A stretch of DNA of 64,000 nucleotides, taken from positions 62,001 to 126,000 of the forward strand of contig NZ_PGDQ01000007.1 of NCBI RefSeq assembly GCF_003073135.1. The letters run 5' to 3'. This document shows, piece after piece, positions 1 through 64,000 of this stretch. A model generated the notes under the pieces. The model was not told where the DNA came from, made no database searches, and saw nothing but the letters and a program-made list of their open reading frames with translations. Made by a program: the position numbers and the translations under genes. Numbering within the stretch: position 1 is the first letter of the stretch; every line of letters begins with the position of its first letter. The stretch is from Euzebya rosea. GTDB lineage: Bacteria; Actinomycetota; Nitriliruptoria; Euzebyales; Euzebyaceae.

Positions 1-1
1 C

Positions 2-94
2 TCGATCGTGGACCGCTTCGGCCCGAAGGTCGAACCGCTGGACCAACGTGTCCTGTCCGCCATCGAAGCCGTGCTGCCCGACGCGCAGACGTGA
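2..94 (+). CDS. 3' end of an unidentified gene (cut by window edge)
   Basis: Only the last 30 codons lie in the window, ending in TGA at 92-94. The tail (SIVDRFGPKVEPLDQRVL...) is an ordinary soluble, probably helical C-terminus with no motif I can assign. It is accepted as coding because its stop overlaps the GTG start of the next small gene by 4 bases (GTGA), the junction style seen in operons throughout this window. The product and its size cannot be told from this fragment. Confidence 0.6.
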   Translation, partial: SIVDRFGPKVEPLDQRVLSAIEAVLPDAQT

Positions 95-258
95 GCGTGG
101 CCGACGACCACGGGCTGGATCCTCGTCGCCACGAACGCCGGGCGCCCGTCTGCCCGGCGTGCGGCGTGACCACCCTGCCCCAGGAGGTCGCCGATCCCGA
201 CGGTGGGTTCCGCTGCGAGAACCCCGACTGCGAGCTGTTCGACGAGCCCGTCGGCTAG
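91..258 (+). CDS. Small zinc-ribbon protein, 55 aa
   Basis: This short frame starts at a GTG that overlaps the stop of the preceding gene (GTGA) and ends at TAG 256-258. The protein has two cysteine pairs, CPAC at about residues 21-24 and CENPDC at about 42-47, typical of a small structural zinc ribbon binding one Zn ion. The rest is acidic and lacks any catalytic motif or membrane segment. Overlap with the upstream gene suggests co-translation, so it may be an accessory of that unknown product. A GTG two codons downstream is an alternative start. Function is unknown. The coding call rests on the overlap and the paired cysteines. Confidence 0.6.
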   Translation: MSVADDHGLDPRRHERRAPVCPACGVTTLPQEVADPDGGFRCENPDCELFDEPVG

Positions 259-271
259 ATGGTGTGTCCAG

Positions 272-793
272 CTAGGCGGCGACCGTGCGGCCCGACACGG
301 GGTCGGCCGCCCGGACCTCCATGCCCCGACGGCCCGGGTTGCCCAGGTGGTCCAGGAGGTTGTCGGCGAACCGACTGCCACCCCCACGCATCGTGGCGAA
401 CATCACGGCGGTGACCGGCCGCGACATCATGCGGGGCAGCGGCAGCTCGACGGTCGCGGTCAGGTCGATGGCGACCCTGGTCCGACCGTCGGCCTCCGGG
501 GTGACCTCGAGGTGGCCGGTCGCCGACGCCCGTTCGTCGACGTCGGGGGCGGGACGGAACCGGATGGCGTCGGTGCCGATGTCCATCAGCGTGGTGAACC
601 GGGCCGTGGCCGTCACACCCAGGGCCGAGACCTCCACCAGCTGCCACGTCCACCGATCGCCGTTGGTGTCGATCCGTGCCACGAGCGGCGTCAGGGTGGC
701 CAGGCAGTCGGGGTCGGCGAGGACGTCGAAGACCCGGTCGTGCTCGACGTCGAGGACGTCGTTGGCGATCACGCGCTGTGCGAAACAAGTCAT
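272..793 (-). CDS. SRPBCC-superfamily (polyketide cyclase/START-like) protein
   Basis: A 173-residue protein. The N-terminus (VLDVEHDRVFDVLADPDCLA) has the usual opening of the SRPBCC helix-grip fold, where a short strand is followed by a helix and a D-P turn. The middle carries alternating strands such as DRWTWQLVE and GHLEVTPEADG, and a long C-terminal helix closes the ligand cavity. Members bind hydrophobic ligands or act as cyclases, but nothing here fixes the ligand. ATG at 793 is preceded by GGAG eight bases upstream. It is divergent from the secreted esterase at 959. The name is by fold pattern only. Confidence 0.65.
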   Translation of the reverse strand: MTCFAQRVIANDVLDVEHDRVFDVLADPDCLATLTPLVARIDTNGDRWTWQLVEVSALGVTATARFTTLMDIGTDAIRFRPAPDVDERASATGHLEVTPEADGRTRVAIDLTATVELPLPRMMSRPVTAVMFATMRGGGSRFADNLLDHLGNPGRRGMEVRAADPVSGRTVAA

Positions 794-958
794 GGCGCTC
801 CATGTACCCCCGACCCGCCCGACCCGACACATGTGAGACCCGGTATCAGCTCGTGGCCACGCTGGGACGCGATCTGCACACCCTGGGTTAGCGTGAGCGC
901 CTCCGCGTCCAGAGCCGGACGCGGATGCGGGCCACGGGTCCGCTGAGGAGGCGCAGTC

Positions 959-3900
959 ATGAGTGCAGTCAGGACGGGGCAGCTGGCGTTGCTGATCGCG
1001 ATCGCGGTCTCGATGGCCGTGGCGACCACGGGGCCCGCAACGGCCTCGACGGCGGCTGGGAGCGGGGTGCCGTCGGTCGTGACCGGCCATCGGCCCGGGC
1101 CCGACGCCCTCCACCTCCCGCCCCCACGCGCACCGCAGCTGGAGAACACCGGGCCGTGGCAGGCCGATCCGCTGCTGATCTCGGGCGCACATGCCTACCG
1201 CGACGGGGAGTGGCTGTACCAGGACTTCCTGTTCGACGACCACGGCGCCACCGGCGTCCCGGATCCCGAGGACCCCTACGGCGTCTCGACGAACCTCTAC
1301 TCCCCCTCCGCAGGCACCTTCACCTATCCGACCGCCGAGGCCTACCGGCACAACGCCGCAGACCTCGTCGAGCTGCGGATCACCCGCGTGGCCGACGCCA
1401 CGGCCCTGCGGGTCACCCTCAACACCCTCGTCGACCCGGCCCTGACCGCCGTCACCATCGCGCTCGGCGACACCGGCAGCCATGACTGGCCGCACGGCGC
1501 CGGGGCGGCCTCCCTCGCCGAGGTCTTCCTGACCACGCACGGGGGGACCGCCGAGCTCCTCGACGCCGCGACCGGCGAGGCCCTCAGCCCCTCCCCCACG
1601 GTCACCGTCGACCTCGAACGCCGGCAGCTCGACCTGCGGATCCCAGACGCCGCATGGAACCCGGGGGCAGTCGAGGTCCCCGTCACGGTCGGCGTGGGAC
1701 TGTGGGACGTCGAAGCAGGCACCTACCTGGCCCCGCAGCCCGGGCCCGCCACCGAGGACACCCCCGGCGGCGGCAGCGTCCTCGGCAGCGCGCTGGTCAA
1801 CGTCGGTCCCCGGCTGGACGAACCGACCCCCTTCATCGCCGGTGTCACCATGGCCGACACCGCCGTCGGCGCCCGCGCGCTGGCCCCCTGGTGGCGCGAG
1901 CGACAGCAGTCGCTGCAGCTGACCGCCCGGGACCTCTCCCCCTTCTCCACCAGCGTCGACTTCGGCAACCTCGGCGCGGCCGGGGTCACCGACGAGTCCA
2001 CCCTCCCGACCAGCGGCCCGATGAACCGCATCCACGCCAGCCGCTACGTCGCCGGACAGGGGATCGAACCCGACAACGTCTGCTTCGCCATCTCCAGCAC
2101 ACCGAGCACCCCCGGTACCAGCTGCCACGGGCGATACGTCGGACAGCTGCAGCCCTACGCCATCCACGTCCCGGAGGGCGACCCGCCGGCGGACGGGTGG
2201 GGGCTGACCCTGCTCCTGCACTCGTTGTCGGCCAACCACAACCAGTACCTGTCGACCAACAACCAGGTCCAGCTGGGCGAACGGGGCGAGGGCCACATCG
2301 TCATCACCCCCGAGGGTCGAGGCCCGGACGGCTTCTACACCGGCGTGCCCGAGGCCGAGACGTTCGAGGTCTGGGCCGACGCCGCCCGCCACCACACCAT
2401 CGATGCCGATCGTGTCGCGGTGTCCGGCTACTCCATGGGCGGGTTCGGGACCTACCGGCTGATGGCCCGCTACCCCGACCTGTTCGCCCTCGGGTTCTCC
2501 GTCGTCGGCGCGCCCGGCACCGTGGCCGACCAGCTGGCGTCCCTGCACAACACACCGCTGCTGGCGTGGAACGCTGCCGCCGACGAGCTGGTGAACATCG
2601 GCGACGCCGAGGAGGCCCACGCGGGCCTGGTCGAGGCGGGGATCGCCCACGTCTACGACCTGTTCACCACCGCCGACCACCTGACCCTGGCCGGCAACGA
2701 CGAGTACACCCCGGGTGCGGACTGGATGGGCGACGCCGAGGTCGACCGTGACCCGGCGACGATCCGCTACGTCCTGGACCCCAGCGAGGACGCCCTCGAC
2801 GTCCTCGCCGACCACGCCTACTGGCTGTCCCGGCTGCGCCTGGCGGACCCCGACGCCGCACCGACCGGCACGATCGAGGTGCACTCGGCTGCCCACGGGA
2901 CCGGCCGGCGCACGGCGGCGGACACGAGCCCCGGTGGAGGGGCGCTCGTGGGTGGCAACGCCGGCCCCATCAGCTACATCGAACGCGGTGTCGAGCAGGC
3001 CGAGGGTGAAGCGACACCGCCGGCCGACCGGCTGGAGATCACCGCGACCAACATCGCCTCGGTGACCATCGACCCGACCCGTGCTGGGGTGACCTGCGCG
3101 GTCGAGCTCGTCGTGGACAGCGACGGCCCCCTCGACGTCGTCCTGGCCGGCTGTCCCGGGTCGGGCATCCAGCGGCTGGGCGCGGAGGACCCCGTTGCCC
3201 TGTCGATCCTCGCGGCCCGCGCCAGCGTCGACGGGGCCAGCGCCACGAGCGCCACCCTGGCGACCACCGTCGACTTCGCCGACGCCACGACCGGATCGGC
3301 CCTGGCAGCCGCCGGTCCGCTGCTGCTGACCGGCCCGGACGGGCTCGACGACCGTGTGGCCGCAGCCCTCCGGGAGCTGATGGTCGATGGGGCCGACGTG
3401 CGGCTGCTCGGCGGCACGGCTGCGCTGTCGGAGGCGGTGGCGGACGACGTCCGGGCGCTCGGCTTCGTGACCCGCCGCATCGCCGGTCCCACCCGCATCG
3501 AAACCGCCGTCGAGGTGGCTGCCACCGTGACCCAGCTGCTCGGCACGCCCGATCGTTACCTGCTCGCCAGGGCGTACGGGACGCCGGAGAACCCGACCAG
3601 CGCATGGGCAGACGCGATCGGCGCGTCGTCGGCTGCCGCGCTGCATGGCTGGCCGATCCTCCTGACCGACCGTGCGGGGCTGCATCCGTCCACCGCCGGC
3701 TGGCTGGATGCCCACACCGGCGGACGCCCGATCAGCGTCCTCGGCGGCGACGCTGCCCTGTCGCCCGCGGTGGCCGCGGCGCTGCCCGACGGCAGCACGG
3801 TCAGCCGGATCGGCGGGACGACGCGCGACGAGACCGCCGCGCTGATCAGCAGCGAGCTGCTGGGTGTGTCGCAGGCCAGCGCCGGACGGCAGCTGCACGT

Positions 3901-4129
3901 CCACGACGGCTGGGCCGACGACGGTTGGGCGTGGGGACTCGCCGGCAGCTCGCTGTCCGCAACCGACGCCCGGCCCCTCCTGCCCCTCAACCGTGACGGG
4001 CTCGCCATCGGCAGCGCCCGGCTGCTGGGCTGCGGCACCCGGCCGGCGACAGCCATCGTCCTCGGTGACACCGCCGAGCTGTCCGACACCGTCGTGCAAC
4101 GCCACCTCACCTGCCCCGGCGGCGGGTGA
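959..4129 (+). CDS. Secreted alpha/beta-hydrolase (esterase) with C-terminal cell-wall-binding repeats
   Basis: A 1056-residue exported protein with a signal peptide in the first 30 residues. Residues about 55-330 form a strand-rich domain that resembles glucodextranase-type DOMON-like modules (inference). Residues about 390-620 are an esterase-like alpha/beta hydrolase: GYSMGG at about 488-493 holds the nucleophilic Ser, an Asp follows near 541 (AADEL) and a His near 574 (ADHLT), so the triad looks complete. From about 785 to the end come repeats of the CW_binding_2 kind (LLTGPDG, VRLLGGTAALS, GPTRIETA, SVLGGDAALS), which anchor proteins to wall polymers in Clostridia and some Actinobacteria. 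ATG 959 follows GAGGAG. The substrate is not predictable; a polysaccharide ester or polyester is possible. Confidence 0.8.
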   Translation: MSAVRTGQLALLIAIAVSMAVATTGPATASTAAGSGVPSVVTGHRPGPDALHLPPPRAPQLENTGPWQADPLLISGAHAYRDGEWLYQDFLFDDHGATGVPDPEDPYGVSTNLYSPSAGTFTYPTAEAYRHNAADLVELRITRVADATALRVTLNTLVDPALTAVTIALGDTGSHDWPHGAGAASLAEVFLTTHGGTAELLDAATGEALSPSPTVTVDLERRQLDLRIPDAAWNPGAVEVPVTVGVGLWDVEAGTYLAPQPGPATEDTPGGGSVLGSALVNVGPRLDEPTPFIAGVTMADTAVGARALAPWWRERQQSLQLTARDLSPFSTSVDFGNLGAAGVTDESTLPTSGPMNRIHASRYVAGQGIEPDNVCFAISSTPSTPGTSCHGRYVGQLQPYAIHVPEGDPPADGWGLTLLLHSLSANHNQYLSTNNQVQLGERGEGHIVITPEGRGPDGFYTGVPEAETFEVWADAARHHTIDADRVAVSGYSMGGFGTYRLMARYPDLFALGFSVVGAPGTVADQLASLHNTPLLAWNAAADELVNIGDAEEAHAGLVEAGIAHVYDLFTTADHLTLAGNDEYTPGADWMGDAEVDRDPATIRYVLDPSEDALDVLADHAYWLSRLRLADPDAAPTGTIEVHSAAHGTGRRTAADTSPGGGALVGGNAGPISYIERGVEQAEGEATPPADRLEITATNIASVTIDPTRAGVTCAVELVVDSDGPLDVVLAGCPGSGIQRLGAEDPVALSILAARASVDGASATSATLATTVDFADATTGSALAAAGPLLLTGPDGLDDRVAAALRELMVDGADVRLLGGTAALSEAVADDVRALGFVTRRIAGPTRIETAVEVAATVTQLLGTPDRYLLARAYGTPENPTSAWADAIGASSAAALHGWPILLTDRAGLHPSTAGWLDAHTGGRPISVLGGDAALSPAVAAALPDGSTVSRIGGTTRDETAALISSELLGVSQASAGRQLHVHDGWADDGWAWGLAGSSLSATDARPLLPLNRDGLAIGSARLLGCGTRPATAIVLGDTAELSDTVVQRHLTCPGGG

Positions 4130-4150
4130 CGGGGCTGCTGGAGCGAGGGA

Positions 4151-5563
4151 CTAGGCGCAGGTGGCGGCCACGAAGTCCTTGACCTGCGCCACGTCGGCGT
4201 CCATGACCCGGACCCGATGGGGCAGGTCGAGCAGGCCGGCAAGCCGTTCGGGGATCTCGGGCTCGGTCCCGATGGCCTCCACGATGGTGTCGGCGAACTT
4301 GGCCGGCAGGGCGGTCTCCAGCACGATCATCGGCACGCCGTCGACCCGGTGACGAGCCGCGACCGTCAGGCCGTCGGCGGTGTGGGGGTCCACCAGGGAC
4401 CCGTGCTGCTCCCATGTGCTGCGGATCGTGCCGACCCGGTCGGCGTGGGTGCTGGTGTCGGCGAGGAAGCCGAAGGACTCGATCCGGTCGAACTCCTCGG
4501 CGGAGACCGAGAAGGCACCGTCCGTGGACAGCGCATCACCGAACAGGCTGCGGACCCGATCACCGTCACGACCGACGAGGTCGAAGACGAACCGCTCGAA
4601 GTTCGACGCCTTGGAGATGTCCATCGAGGGGCTGGACGTCTCGTGGGTCTCCGCGCCGCTGCGGACCCGGTAGGTCCCGGTGGCGAAGAACTCCGCAAGC
4701 ACGTTGTTCTCGTTGGTGGCGACCACGAGCCGGTCGATCGGGATGCCCATGGACCGGGCGACGTGGCCGGCGCAGACGTTCCCGAAGTTGCCCGAGGGGA
4801 CCGTGAAGCTGACGACCTGGTCGTTGTCGGTCGTGGCTCGCAGGTAGCCGGCGACGTAGTAGACGACCTGGGCGACCAGCCGTGCCCAGTTGATGGAGTT
4901 GACCGTGCCGATGCGATGGGCGCGCTTGAAGGGCAGGTCGTTGGAGACGGCCTTGACGATGTCCTGGGCGTCGTCGAACACCCCGTGGACGGCGATGTTG
5001 TGGATGTTGGGGTCGGTGAGGCTGAACATCTGCGCCTGCTGGAACGGGCTCATCCGGCCCTTCGGGGTCAGCATGAACACACGGATGCCCTCGCGGCCGC
5101 GCATGGCGTACTCCGCGGCGCTGCCCGTGTCGCCGGACGTCGCGCCGAGGATGTTCAGCGTCTCCCCGCGGCGGCCGAGCTCGTACTCGAACAGCGCGCC
5201 CAGCAGCTGCATCGCCATGTCCTTGAACGCCAGCGTCGGCCCGTTGGACAGCTCCTGGACGAGGATCCCGGTGTCCCCGAGGGGCCGCAGCGGCGTGATC
5301 TCCGGGGTCCCGAAGCGTTCGGAGGTGTAGGTCTCGCCGACGATCCGGCGCAGGTCGTCGTGCGGGATGTCGTCGACGAACAACGACAGGACCTCGGTGG
5401 CGAGCTCGGCGTAGCCCAACCCTCGCCAACGCGTCAGCGTGGCGTCGTCCACCGTCGGATAGGTCTCCGGCAGGTAGAGGCCGCCGTCGGGTGCGAGCCC
5501 CTCCAGGAGGATGTCGCAGAAGGGCTGCGGGGTCGCGTCGCCGCGGGTGCTGACGTACTTCAT
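4151..5563 (-). CDS. thrC: Threonine synthase
   Basis: This 470-residue cytoplasmic enzyme converts O-phosphohomoserine to L-threonine with PLP. The N-terminus MKYVSTRG is the classic ThrC opening. The PLP lysine is K114 in LAFKDMAMQLLG, followed by ATSGDTGSAAEYA, which cradles the cofactor phosphate. Length fits the longer, fold-type II ThrC form found in many bacteria and yeast rather than the roughly 350-residue type. It stands alone, convergent with the esterase gene and 45 bases downstream of the MFS gene on the same strand. No hom or thrB lies in the window, although metA and metY, which use the same homoserine pool, are at 42.6 kb. Confidence 0.95.
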   Translation of the reverse strand: MKYVSTRGDATPQPFCDILLEGLAPDGGLYLPETYPTVDDATLTRWRGLGYAELATEVLSLFVDDIPHDDLRRIVGETYTSERFGTPEITPLRPLGDTGILVQELSNGPTLAFKDMAMQLLGALFEYELGRRGETLNILGATSGDTGSAAEYAMRGREGIRVFMLTPKGRMSPFQQAQMFSLTDPNIHNIAVHGVFDDAQDIVKAVSNDLPFKRAHRIGTVNSINWARLVAQVVYYVAGYLRATTDNDQVVSFTVPSGNFGNVCAGHVARSMGIPIDRLVVATNENNVLAEFFATGTYRVRSGAETHETSSPSMDISKASNFERFVFDLVGRDGDRVRSLFGDALSTDGAFSVSAEEFDRIESFGFLADTSTHADRVGTIRSTWEQHGSLVDPHTADGLTVAARHRVDGVPMIVLETALPAKFADTIVEAIGTEPEIPERLAGLLDLPHRVRVMDADVAQVKDFVAATCA

Positions 5564-5608
5564 GGTCGCCGATCGTAGGTTCCCGGCGCCGTTCCAACAG
5601 ATCCGGGA

Positions 5609-6823
5609 TCAGCTCGTGGGCGTCACGGCCGGCCGGGGACGGTCGACCGTGGCGCGGTCCAGCCGCAGCGACAGCAGGATCGTGATCGCCACCGTGCAGG
5701 CGAGCAGCCCCTTGAGGCCGTTGTCGAAGCTGGTCCCCTCCCCCACCAGGCTGATCACGACCGGGGCACCGAAGCCGAGATAGGCCACGGCGTAGAAGGT
5801 CGACACGAGCGCGCCGCGGGCGGCCGGGTCGGCCAGCCGTTGTGTGGCGGTCAACCCGGCGGCCAGGGTCAGCCCGTACCCGACCCCCAGCGACGTGGCG
5901 GCGGGCAGCAGGACCCAGGCGGCGTCGACGGCGGCGGCAACCAGGCCGAGCGACAACCCGAGGGCACCCGCCGCTGCGCCAACGGGGGCGGCACGCGCCG
6001 GCCCCAGCCGCTTCTCCAGCCGCTGGACGAACGCCCCGGTGGTCAGGGCCAGACCGGCCGCAGCCCCGGTGACGGCCAGGGCGATCCCGGGCATGGCCGC
6101 CTGCAGCCGGAGCGGCAGCGTGACCGCTGCCACCGACGGGAAGGTGAAGACGCACAGGGCTGCGGGGACGACGAACCGGAGGAACGGCTGACGGGCTGCC
6201 GGTGGGACGCCGAGGTCGATCAACGGTCCGGTGCCCCGTGGGTGGAGGAGCGTCTCGGGGACGCCACGCATGACGACCAACGCGGCCGCCATCAGGACGA
6301 GGTGCACCACGAACGGGGTGATCGCGGGGGCCGGCGCCCACTGCGCCAGGGCCCCCGCAGTCAGGGGGCCAAGCCCGAAGCCGAGGCTGAGCGCCGTCGC
6401 GGCCGCCCTGCTCGCCGCCCCCTGGTCGGGGACCAGCTCGCCCATCCATGCGCTGCCGACGCTGAACACGGCCCCCGAGACCATGCCCTGGGCCAGCCGT
6501 GCCAGCAGGAGCACCCACAGCCCTGCCGAGGCCCCGAGGAACATGGCCGATGCGAGCACGGACACGACGACGAACGGCACGACCACCGGTCGCCGTCCGA
6601 GCCGATCCGACGCGGGCCCTGCCAGGAAGAGGGCGGGCAGCAGTCCGGCGGCGTAGACGGCGAAGATGATGGTGACCGAGGTGGCGGACAGGTCCAGCCG
6701 TTCGCGGTACAGCAGCAGGAGCGGCGTGGACACGTTGGTCCCGAACGCGACGGCGAACAGGACGAAGGCGAGTCCTCGCGCCGTGCTGGGCAACGCCCGG
6801 ACACGAGGGGCGGCGGTGGTCAC
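5609..6823 (-). CDS. MFS transporter, 12-TM type
   Basis: An integral membrane permease of about 404 residues. It has the MFS loop 2-3 motif in a DRLGRRPVVVP form after the second helix, and alternating hydrophobic segments typical of 12 helices. A frame opens further upstream at 6931, but its extra residues are Ser/Pro-rich and would run into the start of the divergent channel gene. GTG at 6823 (VTTAAPRVRALP) directly before the first helix is preferred. Drug or metabolite efflux is the usual role of such small MFS proteins. The substrate is unknown. Confidence 0.8.
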   Translation of the reverse strand: MTTAAPRVRALPSTARGLAFVLFAVAFGTNVSTPLLLLYRERLDLSATSVTIIFAVYAAGLLPALFLAGPASDRLGRRPVVVPFVVVSVLASAMFLGASAGLWVLLLARLAQGMVSGAVFSVGSAWMGELVPDQGAASRAAATALSLGFGLGPLTAGALAQWAPAPAITPFVVHLVLMAAALVVMRGVPETLLHPRGTGPLIDLGVPPAARQPFLRFVVPAALCVFTFPSVAAVTLPLRLQAAMPGIALAVTGAAAGLALTTGAFVQRLEKRLGPARAAPVGAAAGALGLSLGLVAAAVDAAWVLLPAATSLGVGYGLTLAAGLTATQRLADPAARGALVSTFYAVAYLGFGAPVVISLVGEGTSFDNGLKGLLACTVAITILLSLRLDRATVDRPRPAVTPTS

Positions 6824-6929
6824 CGGCCCGAGGCTAGCGGGACCGGATGCGCTCTGTGACGACGAGGCCACGGAGGAGTAGCTTCCAGCCTTCGGCCCGA
6901 TGACGGGCCCAGGTGAAGAAGAGAGAGCC

Positions 6930-8903
6930 ATGTCCGCCCGTGTCGTGCGTGCCCGCCGCTTCCCCCCGTCGTCGCCCCCGGTGAGGACCGCTCCCCCCGC
7001 TCGGCCCCATCGGTCGCTACGAACCCGCTCGGCCTACGCCTTCGACCGCTCGCTGTCCCGAGGATCGGTGGCCCTGATCGGCTGGCTGGGCGTCCTCTCG
7101 GTGACCGTGGTCGTGCTGGGCGCGACCATCCTCGTCCTCCTCGGGCTGCACCCCGAGGACGCGGAGTCGATCGGCGCGGCAGAGGCCGTGTGGCAATCCC
7201 TGATGCGTGCCCTCGATGCGGGTGCGGTCGGGGCGGACGTGGGCTGGGCGTTCCGTGCGGTGATGTTGCTCGTCACCATCGGCGGGCTGTTCATCCTGTC
7301 GACCCTGATCGGCGTGCTGACCACCGGCATCGAGGGCCGGCTCGAGCAGCTGCGCAAGGGCCGGTCGGTCGTCGTGGAGGACGGCCACTCCCTGATCCTG
7401 GGGTGGTCGCCGAAGGTGCTGGTCATCCTGTCGGAGCTCGCGGTGGCCAACGCCAACGTCGCCAGGCCGAGGGTCGTGGTCATGGCGGAGCGCGACAAGG
7501 TGGAGATGGAGGACGAGATCCGCGAGCAGCTGGGCGATCTGCTCGGCGACACCCGGGTCATCTGCCGGTCGGGCAACCCGATGTCGATCACGGACCTCGC
7601 GATCGTCAGCCCTGCCACCGCCCGATCGGTGGTGCTGGTCGCTCCGGAAGAGGACCATCGCGACCGCTTCGTGCTCCGCGGGCTGCTTGCGCTCAGCGAT
7701 CCGTCGGTGCGTCCGCCCGGGAGCAACCACATCGTCGCCACCATCGAGGACCCCGCCAACCGCGAGGTTGCGCGGATCATCGGCGGGGACGACGTGCGGC
7801 TCCTGGGCGTCGGTGACCTGATCGCGCGGATCACCGCACAGACCTGTCGCCAGTCGGGCCTGTCGGTGGTCATCCACGAGCTGCTGGACTTCGACGGCGA
7901 CGAGATCTACTTCTCCGCCGTCCCCGCGCTGGCCGGGCGCACCTGGCGCGAGGTGCTGCTGTCCTTCGAGACGTGCAGCCCCATCGGGCTCCGCCACGTC
8001 GACGGAACCATCGCCCTCAACCCCCCTGCCGACCTCGTACTCGGAGCCGACGACGTCGTGATCGCCATCGCGGCAGACGACGACCGCGTCGTGCTGCCCG
8101 ACGCGCCGGTCGCCTCGCCGATCGAGGTCCACATCCAGTCACCGACCGCGACGTCGATGCCTCCGGAACGCACCCTCGTCCTCGGCTGGAACGACCGGGG
8201 GACGGTGCTCCTGCGCAACCTCGACGCCTACGTACCCGACAATTCGACGGTCGAGGTGGTGACCAGCCATCCGGACGTGCAGCCCGCCCTCGAGGAGCTC
8301 GGTGCCGAGCTGCGCACGATGACCCTCACGACTCGGACGGCTGACATCACCCGGCGGACGGTCCTCGAGGAGATGGCCCTGGGCGCGATCGACCACGTCA
8401 TCATCCTTGCCGATGCCCATGCGGCCGGGCGGGACGAGGCGGACACCGACACGATGATCACCCTGCTTCACCTGCGCGATCTCGCGGCCCGACACGACTG
8501 TCATTTCGCGGTCGTGACCGAGGTCCTCGACAGCCGCAACCGTGAGCTGCTGCGCACGACGTCGGCCGATGACTTCATCGTGTCCGAGCGGTTGATCAGC
8601 CTCCTGATGAGCCAGGTCTCCGAGACCCCGGCCCTCGAGACGGTCTTCACCCAGCTGTTCGACCCCGAGGGGTCCGAGATCTACCTGCGGCCCGCGCACC
8701 ACTACGTCCAGCCGGATGTCGCGACGCCGTTCAGCACCGTTGTGGCGGCCGCTGCTGCCCGGGGCGAGACAGCCATCGGGTACCGGTTGGTCGACCTCGG
8801 CGACGACCCGGCACGTGCCCACGGGGTGGTGGTCAACCCGGGCCGGTCCACCGAAGTGCGGCTCGGTCGGGGTGATCGCGTGATCGTCCTCGCCGAGGGC
8901 TGA
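6930..8903 (+). CDS. CASTOR/POLLUX-type ion channel protein with RCK/TrkA-N-like domains
   Basis: A 657-residue membrane protein. A basic, proline-rich N-terminus leads to helices at about residues 48-73 and 108-134, with a pore-like segment between them (about 92-104, RALDAGAVGAD). After that a soluble part begins VVEDGHSLILGWS, a Rossmann fold of the RCK kind, and a second such fold starts TLVLGWNDRG near residue 410. This order (two late membrane helices, then two RCK-like folds with GW instead of the usual GxGxxG) matches the plant CASTOR/POLLUX/DMI1 family and its bacterial relatives. ATG 6930 follows AGGTGAAGAAGAG. It is likely a cation channel gated by a cytosolic ligand. Ion and ligand are not known. 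Confidence 0.85.
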   Translation: MSARVVRARRFPPSSPPVRTAPPARPHRSLRTRSAYAFDRSLSRGSVALIGWLGVLSVTVVVLGATILVLLGLHPEDAESIGAAEAVWQSLMRALDAGAVGADVGWAFRAVMLLVTIGGLFILSTLIGVLTTGIEGRLEQLRKGRSVVVEDGHSLILGWSPKVLVILSELAVANANVARPRVVVMAERDKVEMEDEIREQLGDLLGDTRVICRSGNPMSITDLAIVSPATARSVVLVAPEEDHRDRFVLRGLLALSDPSVRPPGSNHIVATIEDPANREVARIIGGDDVRLLGVGDLIARITAQTCRQSGLSVVIHELLDFDGDEIYFSAVPALAGRTWREVLLSFETCSPIGLRHVDGTIALNPPADLVLGADDVVIAIAADDDRVVLPDAPVASPIEVHIQSPTATSMPPERTLVLGWNDRGTVLLRNLDAYVPDNSTVEVVTSHPDVQPALEELGAELRTMTLTTRTADITRRTVLEEMALGAIDHVIILADAHAAGRDEADTDTMITLLHLRDLAARHDCHFAVVTEVLDSRNRELLRTTSADDFIVSERLISLLMSQVSETPALETVFTQLFDPEGSEIYLRPAHHYVQPDVATPFSTVVAAAAARGETAIGYRLVDLGDDPARAHGVVVNPGRSTEVRLGRGDRVIVLAEG

Positions 8904-8941
8904 ACGAAGCGGCGCGCGTCGAGCAGGAGTTGGGGGGACCC

Positions 8942-9631
8942 GTGGCGAACAGGCCTGCCATGACCACCTTCACTGCTCGCTCGTCCCTCCCCGTCCGGCT
9001 GCTCACCCTCGTGGTCGCAGTGGCCCTCGCCGTCCTGACCCCCGCGCTCGCGTCGGCCCAGAACGTCACCTACACCAAGAAGACCCACACGCTGAACATG
9101 AACGTCGGATGTGTCCAGGGGTCCGACGGCACCACCTGCGACACCACCAGCTACTGGCTGGGCCGCAACGTCGGGAACAACAACGTCGGCAGCAGCCTCG
9201 ACTTCACCCCCTTGGGCTACGTCAACGGTGGCAACACCCTGTCCTTCCCGGCCGACTCCAGCGTTCCGGCCACCTACGTCCTGCGCGCCGACGGGACCCC
9301 GCTGACCGCCACCATCCAGTACACCGGGTTCCTCGGCCCGGTCGTCGCAGCGGACTCCTCGGTGACCCTCACCGTGTCCGCCCATGTCGAGGGGACTCCC
9401 TCCTTCCAGCGGACCGTCATCGGCAGCGGGACCGTCAACAAGCCGCTCGACACCGACGGCACCTACACCTTCTCCTTCACCATCGATCCGGCCCTGGACA
9501 AGAAGGTCATCGACGGCATCGGGACCGAGGTCACCTTCGGGGCCATCAGCGCCGCGTCGACCGGGTTCTTCAACGGCAAGGGCGGGTCGAACATCCGCCT
9601 GCCCTACTACGAGGTGACGACCACCCCGTAG
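8942..9631 (+). CDS. Small secreted protein of unknown function
   Basis: A 229-residue exported protein. Its signal peptide has a basic start, a hydrophobic core LLTLVVAVALAVL and a likely cut after ASA at residue 39. The mature part is Ser/Thr/Gly/Asn-rich with many short strands and two cysteines (about C57 and C66) that could form a disulfide, so a beta-sandwich is likely. I do not recognise the family. GTG 8942 is chosen because GGGGGG lies four bases upstream; TTG 8930 and ATG 8960 are alternatives. It follows the channel gene by 38 bases and could share its transcript. It ends six bases before the convergent VWA gene. Confidence 0.65.
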   Translation: MANRPAMTTFTARSSLPVRLLTLVVAVALAVLTPALASAQNVTYTKKTHTLNMNVGCVQGSDGTTCDTTSYWLGRNVGNNNVGSSLDFTPLGYVNGGNTLSFPADSSVPATYVLRADGTPLTATIQYTGFLGPVVAADSSVTLTVSAHVEGTPSFQRTVIGSGTVNKPLDTDGTYTFSFTIDPALDKKVIDGIGTEVTFGAISAASTGFFNGKGGSNIRLPYYEVTTTP

Positions 9632-9637
9632 GGATCC

Positions 9638-10867
9638 TCAGTCGGTCGGCTGGGCCACGGCGATGTCGTTGTCGCCGGCCCAGCGGCCGACGTCGTCGCG
9701 GTTGATCGCGGCGGCCATCATGTCGGCGAACAACTCGGGGGTGCAGGCGAACGCCGGCACCCCCAGCTCGGCCAGCGCCGCGGCGTTGTCGGCATCCCAC
9801 GAGGGCGTGCCGATGTCGGACAGCGCCAGCAGGGCGATGGCGGTCACCCCGGAGGTGACCAGCTGTCCGAAGCGGCGCAGCATCTCGGTGCGGACCCCGC
9901 CCTCGTGGAGGTCCGACACCAGCACGAACACGGTGTCGCTGGGTTGGTCGATCAGCTGCTGGCAGTAGGCGAGGGCGGCGTTGATGTCGGTGCCACCGCC
10001 CAGCTGGACGCCGAACAGCACGTCGACGGGGTCCTCGACGCGATCGGTCAGGTCGACCACCGTCGTGTCGAACACCACCAGGCGGACGTCGACCGCCGGC
10101 AGCGACGCGAGGATGGCACCGAACACCGAGGCGTAGACGATGCTGTCGGCCATCGAGCCGGACTGGTCGAGGCACAGCACGATGCGTCGGTCGATGTGGC
10201 TGCGCCGGCGTGCGTGGCCGACCAGCCGATGCGGGATGACGGTGCGGTACTCGGGCTGGTAGTGGGCCAGGTTCGCGGCGATCGTCGCCGGCCAGTCGAT
10301 GTCGCCGTGCCGGGGCCGGCGGGTACGGGTCGACCGGCTGATCGCCCCGCTCACGGCCTGTCGGGTGGTGGACTCCAGCCGGGCCACCAGGTCGTCGGTG
10401 ACCGCCCGCACGAGCAGGCGGGCAGCCTGCTTGGACCGGTCGGGGATGGCGCCGGACAGCCCCATCAGGGTGGTGACCATGTCCAGGTCGGGCTGGACGG
10501 CGTCGATCATCTCCGGCTCGACCAGCAGATCGGCGAGTCCCAGCCGTGTCATGGCGTCGCGCTGCATGACCTGCACCACGGTGGAGGGGAAGAAGGTCCG
10601 GATGTCCCCGAGCCACCTGGCGACCCGCGGTGAGGACCCACCGAGGCCGCCCTGCCGTCGGGTGTTGCTGCCGTACAGGGCCTCCAGCGCGCTGTCGCGC
10701 TGGATGTCGGGGCCGGCCAGGTCGACCCCGGTACCGTCGGCGCCGTCGTCGGACCCCAGCACCAGCCGCCAGCGCCGCAACCGGTCCTGGGCAGCCGGGT
10801 CGCCTGTGTCCCGGTCGTGCGTGGGCTGGTCGGGCGTGGGCTGGTCGGGCGTGTGGTCGGGGGTCAC
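9638..10867 (-). CDS. VWA-domain protein, partner of the MoxR ATPase
   Basis: The 409-residue product has a helical N-terminal half and a von Willebrand A domain from about residue 225. The MIDAS motif is intact: DQSGSM at 234-239, a GGGTDINAAL threonine loop, and SDLHEGG for the last metal-coordinating aspartate. In MoxR systems such as RavA-ViaA, CbbQ-CbbO and NorQ-NorD, the VWA partner binds a client through the MIDAS metal while the ATPase remodels it. GTG 10867 overlaps the stop of the DUF5682 gene by four bases (GTGA), so translation is probably coupled. It is the last gene of the five-gene operon. The Thr/Pro/Asp-rich first 20 residues contain a TPDQP repeat. Confidence 0.85.
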   Translation of the reverse strand: MTPDHTPDQPTPDQPTHDRDTGDPAAQDRLRRWRLVLGSDDGADGTGVDLAGPDIQRDSALEALYGSNTRRQGGLGGSSPRVARWLGDIRTFFPSTVVQVMQRDAMTRLGLADLLVEPEMIDAVQPDLDMVTTLMGLSGAIPDRSKQAARLLVRAVTDDLVARLESTTRQAVSGAISRSTRTRRPRHGDIDWPATIAANLAHYQPEYRTVIPHRLVGHARRRSHIDRRIVLCLDQSGSMADSIVYASVFGAILASLPAVDVRLVVFDTTVVDLTDRVEDPVDVLFGVQLGGGTDINAALAYCQQLIDQPSDTVFVLVSDLHEGGVRTEMLRRFGQLVTSGVTAIALLALSDIGTPSWDADNAAALAELGVPAFACTPELFADMMAAAINRDDVGRWAGDNDIAVAQPTD

Positions 10868-13053
10868 GTGGCGGCCCCGTAGAGCTCGAGCACTCGGCGG
10901 ATCGCCCGCGGTGCCACGTCGGGGTCGAGCGGTCGTTCCTCCGCCACACGGGTCGTGCCGTGTCGGACGCGCTGGCCGATGTGGTTGCGTTCGGTCGGCG
11001 TGTACCGCGAGAACGTGCGGCGCAGCAACGGCAGCAGGTCGTCGAAGACCTCGACGTCGACGGAGCTGATCCATCCGTCGAGCATGCCCAGCAGGGTCGG
11101 ATCCAGCAGCAGGAGCGCGGCGTCGCCGTCGAGGAACCCGTCGACCCACGAGGCCGCGTCGCGAGCGGGGCGGGCCGGCGACAGGGCACGCGAGACCCGC
11201 GCGGCCACGTCCTCGGCCGGGAGGTGCCCGCCGTCCAGCAGGTAGCGGACCGTGCGCCCGACGATGCCGTCGTGGACCCGGCGCCGGTCCACCAGCTTGG
11301 CGACCGCCTCGACCCACATGCCGGTCAGCGCGGGATGGTCGAGCATCCTGACGGCGGCGATCACCGCGTCGATGCCCCTGCGGGCCTGCAGGGCCGCGTC
11401 GTCGTCGAGCCCGACCACGGCGGTGGAGAGGCCGGCGCAGATCCGCCGGACCAAGCTGTCGAGCACGTCACGCAGCCGGCTGGTGTCGAGCTGGCGCACG
11501 TCGCCGTAGCGGCACACCCTGGCGAGGGGTTCGGTGGCGCGCATGAGGTGCAACGTGTCGTGGGTCGTGGCCGCCCGGCGGTCGACCTCCTCCACCAGGG
11601 CACCAGTCGCCTCGGGCAGGTCCGCGGGCAGGCATTCGTGCAGCAGGTCGACGACGTCGACGAGGTGCTCGGCGTTCCGTGCCCGTTCGACGGCCCGGAC
11701 GGTCGCGGCCTGCTCGACGGTGCCGCCGTGGACCGACGCGGCGATGACGGCCACGGCGAGCTCGGGCGTCCACTGCAGCGTCCAGCCCTCCTTGAAGGTT
11801 CCCGTCGTGCCGCCGGCGTCAGCGTGCCGACCCCAGCGGATGCCGAGCAGCAGGAGGCGGTGCAGCAGGATGGACTTGGCGGCACCAGCTGGTGTGCGCA
11901 GGTCACAGACGATCGTCTTCGCCTCCGCGGTCCGTCGCAGGCGGGCCGACCGGGCCGCGGCGTCCAGGTCCCTGGCGAGCGGGACCTGGGGGACCCCGTC
12001 GGGCACGCTCCCCATCTCGTGGCCGACCACGACCTCGTCGTGGATCACCTGCAGCGGTTCGGACCGTCCACCGCAGAGCACGGCCAGCGCCGCGTCGGTG
12101 CACTCCACGAGACCGGCGTGGGGACGGCCTCGCAGGGACGCGAGGCTGTTGGCCAGGCGCGCCGCTTCGATCGCCGAGGCGGTGGGGGCCGGAAGATCGG
12201 CGTCCCGCAGCGCACGCGCGACCTTGACCATCCAGCGTTCGACCCGCTGGTCGTCGTCGGTGGCGTAGCAGTGCGCGTACCAGCCCGGTGAGGTGACCCC
12301 TGCGCCGTACCCCGATCCCGCGGCCAGCCGTCCCGACGTCCACGGCACCCACGTCACGGCGACCTTCTGCCGACGGAGCCCCTTGAGCGTCGTGGTGTCG
12401 GCGGTCCTGGTCGGGAACCGGTCGGGGGTCAGCGCCGGCGCGTGGTAGGCCCCGCAGACCACGACGACCGGCCCCTCCCCGGACGCCATGACCTGGCGCA
12501 GCACCCGGCGCATGGCGGCCTCGCGGCGTCGCAGGTGCGGGTCGTCGGTGTGGCCGGCACGCATGGCGGCGATGGCCTCGGTGATGGCGGCGAACCCCTC
12601 CGCCGCGGTGTGGCGGTGTTCCACGGCGTCCTCCCACCAGCGCTCGGCGTCGGTGTACCCGGCGGCAGCGGCGAGCTGTCCGATGGGGTCGATCCACGTC
12701 TCGGGCTCGTCGTCGCGGTCGTAGCTGTCGGCCAGCTCGTGGGTTGCCGGCAGGTCGGCGAAGGAGACGGCCACGTCGTTGCGGACCGCCCAGCGCAGCG
12801 CGTTCCACTCCGGGCTGAACGTGGCCATCGGGTAGAACGACGACCGCGACGGCAGGTCCGGCCGGTAGACCAGGGCCGCGACCGGCGGGACCAGGTCCGC
12901 GTCCCCCGCCCACCCGACGATGCCGTCGAGCTCCGGTGGGCCCTCGATGACGACGTGCGCGGGTGCGACCTGCTCCAGCACGGTCAGGACCGACCGTGCC
13001 GAACCGGGCCCGTGGTGGCGGACGCCGCAGACGACGACGTCGTCGGTCGGCAC
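10864..13053 (-). CDS. DUF5682 family protein with TraB/EreA-like motifs
   Basis: A 729-residue cytoplasmic protein recognised as DUF5682. Motifs in its first 210 residues follow the TIKI/TraB/erythromycin-esterase pattern: GVRHHGPGS (10-18), VVIEGPPEL (34-42) with E37, REAAMRRVLRQV (177-188) and VVVVCGAYH (196-204). In that superfamily His and Glu residues at these places bind metal or catalyse hydrolysis, so DUF5682 may be a hydrolase; this is inference from spacing. The remaining 500 residues are helical and acidic with no recognised motif. The GTG start follows the MoxR stop directly (TAGGTG). It lies fourth in the operon, between the ATPase and the VWA gene. Confidence 0.8.
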   Translation of the reverse strand: MPTDDVVVCGVRHHGPGSARSVLTVLEQVAPAHVVIEGPPELDGIVGWAGDADLVPPVAALVYRPDLPSRSSFYPMATFSPEWNALRWAVRNDVAVSFADLPATHELADSYDRDDEPETWIDPIGQLAAAAGYTDAERWWEDAVEHRHTAAEGFAAITEAIAAMRAGHTDDPHLRRREAAMRRVLRQVMASGEGPVVVVCGAYHAPALTPDRFPTRTADTTTLKGLRRQKVAVTWVPWTSGRLAAGSGYGAGVTSPGWYAHCYATDDDQRVERWMVKVARALRDADLPAPTASAIEAARLANSLASLRGRPHAGLVECTDAALAVLCGGRSEPLQVIHDEVVVGHEMGSVPDGVPQVPLARDLDAAARSARLRRTAEAKTIVCDLRTPAGAAKSILLHRLLLLGIRWGRHADAGGTTGTFKEGWTLQWTPELAVAVIAASVHGGTVEQAATVRAVERARNAEHLVDVVDLLHECLPADLPEATGALVEEVDRRAATTHDTLHLMRATEPLARVCRYGDVRQLDTSRLRDVLDSLVRRICAGLSTAVVGLDDDAALQARRGIDAVIAAVRMLDHPALTGMWVEAVAKLVDRRRVHDGIVGRTVRYLLDGGHLPAEDVAARVSRALSPARPARDAASWVDGFLDGDAALLLLDPTLLGMLDGWISSVDVEVFDDLLPLLRRTFSRYTPTERNHIGQRVRHGTTRVAEERPLDPDVAPRAIRRVLELYGAAT

Positions 13054-14154
13054 CTAGCCCAGCTCCCGGCACGCGGCGTACAGGTCGTCCCAGCCGTCCC
13101 GGTCCCGGACCACGGTGTCGAGGTACTCCGTCCACACGATCGCGTCCTGGACAGGGTCCTTGACGACGGCCCCGCGGATCCCGCCGGCGATGTCAGCTGC
13201 CGAGACCCGGCCGTCACCGAAGTGGGCCGCGAGGGACAGCCCGTTGGTCATGACGCTGATCGCCTCTGCGGTCGACAGGGTCGAGGAGGGAGTCTTGACC
13301 GTCGCGCGACCATCGACGGTCCGTCCCTCCCGCAGCTCCTTGAAGATCGTCACGACCCGCTGGATCTGCGAAAGGGCGTCGAGGTCGGCCGGGAGGGCCA
13401 GTGACGCACCGAGGGAGGTGACACGGGCTCGCACGATGTCGACCTCCGCCTCCACGGTGTCGGGAAGCGGAAGGACGACGGTGTTGAACCGGCGACGGAG
13501 CGCGGAGGACAGGTCGTTGACGCCCTTGTCCCGGTCGTTCGCGGTGGCGATGACGTTGAATCCGGGGGCCGCCTGGACCTCGGTGTCGAGCTCGGGGATG
13601 GGCATCGACTTCTCCGACAGGATGGTGATGAGGGCGTCCTGCACGTCGGCCGGGATGCGCGTGAGCTCCTCGATGCGGCAGACGGATCCCTCCTGCATGG
13701 CCCGCATGACCGGCGAGGGGACCATCGCCTCCGCCGACGGTCCCTTGGCCAGCAACGAGGCGTAGTTCCAGCCGTAGCGGATCGCGTCCTCCGGCGTGCC
13801 GGCGGTGCCCTGCACGATCCGCGTCGACCGGCCCGAGATGGCCGCCGCCAGGTGCTCCGACACCCACGTCTTGGCCGTGCCGGGCACGCCGAGGAGCAGC
13901 AGGGCGCGATCGGTCGCGAGGGTGGCGATGGCCACCTCGACCAGGCGCCGCCGGCCGATGTACTTGGGTTCGATGGCGGTGCCGTCGGGCAGGGTGCCGC
14001 CGAGCAGGTAGAGGGCGACGGCCCACGGGGACAGCTGCCACGACGGCGGACGAGGCCGGTCGTCTGCTGCCGCGATGGCGGCCAGCTCGTCGGCGAAGGC
14101 GTCCTCGGCGTGCGCACGCTGGGCCGTCGGTGGCTGCGTGGGGCGGTCGGTCAT
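13054..14154 (-). CDS. MoxR-type AAA+ ATPase
   Basis: A 366-residue AAA+ protein of the MoxR branch. Walker A is GVPGTAKT at 89-96. The Walker B segment reads CRIEELTR (159-166), with Glu-Glu where most MoxR proteins have Asp-Glu. Sensor 1 is NVIATANDRD near 205 and the arginine finger region is SALRRRFN. MoxR ATPases use ATP to remodel or activate client enzymes together with a VWA protein, which is present two genes downstream. ATG 14154 overlaps the DUF5691 stop (ATGA). The Walker B change is conservative and is worth checking in homologues before assuming altered hydrolysis. Confidence 0.9.
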   Translation of the reverse strand: MTDRPTQPPTAQRAHAEDAFADELAAIAAADDRPRPPSWQLSPWAVALYLLGGTLPDGTAIEPKYIGRRRLVEVAIATLATDRALLLLGVPGTAKTWVSEHLAAAISGRSTRIVQGTAGTPEDAIRYGWNYASLLAKGPSAEAMVPSPVMRAMQEGSVCRIEELTRIPADVQDALITILSEKSMPIPELDTEVQAAPGFNVIATANDRDKGVNDLSSALRRRFNTVVLPLPDTVEAEVDIVRARVTSLGASLALPADLDALSQIQRVVTIFKELREGRTVDGRATVKTPSSTLSTAEAISVMTNGLSLAAHFGDGRVSAADIAGGIRGAVVKDPVQDAIVWTEYLDTVVRDRDGWDDLYAACRELG

Positions 14155-15656
14155 CTGGCGTCTCCGGTCGGGATCGTGTCTGGAGTGGTTGCGTGGGGTT
14201 CCGCGGTCGCCGTTCGGTCCGACGTCATCGTGTCGATGGCCCGGTGCAACGAACGGCTGAGCCGGATGCGGTCGATGGCGGACGCCACCATCCGGGCGTG
14301 GGGGCCGGAGGGCCTGGCCGTGGCGAGGCGGTCGTCCAGCGTGGGGCCGGCGCGCGTGACCAGCAGGGTGGCCATGGTCCCCAGCGCCGTCCCCGGTCGG
14401 GGGTGGGTCGCACACCAGCTGACGACCTCGTCGGTCAGCGCCGCCGGCCACGGCCCGGCGACGAGCGCGAGGAGGTCCCGTAGCCCCTCCATCCACCGAT
14501 CGCCGCCGGGCGGCAGGACCGATCCGGGGGGCAGGGGCGCCTCGTGGGTCGCGAGCAGCAACGGGCGGAGGCGATCGGCGAAGGTGTCGTCCCGCTGGTC
14601 GGCGGCCGCGCGAGCCGCCGCGAGCAGCAGCAGCGGGTGGTCACCGAGGACCGCGACGGCCCCGTCGAGTGATCCGACGACGCCTTCCCACGCCCGACGG
14701 GGCGCGGCCGACAGCACCTGGGCATGCCACCAGGCCGTCAGCCCGACAGGAGGGGGTGCTGCCGTCGCATCGGTGAGGTCGGCGGCCGTCGGCCTGACGT
14801 CGACGATGGCCACCGTGTCGGTCCGCAGCCGACGCCGCTCGACCCGCAGCATGCCGGGGAGGCGGTCGGCCATGCGGTCGGCTCGGCGGCTGCCGGGCAG
14901 GGTGGCGAGGGCCCGTGCGGCGGCGTGGCGAACCCGCGGCGTCTCGTCACCGAGGGCCGCCTCGAGCCACGCCTCGTCGTCGGGGCCGACAAGGTGATCG
15001 ACGGCCTCGAGCACGTCGGTGCGCACGGCCGCTGGCCAGTGGCCCCATCGCTGCGACACGATCGCGTGGCCGCGGTCGGGGGCGGCCGACCAGAGGCGGG
15101 TGGCCGCCACGCGGCGCTGGCGTCCTCCGATCGCCAGCTGCTCCTCCGCGGTGGCGACATCGATCAGGGCGTCGGCCCAGCGGCTCCGGCCCAGCGACGC
15201 CAACCAGCGGCCCTGCCGGCCGACGGCGGCGACCGCCTCGGCGGGAACCGGGCGCGGTACCTCGTCGAGCACGTCGGTGAGGTGGTGGCTGGCGATGCGC
15301 CAGCCGGCGCTCGCCGCCTCCGCCAACCAGCGGGTCAGCAGTGCCCCCCGGTCGGGACCGGCCACCAGGCCGGACAGGATCGCGTCGAGCAGCTCGAGCG
15401 CCGGGCCGGGGGCCACGGTGAGGGACTCCTCGGTCGGGGCCGCCCACCGCGGGTCGACGGATCCGACCGGCTGCGGCCGCAGGCTCGTCCGGCGGGCGGC
15501 CCACGCGGCCGCTGCGGTCCGCAGGAGCCGATCCTCGACCGTGCCGTCGACGGGCAGGTCGAGGCCGACGAGCGTCCGCCGGGGCAGGTCCCCACGACGA
15601 CCGGTGCCGAGCGTGGCATGGGCCACCAGGTCGTTCCACCGCCAGTCCTCGGTCAT
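14151..15656 (-). CDS. DUF5691 family protein, HEAT-like
   Basis: A 501-residue helical protein recognised as DUF5691 by its company and by the opening MTEDWRWNDLVAHATLGTGRR. Residues about 229-256 (ALGDETPRVRHAAARAL) are a clear HEAT repeat, and the rest is predicted helix with many Trp and Arg. HEAT arrays are protein-binding scaffolds, so it may recruit clients to the ATPase; that is inference. Both ends are in translational overlap: its start overlaps the SWIM gene stop (ATGA) and its stop overlaps the MoxR start. No catalytic residues are visible. Confidence 0.75.
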   Translation of the reverse strand: MTEDWRWNDLVAHATLGTGRRGDLPRRTLVGLDLPVDGTVEDRLLRTAAAAWAARRTSLRPQPVGSVDPRWAAPTEESLTVAPGPALELLDAILSGLVAGPDRGALLTRWLAEAASAGWRIASHHLTDVLDEVPRPVPAEAVAAVGRQGRWLASLGRSRWADALIDVATAEEQLAIGGRQRRVAATRLWSAAPDRGHAIVSQRWGHWPAAVRTDVLEAVDHLVGPDDEAWLEAALGDETPRVRHAAARALATLPGSRRADRMADRLPGMLRVERRRLRTDTVAIVDVRPTAADLTDATAAPPPVGLTAWWHAQVLSAAPRRAWEGVVGSLDGAVAVLGDHPLLLLAAARAAADQRDDTFADRLRPLLLATHEAPLPPGSVLPPGGDRWMEGLRDLLALVAGPWPAALTDEVVSWCATHPRPGTALGTMATLLVTRAGPTLDDRLATARPSGPHARMVASAIDRIRLSRSLHRAIDTMTSDRTATAEPHATTPDTIPTGDAR

Positions 15657-17002
15657 GCCGTTCGGTCCTGCCAGCGAGCGGTGTCCTGCAGGACCGGGAC
15701 GGCGAGCAGCCGTCCGTCGATGGCGACGGTCAGCGGTCGGAAGGCGTCGTGGAGCACCTCGCCGAACATGGTCGCGGGGCGCCCGCCGGTGATGGCGAGC
15801 GTGGCCCACGGGTCCAGCCCGACCGCGGGCAGCGCACCGCCGGCCCGGTCGACGACGCGTGGGCTGTCGGCGTCGGCGTCCACCAGCCGGACACCCGCGA
15901 CCGTGCACGGGAACCGGTCCTGCCACGGCGCATCGGCGGCCAGGTCCGCGACGGACCGAAGTGCGGCAGCCCAGCCCTCCTCCGACACCGGCAGCTCGTC
16001 GGCTTCGCCGACCGTCACCGGGTCGTCGGCGAACCGGACCCGCCGGGGTGGCCGTCCGGGGTACATCGCCATCTCGACCTCGAGGATGCTGCCGAGCAGC
16101 TGCGGTGTGGGCGGGGTGGCGGTACCGCCCGCGAAGTCGAGGAGGATGACGTGGCCCTCGACGGGATGGTGCAGCCACGTGCGCTGCTCCACCACCCGGC
16201 CGGTGTCGGAGGTGCCGATGCCGAGGACCGTCCACTCCCCCGCCAGGCGCTCGCCGTCGAGCACCTCGGCGGTCGGTCGTGCCCACCCGAGGAACGTGCG
16301 GAGGTCCGCAGCGTCGGCCTGCGGCAGATCGCCCCGCCGTTCCCATGCGGCCACGGTGAGGTGGAGCCGCCCCAGCTCGGAGAGGAGGACCGACGCCCAG
16401 TCGTCCCGTCCGGCGATCGTCGTCGGCAACGCCCGCACACGGTCGGCAAGGCCCGGTAGCTGGGCATCGACGAGGCGGGCACCGACGAGGTCCCACCAGG
16501 CGTGGGGCCTGGACCGGGTGGCGGCCAGCCCGTCGACGATGACGTCATCCAACCACTGGCGCAGCTCCACCATGCCGCCGTCCATGAGGGCCAGCCGCTT
16601 GGCGACGCGCCGGGCCCGGGCCTCGGGGTCGACGGGTGCCCGTCGGTCCTCGGTGACCGCCCGGGACGCCCGTTGCCGGGCGGCGGCCAGCACGTCCTCG
16701 GGGGCGTCGGTGGTGCTGCCGAACCCGTCGACGTCGGCCAGCCAGACCAGCAACAACGACAGCCCGTGCTTGCACGGCTGCTTCCGTGACGGGCACGTGC
16801 ACGTCACGGAAGGCCCCGACAGGTCGACGCTCACCCGGTACGGCGTCGCGCCCGAGCCCTGGCATCGGCCCCAGAGCAGCTGGTCGAGCCGTCCGAGGCC
16901 CGACCACGCAGCCGACCGAGCCAGCTTCTTCGCGGCCGCGAAGGAGCTGGCATCGGGTGCGTAGTCCCGCACCCGTTGGGGTCCCCATCGCTCGTCGACC
17001 AT
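15653..17002 (-). CDS. SWIM zinc-finger protein, first gene of the MoxR/VWA operon
   Basis: The 449-residue product carries a SWIM zinc finger, CTCPSRKQPCKH at residues 68-79 (C68, C70, C77, H79), fitting the CxCx(n)CxH pattern. SWIM domains bind DNA or proteins. The N-terminus has a Lys/Ala-rich helix (FAAAKKLARSAAW) and the sequence after the finger is Trp-rich and mixed alpha/beta without further motifs I can name. It leads the operon: 59 bases separate it from the previous gene on the strand, and its stop overlaps the DUF5691 start. The promoter should therefore lie upstream of 17002, where I see no convincing -35/-10 pair. Confidence 0.85.
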   Translation of the reverse strand: MVDERWGPQRVRDYAPDASSFAAAKKLARSAAWSGLGRLDQLLWGRCQGSGATPYRVSVDLSGPSVTCTCPSRKQPCKHGLSLLLVWLADVDGFGSTTDAPEDVLAAARQRASRAVTEDRRAPVDPEARARRVAKRLALMDGGMVELRQWLDDVIVDGLAATRSRPHAWWDLVGARLVDAQLPGLADRVRALPTTIAGRDDWASVLLSELGRLHLTVAAWERRGDLPQADAADLRTFLGWARPTAEVLDGERLAGEWTVLGIGTSDTGRVVEQRTWLHHPVEGHVILLDFAGGTATPPTPQLLGSILEVEMAMYPGRPPRRVRFADDPVTVGEADELPVSEEGWAAALRSVADLAADAPWQDRFPCTVAGVRLVDADADSPRVVDRAGGALPAVGLDPWATLAITGGRPATMFGEVLHDAFRPLTVAIDGRLLAVPVLQDTARWQDRTA

Positions 17003-17047
17003 CGACGAGCGATCCTACGGTTCCCCTGCGACACCGCTCCGAGCCGG

Positions 17048-17061
17048 CCGCCCGGGGGCGG
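17048..17061 (-). terminator. GC hairpin just after the lectin/cell-wall gene
   Basis: A perfect inverted repeat, CCGCCC-GG-GGGCGG, directly follows the stop of the gene ending at 17062. It has no T-run on the leftward strand. It could be a terminator of the high-GC kind or simple sequence composition. Confidence 0.3.
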
Positions 17062-18807
17062 TCAGCCGCCCGTGATCACCTCGATGGACGACACGACGTC
17101 GTTGTCGATGAACGACAGGTCGCCGAGGACCACCCGGCTGGGCGGCGTGGTGAGGCCCGAGTCGATGAGGTACTGCTCGGTCTCCGCCGGCAGGCTGCTG
17201 GTCCGCACCCCGAGCTGCGGGCCGTCGATGGCTGCGGCGAGCGGGGCTGCGGCGAGGGCGAGGGTCCAGGCGTCGGCCCGGTCGAGGTTGACGAAGACGA
17301 AGTCCTCGCCGGATGCCGGGATGTCGGGCCACAGGTCCTCGGCGATGGCCACGGCGGTGTCCATCCGGTTGATCCCCGCGACCCGCTGGGGGTTGGGGAC
17401 GACCGCTTCGACGGCCGGGCCGACAACACCCTCCCCGCCGACGAGGACGGTGCGGTCGGGAGCCGCCTGGTCGATGATGCGGGCAGCTGCGGGATGCAGC
17501 GTGCCGGTGTCGGTGAGGACGAGGAGGGCGCCCGCACGGGCGTGGACCCATGCCCCGGCGGTGATGGCATCCGGCCAGTTCAGGCCGTACCCGACCACGA
17601 CGTCACGCGGCGGCAGGCCCTCCTGGATCAGGTCGAAGATCGTTTCCTGGGCGACGGCTTCCGCGGTCTCGAAGCGAGTGGGTCCGAACAGGCGCCGGGT
17701 CTCGTAGCCCGCCGTGTCCAGCTCGTCCTGGACGGCCACCGACACCGCGTTGGTCCCTCCGAGCAGGTAGACGACCCCGTCGCCACCGAGCGCCCGGTCG
17801 ACGGCCGCCCTGGTCCGGGGGTCGAGGTCGGCGTCGGGACCGCCGTCGGTGAAGAGGATGCACTGCACGAACGGCAGCTGTGACCCGGCGAGGGCGTCGG
17901 CGAAGTCGTCGTTGCGGGCGATCGCCACCTGGGTCCCGGTCCCGTCGGGGACGAGGAACTCACACACCTGGTTGGCGACGTCCTCGGCGTCACCGGCGCT
18001 GCTCCCCGGCAGCCGGCTGGTGCCCGGTTCACCGGGGCTGGGGGTCGGCGTCGGCGTCGGCGTCGGACTCGGCGGGGTGTCCTGCTGGGCGAACCCGGAG
18101 TAGCGGGCGTTCGGCTGGGAGTAGTTGTAGAACCCGAACCTGCCGGCGGGGAACGTGCCGTCGACGGCCATCACCAGCTGGTCGTCCAGCCGCAGCTCGA
18201 ACCGGGTGGAGGTGTAGGTCAGCTCGAAGGCGTACTCGGTGTTGTCCTCCCAGCCACCGTCGGGGTCCCATGCGGTGGCCAGGACCTCGTAGCGCGGATC
18301 GTCGTTGACCTGCTCCTGGCACCAGAAGGTGTCGAGCACGAAGTCGCTGCCGTCGCCGCGTTCGTCGGGCTGCTCCAGGAGGCGCCCGTCGACTCGGGCG
18401 AGGGTGAACCCCGCCCGTGCGGTGCAGCCGCCGAAGCCGGACTGGTCGGCCTGCTTCCAGCTCAGCACCAGGAAGTCGTAGTCGTGCTCGTCGGCGAGGG
18501 TCGGGCCGGTGTAGCCCAGGACGAAGCCCACGTAGTCGTCGTCGCTGGTCGTCTCCACCTCGAACGTCCCGCTGATGGTGGCGTCGATGACGCTGTCAGG
18601 GGAGACGAAGAAGAACGGGTCGGCGTTGGTCCGCTGGACGACCTCCAGCCCATCGGCGGAGACCTCCCAGTCGCCATCGGGTCCGAGGGGCTCCCACTGG
18701 CGGAGGTCGAAGTCGATCGGGCCCGGCTGGGCCGTGGCGGGAAGCCCGACCAGCAACGGCAGGCAGAGGACGGCAAGGACGGCGGTGAGTACGCGGGGTG
18801 AGTTCAT
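17062..18807 (-). CDS. Secreted thrombospondin-C-like lectin domain fused to cell-wall-binding repeats
   Basis: A 581-residue exported protein with a signal peptide ending near residue 26 (PATAQ). Residues about 30-245 resemble the thrombospondin C-terminal (L-type lectin-like) domain: DDDYVGFVLGY, FLVLSWKQ, and FGFYNYSQPNARYSGF near its end. A Pro-Thr linker (TPTPTPTPSP) follows. Three CW_binding_2 repeats complete the protein (LPFVQCILFTDGG/VVYLLGGTNAVS, GPTRFETA, VLVGGEGVVG). TSP-C domains bind cell-surface ligands in animals; in bacteria they are found in adhesin-like exported proteins. A wall-anchored adhesin or glycan-binding protein is the best guess. There is a second CW_binding_2 protein at 959, unrelated in its N-terminal part. 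Confidence 0.8.
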   Translation of the reverse strand: MNSPRVLTAVLAVLCLPLLVGLPATAQPGPIDFDLRQWEPLGPDGDWEVSADGLEVVQRTNADPFFFVSPDSVIDATISGTFEVETTSDDDYVGFVLGYTGPTLADEHDYDFLVLSWKQADQSGFGGCTARAGFTLARVDGRLLEQPDERGDGSDFVLDTFWCQEQVNDDPRYEVLATAWDPDGGWEDNTEYAFELTYTSTRFELRLDDQLVMAVDGTFPAGRFGFYNYSQPNARYSGFAQQDTPPSPTPTPTPTPSPGEPGTSRLPGSSAGDAEDVANQVCEFLVPDGTGTQVAIARNDDFADALAGSQLPFVQCILFTDGGPDADLDPRTRAAVDRALGGDGVVYLLGGTNAVSVAVQDELDTAGYETRRLFGPTRFETAEAVAQETIFDLIQEGLPPRDVVVGYGLNWPDAITAGAWVHARAGALLVLTDTGTLHPAAARIIDQAAPDRTVLVGGEGVVGPAVEAVVPNPQRVAGINRMDTAVAIAEDLWPDIPASGEDFVFVNLDRADAWTLALAAAPLAAAIDGPQLGVRTSSLPAETEQYLIDSGLTTPPSRVVLGDLSFIDNDVVSSIEVITGG

Positions 18808-18887
18808 GACGCCGGGGAGTCAAGCACACCGACCCGGGGAGTTCCCGTTCCGTAGGTGTTTCGTCAGGTGACGTCAGGTGAGACGTG

Positions 18888-19208
18888 TCAGCCGGCGGCC
18901 GTGAGCTTGACCGCGATGATCGAGGCGACGAGCGCAAGGACGGCCGCGACCTGCGGTCCGTTGGTGGCCTGGTCCCTGAACACGACGCCGACCACGAAGG
19001 CCCCCACGGCGCCGATGCCCACCCAGACCGCGTAGCCGGTTCCGACCGGGATCGTCCGGGTGGCGACGCTCAGCAGGTACATGCTGATCGCCAGGGACAG
19101 CACGAATCCGACGGTCGGCACGACGCGCGTGAACCCCTTGGTCTCCTCCAGCAGGCTGGCCCAGACCACCTCGAACAACCCCGCGACGACCAACACGAAC
19201 CATGGCAT
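18888..19208 (-). CDS. gdx: Guanidinium exporter, SMR family Gdx/SugE type
   Basis: This 106-residue, four-helix membrane protein belongs to the small multidrug resistance family. It exports guanidinium in exchange for protons. Glu13 in AGLFEVVWA is the essential carboxylate, and PVGTGYAVWVGIGAVGA is the conserved second half-signature that places it with Gdx/SugE rather than EmrE. SMR proteins act as dual-topology dimers, and one gene is enough for the Gdx type. The start ATG 19208 is preceded at six bases by AGGGAG, which immediately follows a guanidine-III riboswitch. That arrangement supports the functional call and predicts induction by guanidine. Confidence 0.93.
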   Translation of the reverse strand: MPWFVLVVAGLFEVVWASLLEETKGFTRVVPTVGFVLSLAISMYLLSVATRTIPVGTGYAVWVGIGAVGAFVVGVVFRDQATNGPQVAAVLALVASIIAVKLTAAG

Positions 19209-19220
19209 GACGATCTCCCT

Positions 19221-19260
19221 GCGCCCGTCGTGCTGGCCGGTACGGGCGCCCCTCGTCGGG
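19221..19260 (-). promoter_or_regulatory. Guanidine-III riboswitch (ykkC-III class)
   Basis: On the minus strand this 40-nt stretch begins CCCGACGAGG, continues GCGCCCGTACC and GGCCAGCACG, and ends ACGGGCGC. It matches the Thermobifida fusca guanidine-III aptamer as I remember it in the ACGAGG loop, the GUACC turn and the GG-CAG-AC strand. The second stem (GCGCCCGU with ACGGGCGC) is one pair longer with both strands changed together. The first stem is weaker: a base is missing near its 3' strand, leaving about three clean pairs. The last aptamer base touches the AGGGAG ribosome site of the gdx gene, consistent with translational control. A separate hairpin, GAGGGCC/GGCCCTC at 19260-19282, abuts its 5' side. 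Confidence 0.78.
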
Positions 19261-19304
19261 AGGGCCGCGGTGACCGGCCCTCGACCGACAGGGTAGCGAC
19301 GTGC

Positions 19305-19484
19305 CTATCGCCCGCCGAACAGCCGTGACATCAGGGAACCCGACCGGCGCGCCTGCGCGCGTTCTTCGGATGTGCAGGTGCAGCGGTTGTCCTTGGGGAC
19401 CCCGCGCATGACCTGATCGACGTGCTGGCCGCAGCCACTCCAGGTCGTCTTCGAGCAGTTCGAGCATCGTGCGGGTGCGCACAT
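19305..19484 (-). CDS. Small cysteine-rich protein, 59 aa
   Basis: The protein begins MCAPARCSNCSKTTWSGCGQ and has six cysteines in CxxxxCxxC, a single Cys, and CTC patterns, plus a conserved-looking GCGQHVDQVM stretch. It resembles small actinobacterial proteins with the same MC-CxxC-KTTW-GCGQHVD layout that have no assigned function. The cysteines suggest metal binding. ATG 19484 follows GGGAGG eight bases upstream. The C-terminal third is Arg/Ser-rich. It sits 53 bases downstream of the CstR-type repressor gene on the same strand, so it may be co-transcribed and respond to reactive sulfur; this is inference from position. Confidence 0.7.
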   Translation of the reverse strand: MCAPARCSNCSKTTWSGCGQHVDQVMRGVPKDNRCTCTSEERAQARRSGSLMSRLFGGR

Positions 19485-19537
19485 GGATGAGACCTCCCGG
19501 TCATCGATGGATTGGTTGGGTGTGGCCGACCGAACGG

Positions 19538-19807
19538 TCAGGCCAGGGTCATGAACAGCTTCTCGAACTCCTCGGTGGACAGGTCGTCCTCGCGAGCCTC
19601 GGTCAGGCACTCTGCGAGCCCGGCCGCCAGCAGCTTCACGCCTGCACGCTCCGCCGCAGCCTTTCCGGCTGCCAGCTGGCGCAGGACGGCCACGCAGTCG
19701 GCGCCGTCCTCGAGCATCCGGGCCACGGCCTGGAGCTGGCCGGCGGCGCGACGGAGGCGCTTGATGGCGTCGTCCCGTGCGTCGGTGGGTATCCGATCGG
19801 TGTTCAT
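19538..19807 (-). CDS. cstR: CstR-type repressor (CsoR/DUF156 family)
   Basis: An 89-residue all-helical regulator of the CsoR/RcnR family. It has C38 and C67 at the two conserved cysteine places, but the copper-ligating His of CsoR (four residues before the second Cys) is Gly63. Cys-only family members are CstR proteins, which sense persulfides by forming a di/trisulfide between the two cysteines and then leave the operator. The gene is divergent from a persulfide dioxygenase-rhodanese gene and a 16-bp palindrome lies between them, the layout of the staphylococcal cst locus. Copper sensing is unlikely without the His. The start is ATG 19807. Confidence 0.85.
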   Translation of the reverse strand: MNTDRIPTDARDDAIKRLRRAAGQLQAVARMLEDGADCVAVLRQLAAGKAAAERAGVKLLAAGLAECLTEAREDDLSTEEFEKLFMTLA

Positions 19808-19820
19808 GGGCTTGCAGTAT

Positions 19821-19836
19821 ATACCCCGGGGGGTAT
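19821..19836. promoter_or_regulatory. CstR/CsoR-type operator palindrome
   Basis: ATACCCC-GG-GGGGTAT is a perfect inverted repeat with 7-base arms. The GC tract flanked by ATA/TAT is the known operator form of the CsoR/CstR family. It lies 13 bases upstream of the repressor start and 47 upstream of the plus-strand dioxygenase start, so one site can control both directions. Confidence 0.82.
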
Positions 19837-19883
19837 GTTGGCACCCAACGCAGTCGGACCTCGAAGAAGGAACGGAGCAGGAC

Positions 19884-21278
19884 ATGCAGCTGGAACAGCT
19901 ACACCACGAGTCCCTTGGGCACGCGTCCTACCTGATCGCCTCGGAGCAGACGGGCGACGCCATCGTCGTCGACCCCCGGCGCGACGTGTCGGCGTACCTG
20001 GACCTGGCGGCCCGGGAGGGCTACCGCATCCGCTACGTCGTCGACACCCACCAGCACAACGACTACCTCTCGGGCCTGCACGAGCTGGTCGAGCGCTCCG
20101 GCGCGACGGCCCTCGGGTCGGGCCACACCGACCACCTGGGCTACGACCACGAACCCGTCAAGGACGGCCATCAGCTCGAGATGGGCGAGGTCGGCATCAC
20201 CGTGCTGCACACGCCGGGCCACACCCCCGAGCACATCAGCTTCCTCCTGACCGACGGCCAGCTCGACGACGACGAGCCGGCGATGCTGCTGTCGGGTGGA
20301 GCCCTGCTGGTCGGTGACCTGGCCAGGCCCGACCTGCTCGGCACCGAGGAGCAGACCAAGGCGTCGGCCGAGTCCTTCTGCCACACGATCCAGAAGAAGC
20401 TGCTGACCCTCCCCGACCACGTTCTCGTGTACCCGACCCACGTCGCCGGGTCGCTCTGCGGCGGTGACATCGGCTCACGTCTCGTGACCACGGTCGGCTA
20501 CGAGCGCCGGACCAACGCGATCCTGCGCGAGGTGTCGGACAAGGACCAGTTCGTCGAGCACTGCCTGCGGCTGGACAACCTGCCGGCCGTGCCGCCGTAC
20601 TGGCCGCGGATGCGTGGACGCAACGCCGAGGGCGTGGAGCCGGTCGGGACCGTGGACCTGCCGCCGCCGGTCAACGTCGACGACGTGGACCTCGACGGCG
20701 ACGTCATCGTCCTCGACACGCGCCAGCCGGAGGCCTACGCGAGCGGACACATCCCCGGTGCGCTCAACGTCGGCTACGGCTCCTCGTTCCCCACCTGGGC
20801 CGGCACCGTCCTGCCCGAGGGGGCCCGTACGCTCGTGGTCGTCGACGACACCGACCAGCTCGAGGAGATCACGTGGGACCTCCTGCGGATCGGCTACGAC
20901 CGTCCTGTCGGGCACCTGCGCGGCGGCATGTTCTCGTGGCGGACGGCGGGCCGCCCGATGGCCAGCCTGCCGACCGTGACCGTGCAGGACCTCGCCGACG
21001 ACCTCGACCGGTACCACGTCCTCGACGTCCGCCAGCCCGGTGAGTGGGCGGACGGGCATGCGCCCGGTGCCCAGTTCATCACCGGCGCAGAGCTGCCCTC
21101 CCGCATCGACGAGGTGCCTGCCGACCGTGACGTCCTCGTCGTCTGCGGCAGCGGCTTCCGGTCGACGGTCGCCTCAGCGCTGCTCCGGCACCACGGCCGC
21201 GACAACATCACCAACCTGCTCGGCGGCATGAGCGCATGGAACGCGGCGGACCTGCCGACGACCTCCGACGACGCCTGA
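19884..21278 (+). CDS. Persulfide dioxygenase-rhodanese fusion (CstB-like)
   Basis: A 464-residue cytosolic enzyme of sulfide oxidation. Residues 1-250 are a metallo-beta-lactamase domain of the ETHE1 type, with the iron-site motif THQHNDY at 55-61 and later ligands in TPGHTPEH and a GDLARPDL loop. Two rhodanese domains follow. The first (about 270-365) lacks a catalytic Cys, having VVVDDTDQLEE there. The second has an intact active loop, CGSGFRS, with C421. This matches CstB, which oxidises persulfides to thiosulfate. ATG 19884 has GGAGCAGG upstream. It heads a co-directional run with DUF302 and TauE/SafE genes and faces its likely repressor. Confidence 0.9.
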   Translation: MQLEQLHHESLGHASYLIASEQTGDAIVVDPRRDVSAYLDLAAREGYRIRYVVDTHQHNDYLSGLHELVERSGATALGSGHTDHLGYDHEPVKDGHQLEMGEVGITVLHTPGHTPEHISFLLTDGQLDDDEPAMLLSGGALLVGDLARPDLLGTEEQTKASAESFCHTIQKKLLTLPDHVLVYPTHVAGSLCGGDIGSRLVTTVGYERRTNAILREVSDKDQFVEHCLRLDNLPAVPPYWPRMRGRNAEGVEPVGTVDLPPPVNVDDVDLDGDVIVLDTRQPEAYASGHIPGALNVGYGSSFPTWAGTVLPEGARTLVVVDDTDQLEEITWDLLRIGYDRPVGHLRGGMFSWRTAGRPMASLPTVTVQDLADDLDRYHVLDVRQPGEWADGHAPGAQFITGAELPSRIDEVPADRDVLVVCGSGFRSTVASALLRHHGRDNITNLLGGMSAWNAADLPTTSDDA

Positions 21279-21337
21279 TCGACCACCGGGCTCGAGCACA
21301 CACACCGAACGCACGCACCACCACAGGAGTGCCAGCA

Positions 21338-21730
21338 ATGAGCGACTACACCATCACCGTCACCCTCGACATCGCCCCGGCCGACGCGGAGGAGAAGGTC
21401 CGCGCGGCCCTGGCCGAGCAGGGCTTCGGCATCCTCAGCGAGATCGACGTCCAGTCCGCCCTGAAGGACAAGCTGGGCGAGGACGTCGGTCCCTACAGGA
21501 TCCTCGGCGCATGCAACCCACCGCTCGCACGGCAGGCCATCGAGGCCGACCCGGACATCGGCGCGCTGCTGCCCTGCAACGTCCTGCTCCGTGGAAACGC
21601 CGACGGCGGCACGGACGTCGTCGCGGCCGACCCCATGGCCATGCTGCGCATGGCCGGCGACGCGCTGTCCGACGTGGGCAGCGACGCACGTGAGCGCCTC
21701 GAACGCGCCCTCGAGGGGCTGACCCAGTAG
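21338..21730 (+). CDS. DUF302 family protein
   Basis: This 130-residue soluble protein fits DUF302: an opening beta-hairpin (DYTITVTLDIAP), then EEKVRAALAEQGFGILSEIDV, and the conserved YRILGACNPPLARQAIEADPDIGALLPCNVLL core with two cysteines. DUF302 proteins often sit in sulfur-oxidation and heavy-metal loci, yet no reaction has been shown. The gene has AGGAG eight bases before its ATG and its stop overlaps the next gene's GTG by one base. Position between CstB-like and TauE/SafE genes suggests a role in handling or sensing sulfane sulfur. Confidence 0.9.
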   Translation: MSDYTITVTLDIAPADAEEKVRAALAEQGFGILSEIDVQSALKDKLGEDVGPYRILGACNPPLARQAIEADPDIGALLPCNVLLRGNADGGTDVVAADPMAMLRMAGDALSDVGSDARERLERALEGLTQ

Positions 21731-22509
21731 TGGATCACCTCGTCGCCGTCCCGATCGGTGCGCTGGTCGGGGCGGTACTTGGCCTGCTCGGGGCCGGCGG
21801 GTCGTTGCTGACGGTCCCTGCGCTGATCTTCCTGCTCGGCCTGTCGACGCGCGAGGCCACCGGCACGTCGCTGGTCGCCGTCGCCCTGATGGCCGTGGCT
21901 GGGCTCGTCGTGCACCGCAAGGCCGGTCGGTGCTCGTGCAAGGAGGGACTGGCCTTCGGCGCGGCGGCCGCGGGCACGGCCGCCGCTGCAGGCTGGGCGG
22001 CCAGCGGCCTGCCCGAACGACTGCTCACCGGGGCGTTCGTCGTGCTGCTCGTCGGGACCGCCGTGTGGCTGCTCACCCGGCCCTCGACGGCCGACGAGGA
22101 CCCCGCCCTGTCAGCGGAGCGTGACGCGCGAGGGGGCGTCGTGGCCACCGCCGCGGCCGGTGGCGGGATCGGAGTCCTGACGGGGCTGCTCGGCGTGGGC
22201 GGGGGCTTCCTGATCGTGCCTGCCCTCCTCCTCACCAGGGACATGCGCATGTCCATGGCGGTCGGCACCTCCCAGCTCGTCGTGCTGATCAGCGCGTTGG
22301 CCGGCCTCGCCGGGCGTGCGACGGGCGACACCGTCCAGTGGTCGTTGGGGTTGCTGTTCGGCCTCGGTGGCCTCGCGGGCGCCGCCGTCGGCGCACGCTT
22401 GGCAGACCGTGCACCGGACGATGCGTTGCGCCAGGGGTTCGCTGGCATCGCGATCGCCGTCGGCGGCCTGATGGCGTGGCAGGTCGTGTCGGGCGGCAGC
22501 CCGGCCTGA
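21730..22509 (+). CDS. TauE/SafE family anion exporter
   Basis: A 259-residue membrane protein of the TauE/SafE (TSUP) family. Each half opens with a characteristic Gly-rich helix pair, GLLGAGGSLLTVPAL and GLLGVGGGFLIVPAL, reflecting the internal repeat. The family exports sulfite, sulfoacetate or thiosulfate-type anions. A loop near residue 70 holds RCSCKEG, two cysteines that could react with persulfides. It begins at a GTG that shares one base with the DUF302 stop, so translation is coupled. In this locus it likely removes sulfite or thiosulfate made by the persulfide dioxygenase. Confidence 0.9.
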   Translation: MDHLVAVPIGALVGAVLGLLGAGGSLLTVPALIFLLGLSTREATGTSLVAVALMAVAGLVVHRKAGRCSCKEGLAFGAAAAGTAAAAGWAASGLPERLLTGAFVVLLVGTAVWLLTRPSTADEDPALSAERDARGGVVATAAAGGGIGVLTGLLGVGGGFLIVPALLLTRDMRMSMAVGTSQLVVLISALAGLAGRATGDTVQWSLGLLFGLGGLAGAAVGARLADRAPDDALRQGFAGIAIAVGGLMAWQVVSGGSPA

Positions 22510-22545
22510 TCCCACCGGCCGCTGGATGACGCCCGTGACGGGCCG

Positions 22546-22950
22546 CTAGCGGTTCGTGGACCGGTCGGCGTCCAGCCGCGCGACGCGTCGCACGCCGGCC
22601 GTCCTGCGGTAGGAGTCCTCCAGCAGCTCGGCCACCTCGTCGAAGTCGCTGTCCTCGTCGAGGTCGAGGCCGATCCACCCGGACGGCCCGAGGTAGGCCG
22701 GCACGAAGAACCGGGCGTCCTGCCGCAGGGACTCGTGGTCCGTCGGCTCGGGCAGGACGATGACGCTCTGCTCGTGCTGCACCCATTCGCCGTCCACCTT
22801 GACCGCGCCGCCGTAGTAGGCGAAGACCTTGGTGGTGAAGAAGGCGGGACGGCCGTGGGAGACCTTCTCCGCTGCGTCGGGCAGGGCCAGCGCGAGGTCA
22901 CGGACTCGGGCCAGCACGGGATCGTCGTCGTCGAACATCTGCGGATGGGG
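22546..22950 (-). CDS. MmcQ/YjbR family protein
   Basis: A 134-residue cytosolic protein. The opening VLARVRDLALALPDAAEKVSHGRPAFFTTKVFAYY is the hallmark of the MmcQ/YjbR family, whose fold resembles DNA-binding CyaY-like domains. A DUF1801-like tail follows with a Trp-Ile-Gly-Leu-Asp strand and a helical C-terminus (DFDEVAELLEDSYRRTA). Its function is unknown in any organism I recall. It is convergent with TauE/SafE and divergent from DUF427. ATG 22950 is the first Met consistent with the family start. Confidence 0.85.
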   Translation of the reverse strand, partial: PHPQMFDDDDPVLARVRDLALALPDAAEKVSHGRPAFFTTKVFAYYGGAVKVDGEWVQHEQSVIVLPEPTDHESLRQDARFFVPAYLGPSGWIGLDLDEDSDFDEVAELLEDSYRRTAGVRRVARLDADRSTNR

Positions 22951-23024
22951 CATCGCCCGGGAGTGTTCCACAGGCTGCCGAACCGGCGCGTGGTGCCCGC
23001 CGCGGTCCGAGGCAGTATCGGGGC

Positions 23025-23576
23025 ATGAGCGCATCCGTACCGGACTGGTTGCAGGCTGCCCGCGACAAGTGGACCAACCGGGGGTCGTCCCGCCCGTCGT
23101 TCGCGGTCGACCCGGGTCCCGGGCAGGAGTCGGTGTGGGACTACCCACGGCCACCGGCCGTCGTCCCGGACCACCGGACGGTCGAGGTGCGCGCGGGCGA
23201 CGGCACCCTCCTGGCCCGCAGCGACCACACCGTCCGGGTGCTGGAGACCTCCCATCCGCCGGCGTTCTACCTGCCCGCCGACGGCGTCGTGGCGGGTGCG
23301 CTGGAGGCCACTGCCGGCTCGAGCCACTGCGAGTGGAAGGGACGGGCCGAGTACGTCGCCCTCGCTGGATCGGCCGAGCCGGTCGGCTGGCGATACCCCT
23401 CCCCCTATCCGGAGTTCGCCGACCATGCCGGGTGGGTGTCGTTCTACCCGGATCGGGTCCGCTGCACCGTGGACGGCGAGGAGGTCCGCCCGCAGGCCGG
23501 CGGGTTCTACGGTGGCTGGATCACCGACGACGTGGTCGGGCCCTTCAAGGGCGAACCCGGCTCCGAGGGCTGGTAG
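23025..23576 (+). CDS. DUF427 family protein
   Basis: This 183-residue protein fits DUF427, a small beta-barrel found widely in Actinobacteria and fungi. It contains the family core VLETSHPPAFYLP, then TAGSSHCEWKGRAEYVAL, WRYPSPYP and WVSFYPDRVRCTVDG. The His, Cys and Lys in SHCEWKG are conserved in the family, but the substrate is not known. ATG 23025 gives a natural length. The gene ends four bases before the ketopantoate reductase-like gene, so the two probably form an operon. Confidence 0.9.
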   Translation: MSASVPDWLQAARDKWTNRGSSRPSFAVDPGPGQESVWDYPRPPAVVPDHRTVEVRAGDGTLLARSDHTVRVLETSHPPAFYLPADGVVAGALEATAGSSHCEWKGRAEYVALAGSAEPVGWRYPSPYPEFADHAGWVSFYPDRVRCTVDGEEVRPQAGGFYGGWITDDVVGPFKGEPGSEGW

Positions 23577-23580
23577 GGCG

Positions 23581-24561
23581 ATGACCACGAGCACCGACAT
23601 CCGGACCGTCGTCGTCGGGGCGGGTGCCATCGGTGGCGCCCTCGCCGTGGGGTTGGCGGAGTCCGGCCAGGAGGTGTCGGTGGTCGCCCGGGGGGCACAC
23701 CTGGACGCCATCCGCAGCGGCGGGCTGACGCGAGAGGCCCCGGACGGCTCGACCACGGTCACGATCGAAGCCCACGGCCACGTGTCGGACACGACCATCG
23801 GCGAGGACACCGTGGTGGTCCTGGCCACGAAGGCCCATCAGGTCGAGCCGGTGCTCGATGACCTGCTCGCCCACGGTGGACCGGACGTCCCGGTCGCCTG
23901 CATGCACAACGGCATCGAGGGCGAACGCCTGGCACTTCGCCGGTTCCGTCGGGTCCAGGGCGTCCTGATCAACGTCCCCGGTGTGCACCTCGAGCCGGGC
24001 ATCGTGCGTGTCCATGCCAACGAACCCCGAGGCGTCCTCGACGTCGGGCGGTACCTGTCGGGTCGCGACGACCTGAGCGTCCGGCTGGCGGCGTCGTGGA
24101 CCGCGGCCGGGTTCCTCTCCGAGGCGACCGACGACATCGTCGCCCGGAAGTGGGCCAAGCTGCTCGGCAACGTCGGCAACGCCCTGCAGGTCCTCTGCGG
24201 CACCGAGAGGGAATCCTTCGACGAGCTCTACGGCGTGGTGCGCGCCGAGGCCGAAGCGGTCCTGGCCGCTGCCGGGATCGTCCCGGACCTGGAGGTCCAG
24301 CATCGTCGAGCCGCGATGGTGGCCCGGGCCGACATCGGGGCCGACCGGCGTCCCGGGGGGTCCACGTGGCAGAGCGCCGTACGCGGCCACTCGGACTCCG
24401 AGGTCACCATGCTCAACGGGGAGATCGTCCTGACCGGACGGCTCCACGGGATCCCCACCCCGGCCAACGACCTGGTCCAGGCCGAGACGCTGAGGCTGCT
24501 GCGGGACGGCGACCCGGTGGGTTCGCGGGACCAGGCGGCGCTGCTGCGCCGGCTGGGCTGA
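23581..24561 (+). CDS. Ketopantoate reductase family oxidoreductase (ApbA/PanE)
   Basis: A 326-residue NADPH-dependent reductase. The Rossmann motif is GAGAIGG (13-19), the substrate region has MHNG with N110, and the catalytic-lysine segment is ARKWAKLLGN with K193 and N197. True PanE reduces 2-dehydropantoate to pantoate in coenzyme A synthesis. Many actinobacteria have several paralogues acting on other keto acids, and HNG in place of the usual QNG speaks for caution. It lies four bases after DUF427. Its last 149 bases overlap the convergent DUF2142 gene. Confidence 0.8.
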   Translation: MTTSTDIRTVVVGAGAIGGALAVGLAESGQEVSVVARGAHLDAIRSGGLTREAPDGSTTVTIEAHGHVSDTTIGEDTVVVLATKAHQVEPVLDDLLAHGGPDVPVACMHNGIEGERLALRRFRRVQGVLINVPGVHLEPGIVRVHANEPRGVLDVGRYLSGRDDLSVRLAASWTAAGFLSEATDDIVARKWAKLLGNVGNALQVLCGTERESFDELYGVVRAEAEAVLAAAGIVPDLEVQHRRAAMVARADIGADRRPGGSTWQSAVRGHSDSEVTMLNGEIVLTGRLHGIPTPANDLVQAETLRLLRDGDPVGSRDQAALLRRLG

Positions 24562-26053
24562 CGTCCCCGGACGGTACCGTCAGGCCCGCACCGGCCAGCA
24601 GGACGACCCCGGCGGTGACGACCGCCAGCCAGGGCAACCATCCCGCCACCGGGTCCCACGCGGCGTCGGTCCAGAACACCAGGGGGCCGCTGGTCCCCAC
24701 CCCGAACCGCCGCGCCGTGAGGTACCACGCGATCGCCTGTCCCCCTGCACAGGCGACGACCACCGGGCTGACGGCCCACGAGGGCAGGGGCCGGGCCAGG
24801 ACGGCCACGACCGGCACCAGCACGAGGCCGGGCAGCAGGTGTCGGCCCTGCAGGTCGAACCCGGTGTGCTGGTAGCTGAACGCCCAGAAGGCCGCCCCGA
24901 ACGCCAGCGTGCCGACGACGACCGCCGGTGCGGTGAACCGGGCCCGGACCCGCTCGGTTCCCGCTGGCGTCGCCGGGCCCAGCGCGCTCCATCCGACCAC
25001 GCCCACCACCAGCAGGATCCACCCGAGGGTCATGGTCCGTGGGAGGGAGAACTCGAACAGGTTGAACTCCCCGACGGCATGTCGCAGCAGGAGCGGGACC
25101 CGGTCGAGGAACTCGGCCACGGCGGGCGCGACGTCGTCCGTTCCCACCGGGGTGTCGACCAGGGCCCGAGCGTTCCACATGATGCCGAGCACGAGCCCGC
25201 TGGCGTACCCGGCGCCCCAGAGCAGCAGCGACCGCCAGCGGGTGGCGACGACGGCCCGCACATCGGCCTGGAGCAGGACCGCAGATCCCAGGGCCAGCAG
25301 GGCCCACACCACGCCGGGTTGTCGTCCCAGCGGGAGGAGCAGCGCCGGCACGACCGCAGCAACCGCCCACCACGTCGAGGCGTCGGCTCGCAGCATGCGC
25401 CACGACAGCGCGAGGCAGGCGAGGGTCAGCCAGGTCTCCTGCCCGCTGGGGTTGAGCACGGCGCCCAGGTACACGGCCATGGGGGTGAGGCCGAGCACCA
25501 CACCGGGGAGGACCCGACGGCCCAGCGGCGCGAGGGCAGCCAGCGTGGCCCCGAGCGTGACGAGCACGGCCAGCACCTCACCGATCCGCGCCCATGTCAG
25601 CGCCTCGGTGTCGCTGTCGCCCAGGCGGACGAGAGCCGCCGGTGCCGCCACGGATGTCGGGGATGTGGTGCCGGTGTTGGTGGAGGCGTTGCGGCGATCC
25701 GGTCTCGGATCGGGTGGCACGTCGATGCAGGTCGCGGGTTCGTCGGCGTTGCGTGCGCAGTCTCGCCCGTGCGGCACGAGGTGCTCGGGCATCGACACGA
25801 AGGTCGTGGTCTCGTGGGCCCACCAGAAGGCGGCCAGGCGTTCGGGATCGGCCGCGACGTCATCGGGGGGTGTCGGGGGCCGCGGCGCCAGCCCGAGCAC
25901 CTGTCCGTCGGCCAGTCCCCACGTCCTGACGTAGTGGGCGACCTCGTCCGGCGCCTGGAACGGTGGCGTCGCGGCCAGCCACCCGACGAGCAGCAGCGCG
26001 TAGCCGAGCCACGCGAGCACACCTGCCGGTCCCCGATACCCCCTGCGGTCCAT
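24413..26053 (-). CDS. DUF2142 family polytopic membrane protein
   Basis: A 546-residue membrane protein with about ten hydrophobic helices. The sequence ATPPFQAPDEVAHYVRTW after the first helix is the DUF2142 signature, a GT-C-like glycosyltransferase fold in which the Asp-Glu pair probably binds metal and a polyprenyl-phosphate sugar. It would act on the outer face of the membrane on wall polysaccharide or glycoprotein. The C-terminal 60 residues are Ala/Gly/Pro/Arg-rich and fall within the overlap with the convergent reductase gene, so the real protein may use only part of that tail. ATG 26053 begins MDRRGYRGPAG. Confidence 0.8.
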   Translation of the reverse strand: MDRRGYRGPAGVLAWLGYALLLVGWLAATPPFQAPDEVAHYVRTWGLADGQVLGLAPRPPTPPDDVAADPERLAAFWWAHETTTFVSMPEHLVPHGRDCARNADEPATCIDVPPDPRPDRRNASTNTGTTSPTSVAAPAALVRLGDSDTEALTWARIGEVLAVLVTLGATLAALAPLGRRVLPGVVLGLTPMAVYLGAVLNPSGQETWLTLACLALSWRMLRADASTWWAVAAVVPALLLPLGRQPGVVWALLALGSAVLLQADVRAVVATRWRSLLLWGAGYASGLVLGIMWNARALVDTPVGTDDVAPAVAEFLDRVPLLLRHAVGEFNLFEFSLPRTMTLGWILLVVGVVGWSALGPATPAGTERVRARFTAPAVVVGTLAFGAAFWAFSYQHTGFDLQGRHLLPGLVLVPVVAVLARPLPSWAVSPVVVACAGGQAIAWYLTARRFGVGTSGPLVFWTDAAWDPVAGWLPWLAVVTAGVVLLAGAGLTVPSGDVSPAGAAAPPGPANPPGRRPAAASASRPGPGRWPGWGSRGAVRSGRSPR

Positions 26054-26166
26054 TCCGCCATTCTCCGGTCACCTCGACCCGAGGGAGCAGCATCGGTCCA
26101 TGTCCCGTCGGGCGATGAGCCGGTACGGCGGGTTCCGTGCCGGCGATCCCGGGTAGGCGTGGCGAT

Positions 26167-26844
26167 GTGACCTCGACCGCCCTCCTCGCTGCTGCCGCCG
26201 ATCCGTCGGATTTCACGGGCCTCGTCGGCTGGGTCGTCGACGTCGTCGCCTCCGGCGGACCCGTCGGGGTGGCGTTGCTGCTCGCGCTGGACAACGTGTT
26301 GCCGGTCGTGCCCAGCGAAGTCGTCCTGCCCTTCGCGGGGTACCTGACGTCCACCGGGGACCTGTCGTTCTGGGGCGTGCTGGTCGCGGCCACGATCGGC
26401 TCGACCGCCAGCGCGTACGTCTACTACGAGATCGGGCGCCGCCTCGGGCACCGACGGGCGCGCTCGGCCCTGGCCCGCCTGCCGCTGACGGAGGTCGACG
26501 ACCTGGATCGCGCCGGGGACTGGTTCGGGCGTCACGGCACGGCAAGCGTCCTGACCGGCCGCTTCGTGCCGTTCGTGCGCAGCGTGATCTCCTTGCCCGC
26601 GGGCACCGAGGGCATGGGCCGGCGTCGGTTCGGGATGCTCACCGCGCTCGGCAGCGGGATCTGGAACGCCGTGTGGCTCTGGGCCGGTGCCGCCATCGGC
26701 GAGCGCTGGACGACGGCCGGTCAGTACTCCGACTGGATGAACCTGGCGGCTGCCGTCGTGGCCGTCGTGCTGATCGGTCGGTACGTGTGGCGTCGGCGGG
26801 GCCGGCTGCCGTGGACCGACGGCGAGGTCAGTCGGACTCGATGA
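26167..26844 (+). CDS. DedA family membrane protein
   Basis: A 225-residue integral membrane protein of the DedA/SNARE-associated family. Recognisable parts are LDNVLPVVPSEVVLPFAGYL near residue 40 with the acidic-proline motif, GSTASAYVYYEIGRRLG, and the FVPFVRSVISLPAGTEGM motif with its conserved Arg. DedA proteins are lipid carriers that flip undecaprenyl phosphate or phospholipids. GTG 26167 is preferred because the extra ten residues from 26137 are not family-like. Its last 17 bases overlap the GNAT gene on the other strand. Confidence 0.88.
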   Translation: MTSTALLAAAADPSDFTGLVGWVVDVVASGGPVGVALLLALDNVLPVVPSEVVLPFAGYLTSTGDLSFWGVLVAATIGSTASAYVYYEIGRRLGHRRARSALARLPLTEVDDLDRAGDWFGRHGTASVLTGRFVPFVRSVISLPAGTEGMGRRRFGMLTALGSGIWNAVWLWAGAAIGERWTTAGQYSDWMNLAAAVVAVVLIGRYVWRRRGRLPWTDGEVSRTR

Positions 26845-27139
26845 GCCGGCGTCGGTCCTCGTCGACCACGCCCTGCATCTCGGGGTGCCGCTCGAGCCAC
26901 CCGGCGACGAACGGGCAGATCGGCACGGCCTTCAGGCCGTCACGGTCGGTGGCCTCGAGGGCTCCCCGCACCAGCACGCTCCCCAGGCCCCTGCCCTCGT
27001 GCTCGTCGGCGATCTCGGTGTGCACGAACAGCCGTCGACCGCCCCGGTCGTGATAGACGGCCAGCCCGGCCACCTCGCCGTCGACCAGCACGGTGTACCG
27101 GTGATGCTCCTCGTCGTGGGTGACCGTCGGTTCAGCCAT
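26828..27139 (-). CDS. Small GNAT acetyltransferase (NATD1-like, Acetyltransf_CG)
   Basis: The 103-residue product belongs to the shortest GNAT group, related to human NATD1. It shows [25 protein letters not shown], then [23 protein letters not shown], where EGRGLGS is the acetyl-CoA pyrophosphate loop, and [14 protein letters not shown] near the end. The C-P-F/Y motif at the end is typical of this group. It uses acetyl-CoA to modify an unknown small amine or protein. It is divergent from the chemoreceptor gene and overlaps the end of the DedA gene by 17 bases. Confidence 0.9.
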
Positions 27140-27222
27140 GCGTGGAGCCTACGACAGTTCCTCAGAATTCGTACGGGGCGGCCGATGGGCCTGTCGATCC
27201 CGGCCGCACGGAAGGAACCCAC

Positions 27223-28482
27223 ATGCGGGAGACCATCGCCAGCTGGCTGCCGAGCCAGACCCTCGACGACACGACCTTCGACCGGCGCCATCGGTTGCTC
27301 GTCCGGCTGCTGGGCCTCCACGTGCCCGCGCTCGGTCTCGTCGGCGTGGTGCAGGGCGTGGCCCCCTCGCACCTCGTGTCCGAGCTGGCCATCATCCTGG
27401 CCCTCGTGGCAGGTGCGGTCCTCTGGAAGGGACAGCTCACCCGCTCCGCCGCGGTCGCTGCGGGACTACTGACCTGCTCCGCGGTCCTCGTCCACCTCAC
27501 GGCCGGCAGGATCGACAGCCACTTCCACTTCTTCGTGGTCCTCGCCTTCGTCGCGCTGTACCAGGACTGGCGCCCCTACGCGATCGCCCTGGCCTTCGTG
27601 GTCGGCCACCACCTGGTGCTCGGCCTCCTCGTGCCGGAGCACGTCTTCCAGGGCATGGCGGCGGGTGACAACCCCTTGCCGACGGTGCTGCTGCACGCCG
27701 GCTTCGTGCTCGGTGCGGTCGCTGCCCAGATGTTGCTGTGGCGCCTGGTCGCCGAGGCGCAGGAGGCTGCCGAGGAACGCGTGGTGGCCGTGGCCACCGC
27801 CAGGCACCGCGACGAGCTCCGCCAGCAGCAGCGGCAGGACGAGGAAGTCGGTCGCAAGGCCGCGCTGGCAGCACGGCTGGTCCAGGAGCTGACCGAGGTG
27901 ACCCGGGCGGCGGAGACCGTCCTCGGGTCGGTGGCGCAGGTCGACCACATCACCCAGCAGGTCGTGCGACAGAGCACCGTCTCCCGTCAGCACGTCAGCG
28001 CAGCGGTGAACCGGGTCAGCGACCTCACGACCGCGACCACGCAGGCCCGCGACGCCATCGGCGACATCGAACGCATCGCCGCCCAGACCGACCTGCTTGC
28101 GCTCAACGCCAGCATCGAGGCCGCCCGTGCCGGCACCGCGGGACGTGGTTTCGCCGTCGTCGCCGACGAGGTGAAGGACCTCGCCCGCCAGAGCGCCGAC
28201 CTGACCGTCGAGGTGATCGGCAAGGTCGCCGAGGTGGACGACGTCACGTCTGCCGTGAGCACCATGATGTCGGACACGTTGGCAGGACTCGGTCAGGTGG
28301 GCGACGCCCAGCAGACGTTGCTGGACGCGATCGCCCAGCAGCGCGACGCATGCACCGCCATCGGGGCCCTGATCGCGCGGGCCGAGGGCCTCGTGGCCGA
28401 GATGTCCAGCGAGCGTCTGCTCGACGACACCGTCCCGGGCGAGGTCGCCCCCGCTCGCCCACCGGTCCTCACCTCGGCCTGA
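27223..28482 (+). CDS. Methyl-accepting chemotaxis protein with multi-pass N-terminal domain
   Basis: A 419-residue receptor. Residues 25-200 are hydrophobic with about six helices and include [21 protein letters not shown], a sequence shared by a known group of membrane sensor domains. There is no periplasmic ligand domain or clear HAMP. Residues about 230-400 are the coiled coil, with the hairpin tip [21 protein letters not shown] at about 281-301 that binds CheA/CheW. ATG 27223 follows GAAGGA; an earlier ATG at 27142 lacks such a site. No che genes are in the window, so the partner kinase must lie elsewhere or the protein serves another signalling role. Confidence 0.9.
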
Positions 28483-28564
28483 CGCCGGGCCCACGTCGGC
28501 CGGGTCGCCGCCGTGCCCCATCACCGCCCGGACGATGTCGCAGGCAGGCTGTAGCGTTCCCCGA

Positions 28565-29239
28565 ATGGTCAAGGCCGTTCGGGGACTCCGACTCCACCTC
28601 GCGAGGGCGTTCGACGAGCTGGAGCACCGCGCCGAGCGGACCGGTCCGCTCGCCCGATACACCGTCGACGTCTGGCAGCCCCGAGCCCCCATACCCCCGG
28701 ACTGGTGGCCCTGGTGGCCGCCCGTCGGCGTGACCGCCCTCGGCGGTCCCGTGGCCCTGCAGGCCGGCTGGGCGCTCGGCACGGCCTGTGCCCGGGCCGC
28801 CCGAGGCGGGCCCGTGCTCCTGGTGGTCCCCGTGGCCATGCAGCGCTGGGTCACCGACATCCTGCTGGCCCACGCCGGCGTGCCGCTTCACCTCATCGGG
28901 GCCGGGGCGCTGCAGCTCGACCAGTGGCAGCGGATCTCGCGTCGTCTCGGCGTCCTCGCCGACGCGCCGATCAGCATGATGGACCCCGCGGAGGAACCCC
29001 CCGATCGGTACCTCCCCGACACCGTCACCGTCGGGTTCTGCATGACCGACGAGCAGCTCGCCACGGCCGCCGCCCTCGGCCGCGACGCGAGCGTCCGCAC
29101 CGTGCACGTCGGCGGGTGGGCTGACCACGGCAGTGCGCTCCGCCTCGAGGTTCGGGGCGAGGACGGGGTCGGCATCGAGGGGGTCCGTCGCAGCCTCGGG
29201 TTCGACTGGCCCACCCTCCAGGTGGTCGCCCCTGACTGA
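28565..29239 (+). CDS. Degenerate DnaB-like RecA-fold protein without Walker A
   Basis: The 224-residue product aligns by eye with the start of the DnaB helicase C-terminal domain. Residues 105-139 (VPLHLIGAGALQLDQWQRI then LGVLADAPISMMD) track the DnaB stretch in which a helix and LxxGxLxxxDWxRL are followed by LxxAPLYIDD. The upstream P-loop position (about 54-70) reads VGVTALGGPVALQAG and has no GKT, and the DnaB FSLEMS motif is VVPVAMQ. ATP binding is therefore probably lost. Such partial DnaB-like proteins may be regulators or partners. ATG 28565 is used. No neighbour relates to replication. The assignment is by pattern, not search. Confidence 0.55.
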   Translation: MVKAVRGLRLHLARAFDELEHRAERTGPLARYTVDVWQPRAPIPPDWWPWWPPVGVTALGGPVALQAGWALGTACARAARGGPVLLVVPVAMQRWVTDILLAHAGVPLHLIGAGALQLDQWQRISRRLGVLADAPISMMDPAEEPPDRYLPDTVTVGFCMTDEQLATAAALGRDASVRTVHVGGWADHGSALRLEVRGEDGVGIEGVRRSLGFDWPTLQVVAPD

Positions 29240-29240
29240 T

Positions 29241-29257
29241 CTTGCCGCTTACGCAAG
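29241..29257. promoter_or_regulatory. Possible operator upstream of the TrxR-like gene
   Basis: CTTGC-7 bases-GCAAG is an inverted repeat directly after the previous stop and 41 bases before the oxidoreductase start. A second, looser repeat, CCACGG at 29268 and CCGTGG at 29288, follows. No regulator can be named. Confidence 0.25.
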
Positions 29258-29297
29258 GACCAGTGCGCCACGGACATCCCTGCGTCACCGTGGTCCC

Positions 29298-30287
29298 ATG
29301 ACCACCACCACATCGCGTTCCGGTCCGACCACACCGCTGCCCGCGGTGGATGTCCTCGTCATCGGCGGCGGCGCCGCCGGCTTGGCCGGGGCCACCACGC
29401 TCGCCAGGGCCAGGCAGTCCGTGCTCGTCGTCGACGCTGGCAGTCCCCGCAACGCCCCCGCCGACGGCGTCCACAGCTTCCTCGGCCACGAGGGCAGGTC
29501 GCCAGCCGAACTCCTCGCGCTGGGTCGGCGGGAGCTGGCCTCCTATGGGGGTCGCATCGTCGAGGGATGCGCCGTCACGGCTCGCCAGGAGGCTGACAGC
29601 ACCGTCGAGGTGGCCCTCGAGGACGGTCGGCGCCTGCGTGCTCGTCGGCTGCTCGTCACCACCGGCCTGCGGGACGAGCTGCCCGACGTCCCCGGTCTCG
29701 ATGCACGGTTCGGTCGCGACGTCCTGCACTGTCCCTTCTGTCACGGATGGGAGGTGCGGGACCGTCGCGTCGTGGTCCTCGCCAGCTCGCCCGCGGGGGT
29801 GCACCGCGGGCTGCTCTGGCGGCAGTGGACGGACGACGTCACCCTGATCGACCAGGGTGGGCTGGCGGCGGCCGGCGATGACCTCGACCCGCTCGCCGCA
29901 CGTGGCGTAGGAGTCCTTCGCGGTCCGGCGATCGGCCTGGCCATCGAGGACGACATCCTGACCGGCGTCAGGCTGGCGGACGGCCGGGTGGTGCCGTGCG
30001 ACGCCCTGGTCGCCCACGAGCGCATGGTGGCGCGATCACCCGTCCTGGACGCGCTCGGGATCCACGCCGAACCGATCGAGGCGTTCGGGGTGGACATCGG
30101 CGAGGTGTATCCCTCCGACGCCACCGGTGCGACGTCGGTGCCGGGGGTGTGGCTCGCCGGAAACGTGACCGACCCCATGGCGCAGGTCATCACGGCGGCA
30201 GCCGCCGGAGTGCGGGCCGGGGCGGCCATCATCGCCGACGTCGTGGCGGAGCAGACCGCGCGGGCGGTGTCCAGGCAGGCGGGCTGA
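29298..30287 (+). CDS. Thioredoxin reductase-like FAD oxidoreductase
   Basis: A 329-residue pyridine nucleotide-disulfide oxidoreductase of the small TrxB-like type. The FAD motif is GGGAAGLAGA from residue 23, the redox pair is CPFC at about 145-148 in DVLHCPFCHGWEV, and the second dinucleotide site has degenerated (VVVLASSPAGV rather than GGGxS/A). The C-terminal FAD motif is VPGVWLAGNV. True TrxR has CATC and a standard NADPH motif, so this belongs to the divergent group often found next to transcription factors or with hypothetical electron donors. ATG 29298 is used. A small inverted repeat lies upstream. Confidence 0.85.
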   Translation: MTTTTSRSGPTTPLPAVDVLVIGGGAAGLAGATTLARARQSVLVVDAGSPRNAPADGVHSFLGHEGRSPAELLALGRRELASYGGRIVEGCAVTARQEADSTVEVALEDGRRLRARRLLVTTGLRDELPDVPGLDARFGRDVLHCPFCHGWEVRDRRVVVLASSPAGVHRGLLWRQWTDDVTLIDQGGLAAAGDDLDPLAARGVGVLRGPAIGLAIEDDILTGVRLADGRVVPCDALVAHERMVARSPVLDALGIHAEPIEAFGVDIGEVYPSDATGATSVPGVWLAGNVTDPMAQVITAAAAGVRAGAAIIADVVAEQTARAVSRQAG

Positions 30288-30316
30288 CCGTCCCGACCGG
30301 TGGTCGGGGCTCGTGA

Positions 30317-30805
30317 TCAGTCGCCGAGCTGGGCGCGAGCGGCTGCGGCGACGGCCTCGGGATCGACCTCGAGCATGGCCACCGTGCGCGCCCAGGTCCC
30401 GCGGGTCTGCTCGCTGGCGGCGAGGACGACGTGGGCGCCCCTCAGCCGGCCACCGGTCTGCTGGTGCAGGTCGCGGGTGCGACGGAAGGCCGCATCCGCG
30501 CCCGCAGACATCCGGAACAACCCACGGAAGGGCTGGGCCGGTCGCGTCGGCTCGCCGTCGTCGGCAGGGGCGCCCAGCGCCGCGTTGTGGGTGCGGCGGA
30601 TGGCGGCCGGCAGCTCCTCGGGGTCCAGCCCAGCCGCACGGAGGGCCCTGGCGGCGGTTCCGTCGGGCAGGGCACAGGCGGACAGGACGAGATGCTCGAC
30701 GTCGGGCAGCTCCTGGCCGTCGGCGTTGGCGGCGGCCTCGGCGCCGCTCAGCAGCCGGGTGACGGTCCTCGTGTCGCCGAGGCGGCGGATGATTGTGGCC
30801 AGCAC
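30317..30805 (-). CDS. Clp N-terminal repeat protein without ATPase domain
   Basis: This 162-residue protein consists of two Clp_N repeats: about 28-75 (LPDVEHLVLSACALPDGTAARALRAAGLDPEEL) and about 95-160 (LRGAHVVLAASEQ to LEVDPEAVAAAARA). The same double-repeat domain binds substrates or adaptors at the top of ClpA/ClpC. Standalone forms are common in Actinobacteria and are usually paired with a small HTH protein, as here. GTG 30805 lies two bases after the HTH stop and has GGAG before it, so the genes are coupled. It may titrate or adapt ClpC clients; this is inference. Confidence 0.85.
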   Translation of the reverse strand: MLATIIRRLGDTRTVTRLLSGAEAAANADGQELPDVEHLVLSACALPDGTAARALRAAGLDPEELPAAIRRTHNAALGAPADDGEPTRPAQPFRGLFRMSAGADAAFRRTRDLHQQTGGRLRGAHVVLAASEQTRGTWARTVAMLEVDPEAVAAAARAQLGD

Positions 30806-30807
30806 GG

Positions 30808-31035
30808 TCAGGCTCCTTCGGTTCGGGTTCGCGCCACGCGTCGCGCATGGCGCTTGTGCACCGCCTGCCGGCTGACGCCGAGGGCTTCGGCGATCGCGGC
30901 CCAGGTCCACCCCTGCGCGACCGCTTCGTCGACCGCGGCGATCTCGAGCCGGTCGGCTCGTCGACGTAGCGCGACCACCGCCGCGAGGGCGAGGTTCGGG
31001 TCTGTCGCGTCCGGCACCACGATCACATCGGGCAT
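30808..31035 (-). CDS. Small HTH DNA-binding protein paired with Clp_N gene
   Basis: A 75-residue protein. A helix-turn-helix is evident at about residues 41-62 (GWTWAAIAEALGVSRQAVHK), followed by an Arg-rich helix (RRVARTRT). The N-terminal half is a short leader and helix (LALAAVVALRRRADRLEIAAVDEAV). It is the partner type often encoded with Clp_N proteins and probably represses its own operon. Two 16-bp palindromes at 31038-31053 and 31067-31082 lie just upstream and overlap the likely promoter. ATG 31035 appears to be at or next to the transcription start. Confidence 0.87.
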   Translation of the reverse strand: MPDVIVVPDATDPNLALAAVVALRRRADRLEIAAVDEAVAQGWTWAAIAEALGVSRQAVHKRHARRVARTRTEGA

Positions 31036-31037
31036 GC

Positions 31038-31082
31038 GTCAACCGTAGTTGACACCGTGCGGACGTGTCAACCTTGGTTGAC
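31038..31082 (-). promoter_or_regulatory. Twin GTCAAC/GTTGAC operators over a leaderless promoter
   Basis: Two inverted repeats share the core GTCAAC-4-GTTGAC: GTCAACCGTAGTTGAC at 31038-31053 and GTCAACCTTGGTTGAC at 31067-31082, spaced 29 bases apart. Reading leftward, TTGACA (31071-31066) and TACGGT (31047-31042) with an 18-base gap would be -35 and -10 boxes, placing +1 at about the ATG 31035. A bound dimer at each site would cover both boxes. The HTH protein downstream is the obvious binder, which is inference. Confidence 0.75.
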
Positions 31083-31280
31083 GGCCCGTTCCCGGCCCGC
31101 TTCCAGGACGGCGCGACGCAGCTCGTGCTCGAGGTCGGCATCGCACTCGTGGAAGCCCCGGTCGGCGAGGCCCTCCCGGCTGCACGCCGCCACGAGCCCG
31201 GCCCGCTCGAGGCCGCGATGCACCTCCACACGCTCCGCGGCGTCGTACAACCCGTGGAGGTCCATTCCCAGCCCCGCCAT
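31068..31280 (-). CDS. Hypothetical protein, 70 aa
   Basis: A short acidic and Arg-rich frame (MAGLGMDLHGLYDAAERVEVHRG...) with a good GGAAGGA seven bases before its ATG 31280. It is probably helical and soluble, with two cysteines. Its stop lies inside the second GTCAACC palindrome, so it is upstream of and codirectional with the HTH gene. I recognise no family. The coding call depends on the ribosome site and on frame statistics by eye. The gene is divergent from the CBS gene. Confidence 0.5.
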   Translation of the reverse strand: MAGLGMDLHGLYDAAERVEVHRGLERAGLVAACSREGLADRGFHECDADLEHELRRAVLEAGRERAVNQG

Positions 31281-31353
31281 GCCCGTCCTTCCCCGGCGAT
31301 GGGTGATACTCCAGCCGATCGATCCTACCGACGCCGAGGGAGGCGACGCAGCG

Positions 31354-31797
31354 ATGACCGTGCGGCAGTGGATGGCCAGCGACCCGGTGGTGGTCGACCC
31401 GACCGTCGAGGTGCACGAGGCCCGTGCGACGATGCAGCGCAACGGCATCCGCCACCTCCCCGTCGTGCGGGATGGCGTCCTGATCGGCATCGTCAGCGAT
31501 CGCGACGTCCGTATCGACGCGGGGTCACTCGAGGCGTGCGGATCCATCGAGGGGGTCAAGGACGTGTCCGGCCACGGACGCGAGGTGTCGTCGGTCATGG
31601 CCACCTCGGTCCACCACATCGGCCCGGACGCCAGCGTCGGCGACGCCGCACGCGTGATGATGTCACGACACATCAGCGCCGTTCCGGTCGTCGAGGACGG
31701 ACGGCTCGTCGGCATCATCACGACCACCGACTGCCTGCTCGCCGCCCTGACGGCGGACCCCGACCTGGGATCCGGCGCTGGGTCACGAGCTCCCTGA
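31354..31797 (+). CDS. CBS-pair domain protein
   Basis: The 147-residue product is two CBS motifs in tandem. The first covers about residues 3-60 (VRQWMASDPVVVDPTVEVHEARATM and GIRHLPVVRDGVLIGIVSDRDV), the second about 78-135 (VSSVMATSVHHIGPDASVGDAARVM and HISAVPVVEDGRLVGIITTTD). CBS pairs bind adenosine nucleotides and serve as energy sensors. With nothing else attached, it would regulate a partner protein. ATG 31354 follows GGGAGG. It precedes the iron-box by four bases and is not part of the iron operon by direction of control. Confidence 0.92.
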   Translation: MTVRQWMASDPVVVDPTVEVHEARATMQRNGIRHLPVVRDGVLIGIVSDRDVRIDAGSLEACGSIEGVKDVSGHGREVSSVMATSVHHIGPDASVGDAARVMMSRHISAVPVVEDGRLVGIITTTDCLLAALTADPDLGSGAGSRAP

Positions 31798-31800
31798 ATT

Positions 31801-31817
31801 TTAGGTAAGGCTAACTT
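31801..31817 (+). promoter_or_regulatory. IdeR/DtxR-type iron box upstream of siderophore-binding protein
   Basis: TTAGGTAAGGCTAACTT closely follows the DtxR/IdeR consensus (TTAGGTTAGGCTAACCTAA), with most core bases identical. It sits 20 bases before the lipoprotein start, so Fe-loaded repressor would block transcription when iron is plentiful. Confidence 0.85.
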
Positions 31818-31836
31818 CATACGCTACAACGGGTGC

Positions 31837-33375
31837 ATGAACGCAACCCGCCACCGCCGCGTCCCCGTGCACGCCGCCGCCGCCCTCGTCGTCATCGTCC
31901 TGACCGCCTGCGGAACGTCCCCCGACGCCGTCACCACGGCCTCGACCGACGCCGTGTCCGAGGCAACGACCTCCTCGTCCTCCTCGTCCTCCTCGTCCTC
32001 CTCGTCAACCGCGACCGGGCCGGCCGAGGACGACGGCGCGCTGTTCCCCGTGACCATCGAGCACCAGTTCGGTGAGACCGTTGTCCCGTCCGAGCCCGAA
32101 CGGGTGGTCACGGTCGGGTTCAACGATCAGGACGACCTGCTGGCCCTCGGTGTGGTGCCGGTCGGCATCCGTGACTGGTACGGGGACCAACCCCACGCCG
32201 TGTGGCCGTGGGCGACCGAAGCCCTCGGCGACGCCGAGCCGGAGGTCCTGTCCCCCGCCGAGCTCGACTTCGAAGCCATCGCCGCACTCGACCCCGACCT
32301 CATCATCGGCGTCTCCTCGGGCATGACCGACCAGGACTACGGCTTGCTCAGCGCGATCGCGCCGACGATCGCCCAGTCCGCAGACTTCGTCGAGTACGGG
32401 ACCCCCTGGCAGGACCGCGCCCTCCGGATCGGTCGGGCCGTCGGACGGCTGGACGAGGCCCAGCAGCGCGTCGACGACATCGAGGCCCGCCTCGCGGAGA
32501 TCCGCGATGACCACCCGGAGTTCCAGGGAGCCACCGCCGCCGTCGCCTTCACCTACGACGACCAGCCGGGTGCGTACGCCAGCGAGGACGGCCGTGCGCG
32601 GCTGCTCGGTGACATGGGGTTCGTCACTCCCGAGGCCTACGACGACCTGGCGGGTGACCAGTTCTACGCATCGTTCTCCGCCGAACATGCCGACCTGCTG
32701 GAGACCGACGTCATCGTCTGGGTCTCCTCGGGGGCCGAGGCCGAGGCCGCGATCCGCGACATGCCGTTGCGGGACACCCTCACCGCCGTCCAGGAGGGCC
32801 GAGAGGTCTTCCTCGACACCGTCACCGCCGGCGCCTTCTCCTTCGGCAGCCTGCTGAGCCTGCCGGCGCTCCTCGACAGCCTCGTCCCGCAGCTCGAGGC
32901 GGCGGTCGACGGTGACCCGGCCACGGCCGTGCCCGCATCGTCCTTCGGCGCAGCGTCCCCTGCGGAGTCGGCTGACCCCACCGACGACACCGGCGACGTC
33001 GACGAGACGCCGGAGCCCGTGGCCTTCGCCGATCCCGACGAGGCCGCCGCGGCCGCCGTCTGGGAGCTGGTGTTCGACTCCTCCGCCCCCGTCGAGGACA
33101 AGGTGGGTCACCTGGAGGACGGCGATGCCGTGACGGGCACCCTCCGGGCCTACGCCGACGCCGGGGACGGTGTCGGGGGAATCGTGCTGCAGCCGACGGC
33201 GGTCACGATCGACGCGGACTCGGCCACGGTGACCTACGACGTCCTGTTCTCGGGTCGCCCGGCCTACACCGACCAGACCGGCTCGCTCGTCCGGACCGAC
33301 GACACCTGGACGGTGCCGACCGAGGCGCTGTGCGCGTTCATGGCCTCCGCCCGAGTCCCCTGCGAGCAGGGATGA
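31837..33375 (+). CDS. Iron-siderophore ABC transporter binding lipoprotein with extra C-terminal domain
   Basis: A 512-residue lipoprotein. The lipobox VLTAC puts the anchored cysteine at residue 25. A Thr/Ser linker with twelve consecutive serines follows. Residues about 70-350 are a class III periplasmic-binding fold for Fe3+-siderophores (PSEPERVVTVGFNDQDDLLALGVVPVG, then DPDLIIGVSSGMTDQDYGLL). Past an acidic Asp/Thr/Pro linker, residues about 400-510 form an additional module (AAAAVWELVFDSSAPVEDKVGHLEDG...) that resembles the small fold in mycobacterial MTB12-like antigens, not normally fused to binding proteins. The siderophore-interacting gene follows with an ATGA overlap. An iron box lies upstream. 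Confidence 0.88.
   Translation: MNATRHRRVPVHAAAALVVIVLTACGTSPDAVTTASTDAVSEATTSSSSSSSSSSSSTATGPAEDDGALFPVTIEHQFGETVVPSEPERVVTVGFNDQDDLLALGVVPVGIRDWYGDQPHAVWPWATEALGDAEPEVLSPAELDFEAIAALDPDLIIGVSSGMTDQDYGLLSAIAPTIAQSADFVEYGTPWQDRALRIGRAVGRLDEAQQRVDDIEARLAEIRDDHPEFQGATAAVAFTYDDQPGAYASEDGRARLLGDMGFVTPEAYDDLAGDQFYASFSAEHADLLETDVIVWVSSGAEAEAAIRDMPLRDTLTAVQEGREVFLDTVTAGAFSFGSLLSLPALLDSLVPQLEAAVDGDPATAVPASSFGAASPAESADPTDDTGDVDETPEPVAFADPDEAAAAAVWELVFDSSAPVEDKVGHLEDGDAVTGTLRAYADAGDGVGGIVLQPTAVTIDADSATVTYDVLFSGRPAYTDQTGSLVRTDDTWTVPTEALCAFMASARVPCEQG
31971..32006 (+). repeat. Four perfect 9-bp repeats encoding polyserine
   Basis: The unit CTCCTCGTC occurs four times without mismatch and encodes most of the serine run in the lipoprotein linker. 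Because 9 is a multiple of 3, gain or loss of a unit changes linker length by three residues and keeps the frame. Confidence 0.9.
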
Positions 33376-34166
33376 GCACGGGCACCGTCCAGCCGGGGGC
33401 CGCGACGCCGATCCAGACGATGATCACCGCGGTCAGCCGCGTCGAGGACGTCCACCCGGCCCTTCGCCGGGTGACGCTGACGGGGCCGGCCATCGGCGAC
33501 CTCGTGTTGCCCGGCCCCGAGGCGTTCTTCCACCTGCTCCTGCCGCCCCCGGGGCGGGCGACGCTGACCGTGGACACCTCGTTCACGTGGGAGGCGTACG
33601 CGGCCACCCCCGAGGGCGACCGCCCTCGGGGTGCGTACTACACCGTCTGGGAGCACCGGCCGGCCAGCGCCGAGATCGACGTCCTCGTGGTGCTGCACGG
33701 CGGCGTGGCGACCGCGTCGGCCTGGGCCGCGCGGGCGAACCCCGGGGACCCCGTCGCGATCTGGGGCCCTCGGACCGCGTTCGCGCCGCCCCCCGCAGCC
33801 AGCAGGTGGGTGCTGTGCGCGGACGAGACGGGCACGCCGGCCGCCGCGGGCGTCCTCCGGGCCCGGCCACCGGGCACGCCCGCGATCCTGCTCCTCGAGA
33901 CCGACACCCCCGCGACCCGCCAACCGCTCGGCGACCTGCCGGACGTCGAGGTGCGCTGGTGCTACCGCCGGGGCAGGCCGGCCGGATCGACCACCCTGCT
34001 GCCCGATGCGCTGGCCGACGAGTCCCCGGGCCCGGATGCGTTCGTCTGGGCGGCCGCCGAGCACGAGGCGGTGGCCGCCGTCCGCGACATCGTCGCCGCC
34101 GCCGGGGTCCGGCGTGCCCACCGCTCGTTGCTGGCCTACTGGCGCAGGTCGGCCCCAACCACCTGA
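33372..34166 (+). CDS. Siderophore-interacting protein (SIP, flavin ferric reductase family)
   Basis: This 264-residue protein belongs to the SIP/ViuB family, which reduces ferric siderophores in the cytosol to free iron. The N-terminal part is a FAD-binding barrel, HPALRRVTLTGP and PRGAYYTVWEHRP being its core with the R-x-Y-[TS] signature (here GAYYTV). The C-terminal NAD(P)H-like domain ends in the family's SLLAYWRRS motif. ATG 33372 overlaps the binding-protein stop by four bases. Its 3' end overlaps the convergent ATPase gene by 31 bases. Confidence 0.9.
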   Translation: MSTGTVQPGAATPIQTMITAVSRVEDVHPALRRVTLTGPAIGDLVLPGPEAFFHLLLPPPGRATLTVDTSFTWEAYAATPEGDRPRGAYYTVWEHRPASAEIDVLVVLHGGVATASAWAARANPGDPVAIWGPRTAFAPPPAASRWVLCADETGTPAAAGVLRARPPGTPAILLLETDTPATRQPLGDLPDVEVRWCYRRGRPAGSTTLLPDALADESPGPDAFVWAAAEHEAVAAVRDIVAAAGVRRAHRSLLAYWRRSAPTT

Positions 34167-35062
34167 CAGCCACCGTGGGCGACCGGCGTCGCCCCCGTTC
34201 GGTGGGCTGCCCCGAGCGGCAGCACCAGCGGGGTGCCCGACACCGGGTCGGTGATGATCCGACAGGGCAGGCCGAAGACCTCCTGCACACGGTCGGCGGT
34301 GACCACCTCCACCGGAGGGCCCTCGGCCACGATCCGTCCGTGACGCATCGCGATCAGGTGGTCGCCGTACCTCGCGGCCTGGTTGAGGTCGTGCAGCACT
34401 AGGACGATGGTCCGCCCGTGGCTCGTGTTCAGCTCGCGCAGGAGGTCCAGCACCTCGATCTGGTGGGCGAGGTCGAGGTAGGTCGTCGGCTCGTCCAGCA
34501 GCATCACGGGGGTCCGCTGGGCGAGCGCCATGGCGATCCACACACGCTGGCGCTGGCCACCGGACAGCTCGTCGACGGGACGGCTGGCGAGCTCGGACGT
34601 GCCGGTCGCCTCGAGGGCCTCGATCACCGCCGCTTCGTCGGCATCGCTCCACTGGGCGAACCAGCGCTGGTGGGGCTGCCGGCCACGGCCGACCAGGTCA
34701 CCGACCGTGATGCCCGACGGGGCGATCGGCGACTGGGGCAGCAGGCCGAGGCGCCGGGCGACCGCCTTGGTGGGCATCCGGTGGATGTCGTGCCCGTCGA
34801 GGTGGATCGTCCCCGTGGTCGGGCGCAGCAGACGGGCGAGGCCACGGAGCAACGTGGACTTGCCGCAGGCGTTGGCCCCGACGATCACCGTCACCTTCCC
34901 GCGGGGAACGGCCACGTCCAGGTCGTCGACGACCAGCCGCTGGTCGTAGGCGAGCGACACCCCCGTGGCGGTCAGCGCTGCATCCGCGGCATCGGCCTGG
35001 TCACGGCGAGAACGCGGGTCGGGCAGTGTGCGGGGGTGGGTGGACGCGGGTGTCGGGGTCAT
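34136..35062 (-). CDS. Fe-siderophore ABC transporter ATP-binding protein (FepC type)
   Basis: A 308-residue ABC ATPase. Walker A is GANACGKST at 62-70, the Q-loop contains LPQS, the signature is LSGGQ at 166-170, Walker B is MLLDEP, and the switch His lies in VLHDLNQA. The spacing and the DLNQAARYGD ending are typical of the FecE/FepC group. The first 30 residues and the last 25 are extra, Pro/Thr-rich and tail-like. ATG 35062 overlaps the permease stop (ATGA). The complex imports Fe-siderophores collected by the lipoprotein at 31837. Confidence 0.93.
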   Translation of the reverse strand: MTPTPASTHPRTLPDPRSRRDQADAADAALTATGVSLAYDQRLVVDDLDVAVPRGKVTVIVGANACGKSTLLRGLARLLRPTTGTIHLDGHDIHRMPTKAVARRLGLLPQSPIAPSGITVGDLVGRGRQPHQRWFAQWSDADEAAVIEALEATGTSELASRPVDELSGGQRQRVWIAMALAQRTPVMLLDEPTTYLDLAHQIEVLDLLRELNTSHGRTIVLVLHDLNQAARYGDHLIAMRHGRIVAEGPPVEVVTADRVQEVFGLPCRIITDPVSGTPLVLPLGAAHRTGATPVAHGGCQVVGADLRQ

Positions 35063-36123
35063 CGCGATGCTCCGATGCGGTGGGATCGGCCGAGCAGGTA
35101 CAGCAGGTAGGGAGCGCCGACGAGGGCGGTGGCGACGCCCACGGGAAGGCCGCCCATCAGGTGCTGGGCGACGAGATCGGCCGAAAGCAGCATGCAGGCA
35201 CCGGCCGCCATGGCGGGGACGAGCGCCACACCGCCGGTTCGCGACAGCCGCGCGGCGATGGGGGGTGCCGCGAGGGCGACGAAGGCGACCGGGCCGGCGG
35301 CGGCGACGGCGACGGCAGCAAGCAGGACGCTCGCCAGCACGAGCAGGGCCCTGGACCACTCGACGCGGGTGCCCAGCTGGCGGGCGGCGTCGTCACCGAG
35401 CTGCAGCGCACGGAGTGCCCGGGCTCCCAGGAGCGTCGGTGGCACGACGACCGCGAGCGCGACGGCGACCGGTCCCACGTGAGCCCAGCTGCGGCCGTTC
35501 AGGCTGCCGGTGAGCCACACCATCGCCTGGCTGGCATCCGACAGGTCCGCGCGGGTGAGGAGGTACTGCACGACGGCGGTGGCGGCGGAGGACAACCCGA
35601 TGCCGATCAGGACCATCCGGTAGCCGCTGAGGCCGTCACGCCACGACAGCACGTACACGAGCACGGCCATGCTGATCCCCCCGATCAGGGCGCCGAGGGT
35701 GACGAGCAGGACGCTGGCGGTCCCGAGCACGATCAGCGCGACGGCTGCGGCGGACGCGCCGGCCGTGATCCCGATGATGTCGGGGCTGGCCAGGACGTTG
35801 CCGGTCACGCGCTGCAGCACGGCACCGGACAGGCCGAAGGCCGCCCCGACCATGATGCCGACGAGCGCCCTCGGCAGCCGGAGGGTGTGCACGACGAACT
35901 GCAGCTCCTCCGGCCCCCGTCCGAGCACGGCCGCCGGGATCGCCGACGGTGGGACCGGGTAGTCGCCGAGGACCATGGACAGGGTGAACAGGCCCACCAG
36001 CGCGGCGACGAGGGCGAGGGTCGCGGCGACGACGCGCCGTTCGACACGCCAGGACAGCGAGCCGACCCGGACGGCGACCCGCGAGCGGTCCTCCAGCGTC
36101 GCTGCGTCGAGGACGGGCGTCAC
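35059..36123 (-). CDS. Fe-siderophore ABC permease (FepG/FecD type)
   Basis: A 354-residue permease of the BtuC/FecCD family with about ten helices. Family motifs are LRLPRALVGIMVGAAFGLSGAVLQ near residue 85 and the cytoplasmic GDDAARQLG coupling helix near 240. A positively charged N-terminal 30 residues precede the first helix. GTG 36123 overlaps the stop of the first permease gene by four bases (GTGA). With the other permease it forms the heterodimeric channel of the importer. Confidence 0.92.
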   Translation of the reverse strand: MTPVLDAATLEDRSRVAVRVGSLSWRVERRVVAATLALVAALVGLFTLSMVLGDYPVPPSAIPAAVLGRGPEELQFVVHTLRLPRALVGIMVGAAFGLSGAVLQRVTGNVLASPDIIGITAGASAAAVALIVLGTASVLLVTLGALIGGISMAVLVYVLSWRDGLSGYRMVLIGIGLSSAATAVVQYLLTRADLSDASQAMVWLTGSLNGRSWAHVGPVAVALAVVVPPTLLGARALRALQLGDDAARQLGTRVEWSRALLVLASVLLAAVAVAAAGPVAFVALAAPPIAARLSRTGGVALVPAMAAGACMLLSADLVAQHLMGGLPVGVATALVGAPYLLYLLGRSHRIGASR

Positions 36124-37127
36124 GTCTCCACCAGCCGGCGCCGGCGAACCAACGCGACGAAGAAGGGGGCGCCGACGAGGGCAGTGACGACGCCGACCTG
36201 CAGCTCTGCCGGACGCACGACGAGACGGCCGACGACATCGGCTCCGAGCAGGAGCAGCGGGGCGAACACGAGCGAGGCCAGCAGCAACCAGCGATGGTCC
36301 GGACCCCCCAGTCCGCGGGCCACGTGCGGCACCACCAGGCCGACGAAGCCGATGGGGCCGGCGATGCTGACCGCCGACCCGACGAGCAGGACGATCGCCA
36401 CCAGCCCCACCGCCCGGCCGGTGCGCACTCGGTGGCCGAGCGCCGTGGCCACGTCGTCGCCCAGGCCGAGGGCGTTGAGCACCGGTCCGAGCAGCAACGC
36501 CAGGGCCGTGCCGGTCAGCAGGAAGGGGCCGACCGCGGTGAGGACGTCGACCTCTCCCCCCACGAGCGACCCCACCACCCAGAACCGGAACTGGTCCAGG
36601 GTCCGCTGGTCCAGGAGCAGGATGGCGCTGGTGATCGCGACGAGCATGGCGGCGACCGCCGCTCCCGCCAGCGCCAGGGTGACCGGGGAGGACGACCTGC
36701 CGCGGGCTCCGAGGAGGTACACGAGCAGCGACGCGGCCGCGGCGCCGGTCATCGCGAAGGCCATCCACCCGAGGGGCGAGGCGATGCCGAACACGTTGAT
36801 CGCGACGACGACCCCGACGGCGGCGCCCGCGTTGACCCCGAGGACCCCCGGGTCGGCCAGGGGGTTGCGGGTGATGCCCTGCACTATGGTGCCGGCCAGG
36901 CCGAGGGCCCCGCCGACGGCCAGGCCGATGATCGTCCGGGGGAGGCGCAGGGAACGCACGACGAGCTGGTCCCTGGACGTGGGATCGTGGTCGACGACCG
37001 ATCCCCAGACCTGTCCGAGCGGGATGGGGCGAGCGCCCAGCGCGAGGCTGGCCGCGACGACGACGACGAGCAGCAGGAGGCCCCCGGACAGGAGCGTCAC
37101 CTGACGGCGGGACAGGGCGACGGACAC
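36120..37127 (-). CDS. Fe-siderophore ABC permease (FepD/FecC type)
   Basis: A 335-residue permease with the same FecCD layout: LRLPRTIIGLAVGGALGLAGTIVQ near residue 60, GVNAGAAVGVVVA, the coupling helix GDDVATALGHRV near 235, and GPIGFVGLVVPHVAR, the motif that distinguishes this family. It is the first gene of the minus-strand import operon. GTG 37127 lies 13 bases from an IdeR-type box at 37140-37158, so iron should repress it. Confidence 0.93.
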   Translation of the reverse strand: MSVALSRRQVTLLSGGLLLLVVVVAASLALGARPIPLGQVWGSVVDHDPTSRDQLVVRSLRLPRTIIGLAVGGALGLAGTIVQGITRNPLADPGVLGVNAGAAVGVVVAINVFGIASPLGWMAFAMTGAAAASLLVYLLGARGRSSSPVTLALAGAAVAAMLVAITSAILLLDQRTLDQFRFWVVGSLVGGEVDVLTAVGPFLLTGTALALLLGPVLNALGLGDDVATALGHRVRTGRAVGLVAIVLLVGSAVSIAGPIGFVGLVVPHVARGLGGPDHRWLLLASLVFAPLLLLGADVVGRLVVRPAELQVGVVTALVGAPFFVALVRRRRLVET

Positions 37128-37139
37128 GGGGAACGATGG

Positions 37140-37158
37140 TAAGGAAAGGTTGACCTAA
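37140..37158 (-). promoter_or_regulatory. IdeR/DtxR-type iron box upstream of the permease operon
   Basis: TAAGGAAAGGTTGACCTAA agrees with the 19-bp IdeR consensus at 14 positions by my count, including the ACCTAA half. It lies just before the permease start and mirrors the box at 31801, so both arms of the locus are likely controlled together. Confidence 0.72.
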
Positions 37159-37273
37159 GTCCAAGTCGCCCTCACCGCTGCACATTGTTGTTGGGATTTG
37201 TACTATTGCTGGCGTGGCGCCATGACGTGGCGCACACTCGGCACAGCCGAACCCGACACCGAGGAGCGCTCCC

Positions 37274-38338
<1,065 letters not shown>

Positions 38339-38354
38339 GCGCGCAGCCGCGGCG

Positions 38355-39764
38355 TCAGCGGACCCGGGCGACCCCGTCGGCCACGGCGGCTGCAGCCACT
38401 GCCCGGCCCACGGCGAGGGCGACCTGGGTGTCCAGGGCGCTGGGGATGACCTCGCTGGCGGTCAGGACGTCCTCGGGGACGCAGGAGGCGATGGCTCGGG
38501 CGGCGGCGATCTTCATGCCCTCGGTGATGGAGTGCGCGTGGGCGTCCAGCGCGCCACGGAAGATGCCCGGGAACGCCAGCACGTTGTTGATCTGGTTGGG
38601 GTAGTCGCTGCGGCCGGTGGCCATGACGGCGGCGAGGTGCCCGACCTCCGACGGGAGGACCTCCGGCGTGGGGTTGGCGAGGGCGAAGACGATCGGGTCT
38701 GCGGCCATGCCGGCGATGTCCTCGGCGGTGACCAGTCCCGGTCCGCTGACGCCGACGAAGACGTCCGCTCCGCGGAGCGCGTCGGTGATCGTGCCGGTCA
38801 GCGCATCGCGGTTGGTGTGCTGCACGAACCACTGCTTGGCGGCGTTGAGGCCGTCGCGACCGGGGTGGATGATGCCGCCCCGGTCGACGCCGACGATGTC
38901 GCCCACCCCGGCCGCGAGCATGATCTTGGCGATGGCGGTACCCGACGCGCCGACGCCCAGGACGGCCACGCGCAGGGACTCCATCGACTTGCCGACCAGC
39001 TTCAGGGCGTTCTCGAGCGCGGCGAGGACCACGACGGCGGTGCCGTGCTGGTCGTCGTGGAAGACCGGGATGTCCAGGGACTCGCGCAGCCTGGCCTCGA
39101 CCTCGAAGCAGTGCGGGGCGGCGATGTCCTCCAGGTTGATGCCGCCGAACCCGGGGGCGATCCGCTGGACCGCCTCGACGATCGCGTCGACGTCACCCTT
39201 CGGGACGTCCAGGCAGATCGGGTAGGCGTCCACTCCCCCGAACGTCTTGAACAGCTGCGCCTTGCCCTCCATCACCGGCATCGCCGCGTGTGGGCCGATG
39301 TCGCCCAGGCCGAGGACGGCGGTGCCGTCGGACACGACGGCCACGCTGTTCTTCTTGATCGTGTGCGTGAAGGCCATGCCGGGGTCGGCCGCGATGGCTT
39401 CGCACACACGGGCGACGCCCGGGGTGTAGGCCATCGACAGGTCGTGCATGTCCCGCAGCGGCATGGTCGAGGTGACCTCGATCTTGCCGGCCTCGTGGAA
39501 CCCGAAGGTGCGGTCCTCGAACTCCAGGACCTCGCACCCGTCCAGGCCGTGCAGCGCATCGTGGACGGCCTGCATCTGTGCGGCGTCGATGCAGTTGACG
39601 ATGAGGTCCTCGTCGAGGTGTGTGGTCTTCGCCTCGAACCCCTCCAGCGCGATGATGTTGCCGCCCACCTCGCCGACGGCGATGGCAAGGCGGCCCAACG
39701 TGCCGGGCACGTTGTCGAGGCGGACGCGGAGGCGGACGGAATACGCGGCGGTGGGGATGGTCAC
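38355..39764 (-). CDS. NAD-dependent malic enzyme with N-terminal ACT domain
   Basis: A 469-residue enzyme decarboxylating malate to pyruvate. Residues 8-85 form an ACT-like regulatory domain ([24 protein letters not shown]). The catalytic part has [15 protein letters not shown], the metal/substrate region [18 protein letters not shown] and [10 protein letters not shown], and the NAD motif [12 protein letters not shown]. This ACT-fused malic enzyme type is common in Actinobacteria and Deinococcus-like groups. The start is the GTG at 39764. It is convergent with pirin, 16 bases away. Confidence 0.93.
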
Positions 39765-39838
39765 CGGCGCAGGCTACTTCGGTGACCATGGGGCAACGCA
39801 AAGCCCACCGAGACCTCCGGGTCCGGGTCGGTACCGGT

Positions 39839-40624
39839 TCAGTCGGCCCAGAGGGGGCTGTCGGCGATGTCGGGGCAGCCGGGCATCCCGTGTTCGAAGT
39901 AGTCGTCCCGGTCGGCGTCGAGGGTGACGACTCGTCCGATCGCCGACGCGGGCCGGTCGGCGGTCAGGATGTCCCACGGGTCGTCGGTGACATGCCCGTC
40001 GCCGGTGCTGTGGGGCGCGCAGTCGCGTGCCGCACCGAGCCCGTGGACCAGCTCGTGGGCGATCGTCCAGCTGGCGGTCGACGGCCAGACGGCGCTGCGA
40101 CGGAGGTCGTCGCCGGCACAGTTGCCGAGCAGCAGCACGACCCCGTCCGGACCGCCGATGCCGCAGGTCCGCCTGACCGCGCCGTCGTGGTCGGTGGTGA
40201 TGTCGGCCAGGACAAGCGGGAACACCTCGGGCCCGACGCGAGCGGTGATCGCCTCGTGGATCCGGAGGTAGGCGCGGTCCGGGTCGCCCACCCAGCTGTC
40301 GGGGCCCACCGGCACCCGCACGATCTCGGCGAAACCCGGTCCACGGCGGAACCGCCTGCCGGTCTGCGCCTCGATCCAGCCGATGGCGAGGTCCGCCTCG
40401 TGGAGCGCCGCGTCGGCGGTCAGGGCGTCGAAGTCGCTGCCCGGAGGCGCGGCCACGTACACGACCAGGGTGTCCCTGACGGACGGACCTCCCATGGCGA
40501 GGCCGGGGAGGACTCCCGTCGCCGCGATCGCGAGCAGCCCGAGGACGACCAGCGCGCCGACACGCCAGCCCGTCCGGGACCGTGCGGCCGGCTGCTCGTC
40601 CCAGACCGGTTCGAGGACCTCCAC
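39839..40624 (-). CDS. Membrane-anchored zinc metalloprotease-like protein
   Basis: The 261-residue product has one N-terminal helix (about 22-44) that would place the rest outside. The zinc motif HELVHGLGAARDCAPH occupies 190-205, giving H190, E191 and H194, with H205 and then a GHVTDDPWDIL stretch. The third ligand of classic metzincins (HExxHxxGxxH) is not at its normal place, so H205 or another residue may serve. It resembles actinobacterial secreted proteins with HELxHxLG...APH...HVxDDPxD. Peptidase activity is plausible but not shown. Two cysteines flank the motif. Confidence 0.72.
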   Translation of the reverse strand: MEVLEPVWDEQPAARSRTGWRVGALVVLGLLAIAATGVLPGLAMGGPSVRDTLVVYVAAPPGSDFDALTADAALHEADLAIGWIEAQTGRRFRRGPGFAEIVRVPVGPDSWVGDPDRAYLRIHEAITARVGPEVFPLVLADITTDHDGAVRRTCGIGGPDGVVLLLGNCAGDDLRRSAVWPSTASWTIAHELVHGLGAARDCAPHSTGDGHVTDDPWDILTADRPASAIGRVVTLDADRDDYFEHGMPGCPDIADSPLWAD

Positions 40625-40740
40625 TCCCCTCCTGTCGGCACGCGCGTGGCCCGGCTTGACCCCCCCTGTCTCTGGGACAGCGGGGACTAGTCGATTTTCG
40701 GCATGGCCGCCTACGTCACCGTCCGCCTACTGTCGGTGAC

Positions 40741-42528
40741 ATGACGGCGGGCGACGCAGACGACGGGCAACGCTGGGGTGGACGGGCCGCCCTTGCGGGG
40801 GCACTGCGCGCCCTCGCCATCGTCGGACCGGCCGTCGCGGCATGGGTGGTGTGCACCGGGCTCCGGCAGGTCCTGCCCGCACCCGTCGACACCCTCGGAC
40901 GACTGACCACCGGTGCGCTCCTGCTGGCGGTCGGCGTCGCGGTGGCGCTCGGCGTGACCCGTCTCGCCGCGAAGCTCGCCCCGCTCGCGTGGCTGCTGCG
41001 CATCGACACCGCCTTCCCCGACGTGGCACCGAGCCGCTTCGCCCTGGCCCAGCGAGCCAACCGCACCAAGGACCTGGTCACCCTGGCCCGGTCCCCGGAG
41101 ACCCCTGCGGATCAACGCACGGCGGCGGAGCGCATCCTCGTCCTGGCCGCAGCCATCGCCGCCCACGACCGCCGGACACGGGGGCACAGCGAGCGGGTGC
41201 GCGCCTACACCCGCGTCGTGGGACAGGCCATGGGCCTTCGGGGCACGCAGCTGGACAAGCTGGCTTGGGCCGGGCTGCTGCACGACGTCGGCAAGCTCGT
41301 CGTCGAGCCGGAGGTGCTGACCAAGCCGGGACGCCTCGACGTGCACGAGCACCGACAGATCCAGCAGCATCCGGTGGCCGGCTTCCGCATGGCCGAGCCC
41401 CTCGTGCCGTGGCTGGGCGACTGGGGCAAGGCGATCCTGCACCACCACGAACGGTTCGACGGCACCGGGTACCCCTTCGGCCTGGCGGGCGAGGACATCT
41501 CCCTGGGCGGTCGCATCGTCGCGGTGGCCGACGCCTTCGAGGCCATGACGGCCAGGCGGACCTACAACACCCCTCGGACGCTCGAGTCCGCCCGGCAGGA
41601 GCTGGCCGACTCCGCGGGAACCCACTTCGATCCGGCGGTCGTCCGTGCGTTCCTCGCCGTGCCGGTGCACCGGCTGTCCCGCATCGCCTTGCCGTCGGCG
41701 GGCCTGTCCGCCAGCGGGGTCGCCGCAGGGCTCCTCGACGCCGCGACGCCCCTGCGCACGCTCGGGCGGGCGTTCGGACGGGTCGGCGCCGCCGGCCTGC
41801 TGGCCGGGGCCGGCGTCGTTGCGGCCGTCGCCGGAGCAGGGCCCGTGGAGCAGGTCGACGAGTCGAGTGTGGTGCGCGCCGACGCAACGACCCTGACCGT
41901 GGCGGGCCGTGACGTCACCCAGGTCGCCGAGGGACCCATCGCGGCGGCTGCCGCGGGGCTGCTGGAGACGGTGGCCGTCCATCCTGATGACGGCGACCGC
42001 CCCCCGAGCCCGGTCGCCGAGCCGAGCGTCACCCCCGACCCGACGCCCGAGCCGTCCCCCGTGCCCAGCACGATGCCGCCGACACCGTCGGCCACACCCT
42101 CCGCACCGGCGACCGCCCTGCCCACGCCCGGCGCGGCGCCCGCGCCGGTCCCCGAGCCCAGCGGCGGGCCGCTCGGCCCGGTCGTCCAGGCGCTGCCCGA
42201 CCCGCTGGCGGGTCCGGTCACCCAGGTACAGGAGACGTTGGCGACCACCCTTGAGACCACGGTGCAGCAGGTGCAGGAGGTCCTCCCTCCCCCGGTCGCA
42301 TCGACGGTCCCGACCGTGGCAGCGGTCGTGGAGACGGTGGTCGACACCGTGGAGGACCTGGTCGAGACGATCGTGCCGGTTCCGATCCCACAACCGCTTC
42401 CACCCCCGGTCGCCCCCGCGCCGCCACCACCGGCCCCGGCACCCGCTGGCACCACGGTGCCCGACGTGGTGACCGATGTCGTGGACACGGTCGGCGGCGT
42501 GGTCGACGGACTGCTCGGTGGCGGCTGA
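40741..42528 (+). CDS. HD-GYP domain protein with proline-rich tail
   Basis: A 595-residue protein with two N-terminal helices (about 22-46 and 56-75), an HD-GYP domain at about 130-315 and a long Pro/Thr/Ala/Val-rich C-terminus. The motifs are HDRRTRGHSERV (142-153), HDVGK (181-185) and HHERFDGTGYP (235-245), so the metal and GYP signature residues for c-di-GMP hydrolysis are present. After another hydrophobic segment near 355-370, the tail has repeated acidic/Pro stretches and would lie outside the membrane if that segment is a helix. ATG 40741 is used. An EAL protein at 53177 suggests the pathway has more than one hydrolase. Confidence 0.88.
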   Translation: MTAGDADDGQRWGGRAALAGALRALAIVGPAVAAWVVCTGLRQVLPAPVDTLGRLTTGALLLAVGVAVALGVTRLAAKLAPLAWLLRIDTAFPDVAPSRFALAQRANRTKDLVTLARSPETPADQRTAAERILVLAAAIAAHDRRTRGHSERVRAYTRVVGQAMGLRGTQLDKLAWAGLLHDVGKLVVEPEVLTKPGRLDVHEHRQIQQHPVAGFRMAEPLVPWLGDWGKAILHHHERFDGTGYPFGLAGEDISLGGRIVAVADAFEAMTARRTYNTPRTLESARQELADSAGTHFDPAVVRAFLAVPVHRLSRIALPSAGLSASGVAAGLLDAATPLRTLGRAFGRVGAAGLLAGAGVVAAVAGAGPVEQVDESSVVRADATTLTVAGRDVTQVAEGPIAAAAAGLLETVAVHPDDGDRPPSPVAEPSVTPDPTPEPSPVPSTMPPTPSATPSAPATALPTPGAAPAPVPEPSGGPLGPVVQALPDPLAGPVTQVQETLATTLETTVQQVQEVLPPPVASTVPTVAAVVETVVDTVEDLVETIVPVPIPQPLPPPVAPAPPPPAPAPAGTTVPDVVTDVVDTVGGVVDGLLGGG

Positions 42529-42537
42529 TTCGTCCGA

Positions 42538-42584
42538 CCGCCGACGGTTGTCACCGTTCGCCACTGTGGTGACCCGGTCGGCGG
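42538..42584 (+). promoter_or_regulatory. Two-tier stem-loop ahead of metA
   Basis: An outer stem CCGCCGAC/GTCGGCGG surrounds an inner stem GTCACC/GGTGAC. It begins ten bases after the HD-GYP stop and ends 38 bases before metA. There is no T-run, so it may be a weak terminator or a leader structure. I do not recognise a SAM riboswitch. Confidence 0.4.
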
Positions 42585-42622
42585 CGGGCTAGGTTCAGGC
42601 GCCCGTCAGACCAAGGACGCCG

Positions 42623-43690
42623 ATGCCGATCGTTGCCCACTCCGGACTGCCCACCTTCCGCACGCTCGCGGAGGCCGGACAGCCGGTCCTCTCCGCCAAG
42701 GACGCCCTCACCCAGGACATCCGTGAGCTGCACATCGGGCTGCTCAACATGATGCCGGACGCCGCCCTGAAGGTGACCGAGCAGCAGTTCATCCGGCTGG
42801 TCGGCGGGTCCAACGCCATCGTGCAGCTCTACGTGCACCCGTTCACCGTGCCGGGACTGGACCGCAGCGCCGAGGCGCAGGCCTGGATCGACGAGTACTA
42901 CGAGCCGTTCGACAAGCTCCGCGAGGAGGGGCTTGACGCGCTGATCGTCACCGGGGCCAACGTCAGCAACCCCGACCTGGCCGACGAACCCTTCTGGGAA
43001 CCCCTCGGCGAGGTGATGGCGTGGGCCGACGAACACGTCACCTCCACCCTCTGTTCGTGCCTCGCGACCCACGCGATGGTGCAGCAGCGCTACGGCGTGC
43101 GTCGCCGGAGGCTGCTGAACAAGCGCTGGGGGGTGTTCCCCCATCGTGTGGTCGACGACGGCCATCCGCTCCTGCTGGACACCAACAGCCGGTTCGACGT
43201 CCCCCATTCACGGTGGAACGCCGTCAGCAGCCGCGAGCTGCGCGAGGCCGGGGTCCGCATCCTCATCGAGTCCCTCGACGGCGACTTCCACATGGGGACC
43301 TCCGCCGACGGCATCCGGACCGTCTACCTGCAGGGCCACCCGGAGTACGACCGGGTCAGCCTGCTGAAGGAGTTCAAGCGCGAGGTGGACCTGTACCTCG
43401 CCGGTGAGATCGTCGGCGCGCCGCCGCTGCCCGACCACTACCTGACCCCCGCGGCGGCCCGGTTCGCCTGGGACCACGTCGACCGGGCCGGCCGTGCGGT
43501 CGAGGCCGGCCACCCGGTGCCCCCCTTCCCCGAGGCCGCGCTGTCCGGCGAGCTGGACAACACCTGGACCGACACCGGCAAGGCCATCTTCAACAACTGG
43601 CTGGGCCTCGTGTACCGCCTCACCGACCACGAACGGGGTGTGCCGTTCATGTCCGGGGTCGACCCCGACAACCCCCTCGCATCCCTCTGA
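42623..43690 (+). CDS. metA: Homoserine O-acyltransferase, MetA family
   Basis: A 355-residue enzyme activating homoserine for methionine synthesis by acylation. LLNMMPDAALKVTEQQFIRLVG near 40-60 is the MetA opening, the nucleophilic Cys is C146 in STLCSCLATH, and the catalytic His-Glu are in LQGHPEYD. The acyl-specificity position (Glu in acetyl, Gly in succinyl enzymes) reads Ser115 here, so the acyl donor cannot be assigned from this residue. The adjacent metY gene favours an O-acylhomoserine that undergoes direct sulfhydrylation. A stem-loop lies upstream. Confidence 0.93.
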   Translation: MPIVAHSGLPTFRTLAEAGQPVLSAKDALTQDIRELHIGLLNMMPDAALKVTEQQFIRLVGGSNAIVQLYVHPFTVPGLDRSAEAQAWIDEYYEPFDKLREEGLDALIVTGANVSNPDLADEPFWEPLGEVMAWADEHVTSTLCSCLATHAMVQQRYGVRRRRLLNKRWGVFPHRVVDDGHPLLLDTNSRFDVPHSRWNAVSSRELREAGVRILIESLDGDFHMGTSADGIRTVYLQGHPEYDRVSLLKEFKREVDLYLAGEIVGAPPLPDHYLTPAAARFAWDHVDRAGRAVEAGHPVPPFPEAALSGELDNTWTDTGKAIFNNWLGLVYRLTDHERGVPFMSGVDPDNPLASL

Positions 43691-43730
43691 ACCGTCCGAC
43701 CGACCACCCGCTCAGCTAGGAGAACCTGAC

Positions 43731-45008
43731 ATGCGCGACGAAACCCTCGCCATCCACGCCGGCTACGAGACCGAACCCACCACCAAGTCCGTGGCGGTCC
43801 CGATCTACCAGACGGTGGCCTACGAGTTCGACAACGCCAAGCACGGCGCCGACCTGTTCGACCTCGCCGTCCCGGGCAACATCTACACCCGGATCATGAA
43901 CCCCACGCAGGCGGTCCTCGAGGAACGCCTTGCCGCCCTCGAGGGCGGGGTCGCGGCGCTCGCGACCAGCGCCGGCAGCGCCGCGATCACCTACGCGATC
44001 CTGACCATCGCCAAGGCCGGCAACAACGTGGTCACGGTCCCGCAGCTGTACGGCGGCACCTTCACGCTCTTCCAGCACATGCTGCCCGACCTCGGCATCG
44101 ACGTGCGGTTCGCCGCCAGCGACAGCGCGGAGGACCTCGAGGCGCTGATCGATGACAAGACCGTGGCGGTCTACCTGGAGTCCATCGGCAACCCCGCGGG
44201 CAACATCCCCGACATCGAGGCCATCGCCGAGGCGTCGCACCGGCACGGCGTCCCGGTGATCGTGGACAACACCGTCGCCACGCCGAGCCTGATCAAGCCG
44301 CTGAAGTGGGGCGCAGACATCGTCGTGCACTCCCTGACCAAGTACATCGGCGGTCACGGCACGACCCTCGGCGGGGTCATCGTCGACGGCGGCACCTTCG
44401 ACTGGGTCGCCAACGCCGAGCGGTTCCCCATGCTCAACAACCCCGAGCCGGCCTACCACGGTGTGGTCTACACCGAGGCGCTCGGCCCGGCCGCGTTCAT
44501 CGGTCGGGCACGGACCGTCGCGCTGCGCAACACCGGCGCGGCGATCTCCCCGATGAACGCCTGGCAGATCATCCAGGGCATCCAGACACTGCCCCTGCGC
44601 ATGGAGCGGCACTGCGAGAACGCCCAGGCGGTCGCGGAGTTCCTCGAGGGCCACGAGCTGGTCGAGTGGGTGGAGTACGCAGGCCTGGAGTCCTCCCCGC
44701 ACCACGAGATGGCCAAGAAGTACACCGGGGGCAAGCCGTCGGCGCTGCTGTCGTTCGGCATCACCGGCGGTCGCGAGGCCGGCGAGCGGTTCTACGACGC
44801 CCTCGAGCTGTTCACCCGGCTGGTCAACATCGGGGACACCAAGTCGCTGGCGGCCCACCCCGCCTCGACGACGCACCGTCAGCTGACGGAGGAGGAGCTC
44901 GCCACCGCCGGGGTCACGCCGGACATGGTCCGACTGTGCGTCGGCATCGAGCACATCGACGACATCCTCGCCGACCTCGAGCAGGCCCTGAAGGCCGCGC
45001 AGGGCTAG
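43731..45008 (+). CDS. metY: O-acetylhomoserine sulfhydrylase-type enzyme (MetY)
   Basis: A 425-residue PLP enzyme of the Cys/Met metabolism family that makes homocysteine from acylated homoserine and sulfide. Key parts are YTRIMNPTQAVLEERLAALEGG near 50-70, VDNTVATPSL, and the PLP lysine K204 in HSLTKYIGGHGT. Length exceeds cystathionine gamma-synthase (about 390), which favours MetY. The AGGAG site lies before ATG 43731, 40 bases after metA, so the two form an operon. It pairs with MetA to bypass cystathionine. Confidence 0.95.
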   Translation: MRDETLAIHAGYETEPTTKSVAVPIYQTVAYEFDNAKHGADLFDLAVPGNIYTRIMNPTQAVLEERLAALEGGVAALATSAGSAAITYAILTIAKAGNNVVTVPQLYGGTFTLFQHMLPDLGIDVRFAASDSAEDLEALIDDKTVAVYLESIGNPAGNIPDIEAIAEASHRHGVPVIVDNTVATPSLIKPLKWGADIVVHSLTKYIGGHGTTLGGVIVDGGTFDWVANAERFPMLNNPEPAYHGVVYTEALGPAAFIGRARTVALRNTGAAISPMNAWQIIQGIQTLPLRMERHCENAQAVAEFLEGHELVEWVEYAGLESSPHHEMAKKYTGGKPSALLSFGITGGREAGERFYDALELFTRLVNIGDTKSLAAHPASTTHRQLTEEELATAGVTPDMVRLCVGIEHIDDILADLEQALKAAQG

Positions 45009-45035
45009 GACGACGTCAGCCGCGGGCCCGTCGGG

Positions 45036-45257
45036 TCACCACGAGATCTCCAGCTCGATCTCCGACCCGTCGGGCCCGACCTCGACCTCGAACTCGACGC
45101 TCACCTCGTCGGGTACGGCGACGGTGACCCGTCGTCCGTCCTGCTCGACGCCGACGGAGTTGTGGCGGGCGAGCGCGTCGGCGAGGTCCCGGAGGAGCGT
45201 CGCCGCATCCTCCCGACTCATCCGCTGCGTGGACTTCGATTCGAACAACGTGGTCAT
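45036..45257 (-). CDS. Amphi-Trp domain protein
   Basis: The 73-residue protein has the amphi-Trp pattern: a helix SREDAATLLRDLADALARHN, then strands RVTVAVPDEVSVEFEVEVGP and a final EIELEISW with the conserved Trp. The domain is found alone or fused in archaea and actinobacteria and its function is unknown. ATG 45257. It is convergent with metY and divergent from the TetR gene. Confidence 0.9.
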   Translation of the reverse strand: MTTLFESKSTQRMSREDAATLLRDLADALARHNSVGVEQDGRRVTVAVPDEVSVEFEVEVGPDGSEIELEISW

Positions 45258-45319
45258 GCGGACAGCGTAGATCGGTACGGGCCGACAGCGGCGAGATGGC
45301 CGCTAGGGTTCGTGGGGTC

Positions 45320-45937
45320 ATGCAGAACCCTTCACATCCTGCGGAGATGTCGGCGACCCGTGCCGCGCTCCTGACCCGTGCCGAGGCCATGGCCCAGAGC
45401 CTTGCCTGGCACGAGGTCACGATGAGCAAGCTGGCCGAGTCCGCCGGGGTCAGCCGGCAGACGGTGTACAACGAGTTCGGCAACAAGCAGGGACTTGCCA
45501 GGGCCATCGCCCTGGTCGTCGCCCAGCGGCTCCTGCAGGACTTCACCGAGGCTGCGGCCACCGAGGACGACCTGCACGGGGCGCTTGCGGCCGGCCTCGT
45601 CTCGGCGTTCGAGCACGCCGACGAGACGCCGCTGGTCCATGCCGTCCTGACGGGCCAGTCGGGCAACGGCCTGCTGACGGTCGTGACGACCGACGCCTCG
45701 GAGATCCTCGAGACGGCTGGCGGGGCGATCACCCACATGTTGATGGCGCGATGGCCGGACCACGACCGGGCAGCCGTGGCCATCGTCGCCGAGCTGGCCA
45801 TCCGGCTCTTCGTCAGCCACCTCCTCCAGCCGGGTCCCTCGAGGCGGGTCACGGCGACCCGCATCGCGACCATCGCCCTGGCCGCCCTGGACCACGGGCA
45901 GGAGCTGCTGGACGCGGCCGACGCCGGGGTGCGCTGA
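45320..45937 (+). CDS. TetR family transcriptional regulator
   Basis: A 205-residue regulator. The N-terminal HTH is clear at about 27-50 (VTMSKLAESAGVSRQTVYNEFGNKQGL), the usual TetR recognition element. The remaining 150 residues form the ligand domain, which resembles those of fatty-acid or alkane-responsive TetR proteins in Actinobacteria, although this is not certain. ATG 45320 is preferred over 45296. Targets are unknown. The divergent amphi-Trp gene is the nearest candidate, and I see no clear palindrome between them. Confidence 0.9.
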   Translation: MQNPSHPAEMSATRAALLTRAEAMAQSLAWHEVTMSKLAESAGVSRQTVYNEFGNKQGLARAIALVVAQRLLQDFTEAAATEDDLHGALAAGLVSAFEHADETPLVHAVLTGQSGNGLLTVVTTDASEILETAGGAITHMLMARWPDHDRAAVAIVAELAIRLFVSHLLQPGPSRRVTATRIATIALAALDHGQELLDAADAGVR

Positions 45938-45997
45938 CCCCTACCGCGTCCGGGGCGGCCCGGTGTGCCCGCCGCCTTGCGGGGGTAGGAGACGCGC

Positions 45998-46954
45998 ATG
46001 CCCTTCGCGATCCAGCATGGAGAGGACCTGGCCAACGCCCTGCGCCGCATCGCCGGTGAGCAGGCAGCCCGCGGCCTCGACGCCCTGTCCACGGGGATGT
46101 CCCACCCGGCCGACGCGATCGATCCCCACGGCGAGGATGCGTGGGACGAGGGCGTCCACGACGCCCGGAAACGGTGCAAGAAGGTCCGCGCCGTCGCACG
46201 GCTCTGCCGTGACGCCCTCGGCGATGGCTACTCCCCCATCAACGCCGCCTTCCGGGACGCCGCACGGATCGTCGCCGACGCGCGCGACGCCTGGGCCCTC
46301 GTCGAGACCGTCGACCTGCTCGCGTCCCGCGACGACGACGACCTGTGCCCCGAGGAGGTCGCCCGGGACATCCGGCGTGCCGTGGTGGACCGCTACCACC
46401 GGGTGCGCACCGCCGCGGCGGAGTCCGGGCTGCCGGCCGAGGCCCACTCGGCCCTGCGGGACGCTGCCGCGGACATCGACCGCTGGCCGCTGTCCGCGGG
46501 CATGACCGCCGCAGACCTCGAACCGAGCATCGCCCGGGTGCACGGCCGCGGGCGGGACCGCTGGCTGGCGCTGCGCGACACCCTGCAGGACGACCCGGAC
46601 GAGGCCACCGAGGAATGGCACGACTGGCGGAAGCGGGTCAAGTACCTGCGCTACCAGGTGCTGCTGCTGGAGGAGGCCTGGCCGGAGGTCATGTCGGCGA
46701 CCGAGTCGCTGCTCCACGACCTGACCGACGCGCTCGGGGAGGACCACGACCTCGCGGTCCTCGTCGACGTCCTCCGGGACGAACAGCTGCTGGATCCGGC
46801 GCGAACCACCCAGGCCGCCGGGGCCATCAACGCCCAGCGGCACGCGCTGCGCCACGACGCGATGCTGCTGGCCCCGCTCGTGTACGCCGAACCGACCGCC
46901 GCCTTCGCATCGCGCGTGATCGGCTGGGCCGCCCACGGGCTGGCGCTGGACTGA
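45998..46954 (+). CDS. CHAD domain protein
   Basis: A 318-residue helical protein containing a CHAD domain, a bundle with conserved His and basic residues that binds polyphosphate. Typical pieces are VHDARKRCKKVRAVARLCRD near residue 47, EEWHDWRKRVKYLRYQ near 205, and LTDALGEDHDLAVLVDVL near 240. It has no CYTH domain. ATG 45998 follows AGGAG. CHAD proteins localise to polyphosphate granules. A DHH phosphoesterase and pyrophosphatase are elsewhere in the window but not in the same operon. Confidence 0.92.
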   Translation: MPFAIQHGEDLANALRRIAGEQAARGLDALSTGMSHPADAIDPHGEDAWDEGVHDARKRCKKVRAVARLCRDALGDGYSPINAAFRDAARIVADARDAWALVETVDLLASRDDDDLCPEEVARDIRRAVVDRYHRVRTAAAESGLPAEAHSALRDAAADIDRWPLSAGMTAADLEPSIARVHGRGRDRWLALRDTLQDDPDEATEEWHDWRKRVKYLRYQVLLLEEAWPEVMSATESLLHDLTDALGEDHDLAVLVDVLRDEQLLDPARTTQAAGAINAQRHALRHDAMLLAPLVYAEPTAAFASRVIGWAAHGLALD

Positions 46955-46968
46955 CCCCGTCGACCCGC

Positions 46969-47421
46969 CTACGGGTACCGGAGGATCAGCCAGGTCGCGA
47001 CGAGCGCCGGCCGGTCGCTGCCCTCGATCTCCACCGTGACCTCGACCGTGGCCATGACCCCGCTCCCCTTCTCGGCGGTCTCCAGCAGCCGGCCGTTGGC
47101 GCGAACGCGACCCCCGACGGGAACCGGGCTGGTGAAGCGCAGCTTGTCCAGGCCGTAGTTGACGCCGGCGCTGGCCTCGGTGACCTGGAGGATCTGGCCG
47201 ACGAGGTGCGGCAGGAACGACAGCGTCAGGAACCCGTGGGCGATGGGGCCACCGAACGGACCGGCCGTCGCGCGCTCGACGTCGATGTGGATCCACTGGT
47301 GGTCCAGCGTGGCGTCGGCGAACTGGTTGACCATCTCCTGGGTGACCTCCAGCCAGTCGCTGGTCCCGAGGTCCATCTCGCCGGCCTCGGCCAGCTCGGT
47401 CAGGGTCATGGTCGTGGGCAT
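46969..47421 (-). CDS. MaoC family (R)-specific enoyl hydratase-like protein
   Basis: A 150-residue hot-dog fold protein of the MaoC type. The catalytic loop is FADATLDHQWIHIDVERA, with Asp and His in the DxxxxH arrangement, and GPFGGPIAHGFLTLSFLPHL follows. It hydrates 2-enoyl-CoA in fatty-acid or related metabolism. ATG 47421 follows a GGAG-type site (GAGGAGCGAGC). It is convergent with the CHAD gene by 14 bases. Strand order suggests no operon with M14 peptidase, 80 bases upstream on the same strand. Confidence 0.9.
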   Translation of the reverse strand: MPTTMTLTELAEAGEMDLGTSDWLEVTQEMVNQFADATLDHQWIHIDVERATAGPFGGPIAHGFLTLSFLPHLVGQILQVTEASAGVNYGLDKLRFTSPVPVGGRVRANGRLLETAEKGSGVMATVEVTVEIEGSDRPALVATWLILRYP

Positions 47422-47501
47422 CGCTCGCTCCTCGGCTCGGTGGGTGTGCGGCGCAGGATCGCACACCCGTCTGCCGGCCGGCCAGCCGGGACCCCGCAGG
47501 G

Positions 47502-49142
47502 TCAGCCCTCGGCCGGCAGCACCTCGATGACGTCGCCGCGACGAGCGACACCGGTCCACGTCCGGACCGTGCCGTCCGGGGCCTCGGCGGTCAGCACGTA
47601 GGGTTCGGGGGGCCCGCCGGCCTCCAGCGTCTCGGCCACGACCGAGGGGTTGACGTGCCATTCGATGGTGCCGTCGGCACCGACGACCATGGTCGCCTCC
47701 AGGTGCTCCTGGTGCCGGGTGTCGCCGTCGACGGCCCGGGAGATCGGGATGCTGACGTCCTTCACGAGGGTGAGGACGGTGCCGGGGGCGGCCGTTCCGA
47801 CGAGGACGGCGTGCTGGGCGCGGTCGAGGGCGGCGTGCAGCATCTTCAGGTGGGCCTGCCAGTTGTCGGCGAAGTAGCCGGGGACGTTGTCGCCGTACAC
47901 GGGATGGAAGGACGACCCGTGCTCGAGGGTGTAGCAGTAGGTCCCCAGGGTCCCGTACATCCAGTCGTCGATGATGCCGGTCCCCGGGTACAGCGCCTCG
48001 TTCCACGAGCCCGACGTGTAGCCCATCGGGTCGGCCATGTCGTCGCCGAGGGCGGCGAGCGCGGCCTCGTCCGGTGGCTCGGCGGGGGTCCAGCCCCACG
48101 GTCGCAGGACGAGGTCCCCGGAGGTGTGGTTGGAGATCGCCGCGAGGATCTGGGTGGAGCGGAACAGCGACGTCAGGGCCTCGATCTCCGGTTCCGATCC
48201 GGGCCCGGGGCCGAAGTGGGTCTGGCTGGTCGTGGTCGCCGACGCGCCGACACCGCCCCACCTGTAGGGGTAGTTGCGGTTGATGTCGACGCCCTGCTGG
48301 GGTTCGAACGCGCCCGGCAGCGGGGTGTGCTTCAGCAGGTTCTTGCGGTGGTAGGGCCCCTCCTGGGCCAGGAGGGTCAGCCCCTCGACGAACGCGGCCT
48401 CCTCGACGTAGGGCACCGTCTCCCGGGACCGGACGAACCCGTCGGGGTTGCTGACCGGGATGACGAAAACGCACAGCTGCTCGAGCAGGCCGGTGACCTC
48501 GGCGTCGACGTCGAGCCATCCTTCCACCAGCGCCTCGGCGAACATGATGGTCAGCTCGCCCGACGGCCACTCGCGGGCGTGGTGGAGGCCGCACATCATC
48601 GCCTGGGGGCGGCCGTCGGTGTCGGCCACCGCCACGTCGGCGCCGATCACCAGGCCGTGGATGGTCCGGCCCTCGTGCGTCAGCGGGCTGTCCAGGACCA
48701 GCGGCCTGACAAGGTCCGGGGCGAGCTGCACCAACCGGTCCATGTCGCCGATGTACTCCTCCAGCACGCGGTACCCGGTGCGTTCCTGCGGACGCCTCCG
48801 GGCGTGGGCGGCCTCGACCAGCCGATCGGCCACGAAGCGGGCGCCGAGGTCGGGCTCGACCTCCTCCCACGTGATGCCGGCGGCACGCAGCCGGGCCCGG
48901 TCCCCCGGCCAGGCGACGACCTCCACGTGCCCGTCGTGCACGTGCTCGGTCAGGTCGAACTCTGCCATGACGTCCCGGAACGCATCGGTGAGGAGGACCC
49001 TGACGAGCGCGGTCGGTTCCGTCCGGCTGGCCCGGGAGACGAGGTCGCGGGACAGCGCGGCAGCGCCGGTCGGCGGGAGCAGGGCGACCGCGCTGGATGC
49101 GGCCGCCCCGAGGAGCAACGAACGACGGGTGAGGGAGTGCAT
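47502..49142 (-). CDS. Secreted M14 zinc carboxypeptidase (Tat signal)
   Basis: A 546-residue exported peptidase. The N-terminus has TRRSLLLGAAASSAVALL, a likely twin-arginine signal. Zinc-site residues are H188 and E191 in GLHHAREW and a later His in AISNHTSGD. INRNYPY supplies the substrate-binding Arg, and YTLEHG holds the catalytic Glu, so the M14 site seems complete. A C-terminal strand-rich extension of about 90 residues resembles the transthyretin-like modules attached to some M14 enzymes. ATG 49142. The ribosome site is weak. It would remove C-terminal residues from extracellular peptides. Confidence 0.9.
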   Translation of the reverse strand: MHSLTRRSLLLGAAASSAVALLPPTGAAALSRDLVSRASRTEPTALVRVLLTDAFRDVMAEFDLTEHVHDGHVEVVAWPGDRARLRAAGITWEEVEPDLGARFVADRLVEAAHARRRPQERTGYRVLEEYIGDMDRLVQLAPDLVRPLVLDSPLTHEGRTIHGLVIGADVAVADTDGRPQAMMCGLHHAREWPSGELTIMFAEALVEGWLDVDAEVTGLLEQLCVFVIPVSNPDGFVRSRETVPYVEEAAFVEGLTLLAQEGPYHRKNLLKHTPLPGAFEPQQGVDINRNYPYRWGGVGASATTTSQTHFGPGPGSEPEIEALTSLFRSTQILAAISNHTSGDLVLRPWGWTPAEPPDEAALAALGDDMADPMGYTSGSWNEALYPGTGIIDDWMYGTLGTYCYTLEHGSSFHPVYGDNVPGYFADNWQAHLKMLHAALDRAQHAVLVGTAAPGTVLTLVKDVSIPISRAVDGDTRHQEHLEATMVVGADGTIEWHVNPSVVAETLEAGGPPEPYVLTAEAPDGTVRTWTGVARRGDVIEVLPAEG

Positions 49143-49168
49143 GGCCGCGAGGTTCGCCGCATCCCTGC

Positions 49169-50560
49169 TCAGGTCCTTCCCATGTTTCGTGACGATCGTG
49201 TTTCGGCCGTGGCGCCGTGCAGCAGGACCGTCGCGGCCAGCAGGGCGAACGGCCCCCACACGCGCCCCTCGGCGGTCCCGTGCAGGACGACGTCGGCGAT
49301 CCCCCCGCTCGCCAGCGCCGTGGCGACGAGCGTCCGGGACGTGCCGGGCAGCGGACGGGCAGCGGACAGACGCACCAGCCGCGTCGTGGGCCCGCTGACC
49401 ACGGCGATCAGGGCGACGGTGACGGCCAGGGCGGCGACCATCTGGACGGGGTGGACCAGCCACCAGGTCGTGGTCAGGGGTTCGACGGCCAGCACGGCGT
49501 CGATGACGGGCAGGACGAGGCGAACGGCCAGCGCCACGAGGACGACCAGCCCGGTCATGTGCCACAGGTACACCGCCATGCTCCACCTGCCGGCGGCCTC
49601 CAGGACCCGACGACGAGGCGCAGTCCGGCCGAGCCACCCCTCGAGGCGCGGCCCGACCGACAGGGCCATGCAGGCGTAGGAGAGGCCATGGACCGCGAGC
49701 AGCAGGCTCGGCGGGGAGTTGTTGGACCTCGCCGCGTCGGTGACGCCGACGACGGGCACGGGGTAGCCGGCCACGACGACCAGCCCGAACGCCACCAGCA
49801 GCGCTGCGGCGCCGGCCCGCCACAGTCCTCGGGTGTCGAGCGATCCCAGCCCGACGGCGACCCCGATGGTGGAGGGAATCATCCAGACGATGGGGAAGTT
49901 CAGCCAGCCGGCGAACGGCACGCCTGCGAGGTGCAGGGAGTCGACGGCTGCCGCAGCGAGGAGGAGCGCGGCGACCGGCCGGACGACCCCGTGTCGTTGG
50001 ACCATGCCAACCGCCGTCGGCAGGAGCGCCTGCACGAGCAGGTAGACCGCGAGGAACCACAACGGCACCAGGGCGGCCTGGGACGCCACCCCGACCATGT
50101 CGACACCGAAGCTCCCACCGAGGGGGGGACCGCCGATCGTCCAGAGGGCCAGCAGCGGCAGGGTCGGCACGACAAGCTGGCGGGCTCGCCCTGCGACATG
50201 GTCCCGCCAGACGTCGCCGAAGGCCGGCCGGTGGGCCGACCCCGGCGACCCGAGCGCGTCGGCCAGGCGTGGCGCCGCGACGACGGCGCCGACGGCGAAG
50301 AAGCAGGCCATGACCTGGACGACCCAGGTGACGGGGTGGGTCCAGGGGGCGATGTCGAGCAGGGCCGACACGGTGAGGTCGTCGCCCCGCAGGACCACCA
50401 CGGCGATCAGGTAGTGGCCGAGGACGACCACGAGGAGGGAGGCGGCCCGGACGGCGTCGACCCAGCGGAGTCGAGTGGTCGGTCGGGGGTCAGTGGTCGC
50501 CTCGTGGCGAGTGGACGGGGTGGCTGTGGCGGCCGGCTGGAGCGACTCGGTCGTTGACAT
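49169..50560 (-). CDS. Acyltransferase family 3 membrane protein
   Basis: A 463-residue membrane protein with about ten helices. RLRWVDAVRAASLLVVVLGHYLI near the N-terminus holds the family-3 His (with Arg-Asp) that is essential in OafA-like O-acyltransferases. A central GMVQRHGV loop and C-terminal helices follow. It could acetylate a wall or surface glycan from the outside. ATG 50560. It is 26 bases upstream of the peptidase gene on the same strand, so an operon is possible. GC hairpins lie upstream, between it and the DHH gene. Confidence 0.85.
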   Translation of the reverse strand: MSTTESLQPAATATPSTRHEATTDPRPTTRLRWVDAVRAASLLVVVLGHYLIAVVVLRGDDLTVSALLDIAPWTHPVTWVVQVMACFFAVGAVVAAPRLADALGSPGSAHRPAFGDVWRDHVAGRARQLVVPTLPLLALWTIGGPPLGGSFGVDMVGVASQAALVPLWFLAVYLLVQALLPTAVGMVQRHGVVRPVAALLLAAAAVDSLHLAGVPFAGWLNFPIVWMIPSTIGVAVGLGSLDTRGLWRAGAAALLVAFGLVVVAGYPVPVVGVTDAARSNNSPPSLLLAVHGLSYACMALSVGPRLEGWLGRTAPRRRVLEAAGRWSMAVYLWHMTGLVVLVALAVRLVLPVIDAVLAVEPLTTTWWLVHPVQMVAALAVTVALIAVVSGPTTRLVRLSAARPLPGTSRTLVATALASGGIADVVLHGTAEGRVWGPFALLAATVLLHGATAETRSSRNMGRT

Positions 50561-50638
50561 GACCCGAGCGTCGCCCGCGGGGCTGCCGGGCGAATCGGGG
50601 GCAGCCCCCGTATCGTCCCCGACCCACCCCGGGGTCGT

Positions 50639-50656
50639 CTCGGGGTCACCCCCGAG
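50639..50656 (-). terminator. Hairpin downstream of the DHH gene
   Basis: CTCGGGG-TCAC-CCCCGAG is a perfect 7-bp stem with a 4-base loop, 12 bases past the DHH stop. No T-run follows. A second hairpin, CGGGGGC-A-GCCCCCG, is at 50596-50610. Rho-independent activity is uncertain. Confidence 0.4.
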
Positions 50657-50667
50657 TGGTCAGCCGG

Positions 50668-51597
50668 TCAGGCGGGGACGACCGCGCCGTTGAGGGCGTC
50701 GACGATCGTGTCCAGCGTCGCCACGGCGTCCTCGTGGGCGACCTGGCAGGTGCCGGCGTTGCGGTGACCGCCGCCGCCGTGGGCCAGCATCAGGTCGCCG
50801 ATGGACACGTCGTTGGTGCGGTTCAGGATCGACTTTCCGACGGCGAGCACCGTGTTCTGCTGGCCCTTGCCCCACAGCACGTGCACGGAGACGGTCGTGT
50901 CGGGGAAGAGGGCGTAGATCATGAAGCGGTTGCCGGCGTGGATGGTCTCCTCCTGCCGGAGGTCCAGCACGGCCACCTCGCCACGCACCGTCGTGCAACG
51001 CCGCAGCTGGTCGGCGAATGCCTCGGCCTGCTCGGTGTACAGCTCGACGCGTTCGGCCACGTCGGGGAGCTGCAGGATCTGCTCGATGGTCAGCTCGCGG
51101 CAGGCGCCGATCAGCTCCATCATCAGCTGGTAGTTGCTGATCCGGAAGGTGCGGAAGCGACCCAGGCCGGTCCGGGCATCCATCAGGTAGTTGAGGAGCG
51201 TCCAGCCCGTGGGATGCAGGATCTCCTCCAGGGAGTACTGGGCCGAGTCGGCCTGGTCGACGGCGCGCATCATCTCCCCGCTGATCCGCGGGAAGGCGTC
51301 GGTGCCGCCGTAGTGGTCGAAGACCACACGAGCTGCCGACGGGGCATCCGGGTCGATGATGTGGTTGGCCCGGTCACCCACCCGTCGGGTCTCCGACAGG
51401 TGGTGGTCGAAGACGAGGTGTGCCCCCTCGACGAAGGGCAGGTTGGTGGTGATGTCCCGGTCGGTGATCTCCACCACGCCGTCCTGCATGTCCTTGGGAT
51501 GGACGAAGAGGATGTCGTCGATCAGGCCGAGCTCCTCCAGGAGCGCGGCGCACACGAGGCCGTCGAAGTCCGAACGGGTGACGAGGCGGTAGGACAT
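50668..51597 (-). CDS. DHH/DHHA1 family phosphoesterase
   Basis: A 309-residue enzyme of the DHH superfamily. The Mn-binding motifs are SDFDG (9-13) and FDHH (63-66), and the C-terminal DHHA1 substrate loop is GGGGHRNAG. Members cleave nanoRNA, pAp, c-di-AMP or polyphosphate. The usual c-di-AMP phosphodiesterase is longer and this one lacks GGDEF or PAS parts, so exopolyphosphatase-like or nanoRNase activity is possible. ATG 51597 is used. It lies 76 bases downstream of the WS/DGAT gene on the same strand. Confidence 0.88.
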   Translation of the reverse strand: MSYRLVTRSDFDGLVCAALLEELGLIDDILFVHPKDMQDGVVEITDRDITTNLPFVEGAHLVFDHHLSETRRVGDRANHIIDPDAPSAARVVFDHYGGTDAFPRISGEMMRAVDQADSAQYSLEEILHPTGWTLLNYLMDARTGLGRFRTFRISNYQLMMELIGACRELTIEQILQLPDVAERVELYTEQAEAFADQLRRCTTVRGEVAVLDLRQEETIHAGNRFMIYALFPDTTVSVHVLWGKGQQNTVLAVGKSILNRTNDVSIGDLMLAHGGGGHRNAGTCQVAHEDAVATLDTIVDALNGAVVPA

Positions 51598-51673
51598 TGG
51601 GGTTGGGCACCAGTGGTCGGGGTCCGGTCGTCCTTCCAGTCGGCAAGCTCGGTCCGGCCCTTAGCCCGCGTGC

Positions 51674-53098
51674 TCAACCCTCCAGCAGCGCCGCCATCTC
51701 CGCCATCTCCGCGGTGAAGTCGTCGGCCATCTCCCAGAGGTCGGGCACCATGTCGCGGTCGGCGACCAGGCCGAACTGCAGCTCGTCGCGGTAGCTGAAC
51801 AGGGTCACGTTCAGGCCCATGCCGTCGTAGATCGCCGACACCGGGAAGATGCCTTCCATCCGGGCCCCTCCCAGGTACAGCGGCACGGGTGGGCCCGGGA
51901 CGTTGGAGACGACGACGTTGAACGGGGTGCGCATGTGGTCGGCCCAGCCCAGCCTGGCGATGGTCCTGGCCGCGCTGGCCGCGAGCGCCGGGGACGCGAA
52001 CTGGGTGAAGTCCCGCAGGACGCTGGCCGGGACGGCGTTGCCGCCCTTGGCCACGTCCATGGACGACGACGCGCTCCGCAGGCGATCCTCCACATCCGGG
52101 ACGTCGGTCGGCAGCAGGGCGATGAGGGCGTTGACCTGGTTCCCGGCGTCGCCCTTCTGGTCGGAGGTCCGCATCGAGATCGGCACCATCGCCTGGAGGG
52201 CCTGGTCCCCCAGCGCATCGTGGCGGGCCAGCCAGCGGCGCAGCGCACCGGCGGTCAGCGCCATGACCACGTCGTTGACCTTGCAGTCGTAGGCGTCCTT
52301 GAGCCGCTTGATGTCCTTGAGGGGCATCGAGGCGTAGGCCCACCGGCGGTGGGGCGAGATCGTCCCGTTGAACGGTGAGGGCGGTGCCTGGAGGTGCGGT
52401 TTGCCCAGCAACCCCTCCCCCATGCGGGACCGCATCCTCGACGGCGCGGCCTGCTCGGCCATCCTGCCCAGCAGCGGCAGGGCCCCGGCGGCACGAACGG
52501 CCATCCGGCCCGCCCGGCCGGGCAGCTTGACCAGGCCCTGCGCGGAACGCAGCAGCATCTCCGCGTCCGACGGGGGTCGTTCGCCCTTCATGGCCTCGCG
52601 GTGCCCCGGCACCGGTGGCGTGGGCTCGAGGTCGAAGACGACGCCGAGGATGTCCACGCCCGAGACGCCGTCGATCGTCGCGTGGTGGTTCTTGCTGTAG
52701 ATGGCGACCATCCCGTCGGCCATGCCCTCGATGACGTAGGTCTCCCACAGCGGCCGCGACCGGTCCAGCGGGCGGGCGTGGATCCGCGCGACGATGTCGG
52801 CCAGCGTGCGGGCGTCACCGGGCGGCGGCACCGCGATCCGCCGGACGTGGTACTCCAGGTCGAACTCGGGATCGTCGATCCAGTACGGGTGGTCGAGCCC
52901 CATCGGCGTGGTCACGAGCCGCCAGCGAAAAGGCGGGAGCAGGTGCAGCCGGTTGCGGTACACGTCCATCACGGTCTCGTGGGTGAACCCACCCTCGGCC
53001 GTGGACGGATCCACGAAGACGACCGATCCAACGTGGAGCGGGGTGTTGGGACGCTCGAGGTTGAGGAACATCGCGTCGAGTCCGCTGAGCTGCCGCAT
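51674..53098 (-). CDS. Wax ester synthase/diacylglycerol acyltransferase (WS/DGAT)
   Basis: A 474-residue enzyme forming wax esters or triacylglycerol from acyl-CoA. The catalytic motif is HHATIDG (138-144), the HHxxxDG signature with both His and Asp. Other parts are LSGLDAMFLNLERPNTPLHVG at the N-terminus and a NVPGPP loop near residue 405. Such enzymes store lipid in Actinobacteria. ATG 53098, with GAAGGA before it, is chosen over an earlier GTG/ATG because the family starts at this point. Confidence 0.93.
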   Translation of the reverse strand: MRQLSGLDAMFLNLERPNTPLHVGSVVFVDPSTAEGGFTHETVMDVYRNRLHLLPPFRWRLVTTPMGLDHPYWIDDPEFDLEYHVRRIAVPPPGDARTLADIVARIHARPLDRSRPLWETYVIEGMADGMVAIYSKNHHATIDGVSGVDILGVVFDLEPTPPVPGHREAMKGERPPSDAEMLLRSAQGLVKLPGRAGRMAVRAAGALPLLGRMAEQAAPSRMRSRMGEGLLGKPHLQAPPSPFNGTISPHRRWAYASMPLKDIKRLKDAYDCKVNDVVMALTAGALRRWLARHDALGDQALQAMVPISMRTSDQKGDAGNQVNALIALLPTDVPDVEDRLRSASSSMDVAKGGNAVPASVLRDFTQFASPALAASAARTIARLGWADHMRTPFNVVVSNVPGPPVPLYLGGARMEGIFPVSAIYDGMGLNVTLFSYRDELQFGLVADRDMVPDLWEMADDFTAEMAEMAALLEG

Positions 53099-53176
53099 GG
53101 AGTGGTCCTTCGTCGAGACGGGCGGATCACCGCACACTATCCCCCACACCCCGGACAGGCGGGTGGATCGACGCCT

Positions 53177-54859
53177 TCAGGGTCGCCCGGGCCCCTTGGT
53201 CGGCTCGGCCTCCGCTGCGGACCTCGGTTCGCCCAGCAGGTGGCCCTGCGCCAGCGACACCCCGAGGTCCTCCAGCACGGCCAGCTCCTCGACTCGCTCC
53301 ACACCTTCTGCGATGACCTGCGCACCCAGCTCCTCGGCGAACCCGCGCACGCCGGAGATCAGGGCCTGGCGTGCCCCGTCGGTGTCGACCTCCCGGATCC
53401 ATGCCTTGTCGAGCTTGACGAAGTCGGGTTCCAGCGCCAGCACGTGGGCCAGGCAGGCGTATCCCGAGCCGGCATCGTCGATGGACAGCCGTGGGCTCGA
53501 CGGCAGGTCCCTGAACGCCGTCAGCAGGCGGTCGTAGTCGTCGATGGGGTCGTGTTCGGTCAGCTCCAGCACGACCTGGCGGTCGGTTCGACCGAGGACG
53601 GCAGGCAACCGATGGTCGAGGATCACCGAGGGCGAGAGGTTCAGGGCCACCCACGCCGTCGTCGGAAGGGCTTCGGCCGCCCGGAGCTGCTGGGTGATCG
53701 CGGCGAGCTGCAGCTCGACGCCGACCCCGAGCAGGCCGGCGGACCGGAAGCGCGGCTCGGGCGGTTGTCCGTCCCGGAATCGGGTCAGCGCCTCGAAGCC
53801 CTCGACCGTACGCGTCTCGGTGCGCACGACCGGCTGGAACACCGAGGCGACGCCGTTGCCGGCCACCGCCGCCTCCAGCGCGTCCAGGTCGTGACGGGTC
53901 CGGGCCTCGGCGGACAGCAGCTCGCCGAACCGGGACGCGGCCGCGCGGGCCAGGCCGGCTGTGCCGGACAGGATCCTCGACCGCTCACGAGTCCCCCGCA
54001 GGCTGGCCGTCCCGAGGATCCCGATCGTCCGTCCGTCCTGGACGAGGGGTGCCGCGCACACGAGGGACGGAGCCCCTCCGATGACCGACGACAGGGCCAT
54101 CCCGCTGGCCGGCTCCACCCAGGGGCCCTCCCCCGCCTGTGCGCGAAGCGCACGATCGGCCTCCGGTGGGACCGGGGCTCCGGAGCTCAGGGAGACGCCG
54201 ACCGTCGACCCCGACAGGGCGATCACCCGGCCGCTGCCGGGCCCGACGAACCCCACGACGACCGCGAGGTCGACGTCGGGCAGGCCGAGCGCACGGCTGG
54301 TCGCCGTCCGCGCCACGTCGACCGACGTCGTGGCCCGCACCATCGCCGCCGAGGCGTCGATCAGCAGGTCCTGGTCACGAGCCCGGTCGGCCACGAGTGC
54401 CGCCAGGCGCCCGGCATGGTTGACATGTGACCGAACACGCGCCTTCAGCTCGACCGGGGTCATGTCCTTGTCCACGAAGTCGAGGGCGCCGGCGTCCAGT
54501 CCGGCGACACGCGAGTCGTGATCGGCACGTGCGCTGATCAGGATCACGGGGATCGTCCCGGTTTCGGTGGCCCGGCCGAGGTCCTCCAGCAGCTCGATCC
54601 CGTCGGCGTCCACCAGGTGGCGGTCGAGGACCACGACGGTGATTCCCCCGTCGTGGACGATCGCCAGCGCCTCCTCGATGGTGCCGGCCACGACGACGTC
54701 CCACGAGTCGTCGGCCAGGACCACCGAAAGGAGCGTCCGCACGGCGACGTCGTCGTCGACGACGAGCACGCGAGCGTGGATGGCATCCTCCTTGTCGACG
54801 GCCTCGTGCGTCGGCCCCGGGCCGGTCCGGCGGAACTGGCTGTTCTCGACTGTACGCAC
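53177..54859 (-). CDS. REC-GAF-EAL response regulator (c-di-GMP phosphodiesterase)
   Basis: A 560-residue signalling protein. A receiver domain covers about 28-145, with Asp79 the probable phosphate acceptor (VVVLDRHL) and a K in VDKDMTP. A GAF-like domain spans about 170-310. The EAL domain starts about 325, with EGFEALTRF holding the EAL motif near residue 355. LNLSPS, ELTEHDP, DDAGSGY, KLDKAW and EGVE follow, so the metal and catalytic residues look intact. GTG 54859 is used. It likely degrades c-di-GMP in response to phosphorylation. No histidine kinase is adjacent. Confidence 0.9.
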   Translation of the reverse strand: MRTVENSQFRRTGPGPTHEAVDKEDAIHARVLVVDDDVAVRTLLSVVLADDSWDVVVAGTIEEALAIVHDGGITVVVLDRHLVDADGIELLEDLGRATETGTIPVILISARADHDSRVAGLDAGALDFVDKDMTPVELKARVRSHVNHAGRLAALVADRARDQDLLIDASAAMVRATTSVDVARTATSRALGLPDVDLAVVVGFVGPGSGRVIALSGSTVGVSLSSGAPVPPEADRALRAQAGEGPWVEPASGMALSSVIGGAPSLVCAAPLVQDGRTIGILGTASLRGTRERSRILSGTAGLARAAASRFGELLSAEARTRHDLDALEAAVAGNGVASVFQPVVRTETRTVEGFEALTRFRDGQPPEPRFRSAGLLGVGVELQLAAITQQLRAAEALPTTAWVALNLSPSVILDHRLPAVLGRTDRQVVLELTEHDPIDDYDRLLTAFRDLPSSPRLSIDDAGSGYACLAHVLALEPDFVKLDKAWIREVDTDGARQALISGVRGFAEELGAQVIAEGVERVEELAVLEDLGVSLAQGHLLGEPRSAAEAEPTKGPGRP

Positions 54860-54949
54860 GCAGGCGGAACACGCAGCGTAGCCACGTCCGGTCTGATCCG
54901 ACTAGTGCGTGCTGCCACAGGCGTTCGGGCCACGTACCGTTCCAGCGCC

Positions 54950-57900
54950 ATGACCAGCGCAGCGACCGGGGCCGGAGGGGTGCCCGTGCAGGACCGCACG
55001 ACGTCCATCCCGACGCCGTCGCGGCCACCCGAGCTGCCCATCACCGACCGGGCCGACGAGATCGTCGCAGCCATCCGTGACCACCAGGTCGTCGTGCTCG
55101 CCGGTGAGACCGGGTCGGGCAAGAGCACCCAGCTTCCCAAGCTGTGCATCGAGGCGGGACGGGGCACCAACGGCCTCATCGGACACACCCAGCCGCGTCG
55201 CATCGCCGCACGGGCCGTGGCCGAACGCGTCGCGGAGGAGCTCGACAGCCGGGTCGGGGACCTCGTCGGCTACGCCGTTCGGTTCACCGACACGGTGTCG
55301 AAGCGCTCGGTGATCAAGGTCATGACCGACGGGATCCTCCTGAACGAGCTGCAGCGGGACCGCCAGCTCCGTGCCTACGACACGATCATCATCGACGAGG
55401 CCCACGAACGCGGGCTCAACATCGACTTCGTGCTCGGCTACCTCGCGCAGCTGCTCCCCACGCGCCCCGACCTGAAGCTGATCATCACGTCGGCCACCAT
55501 CGACACCGAACGCTTCGCGGCGCACTTCGCCACCGACGGCGTCCCGGCCCCCATCATCGAGGTGTCCGGCCGGACCTACCCGGTGGACGTGCGATACCGC
55601 CCGCTGGAGCACGCCGACAGCGACGGCAACGTGGCCGAGCTCGACCTCGTCGACGGCATCGTCGACGCGGTCAAGGAGCTGGTCGAGGAGGGCCCCGGGG
55701 ACATCCTGGTGTTCGCCAGCGGGGAACGCGACATCCGCGACGCCGCCGACGCGCTGGGCAAGGCCAAGCTGAAGGGCACCGAGATCCTCCCGCTGTACGC
55801 CCGCCTGTCCGCCGCGGAGCAGCACCGGGTCTTCAGCGGACACGAGGGTCGGCGGATCGTCATCGCGACCAACATCGCCGAGACCTCGCTGACCGTGCCG
55901 GGCATCCGCTACGTCGTGGATCCGGGACTCGCACGCATGTCGAGGTACAGCCGGCGGACGAAGGTCCAGCGCCTGCCGATCGAGAAGATCTCCCGGGCGT
56001 CGGCCAACCAGCGGTCGGGTCGGTGCGGCCGGCTGGGGCCGGGCGTGGCCATCCGCCTGTACGCGGAGGAGGACTTCGAGGCCCGCCCGGCGTTCACCGA
56101 ACCGGAGATCCTCCGTACCAACCTGGCGTCCGTCATCCTTCGCATGACCGCGATCGGGCTCGGCGACGTCGACGCCTTCCCGTTCCTCGAGGCGCCCGAT
56201 CGGCGCCAGGTGGCCGACGGTGTTGCCCTGCTGGAGGAGCTCGGCGCGATCGTGCCCGATCCCTCCGCCCCCGGCGGACGGGCCCTGACCCAGGTCGGCA
56301 CCCGGCTGGCCCGGTTGCCCGTCGACCCGCGGCTGGCCCGCATGGTCCTGGCGGCCGAGGAGGAGGGCTGCGTCCACGAGGTCATGGTCATCGCGTCGGG
56401 GCTGTCCATCCAGGACCCGCGCGAACGCCCGCAGGACAAGGCCCACACCGCCGAGCAGTACCACGCGCGCTTCGTCGAGCCGGGGTCGGACTTCCTGACA
56501 CTGCTGAACCTCTGGGATCACCTGCGCGACCAGCAGCACCAGCTGTCGGGCAACCAGTTCCGCAAGCGGTGCCGCCAGGAGTTCCTGCACTGGCTGCGAG
56601 TGCGCGAGTGGCAGGACGTCTACAGCCAGCTCAGGCGGATCGCCAAGGGCATGGGCATCGCCATCAGCAAGGACCCCGACAACCACGACGGGATCCACCG
56701 GTCGATGCTGGCCGGCCTGCTGTCCAACGTCGGTGTGCGCGACGGGGACAGCCGCGAGTACCTGGGCACCCGCACCACGCGGTTCGTGCTCGGCCGTCGG
56801 TCGGCGCTGGCGGACCACCCCCCGGGCTGGGTCGTGGCCGCCGAGCTCGTGGAGACCAACCGCCTGTGGGCCAGCATGGCCGCGGCGATCAGGCCGCGCT
56901 GGATCGAGGAGCTGGCAGGTGACCTCGTCACCCGCAGCCACTCCGATCCCGAGTGGAGCAGGGACCGGGCTGCCGCCACGACGCTGGAGAAGGTGGTGTT
57001 CCGGGGGTTGCCGATCGTGCAGGCACGACGGATCAACCTGGGACGCGTCGACCGGGGACGGGCCCGCGCCATGTTCATCGAGCACGCGCTCGTCAACGGG
57101 GACTGGGACCACAGCCACCGGTTCCTGGCGGCCAACGCCGAGACGGTCGCCCGAGTGCACGAGCTCGAGGCGCGGCTGCGGCGACCCGGCCTGCTGGCGC
57201 CCGAGGACGTCCTCGCCGATCACTACGACGCCCATGTGGGACCCGACGTCGTCAACGGCGCCTCCTTCGACAAGTGGTGGCGGGGGGTGTCGAAGGATCG
57301 GCCGCACCTCCTGGACGTCACCGTCGACCAGCTGCTCGCCGGTGGACAGGACAGCCTCGTGGACCTGTCGGCCTACCCCGACACCTGGGCGGTGGGCGGC
57401 AACGACCTGACGCTGGACTACGCCTACGACCCCGACGACCCGCAGGCCGACGGGGTCACGGTCGACATCCCCCTGGAGATGCTCCCGCGCATCCAGCCGG
57501 GACACTTCGACTGGCAGGTACCGGGACTCCGCCACGAGCTGGTTGTCGCGCTGATCCGGGCCCTTCCCAAGTCGCTGCGTCGTGCGCTGGTCCCCGCCCC
57601 GGACACCGCCACGCGGGCGCTGCAGCACATCGGCCCCGACGACGGTCCCCTGCTGCCCGCGCTCGCCCGTGAGCTGACCCGGTTGTCGGGCGTCACCATC
57701 ACCCCGGAGGCCTGGGCCGGCGCGCGGCTTCCCCCGCACCTGCGGATGCGGTACCGGATCGTCGGGGAGAAGGGGACCCTTGCCAGCGGGACCGACCTGT
57801 CGGCGCTGAAGGAAGGGGTGGCCAGCCACCTGCGCAACGCCGTCCGCAAGGCTGCCCCCTTCCCCGAACACCGAGGGCTGACGGACTGGACCTTCGGTGA

Positions 57901-58744
57901 GCTGCCGCGTGTCGTCGCCAACCGTGCGGGCGACGTCGAGGTCCGGGCGTACCCGACGCTGGTCGACGAAGGGACCACCGTCGGCGTCCGCAGCGTCGCC
58001 ACCGAGGCCGAGCAGGCGCGCGCCATGGCCGCGGGGACGCGACGGCTGCTGCGCCTCGCCCTGCCCTCGATGGTCCGGGTCGTCGCCGGCCAGCTGGACC
58101 AGCAGGAGAAGCTGCAGCTGACGATGGCGCCCCACCCCGACGTCCCGGCGGTGGTCGAGGACTGCCTGGACTGCGTCATCGACGCGATCGTCGAGGACGC
58201 CGGCGGGCCGGCCTGGACCGCAGAGGACTTCGCGGCCCTCCGCCAGGACGTGCGAGAACGTGCGCCCAGGCTGGTCGTCGTGACCGCCAAGGCGACCGCA
58301 CACATCGTCCAGCGCGCCGGGGTCGTCCGCGAACGGCTCCGCCAGCCGCTCCCGCCGTCCTTCGACGACGCCAAGCGCGACGTCGCCCAGCAGCTGGGAC
58401 GGATGGTCTACCCCGGGTTCGTGGCCCGCACCGGCGGTGCACGACTGCCGCACCTCGCGAGGTACCTGCAGGGCATGGTCGTCCGGCTGGAGACCATGGG
58501 CCGAAACCCCGACCGGGACGCCGACGGCATGGCGCTGGTGCGGGACCTCGAGGAGGAGCTCCGGTTGCTGGTCGACGTCCGCGGGCAGTCGTTGGACCCC
58601 GTGGCGGTGCAGGCCGTCCGCTGGCAGCTCGAGGAGCTGCGCATCAGCCTCTTCGCCCAGCAGGTCGGCACGGCGGAGCGGATCAGCGACGCGCGGGTCC
58701 GGCAACGCCTCCTCGACCTCCGGACGGGCAGGCCCCGATCCTGA
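54950..58744 (+). CDS. hrpA: ATP-dependent RNA helicase HrpA
   Basis: A 1264-residue DEAH-box helicase, close to the length of E. coli HrpA. Walker A is GETGSGKST at 52-60, the DEAH box is IIIDEAHERG near 145-154, SAT is in LIITSATID near 180, and QRSGRCGR is the motif VI near 360. HA2 and OB domains follow, then the C-terminal domain (DUF3418) that is found only in HrpA. It rescues stalled ribosomes and remodels RNA. ATG 54950 is used. The frame is open further upstream, but that part overlaps the EAL gene. Confidence 0.95.
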   Translation: MTSAATGAGGVPVQDRTTSIPTPSRPPELPITDRADEIVAAIRDHQVVVLAGETGSGKSTQLPKLCIEAGRGTNGLIGHTQPRRIAARAVAERVAEELDSRVGDLVGYAVRFTDTVSKRSVIKVMTDGILLNELQRDRQLRAYDTIIIDEAHERGLNIDFVLGYLAQLLPTRPDLKLIITSATIDTERFAAHFATDGVPAPIIEVSGRTYPVDVRYRPLEHADSDGNVAELDLVDGIVDAVKELVEEGPGDILVFASGERDIRDAADALGKAKLKGTEILPLYARLSAAEQHRVFSGHEGRRIVIATNIAETSLTVPGIRYVVDPGLARMSRYSRRTKVQRLPIEKISRASANQRSGRCGRLGPGVAIRLYAEEDFEARPAFTEPEILRTNLASVILRMTAIGLGDVDAFPFLEAPDRRQVADGVALLEELGAIVPDPSAPGGRALTQVGTRLARLPVDPRLARMVLAAEEEGCVHEVMVIASGLSIQDPRERPQDKAHTAEQYHARFVEPGSDFLTLLNLWDHLRDQQHQLSGNQFRKRCRQEFLHWLRVREWQDVYSQLRRIAKGMGIAISKDPDNHDGIHRSMLAGLLSNVGVRDGDSREYLGTRTTRFVLGRRSALADHPPGWVVAAELVETNRLWASMAAAIRPRWIEELAGDLVTRSHSDPEWSRDRAAATTLEKVVFRGLPIVQARRINLGRVDRGRARAMFIEHALVNGDWDHSHRFLAANAETVARVHELEARLRRPGLLAPEDVLADHYDAHVGPDVVNGASFDKWWRGVSKDRPHLLDVTVDQLLAGGQDSLVDLSAYPDTWAVGGNDLTLDYAYDPDDPQADGVTVDIPLEMLPRIQPGHFDWQVPGLRHELVVALIRALPKSLRRALVPAPDTATRALQHIGPDDGPLLPALARELTRLSGVTITPEAWAGARLPPHLRMRYRIVGEKGTLASGTDLSALKEGVASHLRNAVRKAAPFPEHRGLTDWTFGELPRVVANRAGDVEVRAYPTLVDEGTTVGVRSVATEAEQARAMAAGTRRLLRLALPSMVRVVAGQLDQQEKLQLTMAPHPDVPAVVEDCLDCVIDAIVEDAGGPAWTAEDFAALRQDVRERAPRLVVVTAKATAHIVQRAGVVRERLRQPLPPSFDDAKRDVAQQLGRMVYPGFVARTGGARLPHLARYLQGMVVRLETMGRNPDRDADGMALVRDLEEELRLLVDVRGQSLDPVAVQAVRWQLEELRISLFAQQVGTAERISDARVRQRLLDLRTGRPRS

Positions 58745-58764
58745 CGTCAGCGGACGAGGCTGCG

Positions 58765-59274
58765 ATGATGCGGCCCATGACCGTCGATGTGTTCGTAGAG
58801 ATCCCCGCAGGATCCCGCAACAAGTACGAGTGGGACCACGAGATCGGAGGGTTCCGGCTGGACCGGATGCTGTTCTCGGCCGTGCACTACCCCGGCGACT
58901 ACGGGTTCGTGCCGAACACCCTGTCGGGTGACGGCGACCCCCTCGACGCCCTGGTCCTGCTGGGCGTGCCGACCTTCCCGGGCTGCACGATCACCTCACG
59001 GATCGTCGGGGTGTTCGACATGGCCGACGACAAGGGTGAGGACGCCAAGCTGATCACCGTCGCCGAGGCCGACCCCCGCTGGCAGCACGTGCGGGATCTC
59101 GCCGACGTCCCCACGCACATCCTCGACGAGGTGCAGCACTTCTTCAGCATCTACAAGGACCTGGAGGGCAAGTCGGTCCGCATCGACGGGTTCCGCGACC
59201 GTACCGCCGCCCTGGAGCAGCTGGCCGAGGACCGCGAGCGGTTCGCGTCCCTGGGGCGCACGTCCGAGGGTTGA
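58765..59274 (+). CDS. ppa: Inorganic pyrophosphatase (family I)
   Basis: A 169-residue soluble hydrolase that splits PPi to two phosphates. FVEIPAGSRNKYEWDHEIGGFRLDR is the N-terminal active site, DGDPLDALVL supplies three metal-binding aspartates near residue 60-66, and YKDLEGK near the C-terminus holds the conserved Tyr-Lys. ATG 58765 is preferred because GAGG is five bases upstream; 58768 and 58777 are alternatives. It follows hrpA by 20 bases. Confidence 0.97.
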   Translation: MMRPMTVDVFVEIPAGSRNKYEWDHEIGGFRLDRMLFSAVHYPGDYGFVPNTLSGDGDPLDALVLLGVPTFPGCTITSRIVGVFDMADDKGEDAKLITVAEADPRWQHVRDLADVPTHILDEVQHFFSIYKDLEGKSVRIDGFRDRTAALEQLAEDRERFASLGRTSEG

Positions 59275-59328
59275 GTGTCCGGGGACCGGGCGTTCCGTGG
59301 TGACTGGCGAAGTGGCGTCGCGGTCGCG

Positions 59329-60234
59329 TCACGCGCGCAGCGGACCACCCCGCCAGCGCGCCCCGTACATGACCGCGACCTGCACGATCGTCCCGTCCGC
59401 GAGCCTGACGGCCAGCGGCCCGTCCAGCATCGTCGAGACGCCACCGGTGTCGCGTTCGTCGACCCCGAGGTCCATGACGACGCTGGTGTCCGGCCTGCAG
59501 CCGGGCGGCGAGCCCGTCGGCGTGTCCCGACACCAGACGGCGGCGCCGTCGGGCTGCACGAGCACGTGACCCTCCACGATCTGCCAGCCGTCCCGGTGCC
59601 GGTCGAGGGCGGTGAGGAAGCCCGTGTGGTCCAGCGGGGCGGGGCCCGACGGGATGGGGGTGTCGACCACGGGATCCTTGCGGCATCCCGCAGGCGGACC
59701 GAGGCCGTCCAGCGCGCCCCTCAGCGCGGGCCTGAGCAGCTCGTCGGGATGGTTGACGGGATCTGCCCGTCCCACGCGCAGCGGGTCGCCGGCCCCGGTC
59801 TCGCCTTCCACGACCGTCCATCGATGGGTGATGAGGTCCGCTGGGGCAACATCGTGGTCGGTCGGCAGCCCGCTCGGTGACGCGCCCGTGTAGCGCCGCC
59901 CGTCCGGTGCGAAGCTCCGACCGTGATGGCCGGCCACGAAGCGGTCCCCGGCCGCGCACCACGCGACCAGCTCGCCGACGCCGCTGACCGTTTCCGGCGC
60001 CAGCGCCTGGATCACCCGGAGGTCCTCACCGGCGCCACGGACGACCCAGACCGGGGTGCCGTCGGCCAGGACGGCGGCCTCCACGCTGTCCTCCGGCGGG
60101 AGGGCGATCACGTCCGCTCCCTCCCCCGGGAGCAGCAGGCGGACAATGACGATCGCGACGGCCGCGGCCAGCACCGCCCTGCGCGCGGGCAGCGGACGTG
60201 CCGCGGGAGTCGGGGTGGCTGTCTCGACCGCCAT
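59329..60234 (-). CDS. Membrane-anchored protein with ligand-less Rieske-like domain
   Basis: A 301-residue protein with one helix (about 17-35) near its N-terminus. Residues about 48-125 read like a Rieske domain: DGTPVWVVRG, VIQALAPE, then GHHGRSFAPDGRRYTGASPSG. The HG, F, DG and GaSPsGL match the Rieske second box, but the C-x-H box is absent. By my alignment only His104 remains, while the second-box Cys aligns with A101. It therefore cannot hold a 2Fe-2S cluster. The C-terminal half (about 190-301) repeats the theme (DGWQIVEGHVLVQPDGAAVWCRD). Function is unknown. ATG 60234. It is divergent from the MFS gene. Confidence 0.55.
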   Translation of the reverse strand: MAVETATPTPAARPLPARRAVLAAAVAIVIVRLLLPGEGADVIALPPEDSVEAAVLADGTPVWVVRGAGEDLRVIQALAPETVSGVGELVAWCAAGDRFVAGHHGRSFAPDGRRYTGASPSGLPTDHDVAPADLITHRWTVVEGETGAGDPLRVGRADPVNHPDELLRPALRGALDGLGPPAGCRKDPVVDTPIPSGPAPLDHTGFLTALDRHRDGWQIVEGHVLVQPDGAAVWCRDTPTGSPPGCRPDTSVVMDLGVDERDTGGVSTMLDGPLAVRLADGTIVQVAVMYGARWRGGPLRA

Positions 60235-60281
60235 GCGGAAGACGCTACGCCACGGCCCGGCCGCGGGGAAGGCTGCCGACG

Positions 60282-61670
60282 ATGGGTAGGGTGTCGCGGG
60301 TGCAGTCGACCCGCCCCGAACCCCCGATGGAGGAGACGCCCGCATCCGCCCGGCGGGCCGCGGTGCTGCTCGGGGCGCTCATCGCCCTGACCGTCGTCGG
60401 ATCGAGCGCGGTCGCCGTGGCCATCCCCGTCGTGCGCTCGGACCTCGACCTCACCGTCAGCGACGCCGCATGGATCTTCTCGGTGTTCAGCCTGTCGATG
60501 TCGGTCGCCACCGCGGTGTTCGGACGGGTGGCCGACATCTTTGGCCTGCGGCGACCGTTGGTCGTGGGCGTGCTGGTCATGGCGCTCGGTGCCGCGATCG
60601 CCGCGTCGGCCCCGTCGTTGCCGATCCTGCTGGGGGGCCGGGTGCTGCAGGGCATCGGCAGCGGCGCCGTGCCCGTGCTGGCCAACGGCATCGTGGCGGC
60701 GCGCTGGACCGGTGCCGCCCGTTCGGCGGTGTTCGGCAGCCTCTTCGCCGTCGTGTCGGCCGTCAGCGGCGCCGGGCCGATCATCGGTGGCGGCGTGGAG
60801 ACGGTACTCGGGTGGCGATGGGTGGTGGCCATCCCCGTCGTCGCGGTCCTGCTGATCCGGCCGATCGTCCCGATGGCACCCAACACCGTGCGTGGTGGCA
60901 GCTTCGACGGTCGCGGCGCCGCGCTGGTCTCGACGCTGGTCTCGGGCGTCATGTTGTTGCTGCAGTCCCCCACCGCAGGCGCGGCTGCCGGGACGGTCGG
61001 CGCCGGCCTGCTGCTGGTGTCACTCCCGTTGTTGTGGCGCCACACCCGCCGGGCCCCCGACGGCTTCCTGCCCCACGCCGTGATCGGCAACCCGTCGATC
61101 CGTGCCGCGAGCATCGGCGGCCTCGTGCTGCTCGGCGGCTACTTCGCCGCCCTGCTCGCCGTGCCCAGCCTGCTCGCGGAGACCCAGGGATGGTCCTCCC
61201 TCGCCATCGGCCTGGCGATGCTGCCGGCCGCAGCCGCCGGGGCCGTCGGGTCCCGTGTCGTCGGGCGCCTCCTGGCCCGGGGCGGCCACTTCCGCATCGC
61301 ATCCGGCGTCGCGGCCGGGTCGGTCGCCTGCCTGCTGCTGGCCGGTTTCGGTGGCGGGTCGCCGTGGCTGCTCGTGCTGGGCGTGGCCGGGGCGTCCATC
61401 GGCTTCAGCGGCGGCAGCGTCGCCCTCAACGACCGGGTCACGCTGGCGGCCGACGACTCGTTCCTCGGCGTCGCGCTCGGCATGGTCAACATGGTCCAGT
61501 TCGTCGGTGGGGCGATCGGCACGGCGCTCCTGGGTGGGCTCAGTGGCCTGGTCGCGCTGCACACGGCCCTCGGCCTGGCTGCGGCCCTGCCGGCGCTCGG
61601 CCTGGTCGTCCTCGTCCGCGCCGCCCGCCGCGACGCCGCTGACCCCTCCCCTTCCCCCATCGCCGCCTGA
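60282..61670 (+). CDS. MFS exporter, DHA2/EmrB-QacA-like
   Basis: This 462-residue membrane protein has MFS features: AIPVVRSDLDLTVSDAAWIFSVFSLSMSVAT (helix 1-2), the GRVADIFGLRRPL loop 2-3 motif and GPIIGGGVETVLGWRWVVAI, the GxxxGPxxGG motif C of antiporters. Roughly 14 helices suggest the DHA2 drug:H+ type. Start is uncertain: ATG 60282 has GAAGG nine bases upstream, while GTG 60300 and ATG 60327 also fit. It probably exports drugs or lipophilic compounds. No regulator is next to it. Confidence 0.85.
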   Translation: MGRVSRVQSTRPEPPMEETPASARRAAVLLGALIALTVVGSSAVAVAIPVVRSDLDLTVSDAAWIFSVFSLSMSVATAVFGRVADIFGLRRPLVVGVLVMALGAAIAASAPSLPILLGGRVLQGIGSGAVPVLANGIVAARWTGAARSAVFGSLFAVVSAVSGAGPIIGGGVETVLGWRWVVAIPVVAVLLIRPIVPMAPNTVRGGSFDGRGAALVSTLVSGVMLLLQSPTAGAAAGTVGAGLLLVSLPLLWRHTRRAPDGFLPHAVIGNPSIRAASIGGLVLLGGYFAALLAVPSLLAETQGWSSLAIGLAMLPAAAAGAVGSRVVGRLLARGGHFRIASGVAAGSVACLLLAGFGGGSPWLLVLGVAGASIGFSGGSVALNDRVTLAADDSFLGVALGMVNMVQFVGGAIGTALLGGLSGLVALHTALGLAAALPALGLVVLVRAARRDAADPSPSPIAA

Positions 61671-61721
61671 CCCACCCACGACGGGGGTCCTCCCAAGGCC
61701 GTGCGCCGGTGTCTGCACGAT

Positions 61722-61791
61722 TGGCGTCCGGCCACGATCGTCGGATCCGGTGCACCCGTGCACCCCTCGCCACAATCGTCGCCCACGACCA
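61722..61791 (+). repeat. 70-bp direct repeat, copy 1
   Basis: This is identical to 61804-61873 over 70 bases. The unit contains an inverted repeat GGTGCAC-CC-GTGCACC and two copies of CCACRATCGTCG. It lies between the MFS stop and prfC, in an intergenic stretch with no gene of its own. Confidence 0.97.
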
Positions 61792-61803
61792 ATCGTCCGC
61801 GAA

Positions 61804-61873
61804 TGGCGTCCGGCCACGATCGTCGGATCCGGTGCACCCGTGCACCCCTCGCCACAATCGTCGCCCACGACCA
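61804..61873 (+). repeat. 70-bp direct repeat, copy 2
   Basis: This is the second copy, offset by 82 bases. A 12-base spacer separates the copies. The inverted repeat GGTGCAC-CC-GTGCACC is present again, so the prfC upstream region carries four CCACRATCGTCG elements in all. The origin is probably a tandem duplication. Confidence 0.97.
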
Positions 61874-61952
61874 TTCTCGGGATGGACGGCAACCAGCCCC
61901 GACCCACGGCGGGCCTGCGCCGATCCGTCGCCGGTGGCACCCTTGCGGGTCC

Positions 61953-63596
61953 ATGTCCTCCACCCCCGCCCCCAGCGCCAGCATCGGCACCGCCGCGTTC
62001 ACCGACGCGGTCGGCCGGCGGCGCACGTTCGCGATCATCTCCCACCCCGACGCGGGAAAGACGACGCTGACGGAGAAGTTCCTGCTGTACGCGGGGGCCG
62101 TGGGCGAAGCGGGGGCCGTCAAGTCCCGTCGGGTCGCCCGTGCCGCACGAAGCGACTGGATGAAGCTGGAGCAGGAGCGCGGCATCTCGGTGTCCTCCAC
62201 GGTCCTGCACTTCGCCTACCGGGACTGGCGCTTCAACCTGCTGGACACCCCCGGACACGCCGACTTCTCCGAGGACACCTACCGAACGCTCTGCGCCGCC
62301 GACGCCGCGGTGATGGTGCTCGACATCGCCAAGGGCCTCGAGCCGCAGACGCTCAAGCTGTTCCAGGTCTGCCGTGACCGCGGCCTGCCGATCGTGACGT
62401 TCGTCAACAAGTGCGACCGACCCGGCCTGCCGCCGCTCGGGCTGCTCGACGAGATCACCGAGCAGATCGGCCTGCAGCCGGTCCCGATCACCTGGCCGGT
62501 GGCCGACGGGTCGGACTTCGCCGGGATCGTCGACCGTCGCACCGACGAGCTCGTGCGCTACGACCGCACCGCCCACGGCGCCCGCAAGGGCCAGGAGGTC
62601 GTCGAACCCTGGGCGACCGCCGACCCGAAGGGGTGCCCGCCCGACCGCTGGGACGCGGCCAAGGAGGAGCTGGAGCTGCTGGACATGGAGGAGCGCGAGC
62701 TGGACCAGGACGCCTTCCTGGGTGGCACGCAGACCCCGGTGTTCTTCGGCTCGGCCCTGCAGAACTTCGGGGTGCGCCTGCTGCTGGAGGGGTTCGCCGA
62801 GCTCGCCCCCGCACCGTCTGCCTCGCCCGTCGACCAGCCCGCCGACGTCGGTGCCCGTCCGGTCGCCGCACCCTTCGCCGGCCAGGTGTTCAAGGTCCAG
62901 GCCAACATGAACCCCCGCCATCGTGACCGCATGGCCTTCCTGCGCGTCAACTCGGGCACCTTCGAGCGGGGCATGAGCGCCACCCTTGCGAGGACCGGCC
63001 GGACCTACCAGCTGAAGTACGCCCACCAGCTGTTCGCGGCGGACCGCAACACCGTGGACCTGGCCGTCGCCGGCGACATCGTGGGTCTGGTCAACGCCGC
63101 CGACCTCGTGCCGGGCGACACGCTGTACACCGACGACGCCGTGACGTTCCCGCCCATCCCGACCTTCGCCCCGGAGAAGTTCGTGTCGGTGCGGACCACC
63201 GACACCAAGCGCTACAAGCAGTTCCGCAAGGGGCTGGTGCAGCTGGACGAGGAGGGGGTCATCCACGTGCTGCGCCGTCCCGAGTTCGGTGACCAGGAAC
63301 CAATCCTCGCCGGCGTCGGGCAGCTGCAGTTCGAGGTCGCCGAGCATCGCTTCGAGCACGAGTTCGGGTGCCCCGTCCGCATGCAGCCTCTCCAGTGGGA
63401 GGTGGCGCGACGCATCGACTCCAGCGCCGTCGATGCGCTGCGGGGGCAGTTCAAGACGATGGTCGTGGAGGACTCCCAGGGCAACCACATGGCCCTCTTC
63501 GCGTCCTCCGTGGCCCTGGACAAGGCCGAGCGCGACCACCCCGACATCACCTTCGAACCGCTCGGGACGGGCCTGGCCCGCCGCGTCGCAGCCTGA
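61953..63596 (+). CDS. prfC: Peptide chain release factor 3
   Basis: A 547-residue translational GTPase of the RF3 class that recycles RF1/RF2 from the ribosome. Switch and G motifs are HPDAGKTT (31-38), ISVSST, LDTPGHADFSEDTYRTL and VNKCDRPG, all typical of PrfC. Length fits RF3. ATG 61953 (MSSTPAPSAS) is used because the upstream frame only contains the 70-bp repeat. The amidohydrolase gene starts after a 22-base gap and could be in the same transcript. Confidence 0.96.
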   Translation: MSSTPAPSASIGTAAFTDAVGRRRTFAIISHPDAGKTTLTEKFLLYAGAVGEAGAVKSRRVARAARSDWMKLEQERGISVSSTVLHFAYRDWRFNLLDTPGHADFSEDTYRTLCAADAAVMVLDIAKGLEPQTLKLFQVCRDRGLPIVTFVNKCDRPGLPPLGLLDEITEQIGLQPVPITWPVADGSDFAGIVDRRTDELVRYDRTAHGARKGQEVVEPWATADPKGCPPDRWDAAKEELELLDMEERELDQDAFLGGTQTPVFFGSALQNFGVRLLLEGFAELAPAPSASPVDQPADVGARPVAAPFAGQVFKVQANMNPRHRDRMAFLRVNSGTFERGMSATLARTGRTYQLKYAHQLFAADRNTVDLAVAGDIVGLVNAADLVPGDTLYTDDAVTFPPIPTFAPEKFVSVRTTDTKRYKQFRKGLVQLDEEGVIHVLRRPEFGDQEPILAGVGQLQFEVAEHRFEHEFGCPVRMQPLQWEVARRIDSSAVDALRGQFKTMVVEDSQGNHMALFASSVALDKAERDHPDITFEPLGTGLARRVAA

Positions 63597-63618
63597 TGCA
63601 GGAGTGAGCCCCGCAGGG

Positions 63619-64000
63619 GTGACCGCCGCGGGGATGCCCGAACGCGTCCTCTGGGTCGGCCGGGGCCTTGCCGACGTCGGCGGGGTCGACCCGAGCCATC
63701 GCGCCGTCCTGGTCGACGGCGACCACATCGCCTGGACCGGTCCCGACCCGGCCGCCGCCCCCGCCCACGACAGGGTCGAGGACCTCGGTGAGGTGTGGTT
63801 CGCCCCCGGGTTCGTCGACGCACACGTCCACGCCACCGCGACCGGGCTCGAACGGGTCGGCGTCACGCTCGCCGGCGCCGGATCGGTCAGCGAGGCCCTC
63901 GCCCGCGTCCGCGCCCACGTCGAGCGGACCGATCCGGCGGTCGTCCACGGCACCGGCTGGGACGACCAGGCGTGGCCCGAACAACGCCCGCCGACCGCCG
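63619..64000 (+). CDS. Amidohydrolase family protein (N-terminal part, cut by window edge)
   Basis: About 127 residues of a metal-dependent hydrolase are visible. GEVWFAPGFVDAHVHAT carries the PGFVDxHxH motif, in which the two His residues bind the first metal of the amidohydrolase barrel. The tail GTGWDDQAWPEQRPP resembles the YtcJ/amidohydrolase 3 group, where a GWDDTxWPE stretch is frequent. GTG 63619 is chosen; GTG 63604 and ATG 63634 are also possible. It is probably in an operon with prfC. The substrate is unknown. Confidence 0.82.
   Translation, partial: MTAAGMPERVLWVGRGLADVGGVDPSHRAVLVDGDHIAWTGPDPAAAPAHDRVEDLGEVWFAPGFVDAHVHATATGLERVGVTLAGAGSVSEALARVRAHVERTDPAVVHGTGWDDQAWPEQRPPTA

Follow-up and report, generated by a model that had tools for sequence, protein, structure and literature searches.

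A five-gene operon built around a MoxR ATPase

What does a MoxR ATPase with a VWA partner act upon when its operon has no obvious client enzyme at its side? This question is raised by five genes on the reverse strand of a 64,000-nucleotide stretch of the Euzebya rosea genome, the whole of which is hereafter called the window. In the order of reading, they encode a SWIM zinc-finger protein (449 aa; 15653..17002, −), the HEAT-like scaffold protein DUF5691 (501 aa; 14151..15656, −), a MoxR AAA+ ATPase (366 aa; 13054..14154, −), a DUF5682 protein (729 aa; 10864..13053, −) with a predicted TraB/TIKI-like N-terminal domain followed by a helical-repeat region, and a CoxE-type VWA protein (409 aa; 9638..10867, −). 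An initial sequence-only reading had described them as a single unit of touching or overlapping genes; open reading frames, coordinates, strand and the junctions (ATGA, ATGA, TAG/GTG and GTGA) are all as it claimed, and its family assignments, including the HEAT-like DUF5691, hold in Pfam (SWIM, E 3.6e-5; DUF5691, 1.6e-41; AAA_5, 4.4e-41; DUF5682, 1.1e-229; VWA_CoxE, 4e-52). Among the neighboring genes in the window, neither a client gene nor a cofactor enzyme adjoins the operon, as had also been noted; the flanking genes code for unrelated housekeeping or envelope functions (threonine synthase, an MFS protein, a Castor/Pollux-like channel and a CWB2 protein). Scans for sigma-70 promoters and terminators gave no match. 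The neighboring reading frame at 17062-18807 (−) combines CWB2 repeats with a thrombospondin C-terminal-like domain.

The hallmarks of the proposed MoxR-VWA engine are both present. The MoxR protein possesses a conserved Walker A motif (GVPGTAKT, residues 89-96; 13867..13890, −), and the MIDAS of the VWA protein is complete and conserved at every residue, consisting of the DxSxS motif (D234, S236, S238; 10154..10168, −), T293 (9989-9991, −) and D319 (9911-9913, −). The acidic pair of Walker B is E162-E163 (13666..13671, −) instead of D-E; this E-E form is conserved and shared by this MoxR group, YehL of Escherichia coli included. At least 97% of 73 sequences retain the metal-binding motif CxCx6CxH of the SWIM protein (C68, C70, C77, H79; 16766..16801, −). 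Midasin and NorQ are the closest solved structures to the window MoxR protein. In NorQD, a finger of the VWA protein enters the pore of the ring and is twisted upon ATP hydrolysis (PMC13036017). The window operon shares with NorQ-NorD and CbbQ-CbbO the pairing of an AAA_5 ATPase and a VWA protein that bears a MIDAS, but differs from them through the addition of DUF5682, SWIM and DUF5691 proteins, a damage-type promoter (see below) and the lack of an adjacent client enzyme.

A relative of the E. coli yeh operon

Homology marks the five genes as relatives, across phyla, of the yehLMPQ operon of E. coli, itself unsolved. The yehL-yehM-yehP-yehQ operon of strain MG1655 contains the same MoxR-DUF5682-VWA core as the window, and all three proteins are full-length homologues: the MoxR protein is 40% identical to YehL over 362 aa (E 2e-73), DUF5682 is 26% identical to YehM, and the VWA protein is 37% identical to YehP. 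Judging by full-length similarity and the linked DUF5682 and VWA genes, the window MoxR protein probably belongs to YehL, which is among the seven MoxR subfamilies that have been named (PMC3893208). The description of the system as undescribed in the sequence-only reading is too strong because of these homologues and the naming of the subfamily; its statement that no experimental role has been reported remains valid, as no published function of a YehL-type set was found in the open-access literature, outside of which most subscription journals lie. A SWIM protein is encoded in both operons, but YehQ lacks DUF5691 and has no BLAST similarity to the window SWIM protein. The E. coli operon also has a different gene order and adjoining DUF4132 genes where the window has DUF5691; conversely, neither a DUF4132 gene nor a YehQ-like SWIM gene lies beside the core in the window. 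The E. coli set is dispensable for growth since strain DGF-298 lacks yehI to yehQ (PMC10652928).

Four layouts can be distinguished when homologues are marked at more distant DUF5682 loci. In type A, the layout of the window, SWIM and DUF5691 accompany the core. Type B loci, found in E. coli and on an Agrobacterium plasmid, carry the core with one to three DUF4132 genes and usually a YehQ-type SWIM gene; one of them (L186) has three DUF4132-like reading frames in tandem. Type C consists of a MoxR gene beside a DUF5682-VWA fusion, which at two loci (L197, L198) is a single polypeptide and represents a minimal version of the system, while type D comprises VWA-MoxR-DUF5682 alone, with neither SWIM-DUF5691 nor DUF4132 and a YehQ-type SWIM detected. 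Judged from these homologies, MoxR-DUF5682-VWA is the constant core and the remainder is exchangeable; DUF5691 may thus fill the role in type A that DUF4132 has in type B. Eight type A loci encode SWIM and DUF5691 as a fusion, verified by Pfam in one of them, and these natural fusions, together with those of DUF5682 and VWA, suggest physical contacts between the partners. A decaying copy is present on plasmid pOB3b3 of Methylosinus trichosporium (L169), where the VWA gene is broken up into three frames amid transposases.

Conservation and inheritance of the gene set

An alignment-based scan of bacterial and archaeal genomes for DUF5682 yielded at least 588 loci, of which the best 80 were retained, a set that favours the window's variant because the ranking was by similarity to the window's own DUF5682. 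The order SWIM-DUF5691-MoxR-DUF5682-VWA on one strand is kept exactly in 67 of these 80 best of at least 588 loci, far above chance expectation, and the 67 loci belong to five phyla (Actinomycetota, Bacteroidota, Cyanobacteriota, Planctomycetota and Pseudomonadota), which bears out the statement in the sequence-only reading that the set recurs in other bacteria. Several of the exceptions are contig ends, and four Streptomycetaceae loci possess all five genes in a divergent arrangement, with SWIM-DUF5691 facing away from MoxR-DUF5682-VWA. No sixth gene is common to the 80 best loci; an apparent sixth family that overlaps the VWA gene at 15 loci was judged to be the antisense of that gene. The two DUF families also co-occur across the window's phylum: of its 396 genomes analysed, 23 encode DUF5682 and 20 have a strong DUF5691 match (E < 1e-15), and all 20 are among the 23, with both genes close by on the same contig. 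Seven genomes taken from other loci have exactly one DUF5691 copy each.

Among the five proteins, pairwise distances are correlated at 0.80-0.92. A tree built from four concatenated proteins resolves Bacteroidota and Cyanobacteriota as monophyletic; it also unites the 49 actinobacterial sequences and the window in a single clade, within which the window belongs to a subgroup of 12 that are mostly micrococcal and nocardioid. Two congeneric genomes lack the five-gene set; therefore, loss or lateral gain has occurred.

DUF5682 as the putative enzyme

The sequence-only reading had noticed hydrolase-like motifs in DUF5682, and these contain strictly conserved positions. Motif I (G10-x-R-H13-H14; 13012..13026, −), motif II (E37 in VIEGP; 12943..12945, −), the pair R177-E178 on the helix preceding motif III (12520..12525, −) and motif III itself (G201-x-x-H204; 12442..12453, −) all lie in the N-terminal domain, and none of the 99 sequences compared, which include YehM and representatives of types B to D, deviates at H13, E37, R177 or H204; R177-E178 and motif III are invariant as well, while G10 is replaced by proline in 7 of the 99 sequences. 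The likeness to TraB/TIKI proteins was predicted from the motifs GxRH, IEGP, RE..M and GxxH ahead of any fold search. This superfamily, to which Ere enzymes also belong, is marked by two GxxH motifs, a Glu after strand 2 and an Arg on the helix preceding the second GxxH, a set that is present and conserved in DUF5682; TIKI enzymes use two His, acidic residues and one basic residue (PMC6254334).

Profile comparison points in the same direction, and structure prediction does so in part. The alignment of DUF5682 with TraB reached a profile score of 33.1, while 200 column shuffles averaged 12.3 and never exceeded 20.3; the match is confined to the C-terminal motif, with R177 to H204 aligned. PF01963 has too few sequences in the window's phylum to be of use. 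The full-length model (pLDDT 91) shows a helical-repeat C-terminal region, and a fold search with it returned helical-repeat proteins only, which is why the N-domain (residues 1-252; 12298..13053, −) was folded alone (pLDDT 90). In the viral fold library, its sole match at E <= 0.001 was a member of the TraB family (E 3.9e-4, probability 1.00). The PDB fold library gave no significant match, with the Ere-family structure 2rad at rank 10 (E 1.3), and PDB sequence searches with DUF5682 and with the SWIM protein gave none at all. In its motifs and profile, and less certainly in its predicted fold, the DUF5682 N-domain thus resembles TraB/TIKI hydrolases, and DUF5682 is therefore probably the enzyme of the system. 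It differs from the known TraB/TIKI/Ere hydrolases in adding a long helical-repeat region and in being tied to a MoxR-VWA motor.

A promoter of the DNA-damage type

The LexA-independent DNA-damage response of mycobacteria (PafBC/RecA-NDp) operates from the consensus tTGTCRgtg-8nt-TannnT (PMC5656591). When the regions upstream of SWIM were scanned for damage-related motifs, TTGTCAGTG was found five times against 0.29 expected, and all five matches are full consensus sites, correctly oriented and directly ahead of the start codon; the same regions were not enriched in sites of the LexA, DdrO or E. coli LexA type. The full motif is present in all eleven further genomes of one genus, which is presumably Streptomyces because of the divergent layout, and here the 9-mer also precedes the divergent MoxR gene. 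Altogether, 15 Streptomycetaceae loci have the exact PafBC consensus ahead of SWIM, a further one (L088) has it with one mismatch, and the motif also precedes the operon in a Nocardiopsis locus (L109). At a relaxed motif score of at least 10, it occurs in 23 of 50 actinobacterial type A loci, which are related and hence not an independent count, against 29 of 2000 random segments. Two Streptomycetaceae genomes contain just 22 and 23 full sites genome-wide (0 in the reversed control), and the genes downstream, where checked, include recA, uvrA, uvrB, a radA-like gene and those for 6-O-methylguanine methyltransferase, a DEAD helicase and ribosomal protein S6.

The same full motif stands directly ahead of DUF4132 in two type B operons. 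A DUF4132 gene of Deinococcus is induced upon DdrO depletion, and molR has been described as a gene of the LexA regulon (PMC8533742); a search of the yeh region of E. coli gave no LexA core CTGT-N8-ACAG.

The window's genome departs from the PafBC regulon in that it has 0 matches to the exact consensus and a variant in its place. Its operon is preceded by CGGTGTCGCAG-N8-TAGGAT (17012..17036, −), 9 nt ahead of the SWIM ATG. Across the genome, the form TGTCGCAG-N8-TANNNT that this site provides has five matches (reversed control, 0); other sites lie ahead of ligA, an XPB-like helicase and one unknown gene, with the ATG 7-9 bases past TANNNT. Both recA genes (L220, L221) have CGATGTCACAC-N8 at the matching position, and the first of them has an additional upstream LexA-like box, GAACGATTGTTC. 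A further site, ahead of the lhr helicase gene, was found by chance in an unrelated locus of this genome. The joint form CGATGTCRCAS-N8-YANNNT thus stands ahead of the two recA genes, ligA, lhr, the XPB-like helicase and the window operon; it matches twice in the window against 0.03 expected, and once in 1.64 Mb of other genomes. We regard it as probably the genus's form of a DNA-damage promoter, for which the computational case is strong; it was, however, partly fitted to the window operon and recA, with the lhr and ligA sites outside its definition.

A proposed damage-induced remodelling machine and its alternatives

As its control sequences resemble those of DNA-repair genes, the operon is probably active upon DNA damage. 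On computational grounds, we consider it fairly probable that its products form a YehL-type machine that remodels proteins at the expense of ATP and is induced by DNA damage. By analogy with NorQ-NorD, the MoxR protein would form a hexamer whose pore is plugged by the VWA protein, with a partner bound via the MIDAS. This motor may act on or through DUF5682 and activate or steer its putative hydrolase domain towards a peptide or ester bond, or it might use DUF5682 for the remodelling of a client, while SWIM-DUF5691 would recognize the target, which is probably a protein associated with DNA or its repair. A damage-type promoter is by itself no proof of a repair role; the most likely role, as far as the genes and their control sites indicate, is that a target is remodelled or hydrolysed under genotoxic stress. 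A more specific version, in which proteins stuck on damaged DNA are stripped or cleaved by an AAA+ and protease pair in the manner of eukaryotic p97 and SPRTN, with MoxR-VWA pulling, SWIM-DUF5691 locating the site and the TraB/TIKI-like domain cutting, appears improbable to us.

The operon might, as a somewhat unlikely alternative, encode a chaperone that inserts a metal or cofactor, as NorQD or CoxDE do, and so matures a repair or redox enzyme, with DUF5682 as a scaffold instead of a hydrolase. VWA_CoxE as the best VWA family, NorQ among the closest solved relatives of MoxR and the naming of the adjoining E. coli gene molR for a molybdate phenotype are in keeping with this; however, there is neither a cofactor enzyme close by nor a shared sixth gene, His and Glu residues of DUF5682 are invariant, and the molybdate genes of Deinococcus were unchanged while the DUF4132 gene was induced (PMC8533742). 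We regard as doubtful, too, that the promoter is incidental to a general stress chaperone with a mainly respiratory or envelope-related client. The other E. coli MoxR-VWA pair, RavA-ViaA, does interact with respiratory complexes (PMC3893208), but the rarity of the motif in Streptomyces genomes, its placement at core repair genes and its recurrence at operons of the DUF4132 type argue against a coincidence.

The sequence-only reading had envisaged a role in stress or conflict, and the promoter speaks for the former. Phage defence or another conflict role, in which DUF5682 would be the effector of a relative of the vWA-MoxR-VMAP ternary systems, is disfavoured and in our view very unlikely, even though MoxR and VWA components are common to both, the window MoxR protein weakly matches bpMoxR, some copies are plasmid-borne and the set is missing from the two congeneric genomes. 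The bpMoxR match stays just under the cut-off (26.4 vs 27), Pfam finds no VMAP among the five genes, and the operon does not sit in variable defence contexts. PADLOC models gave no match except for weak generic TRIP13/IetA AAA scores, one phage record was found and viral contigs contain no relatives, the major phyla are largely monophyletic in the tree, and of 5426 E. coli genomes, 5287 carry yehLMP, nearly always on the chromosome; the DNA-repair-type promoter likewise argues against such a role.

What is new here is the constant core with exchangeable adaptors, the likeness of DUF5682 to TraB/TIKI proteins and the DNA-damage-type promoter. A set whose ATPase occurs in 97% of E. coli genomes, and whose named subfamily is one for which we found no published role, now has a likely condition (genotoxic stress), candidate enzyme residues (H13, E37 and H204 of DUF5682) and a core-versus-adaptor layout. 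That the PafBC motif is clear in the Streptomycetaceae analysed, both ahead of this operon and at repair genes, also bears on the doubt raised for S. venezuelae, in which an initial search reported the motif as seemingly not conserved (PMC9380542).

Further genes preceded by damage-type promoter motifs

In two presumed Streptomyces genomes, PafBC-type motifs precede genes for a HAD hydrolase, a DUF2797 protein and a DUF4253 protein (L234, L236, L253), which are candidate members of the damage regulon. In the window, the damage-type motif of the operon also occurs at 28533-28557 (+), ahead of a gene at 28568-29239 (+); its product, a 223-aa protein that has no match in Pfam or NCBIfam, is a candidate for a new DNA-damage gene.
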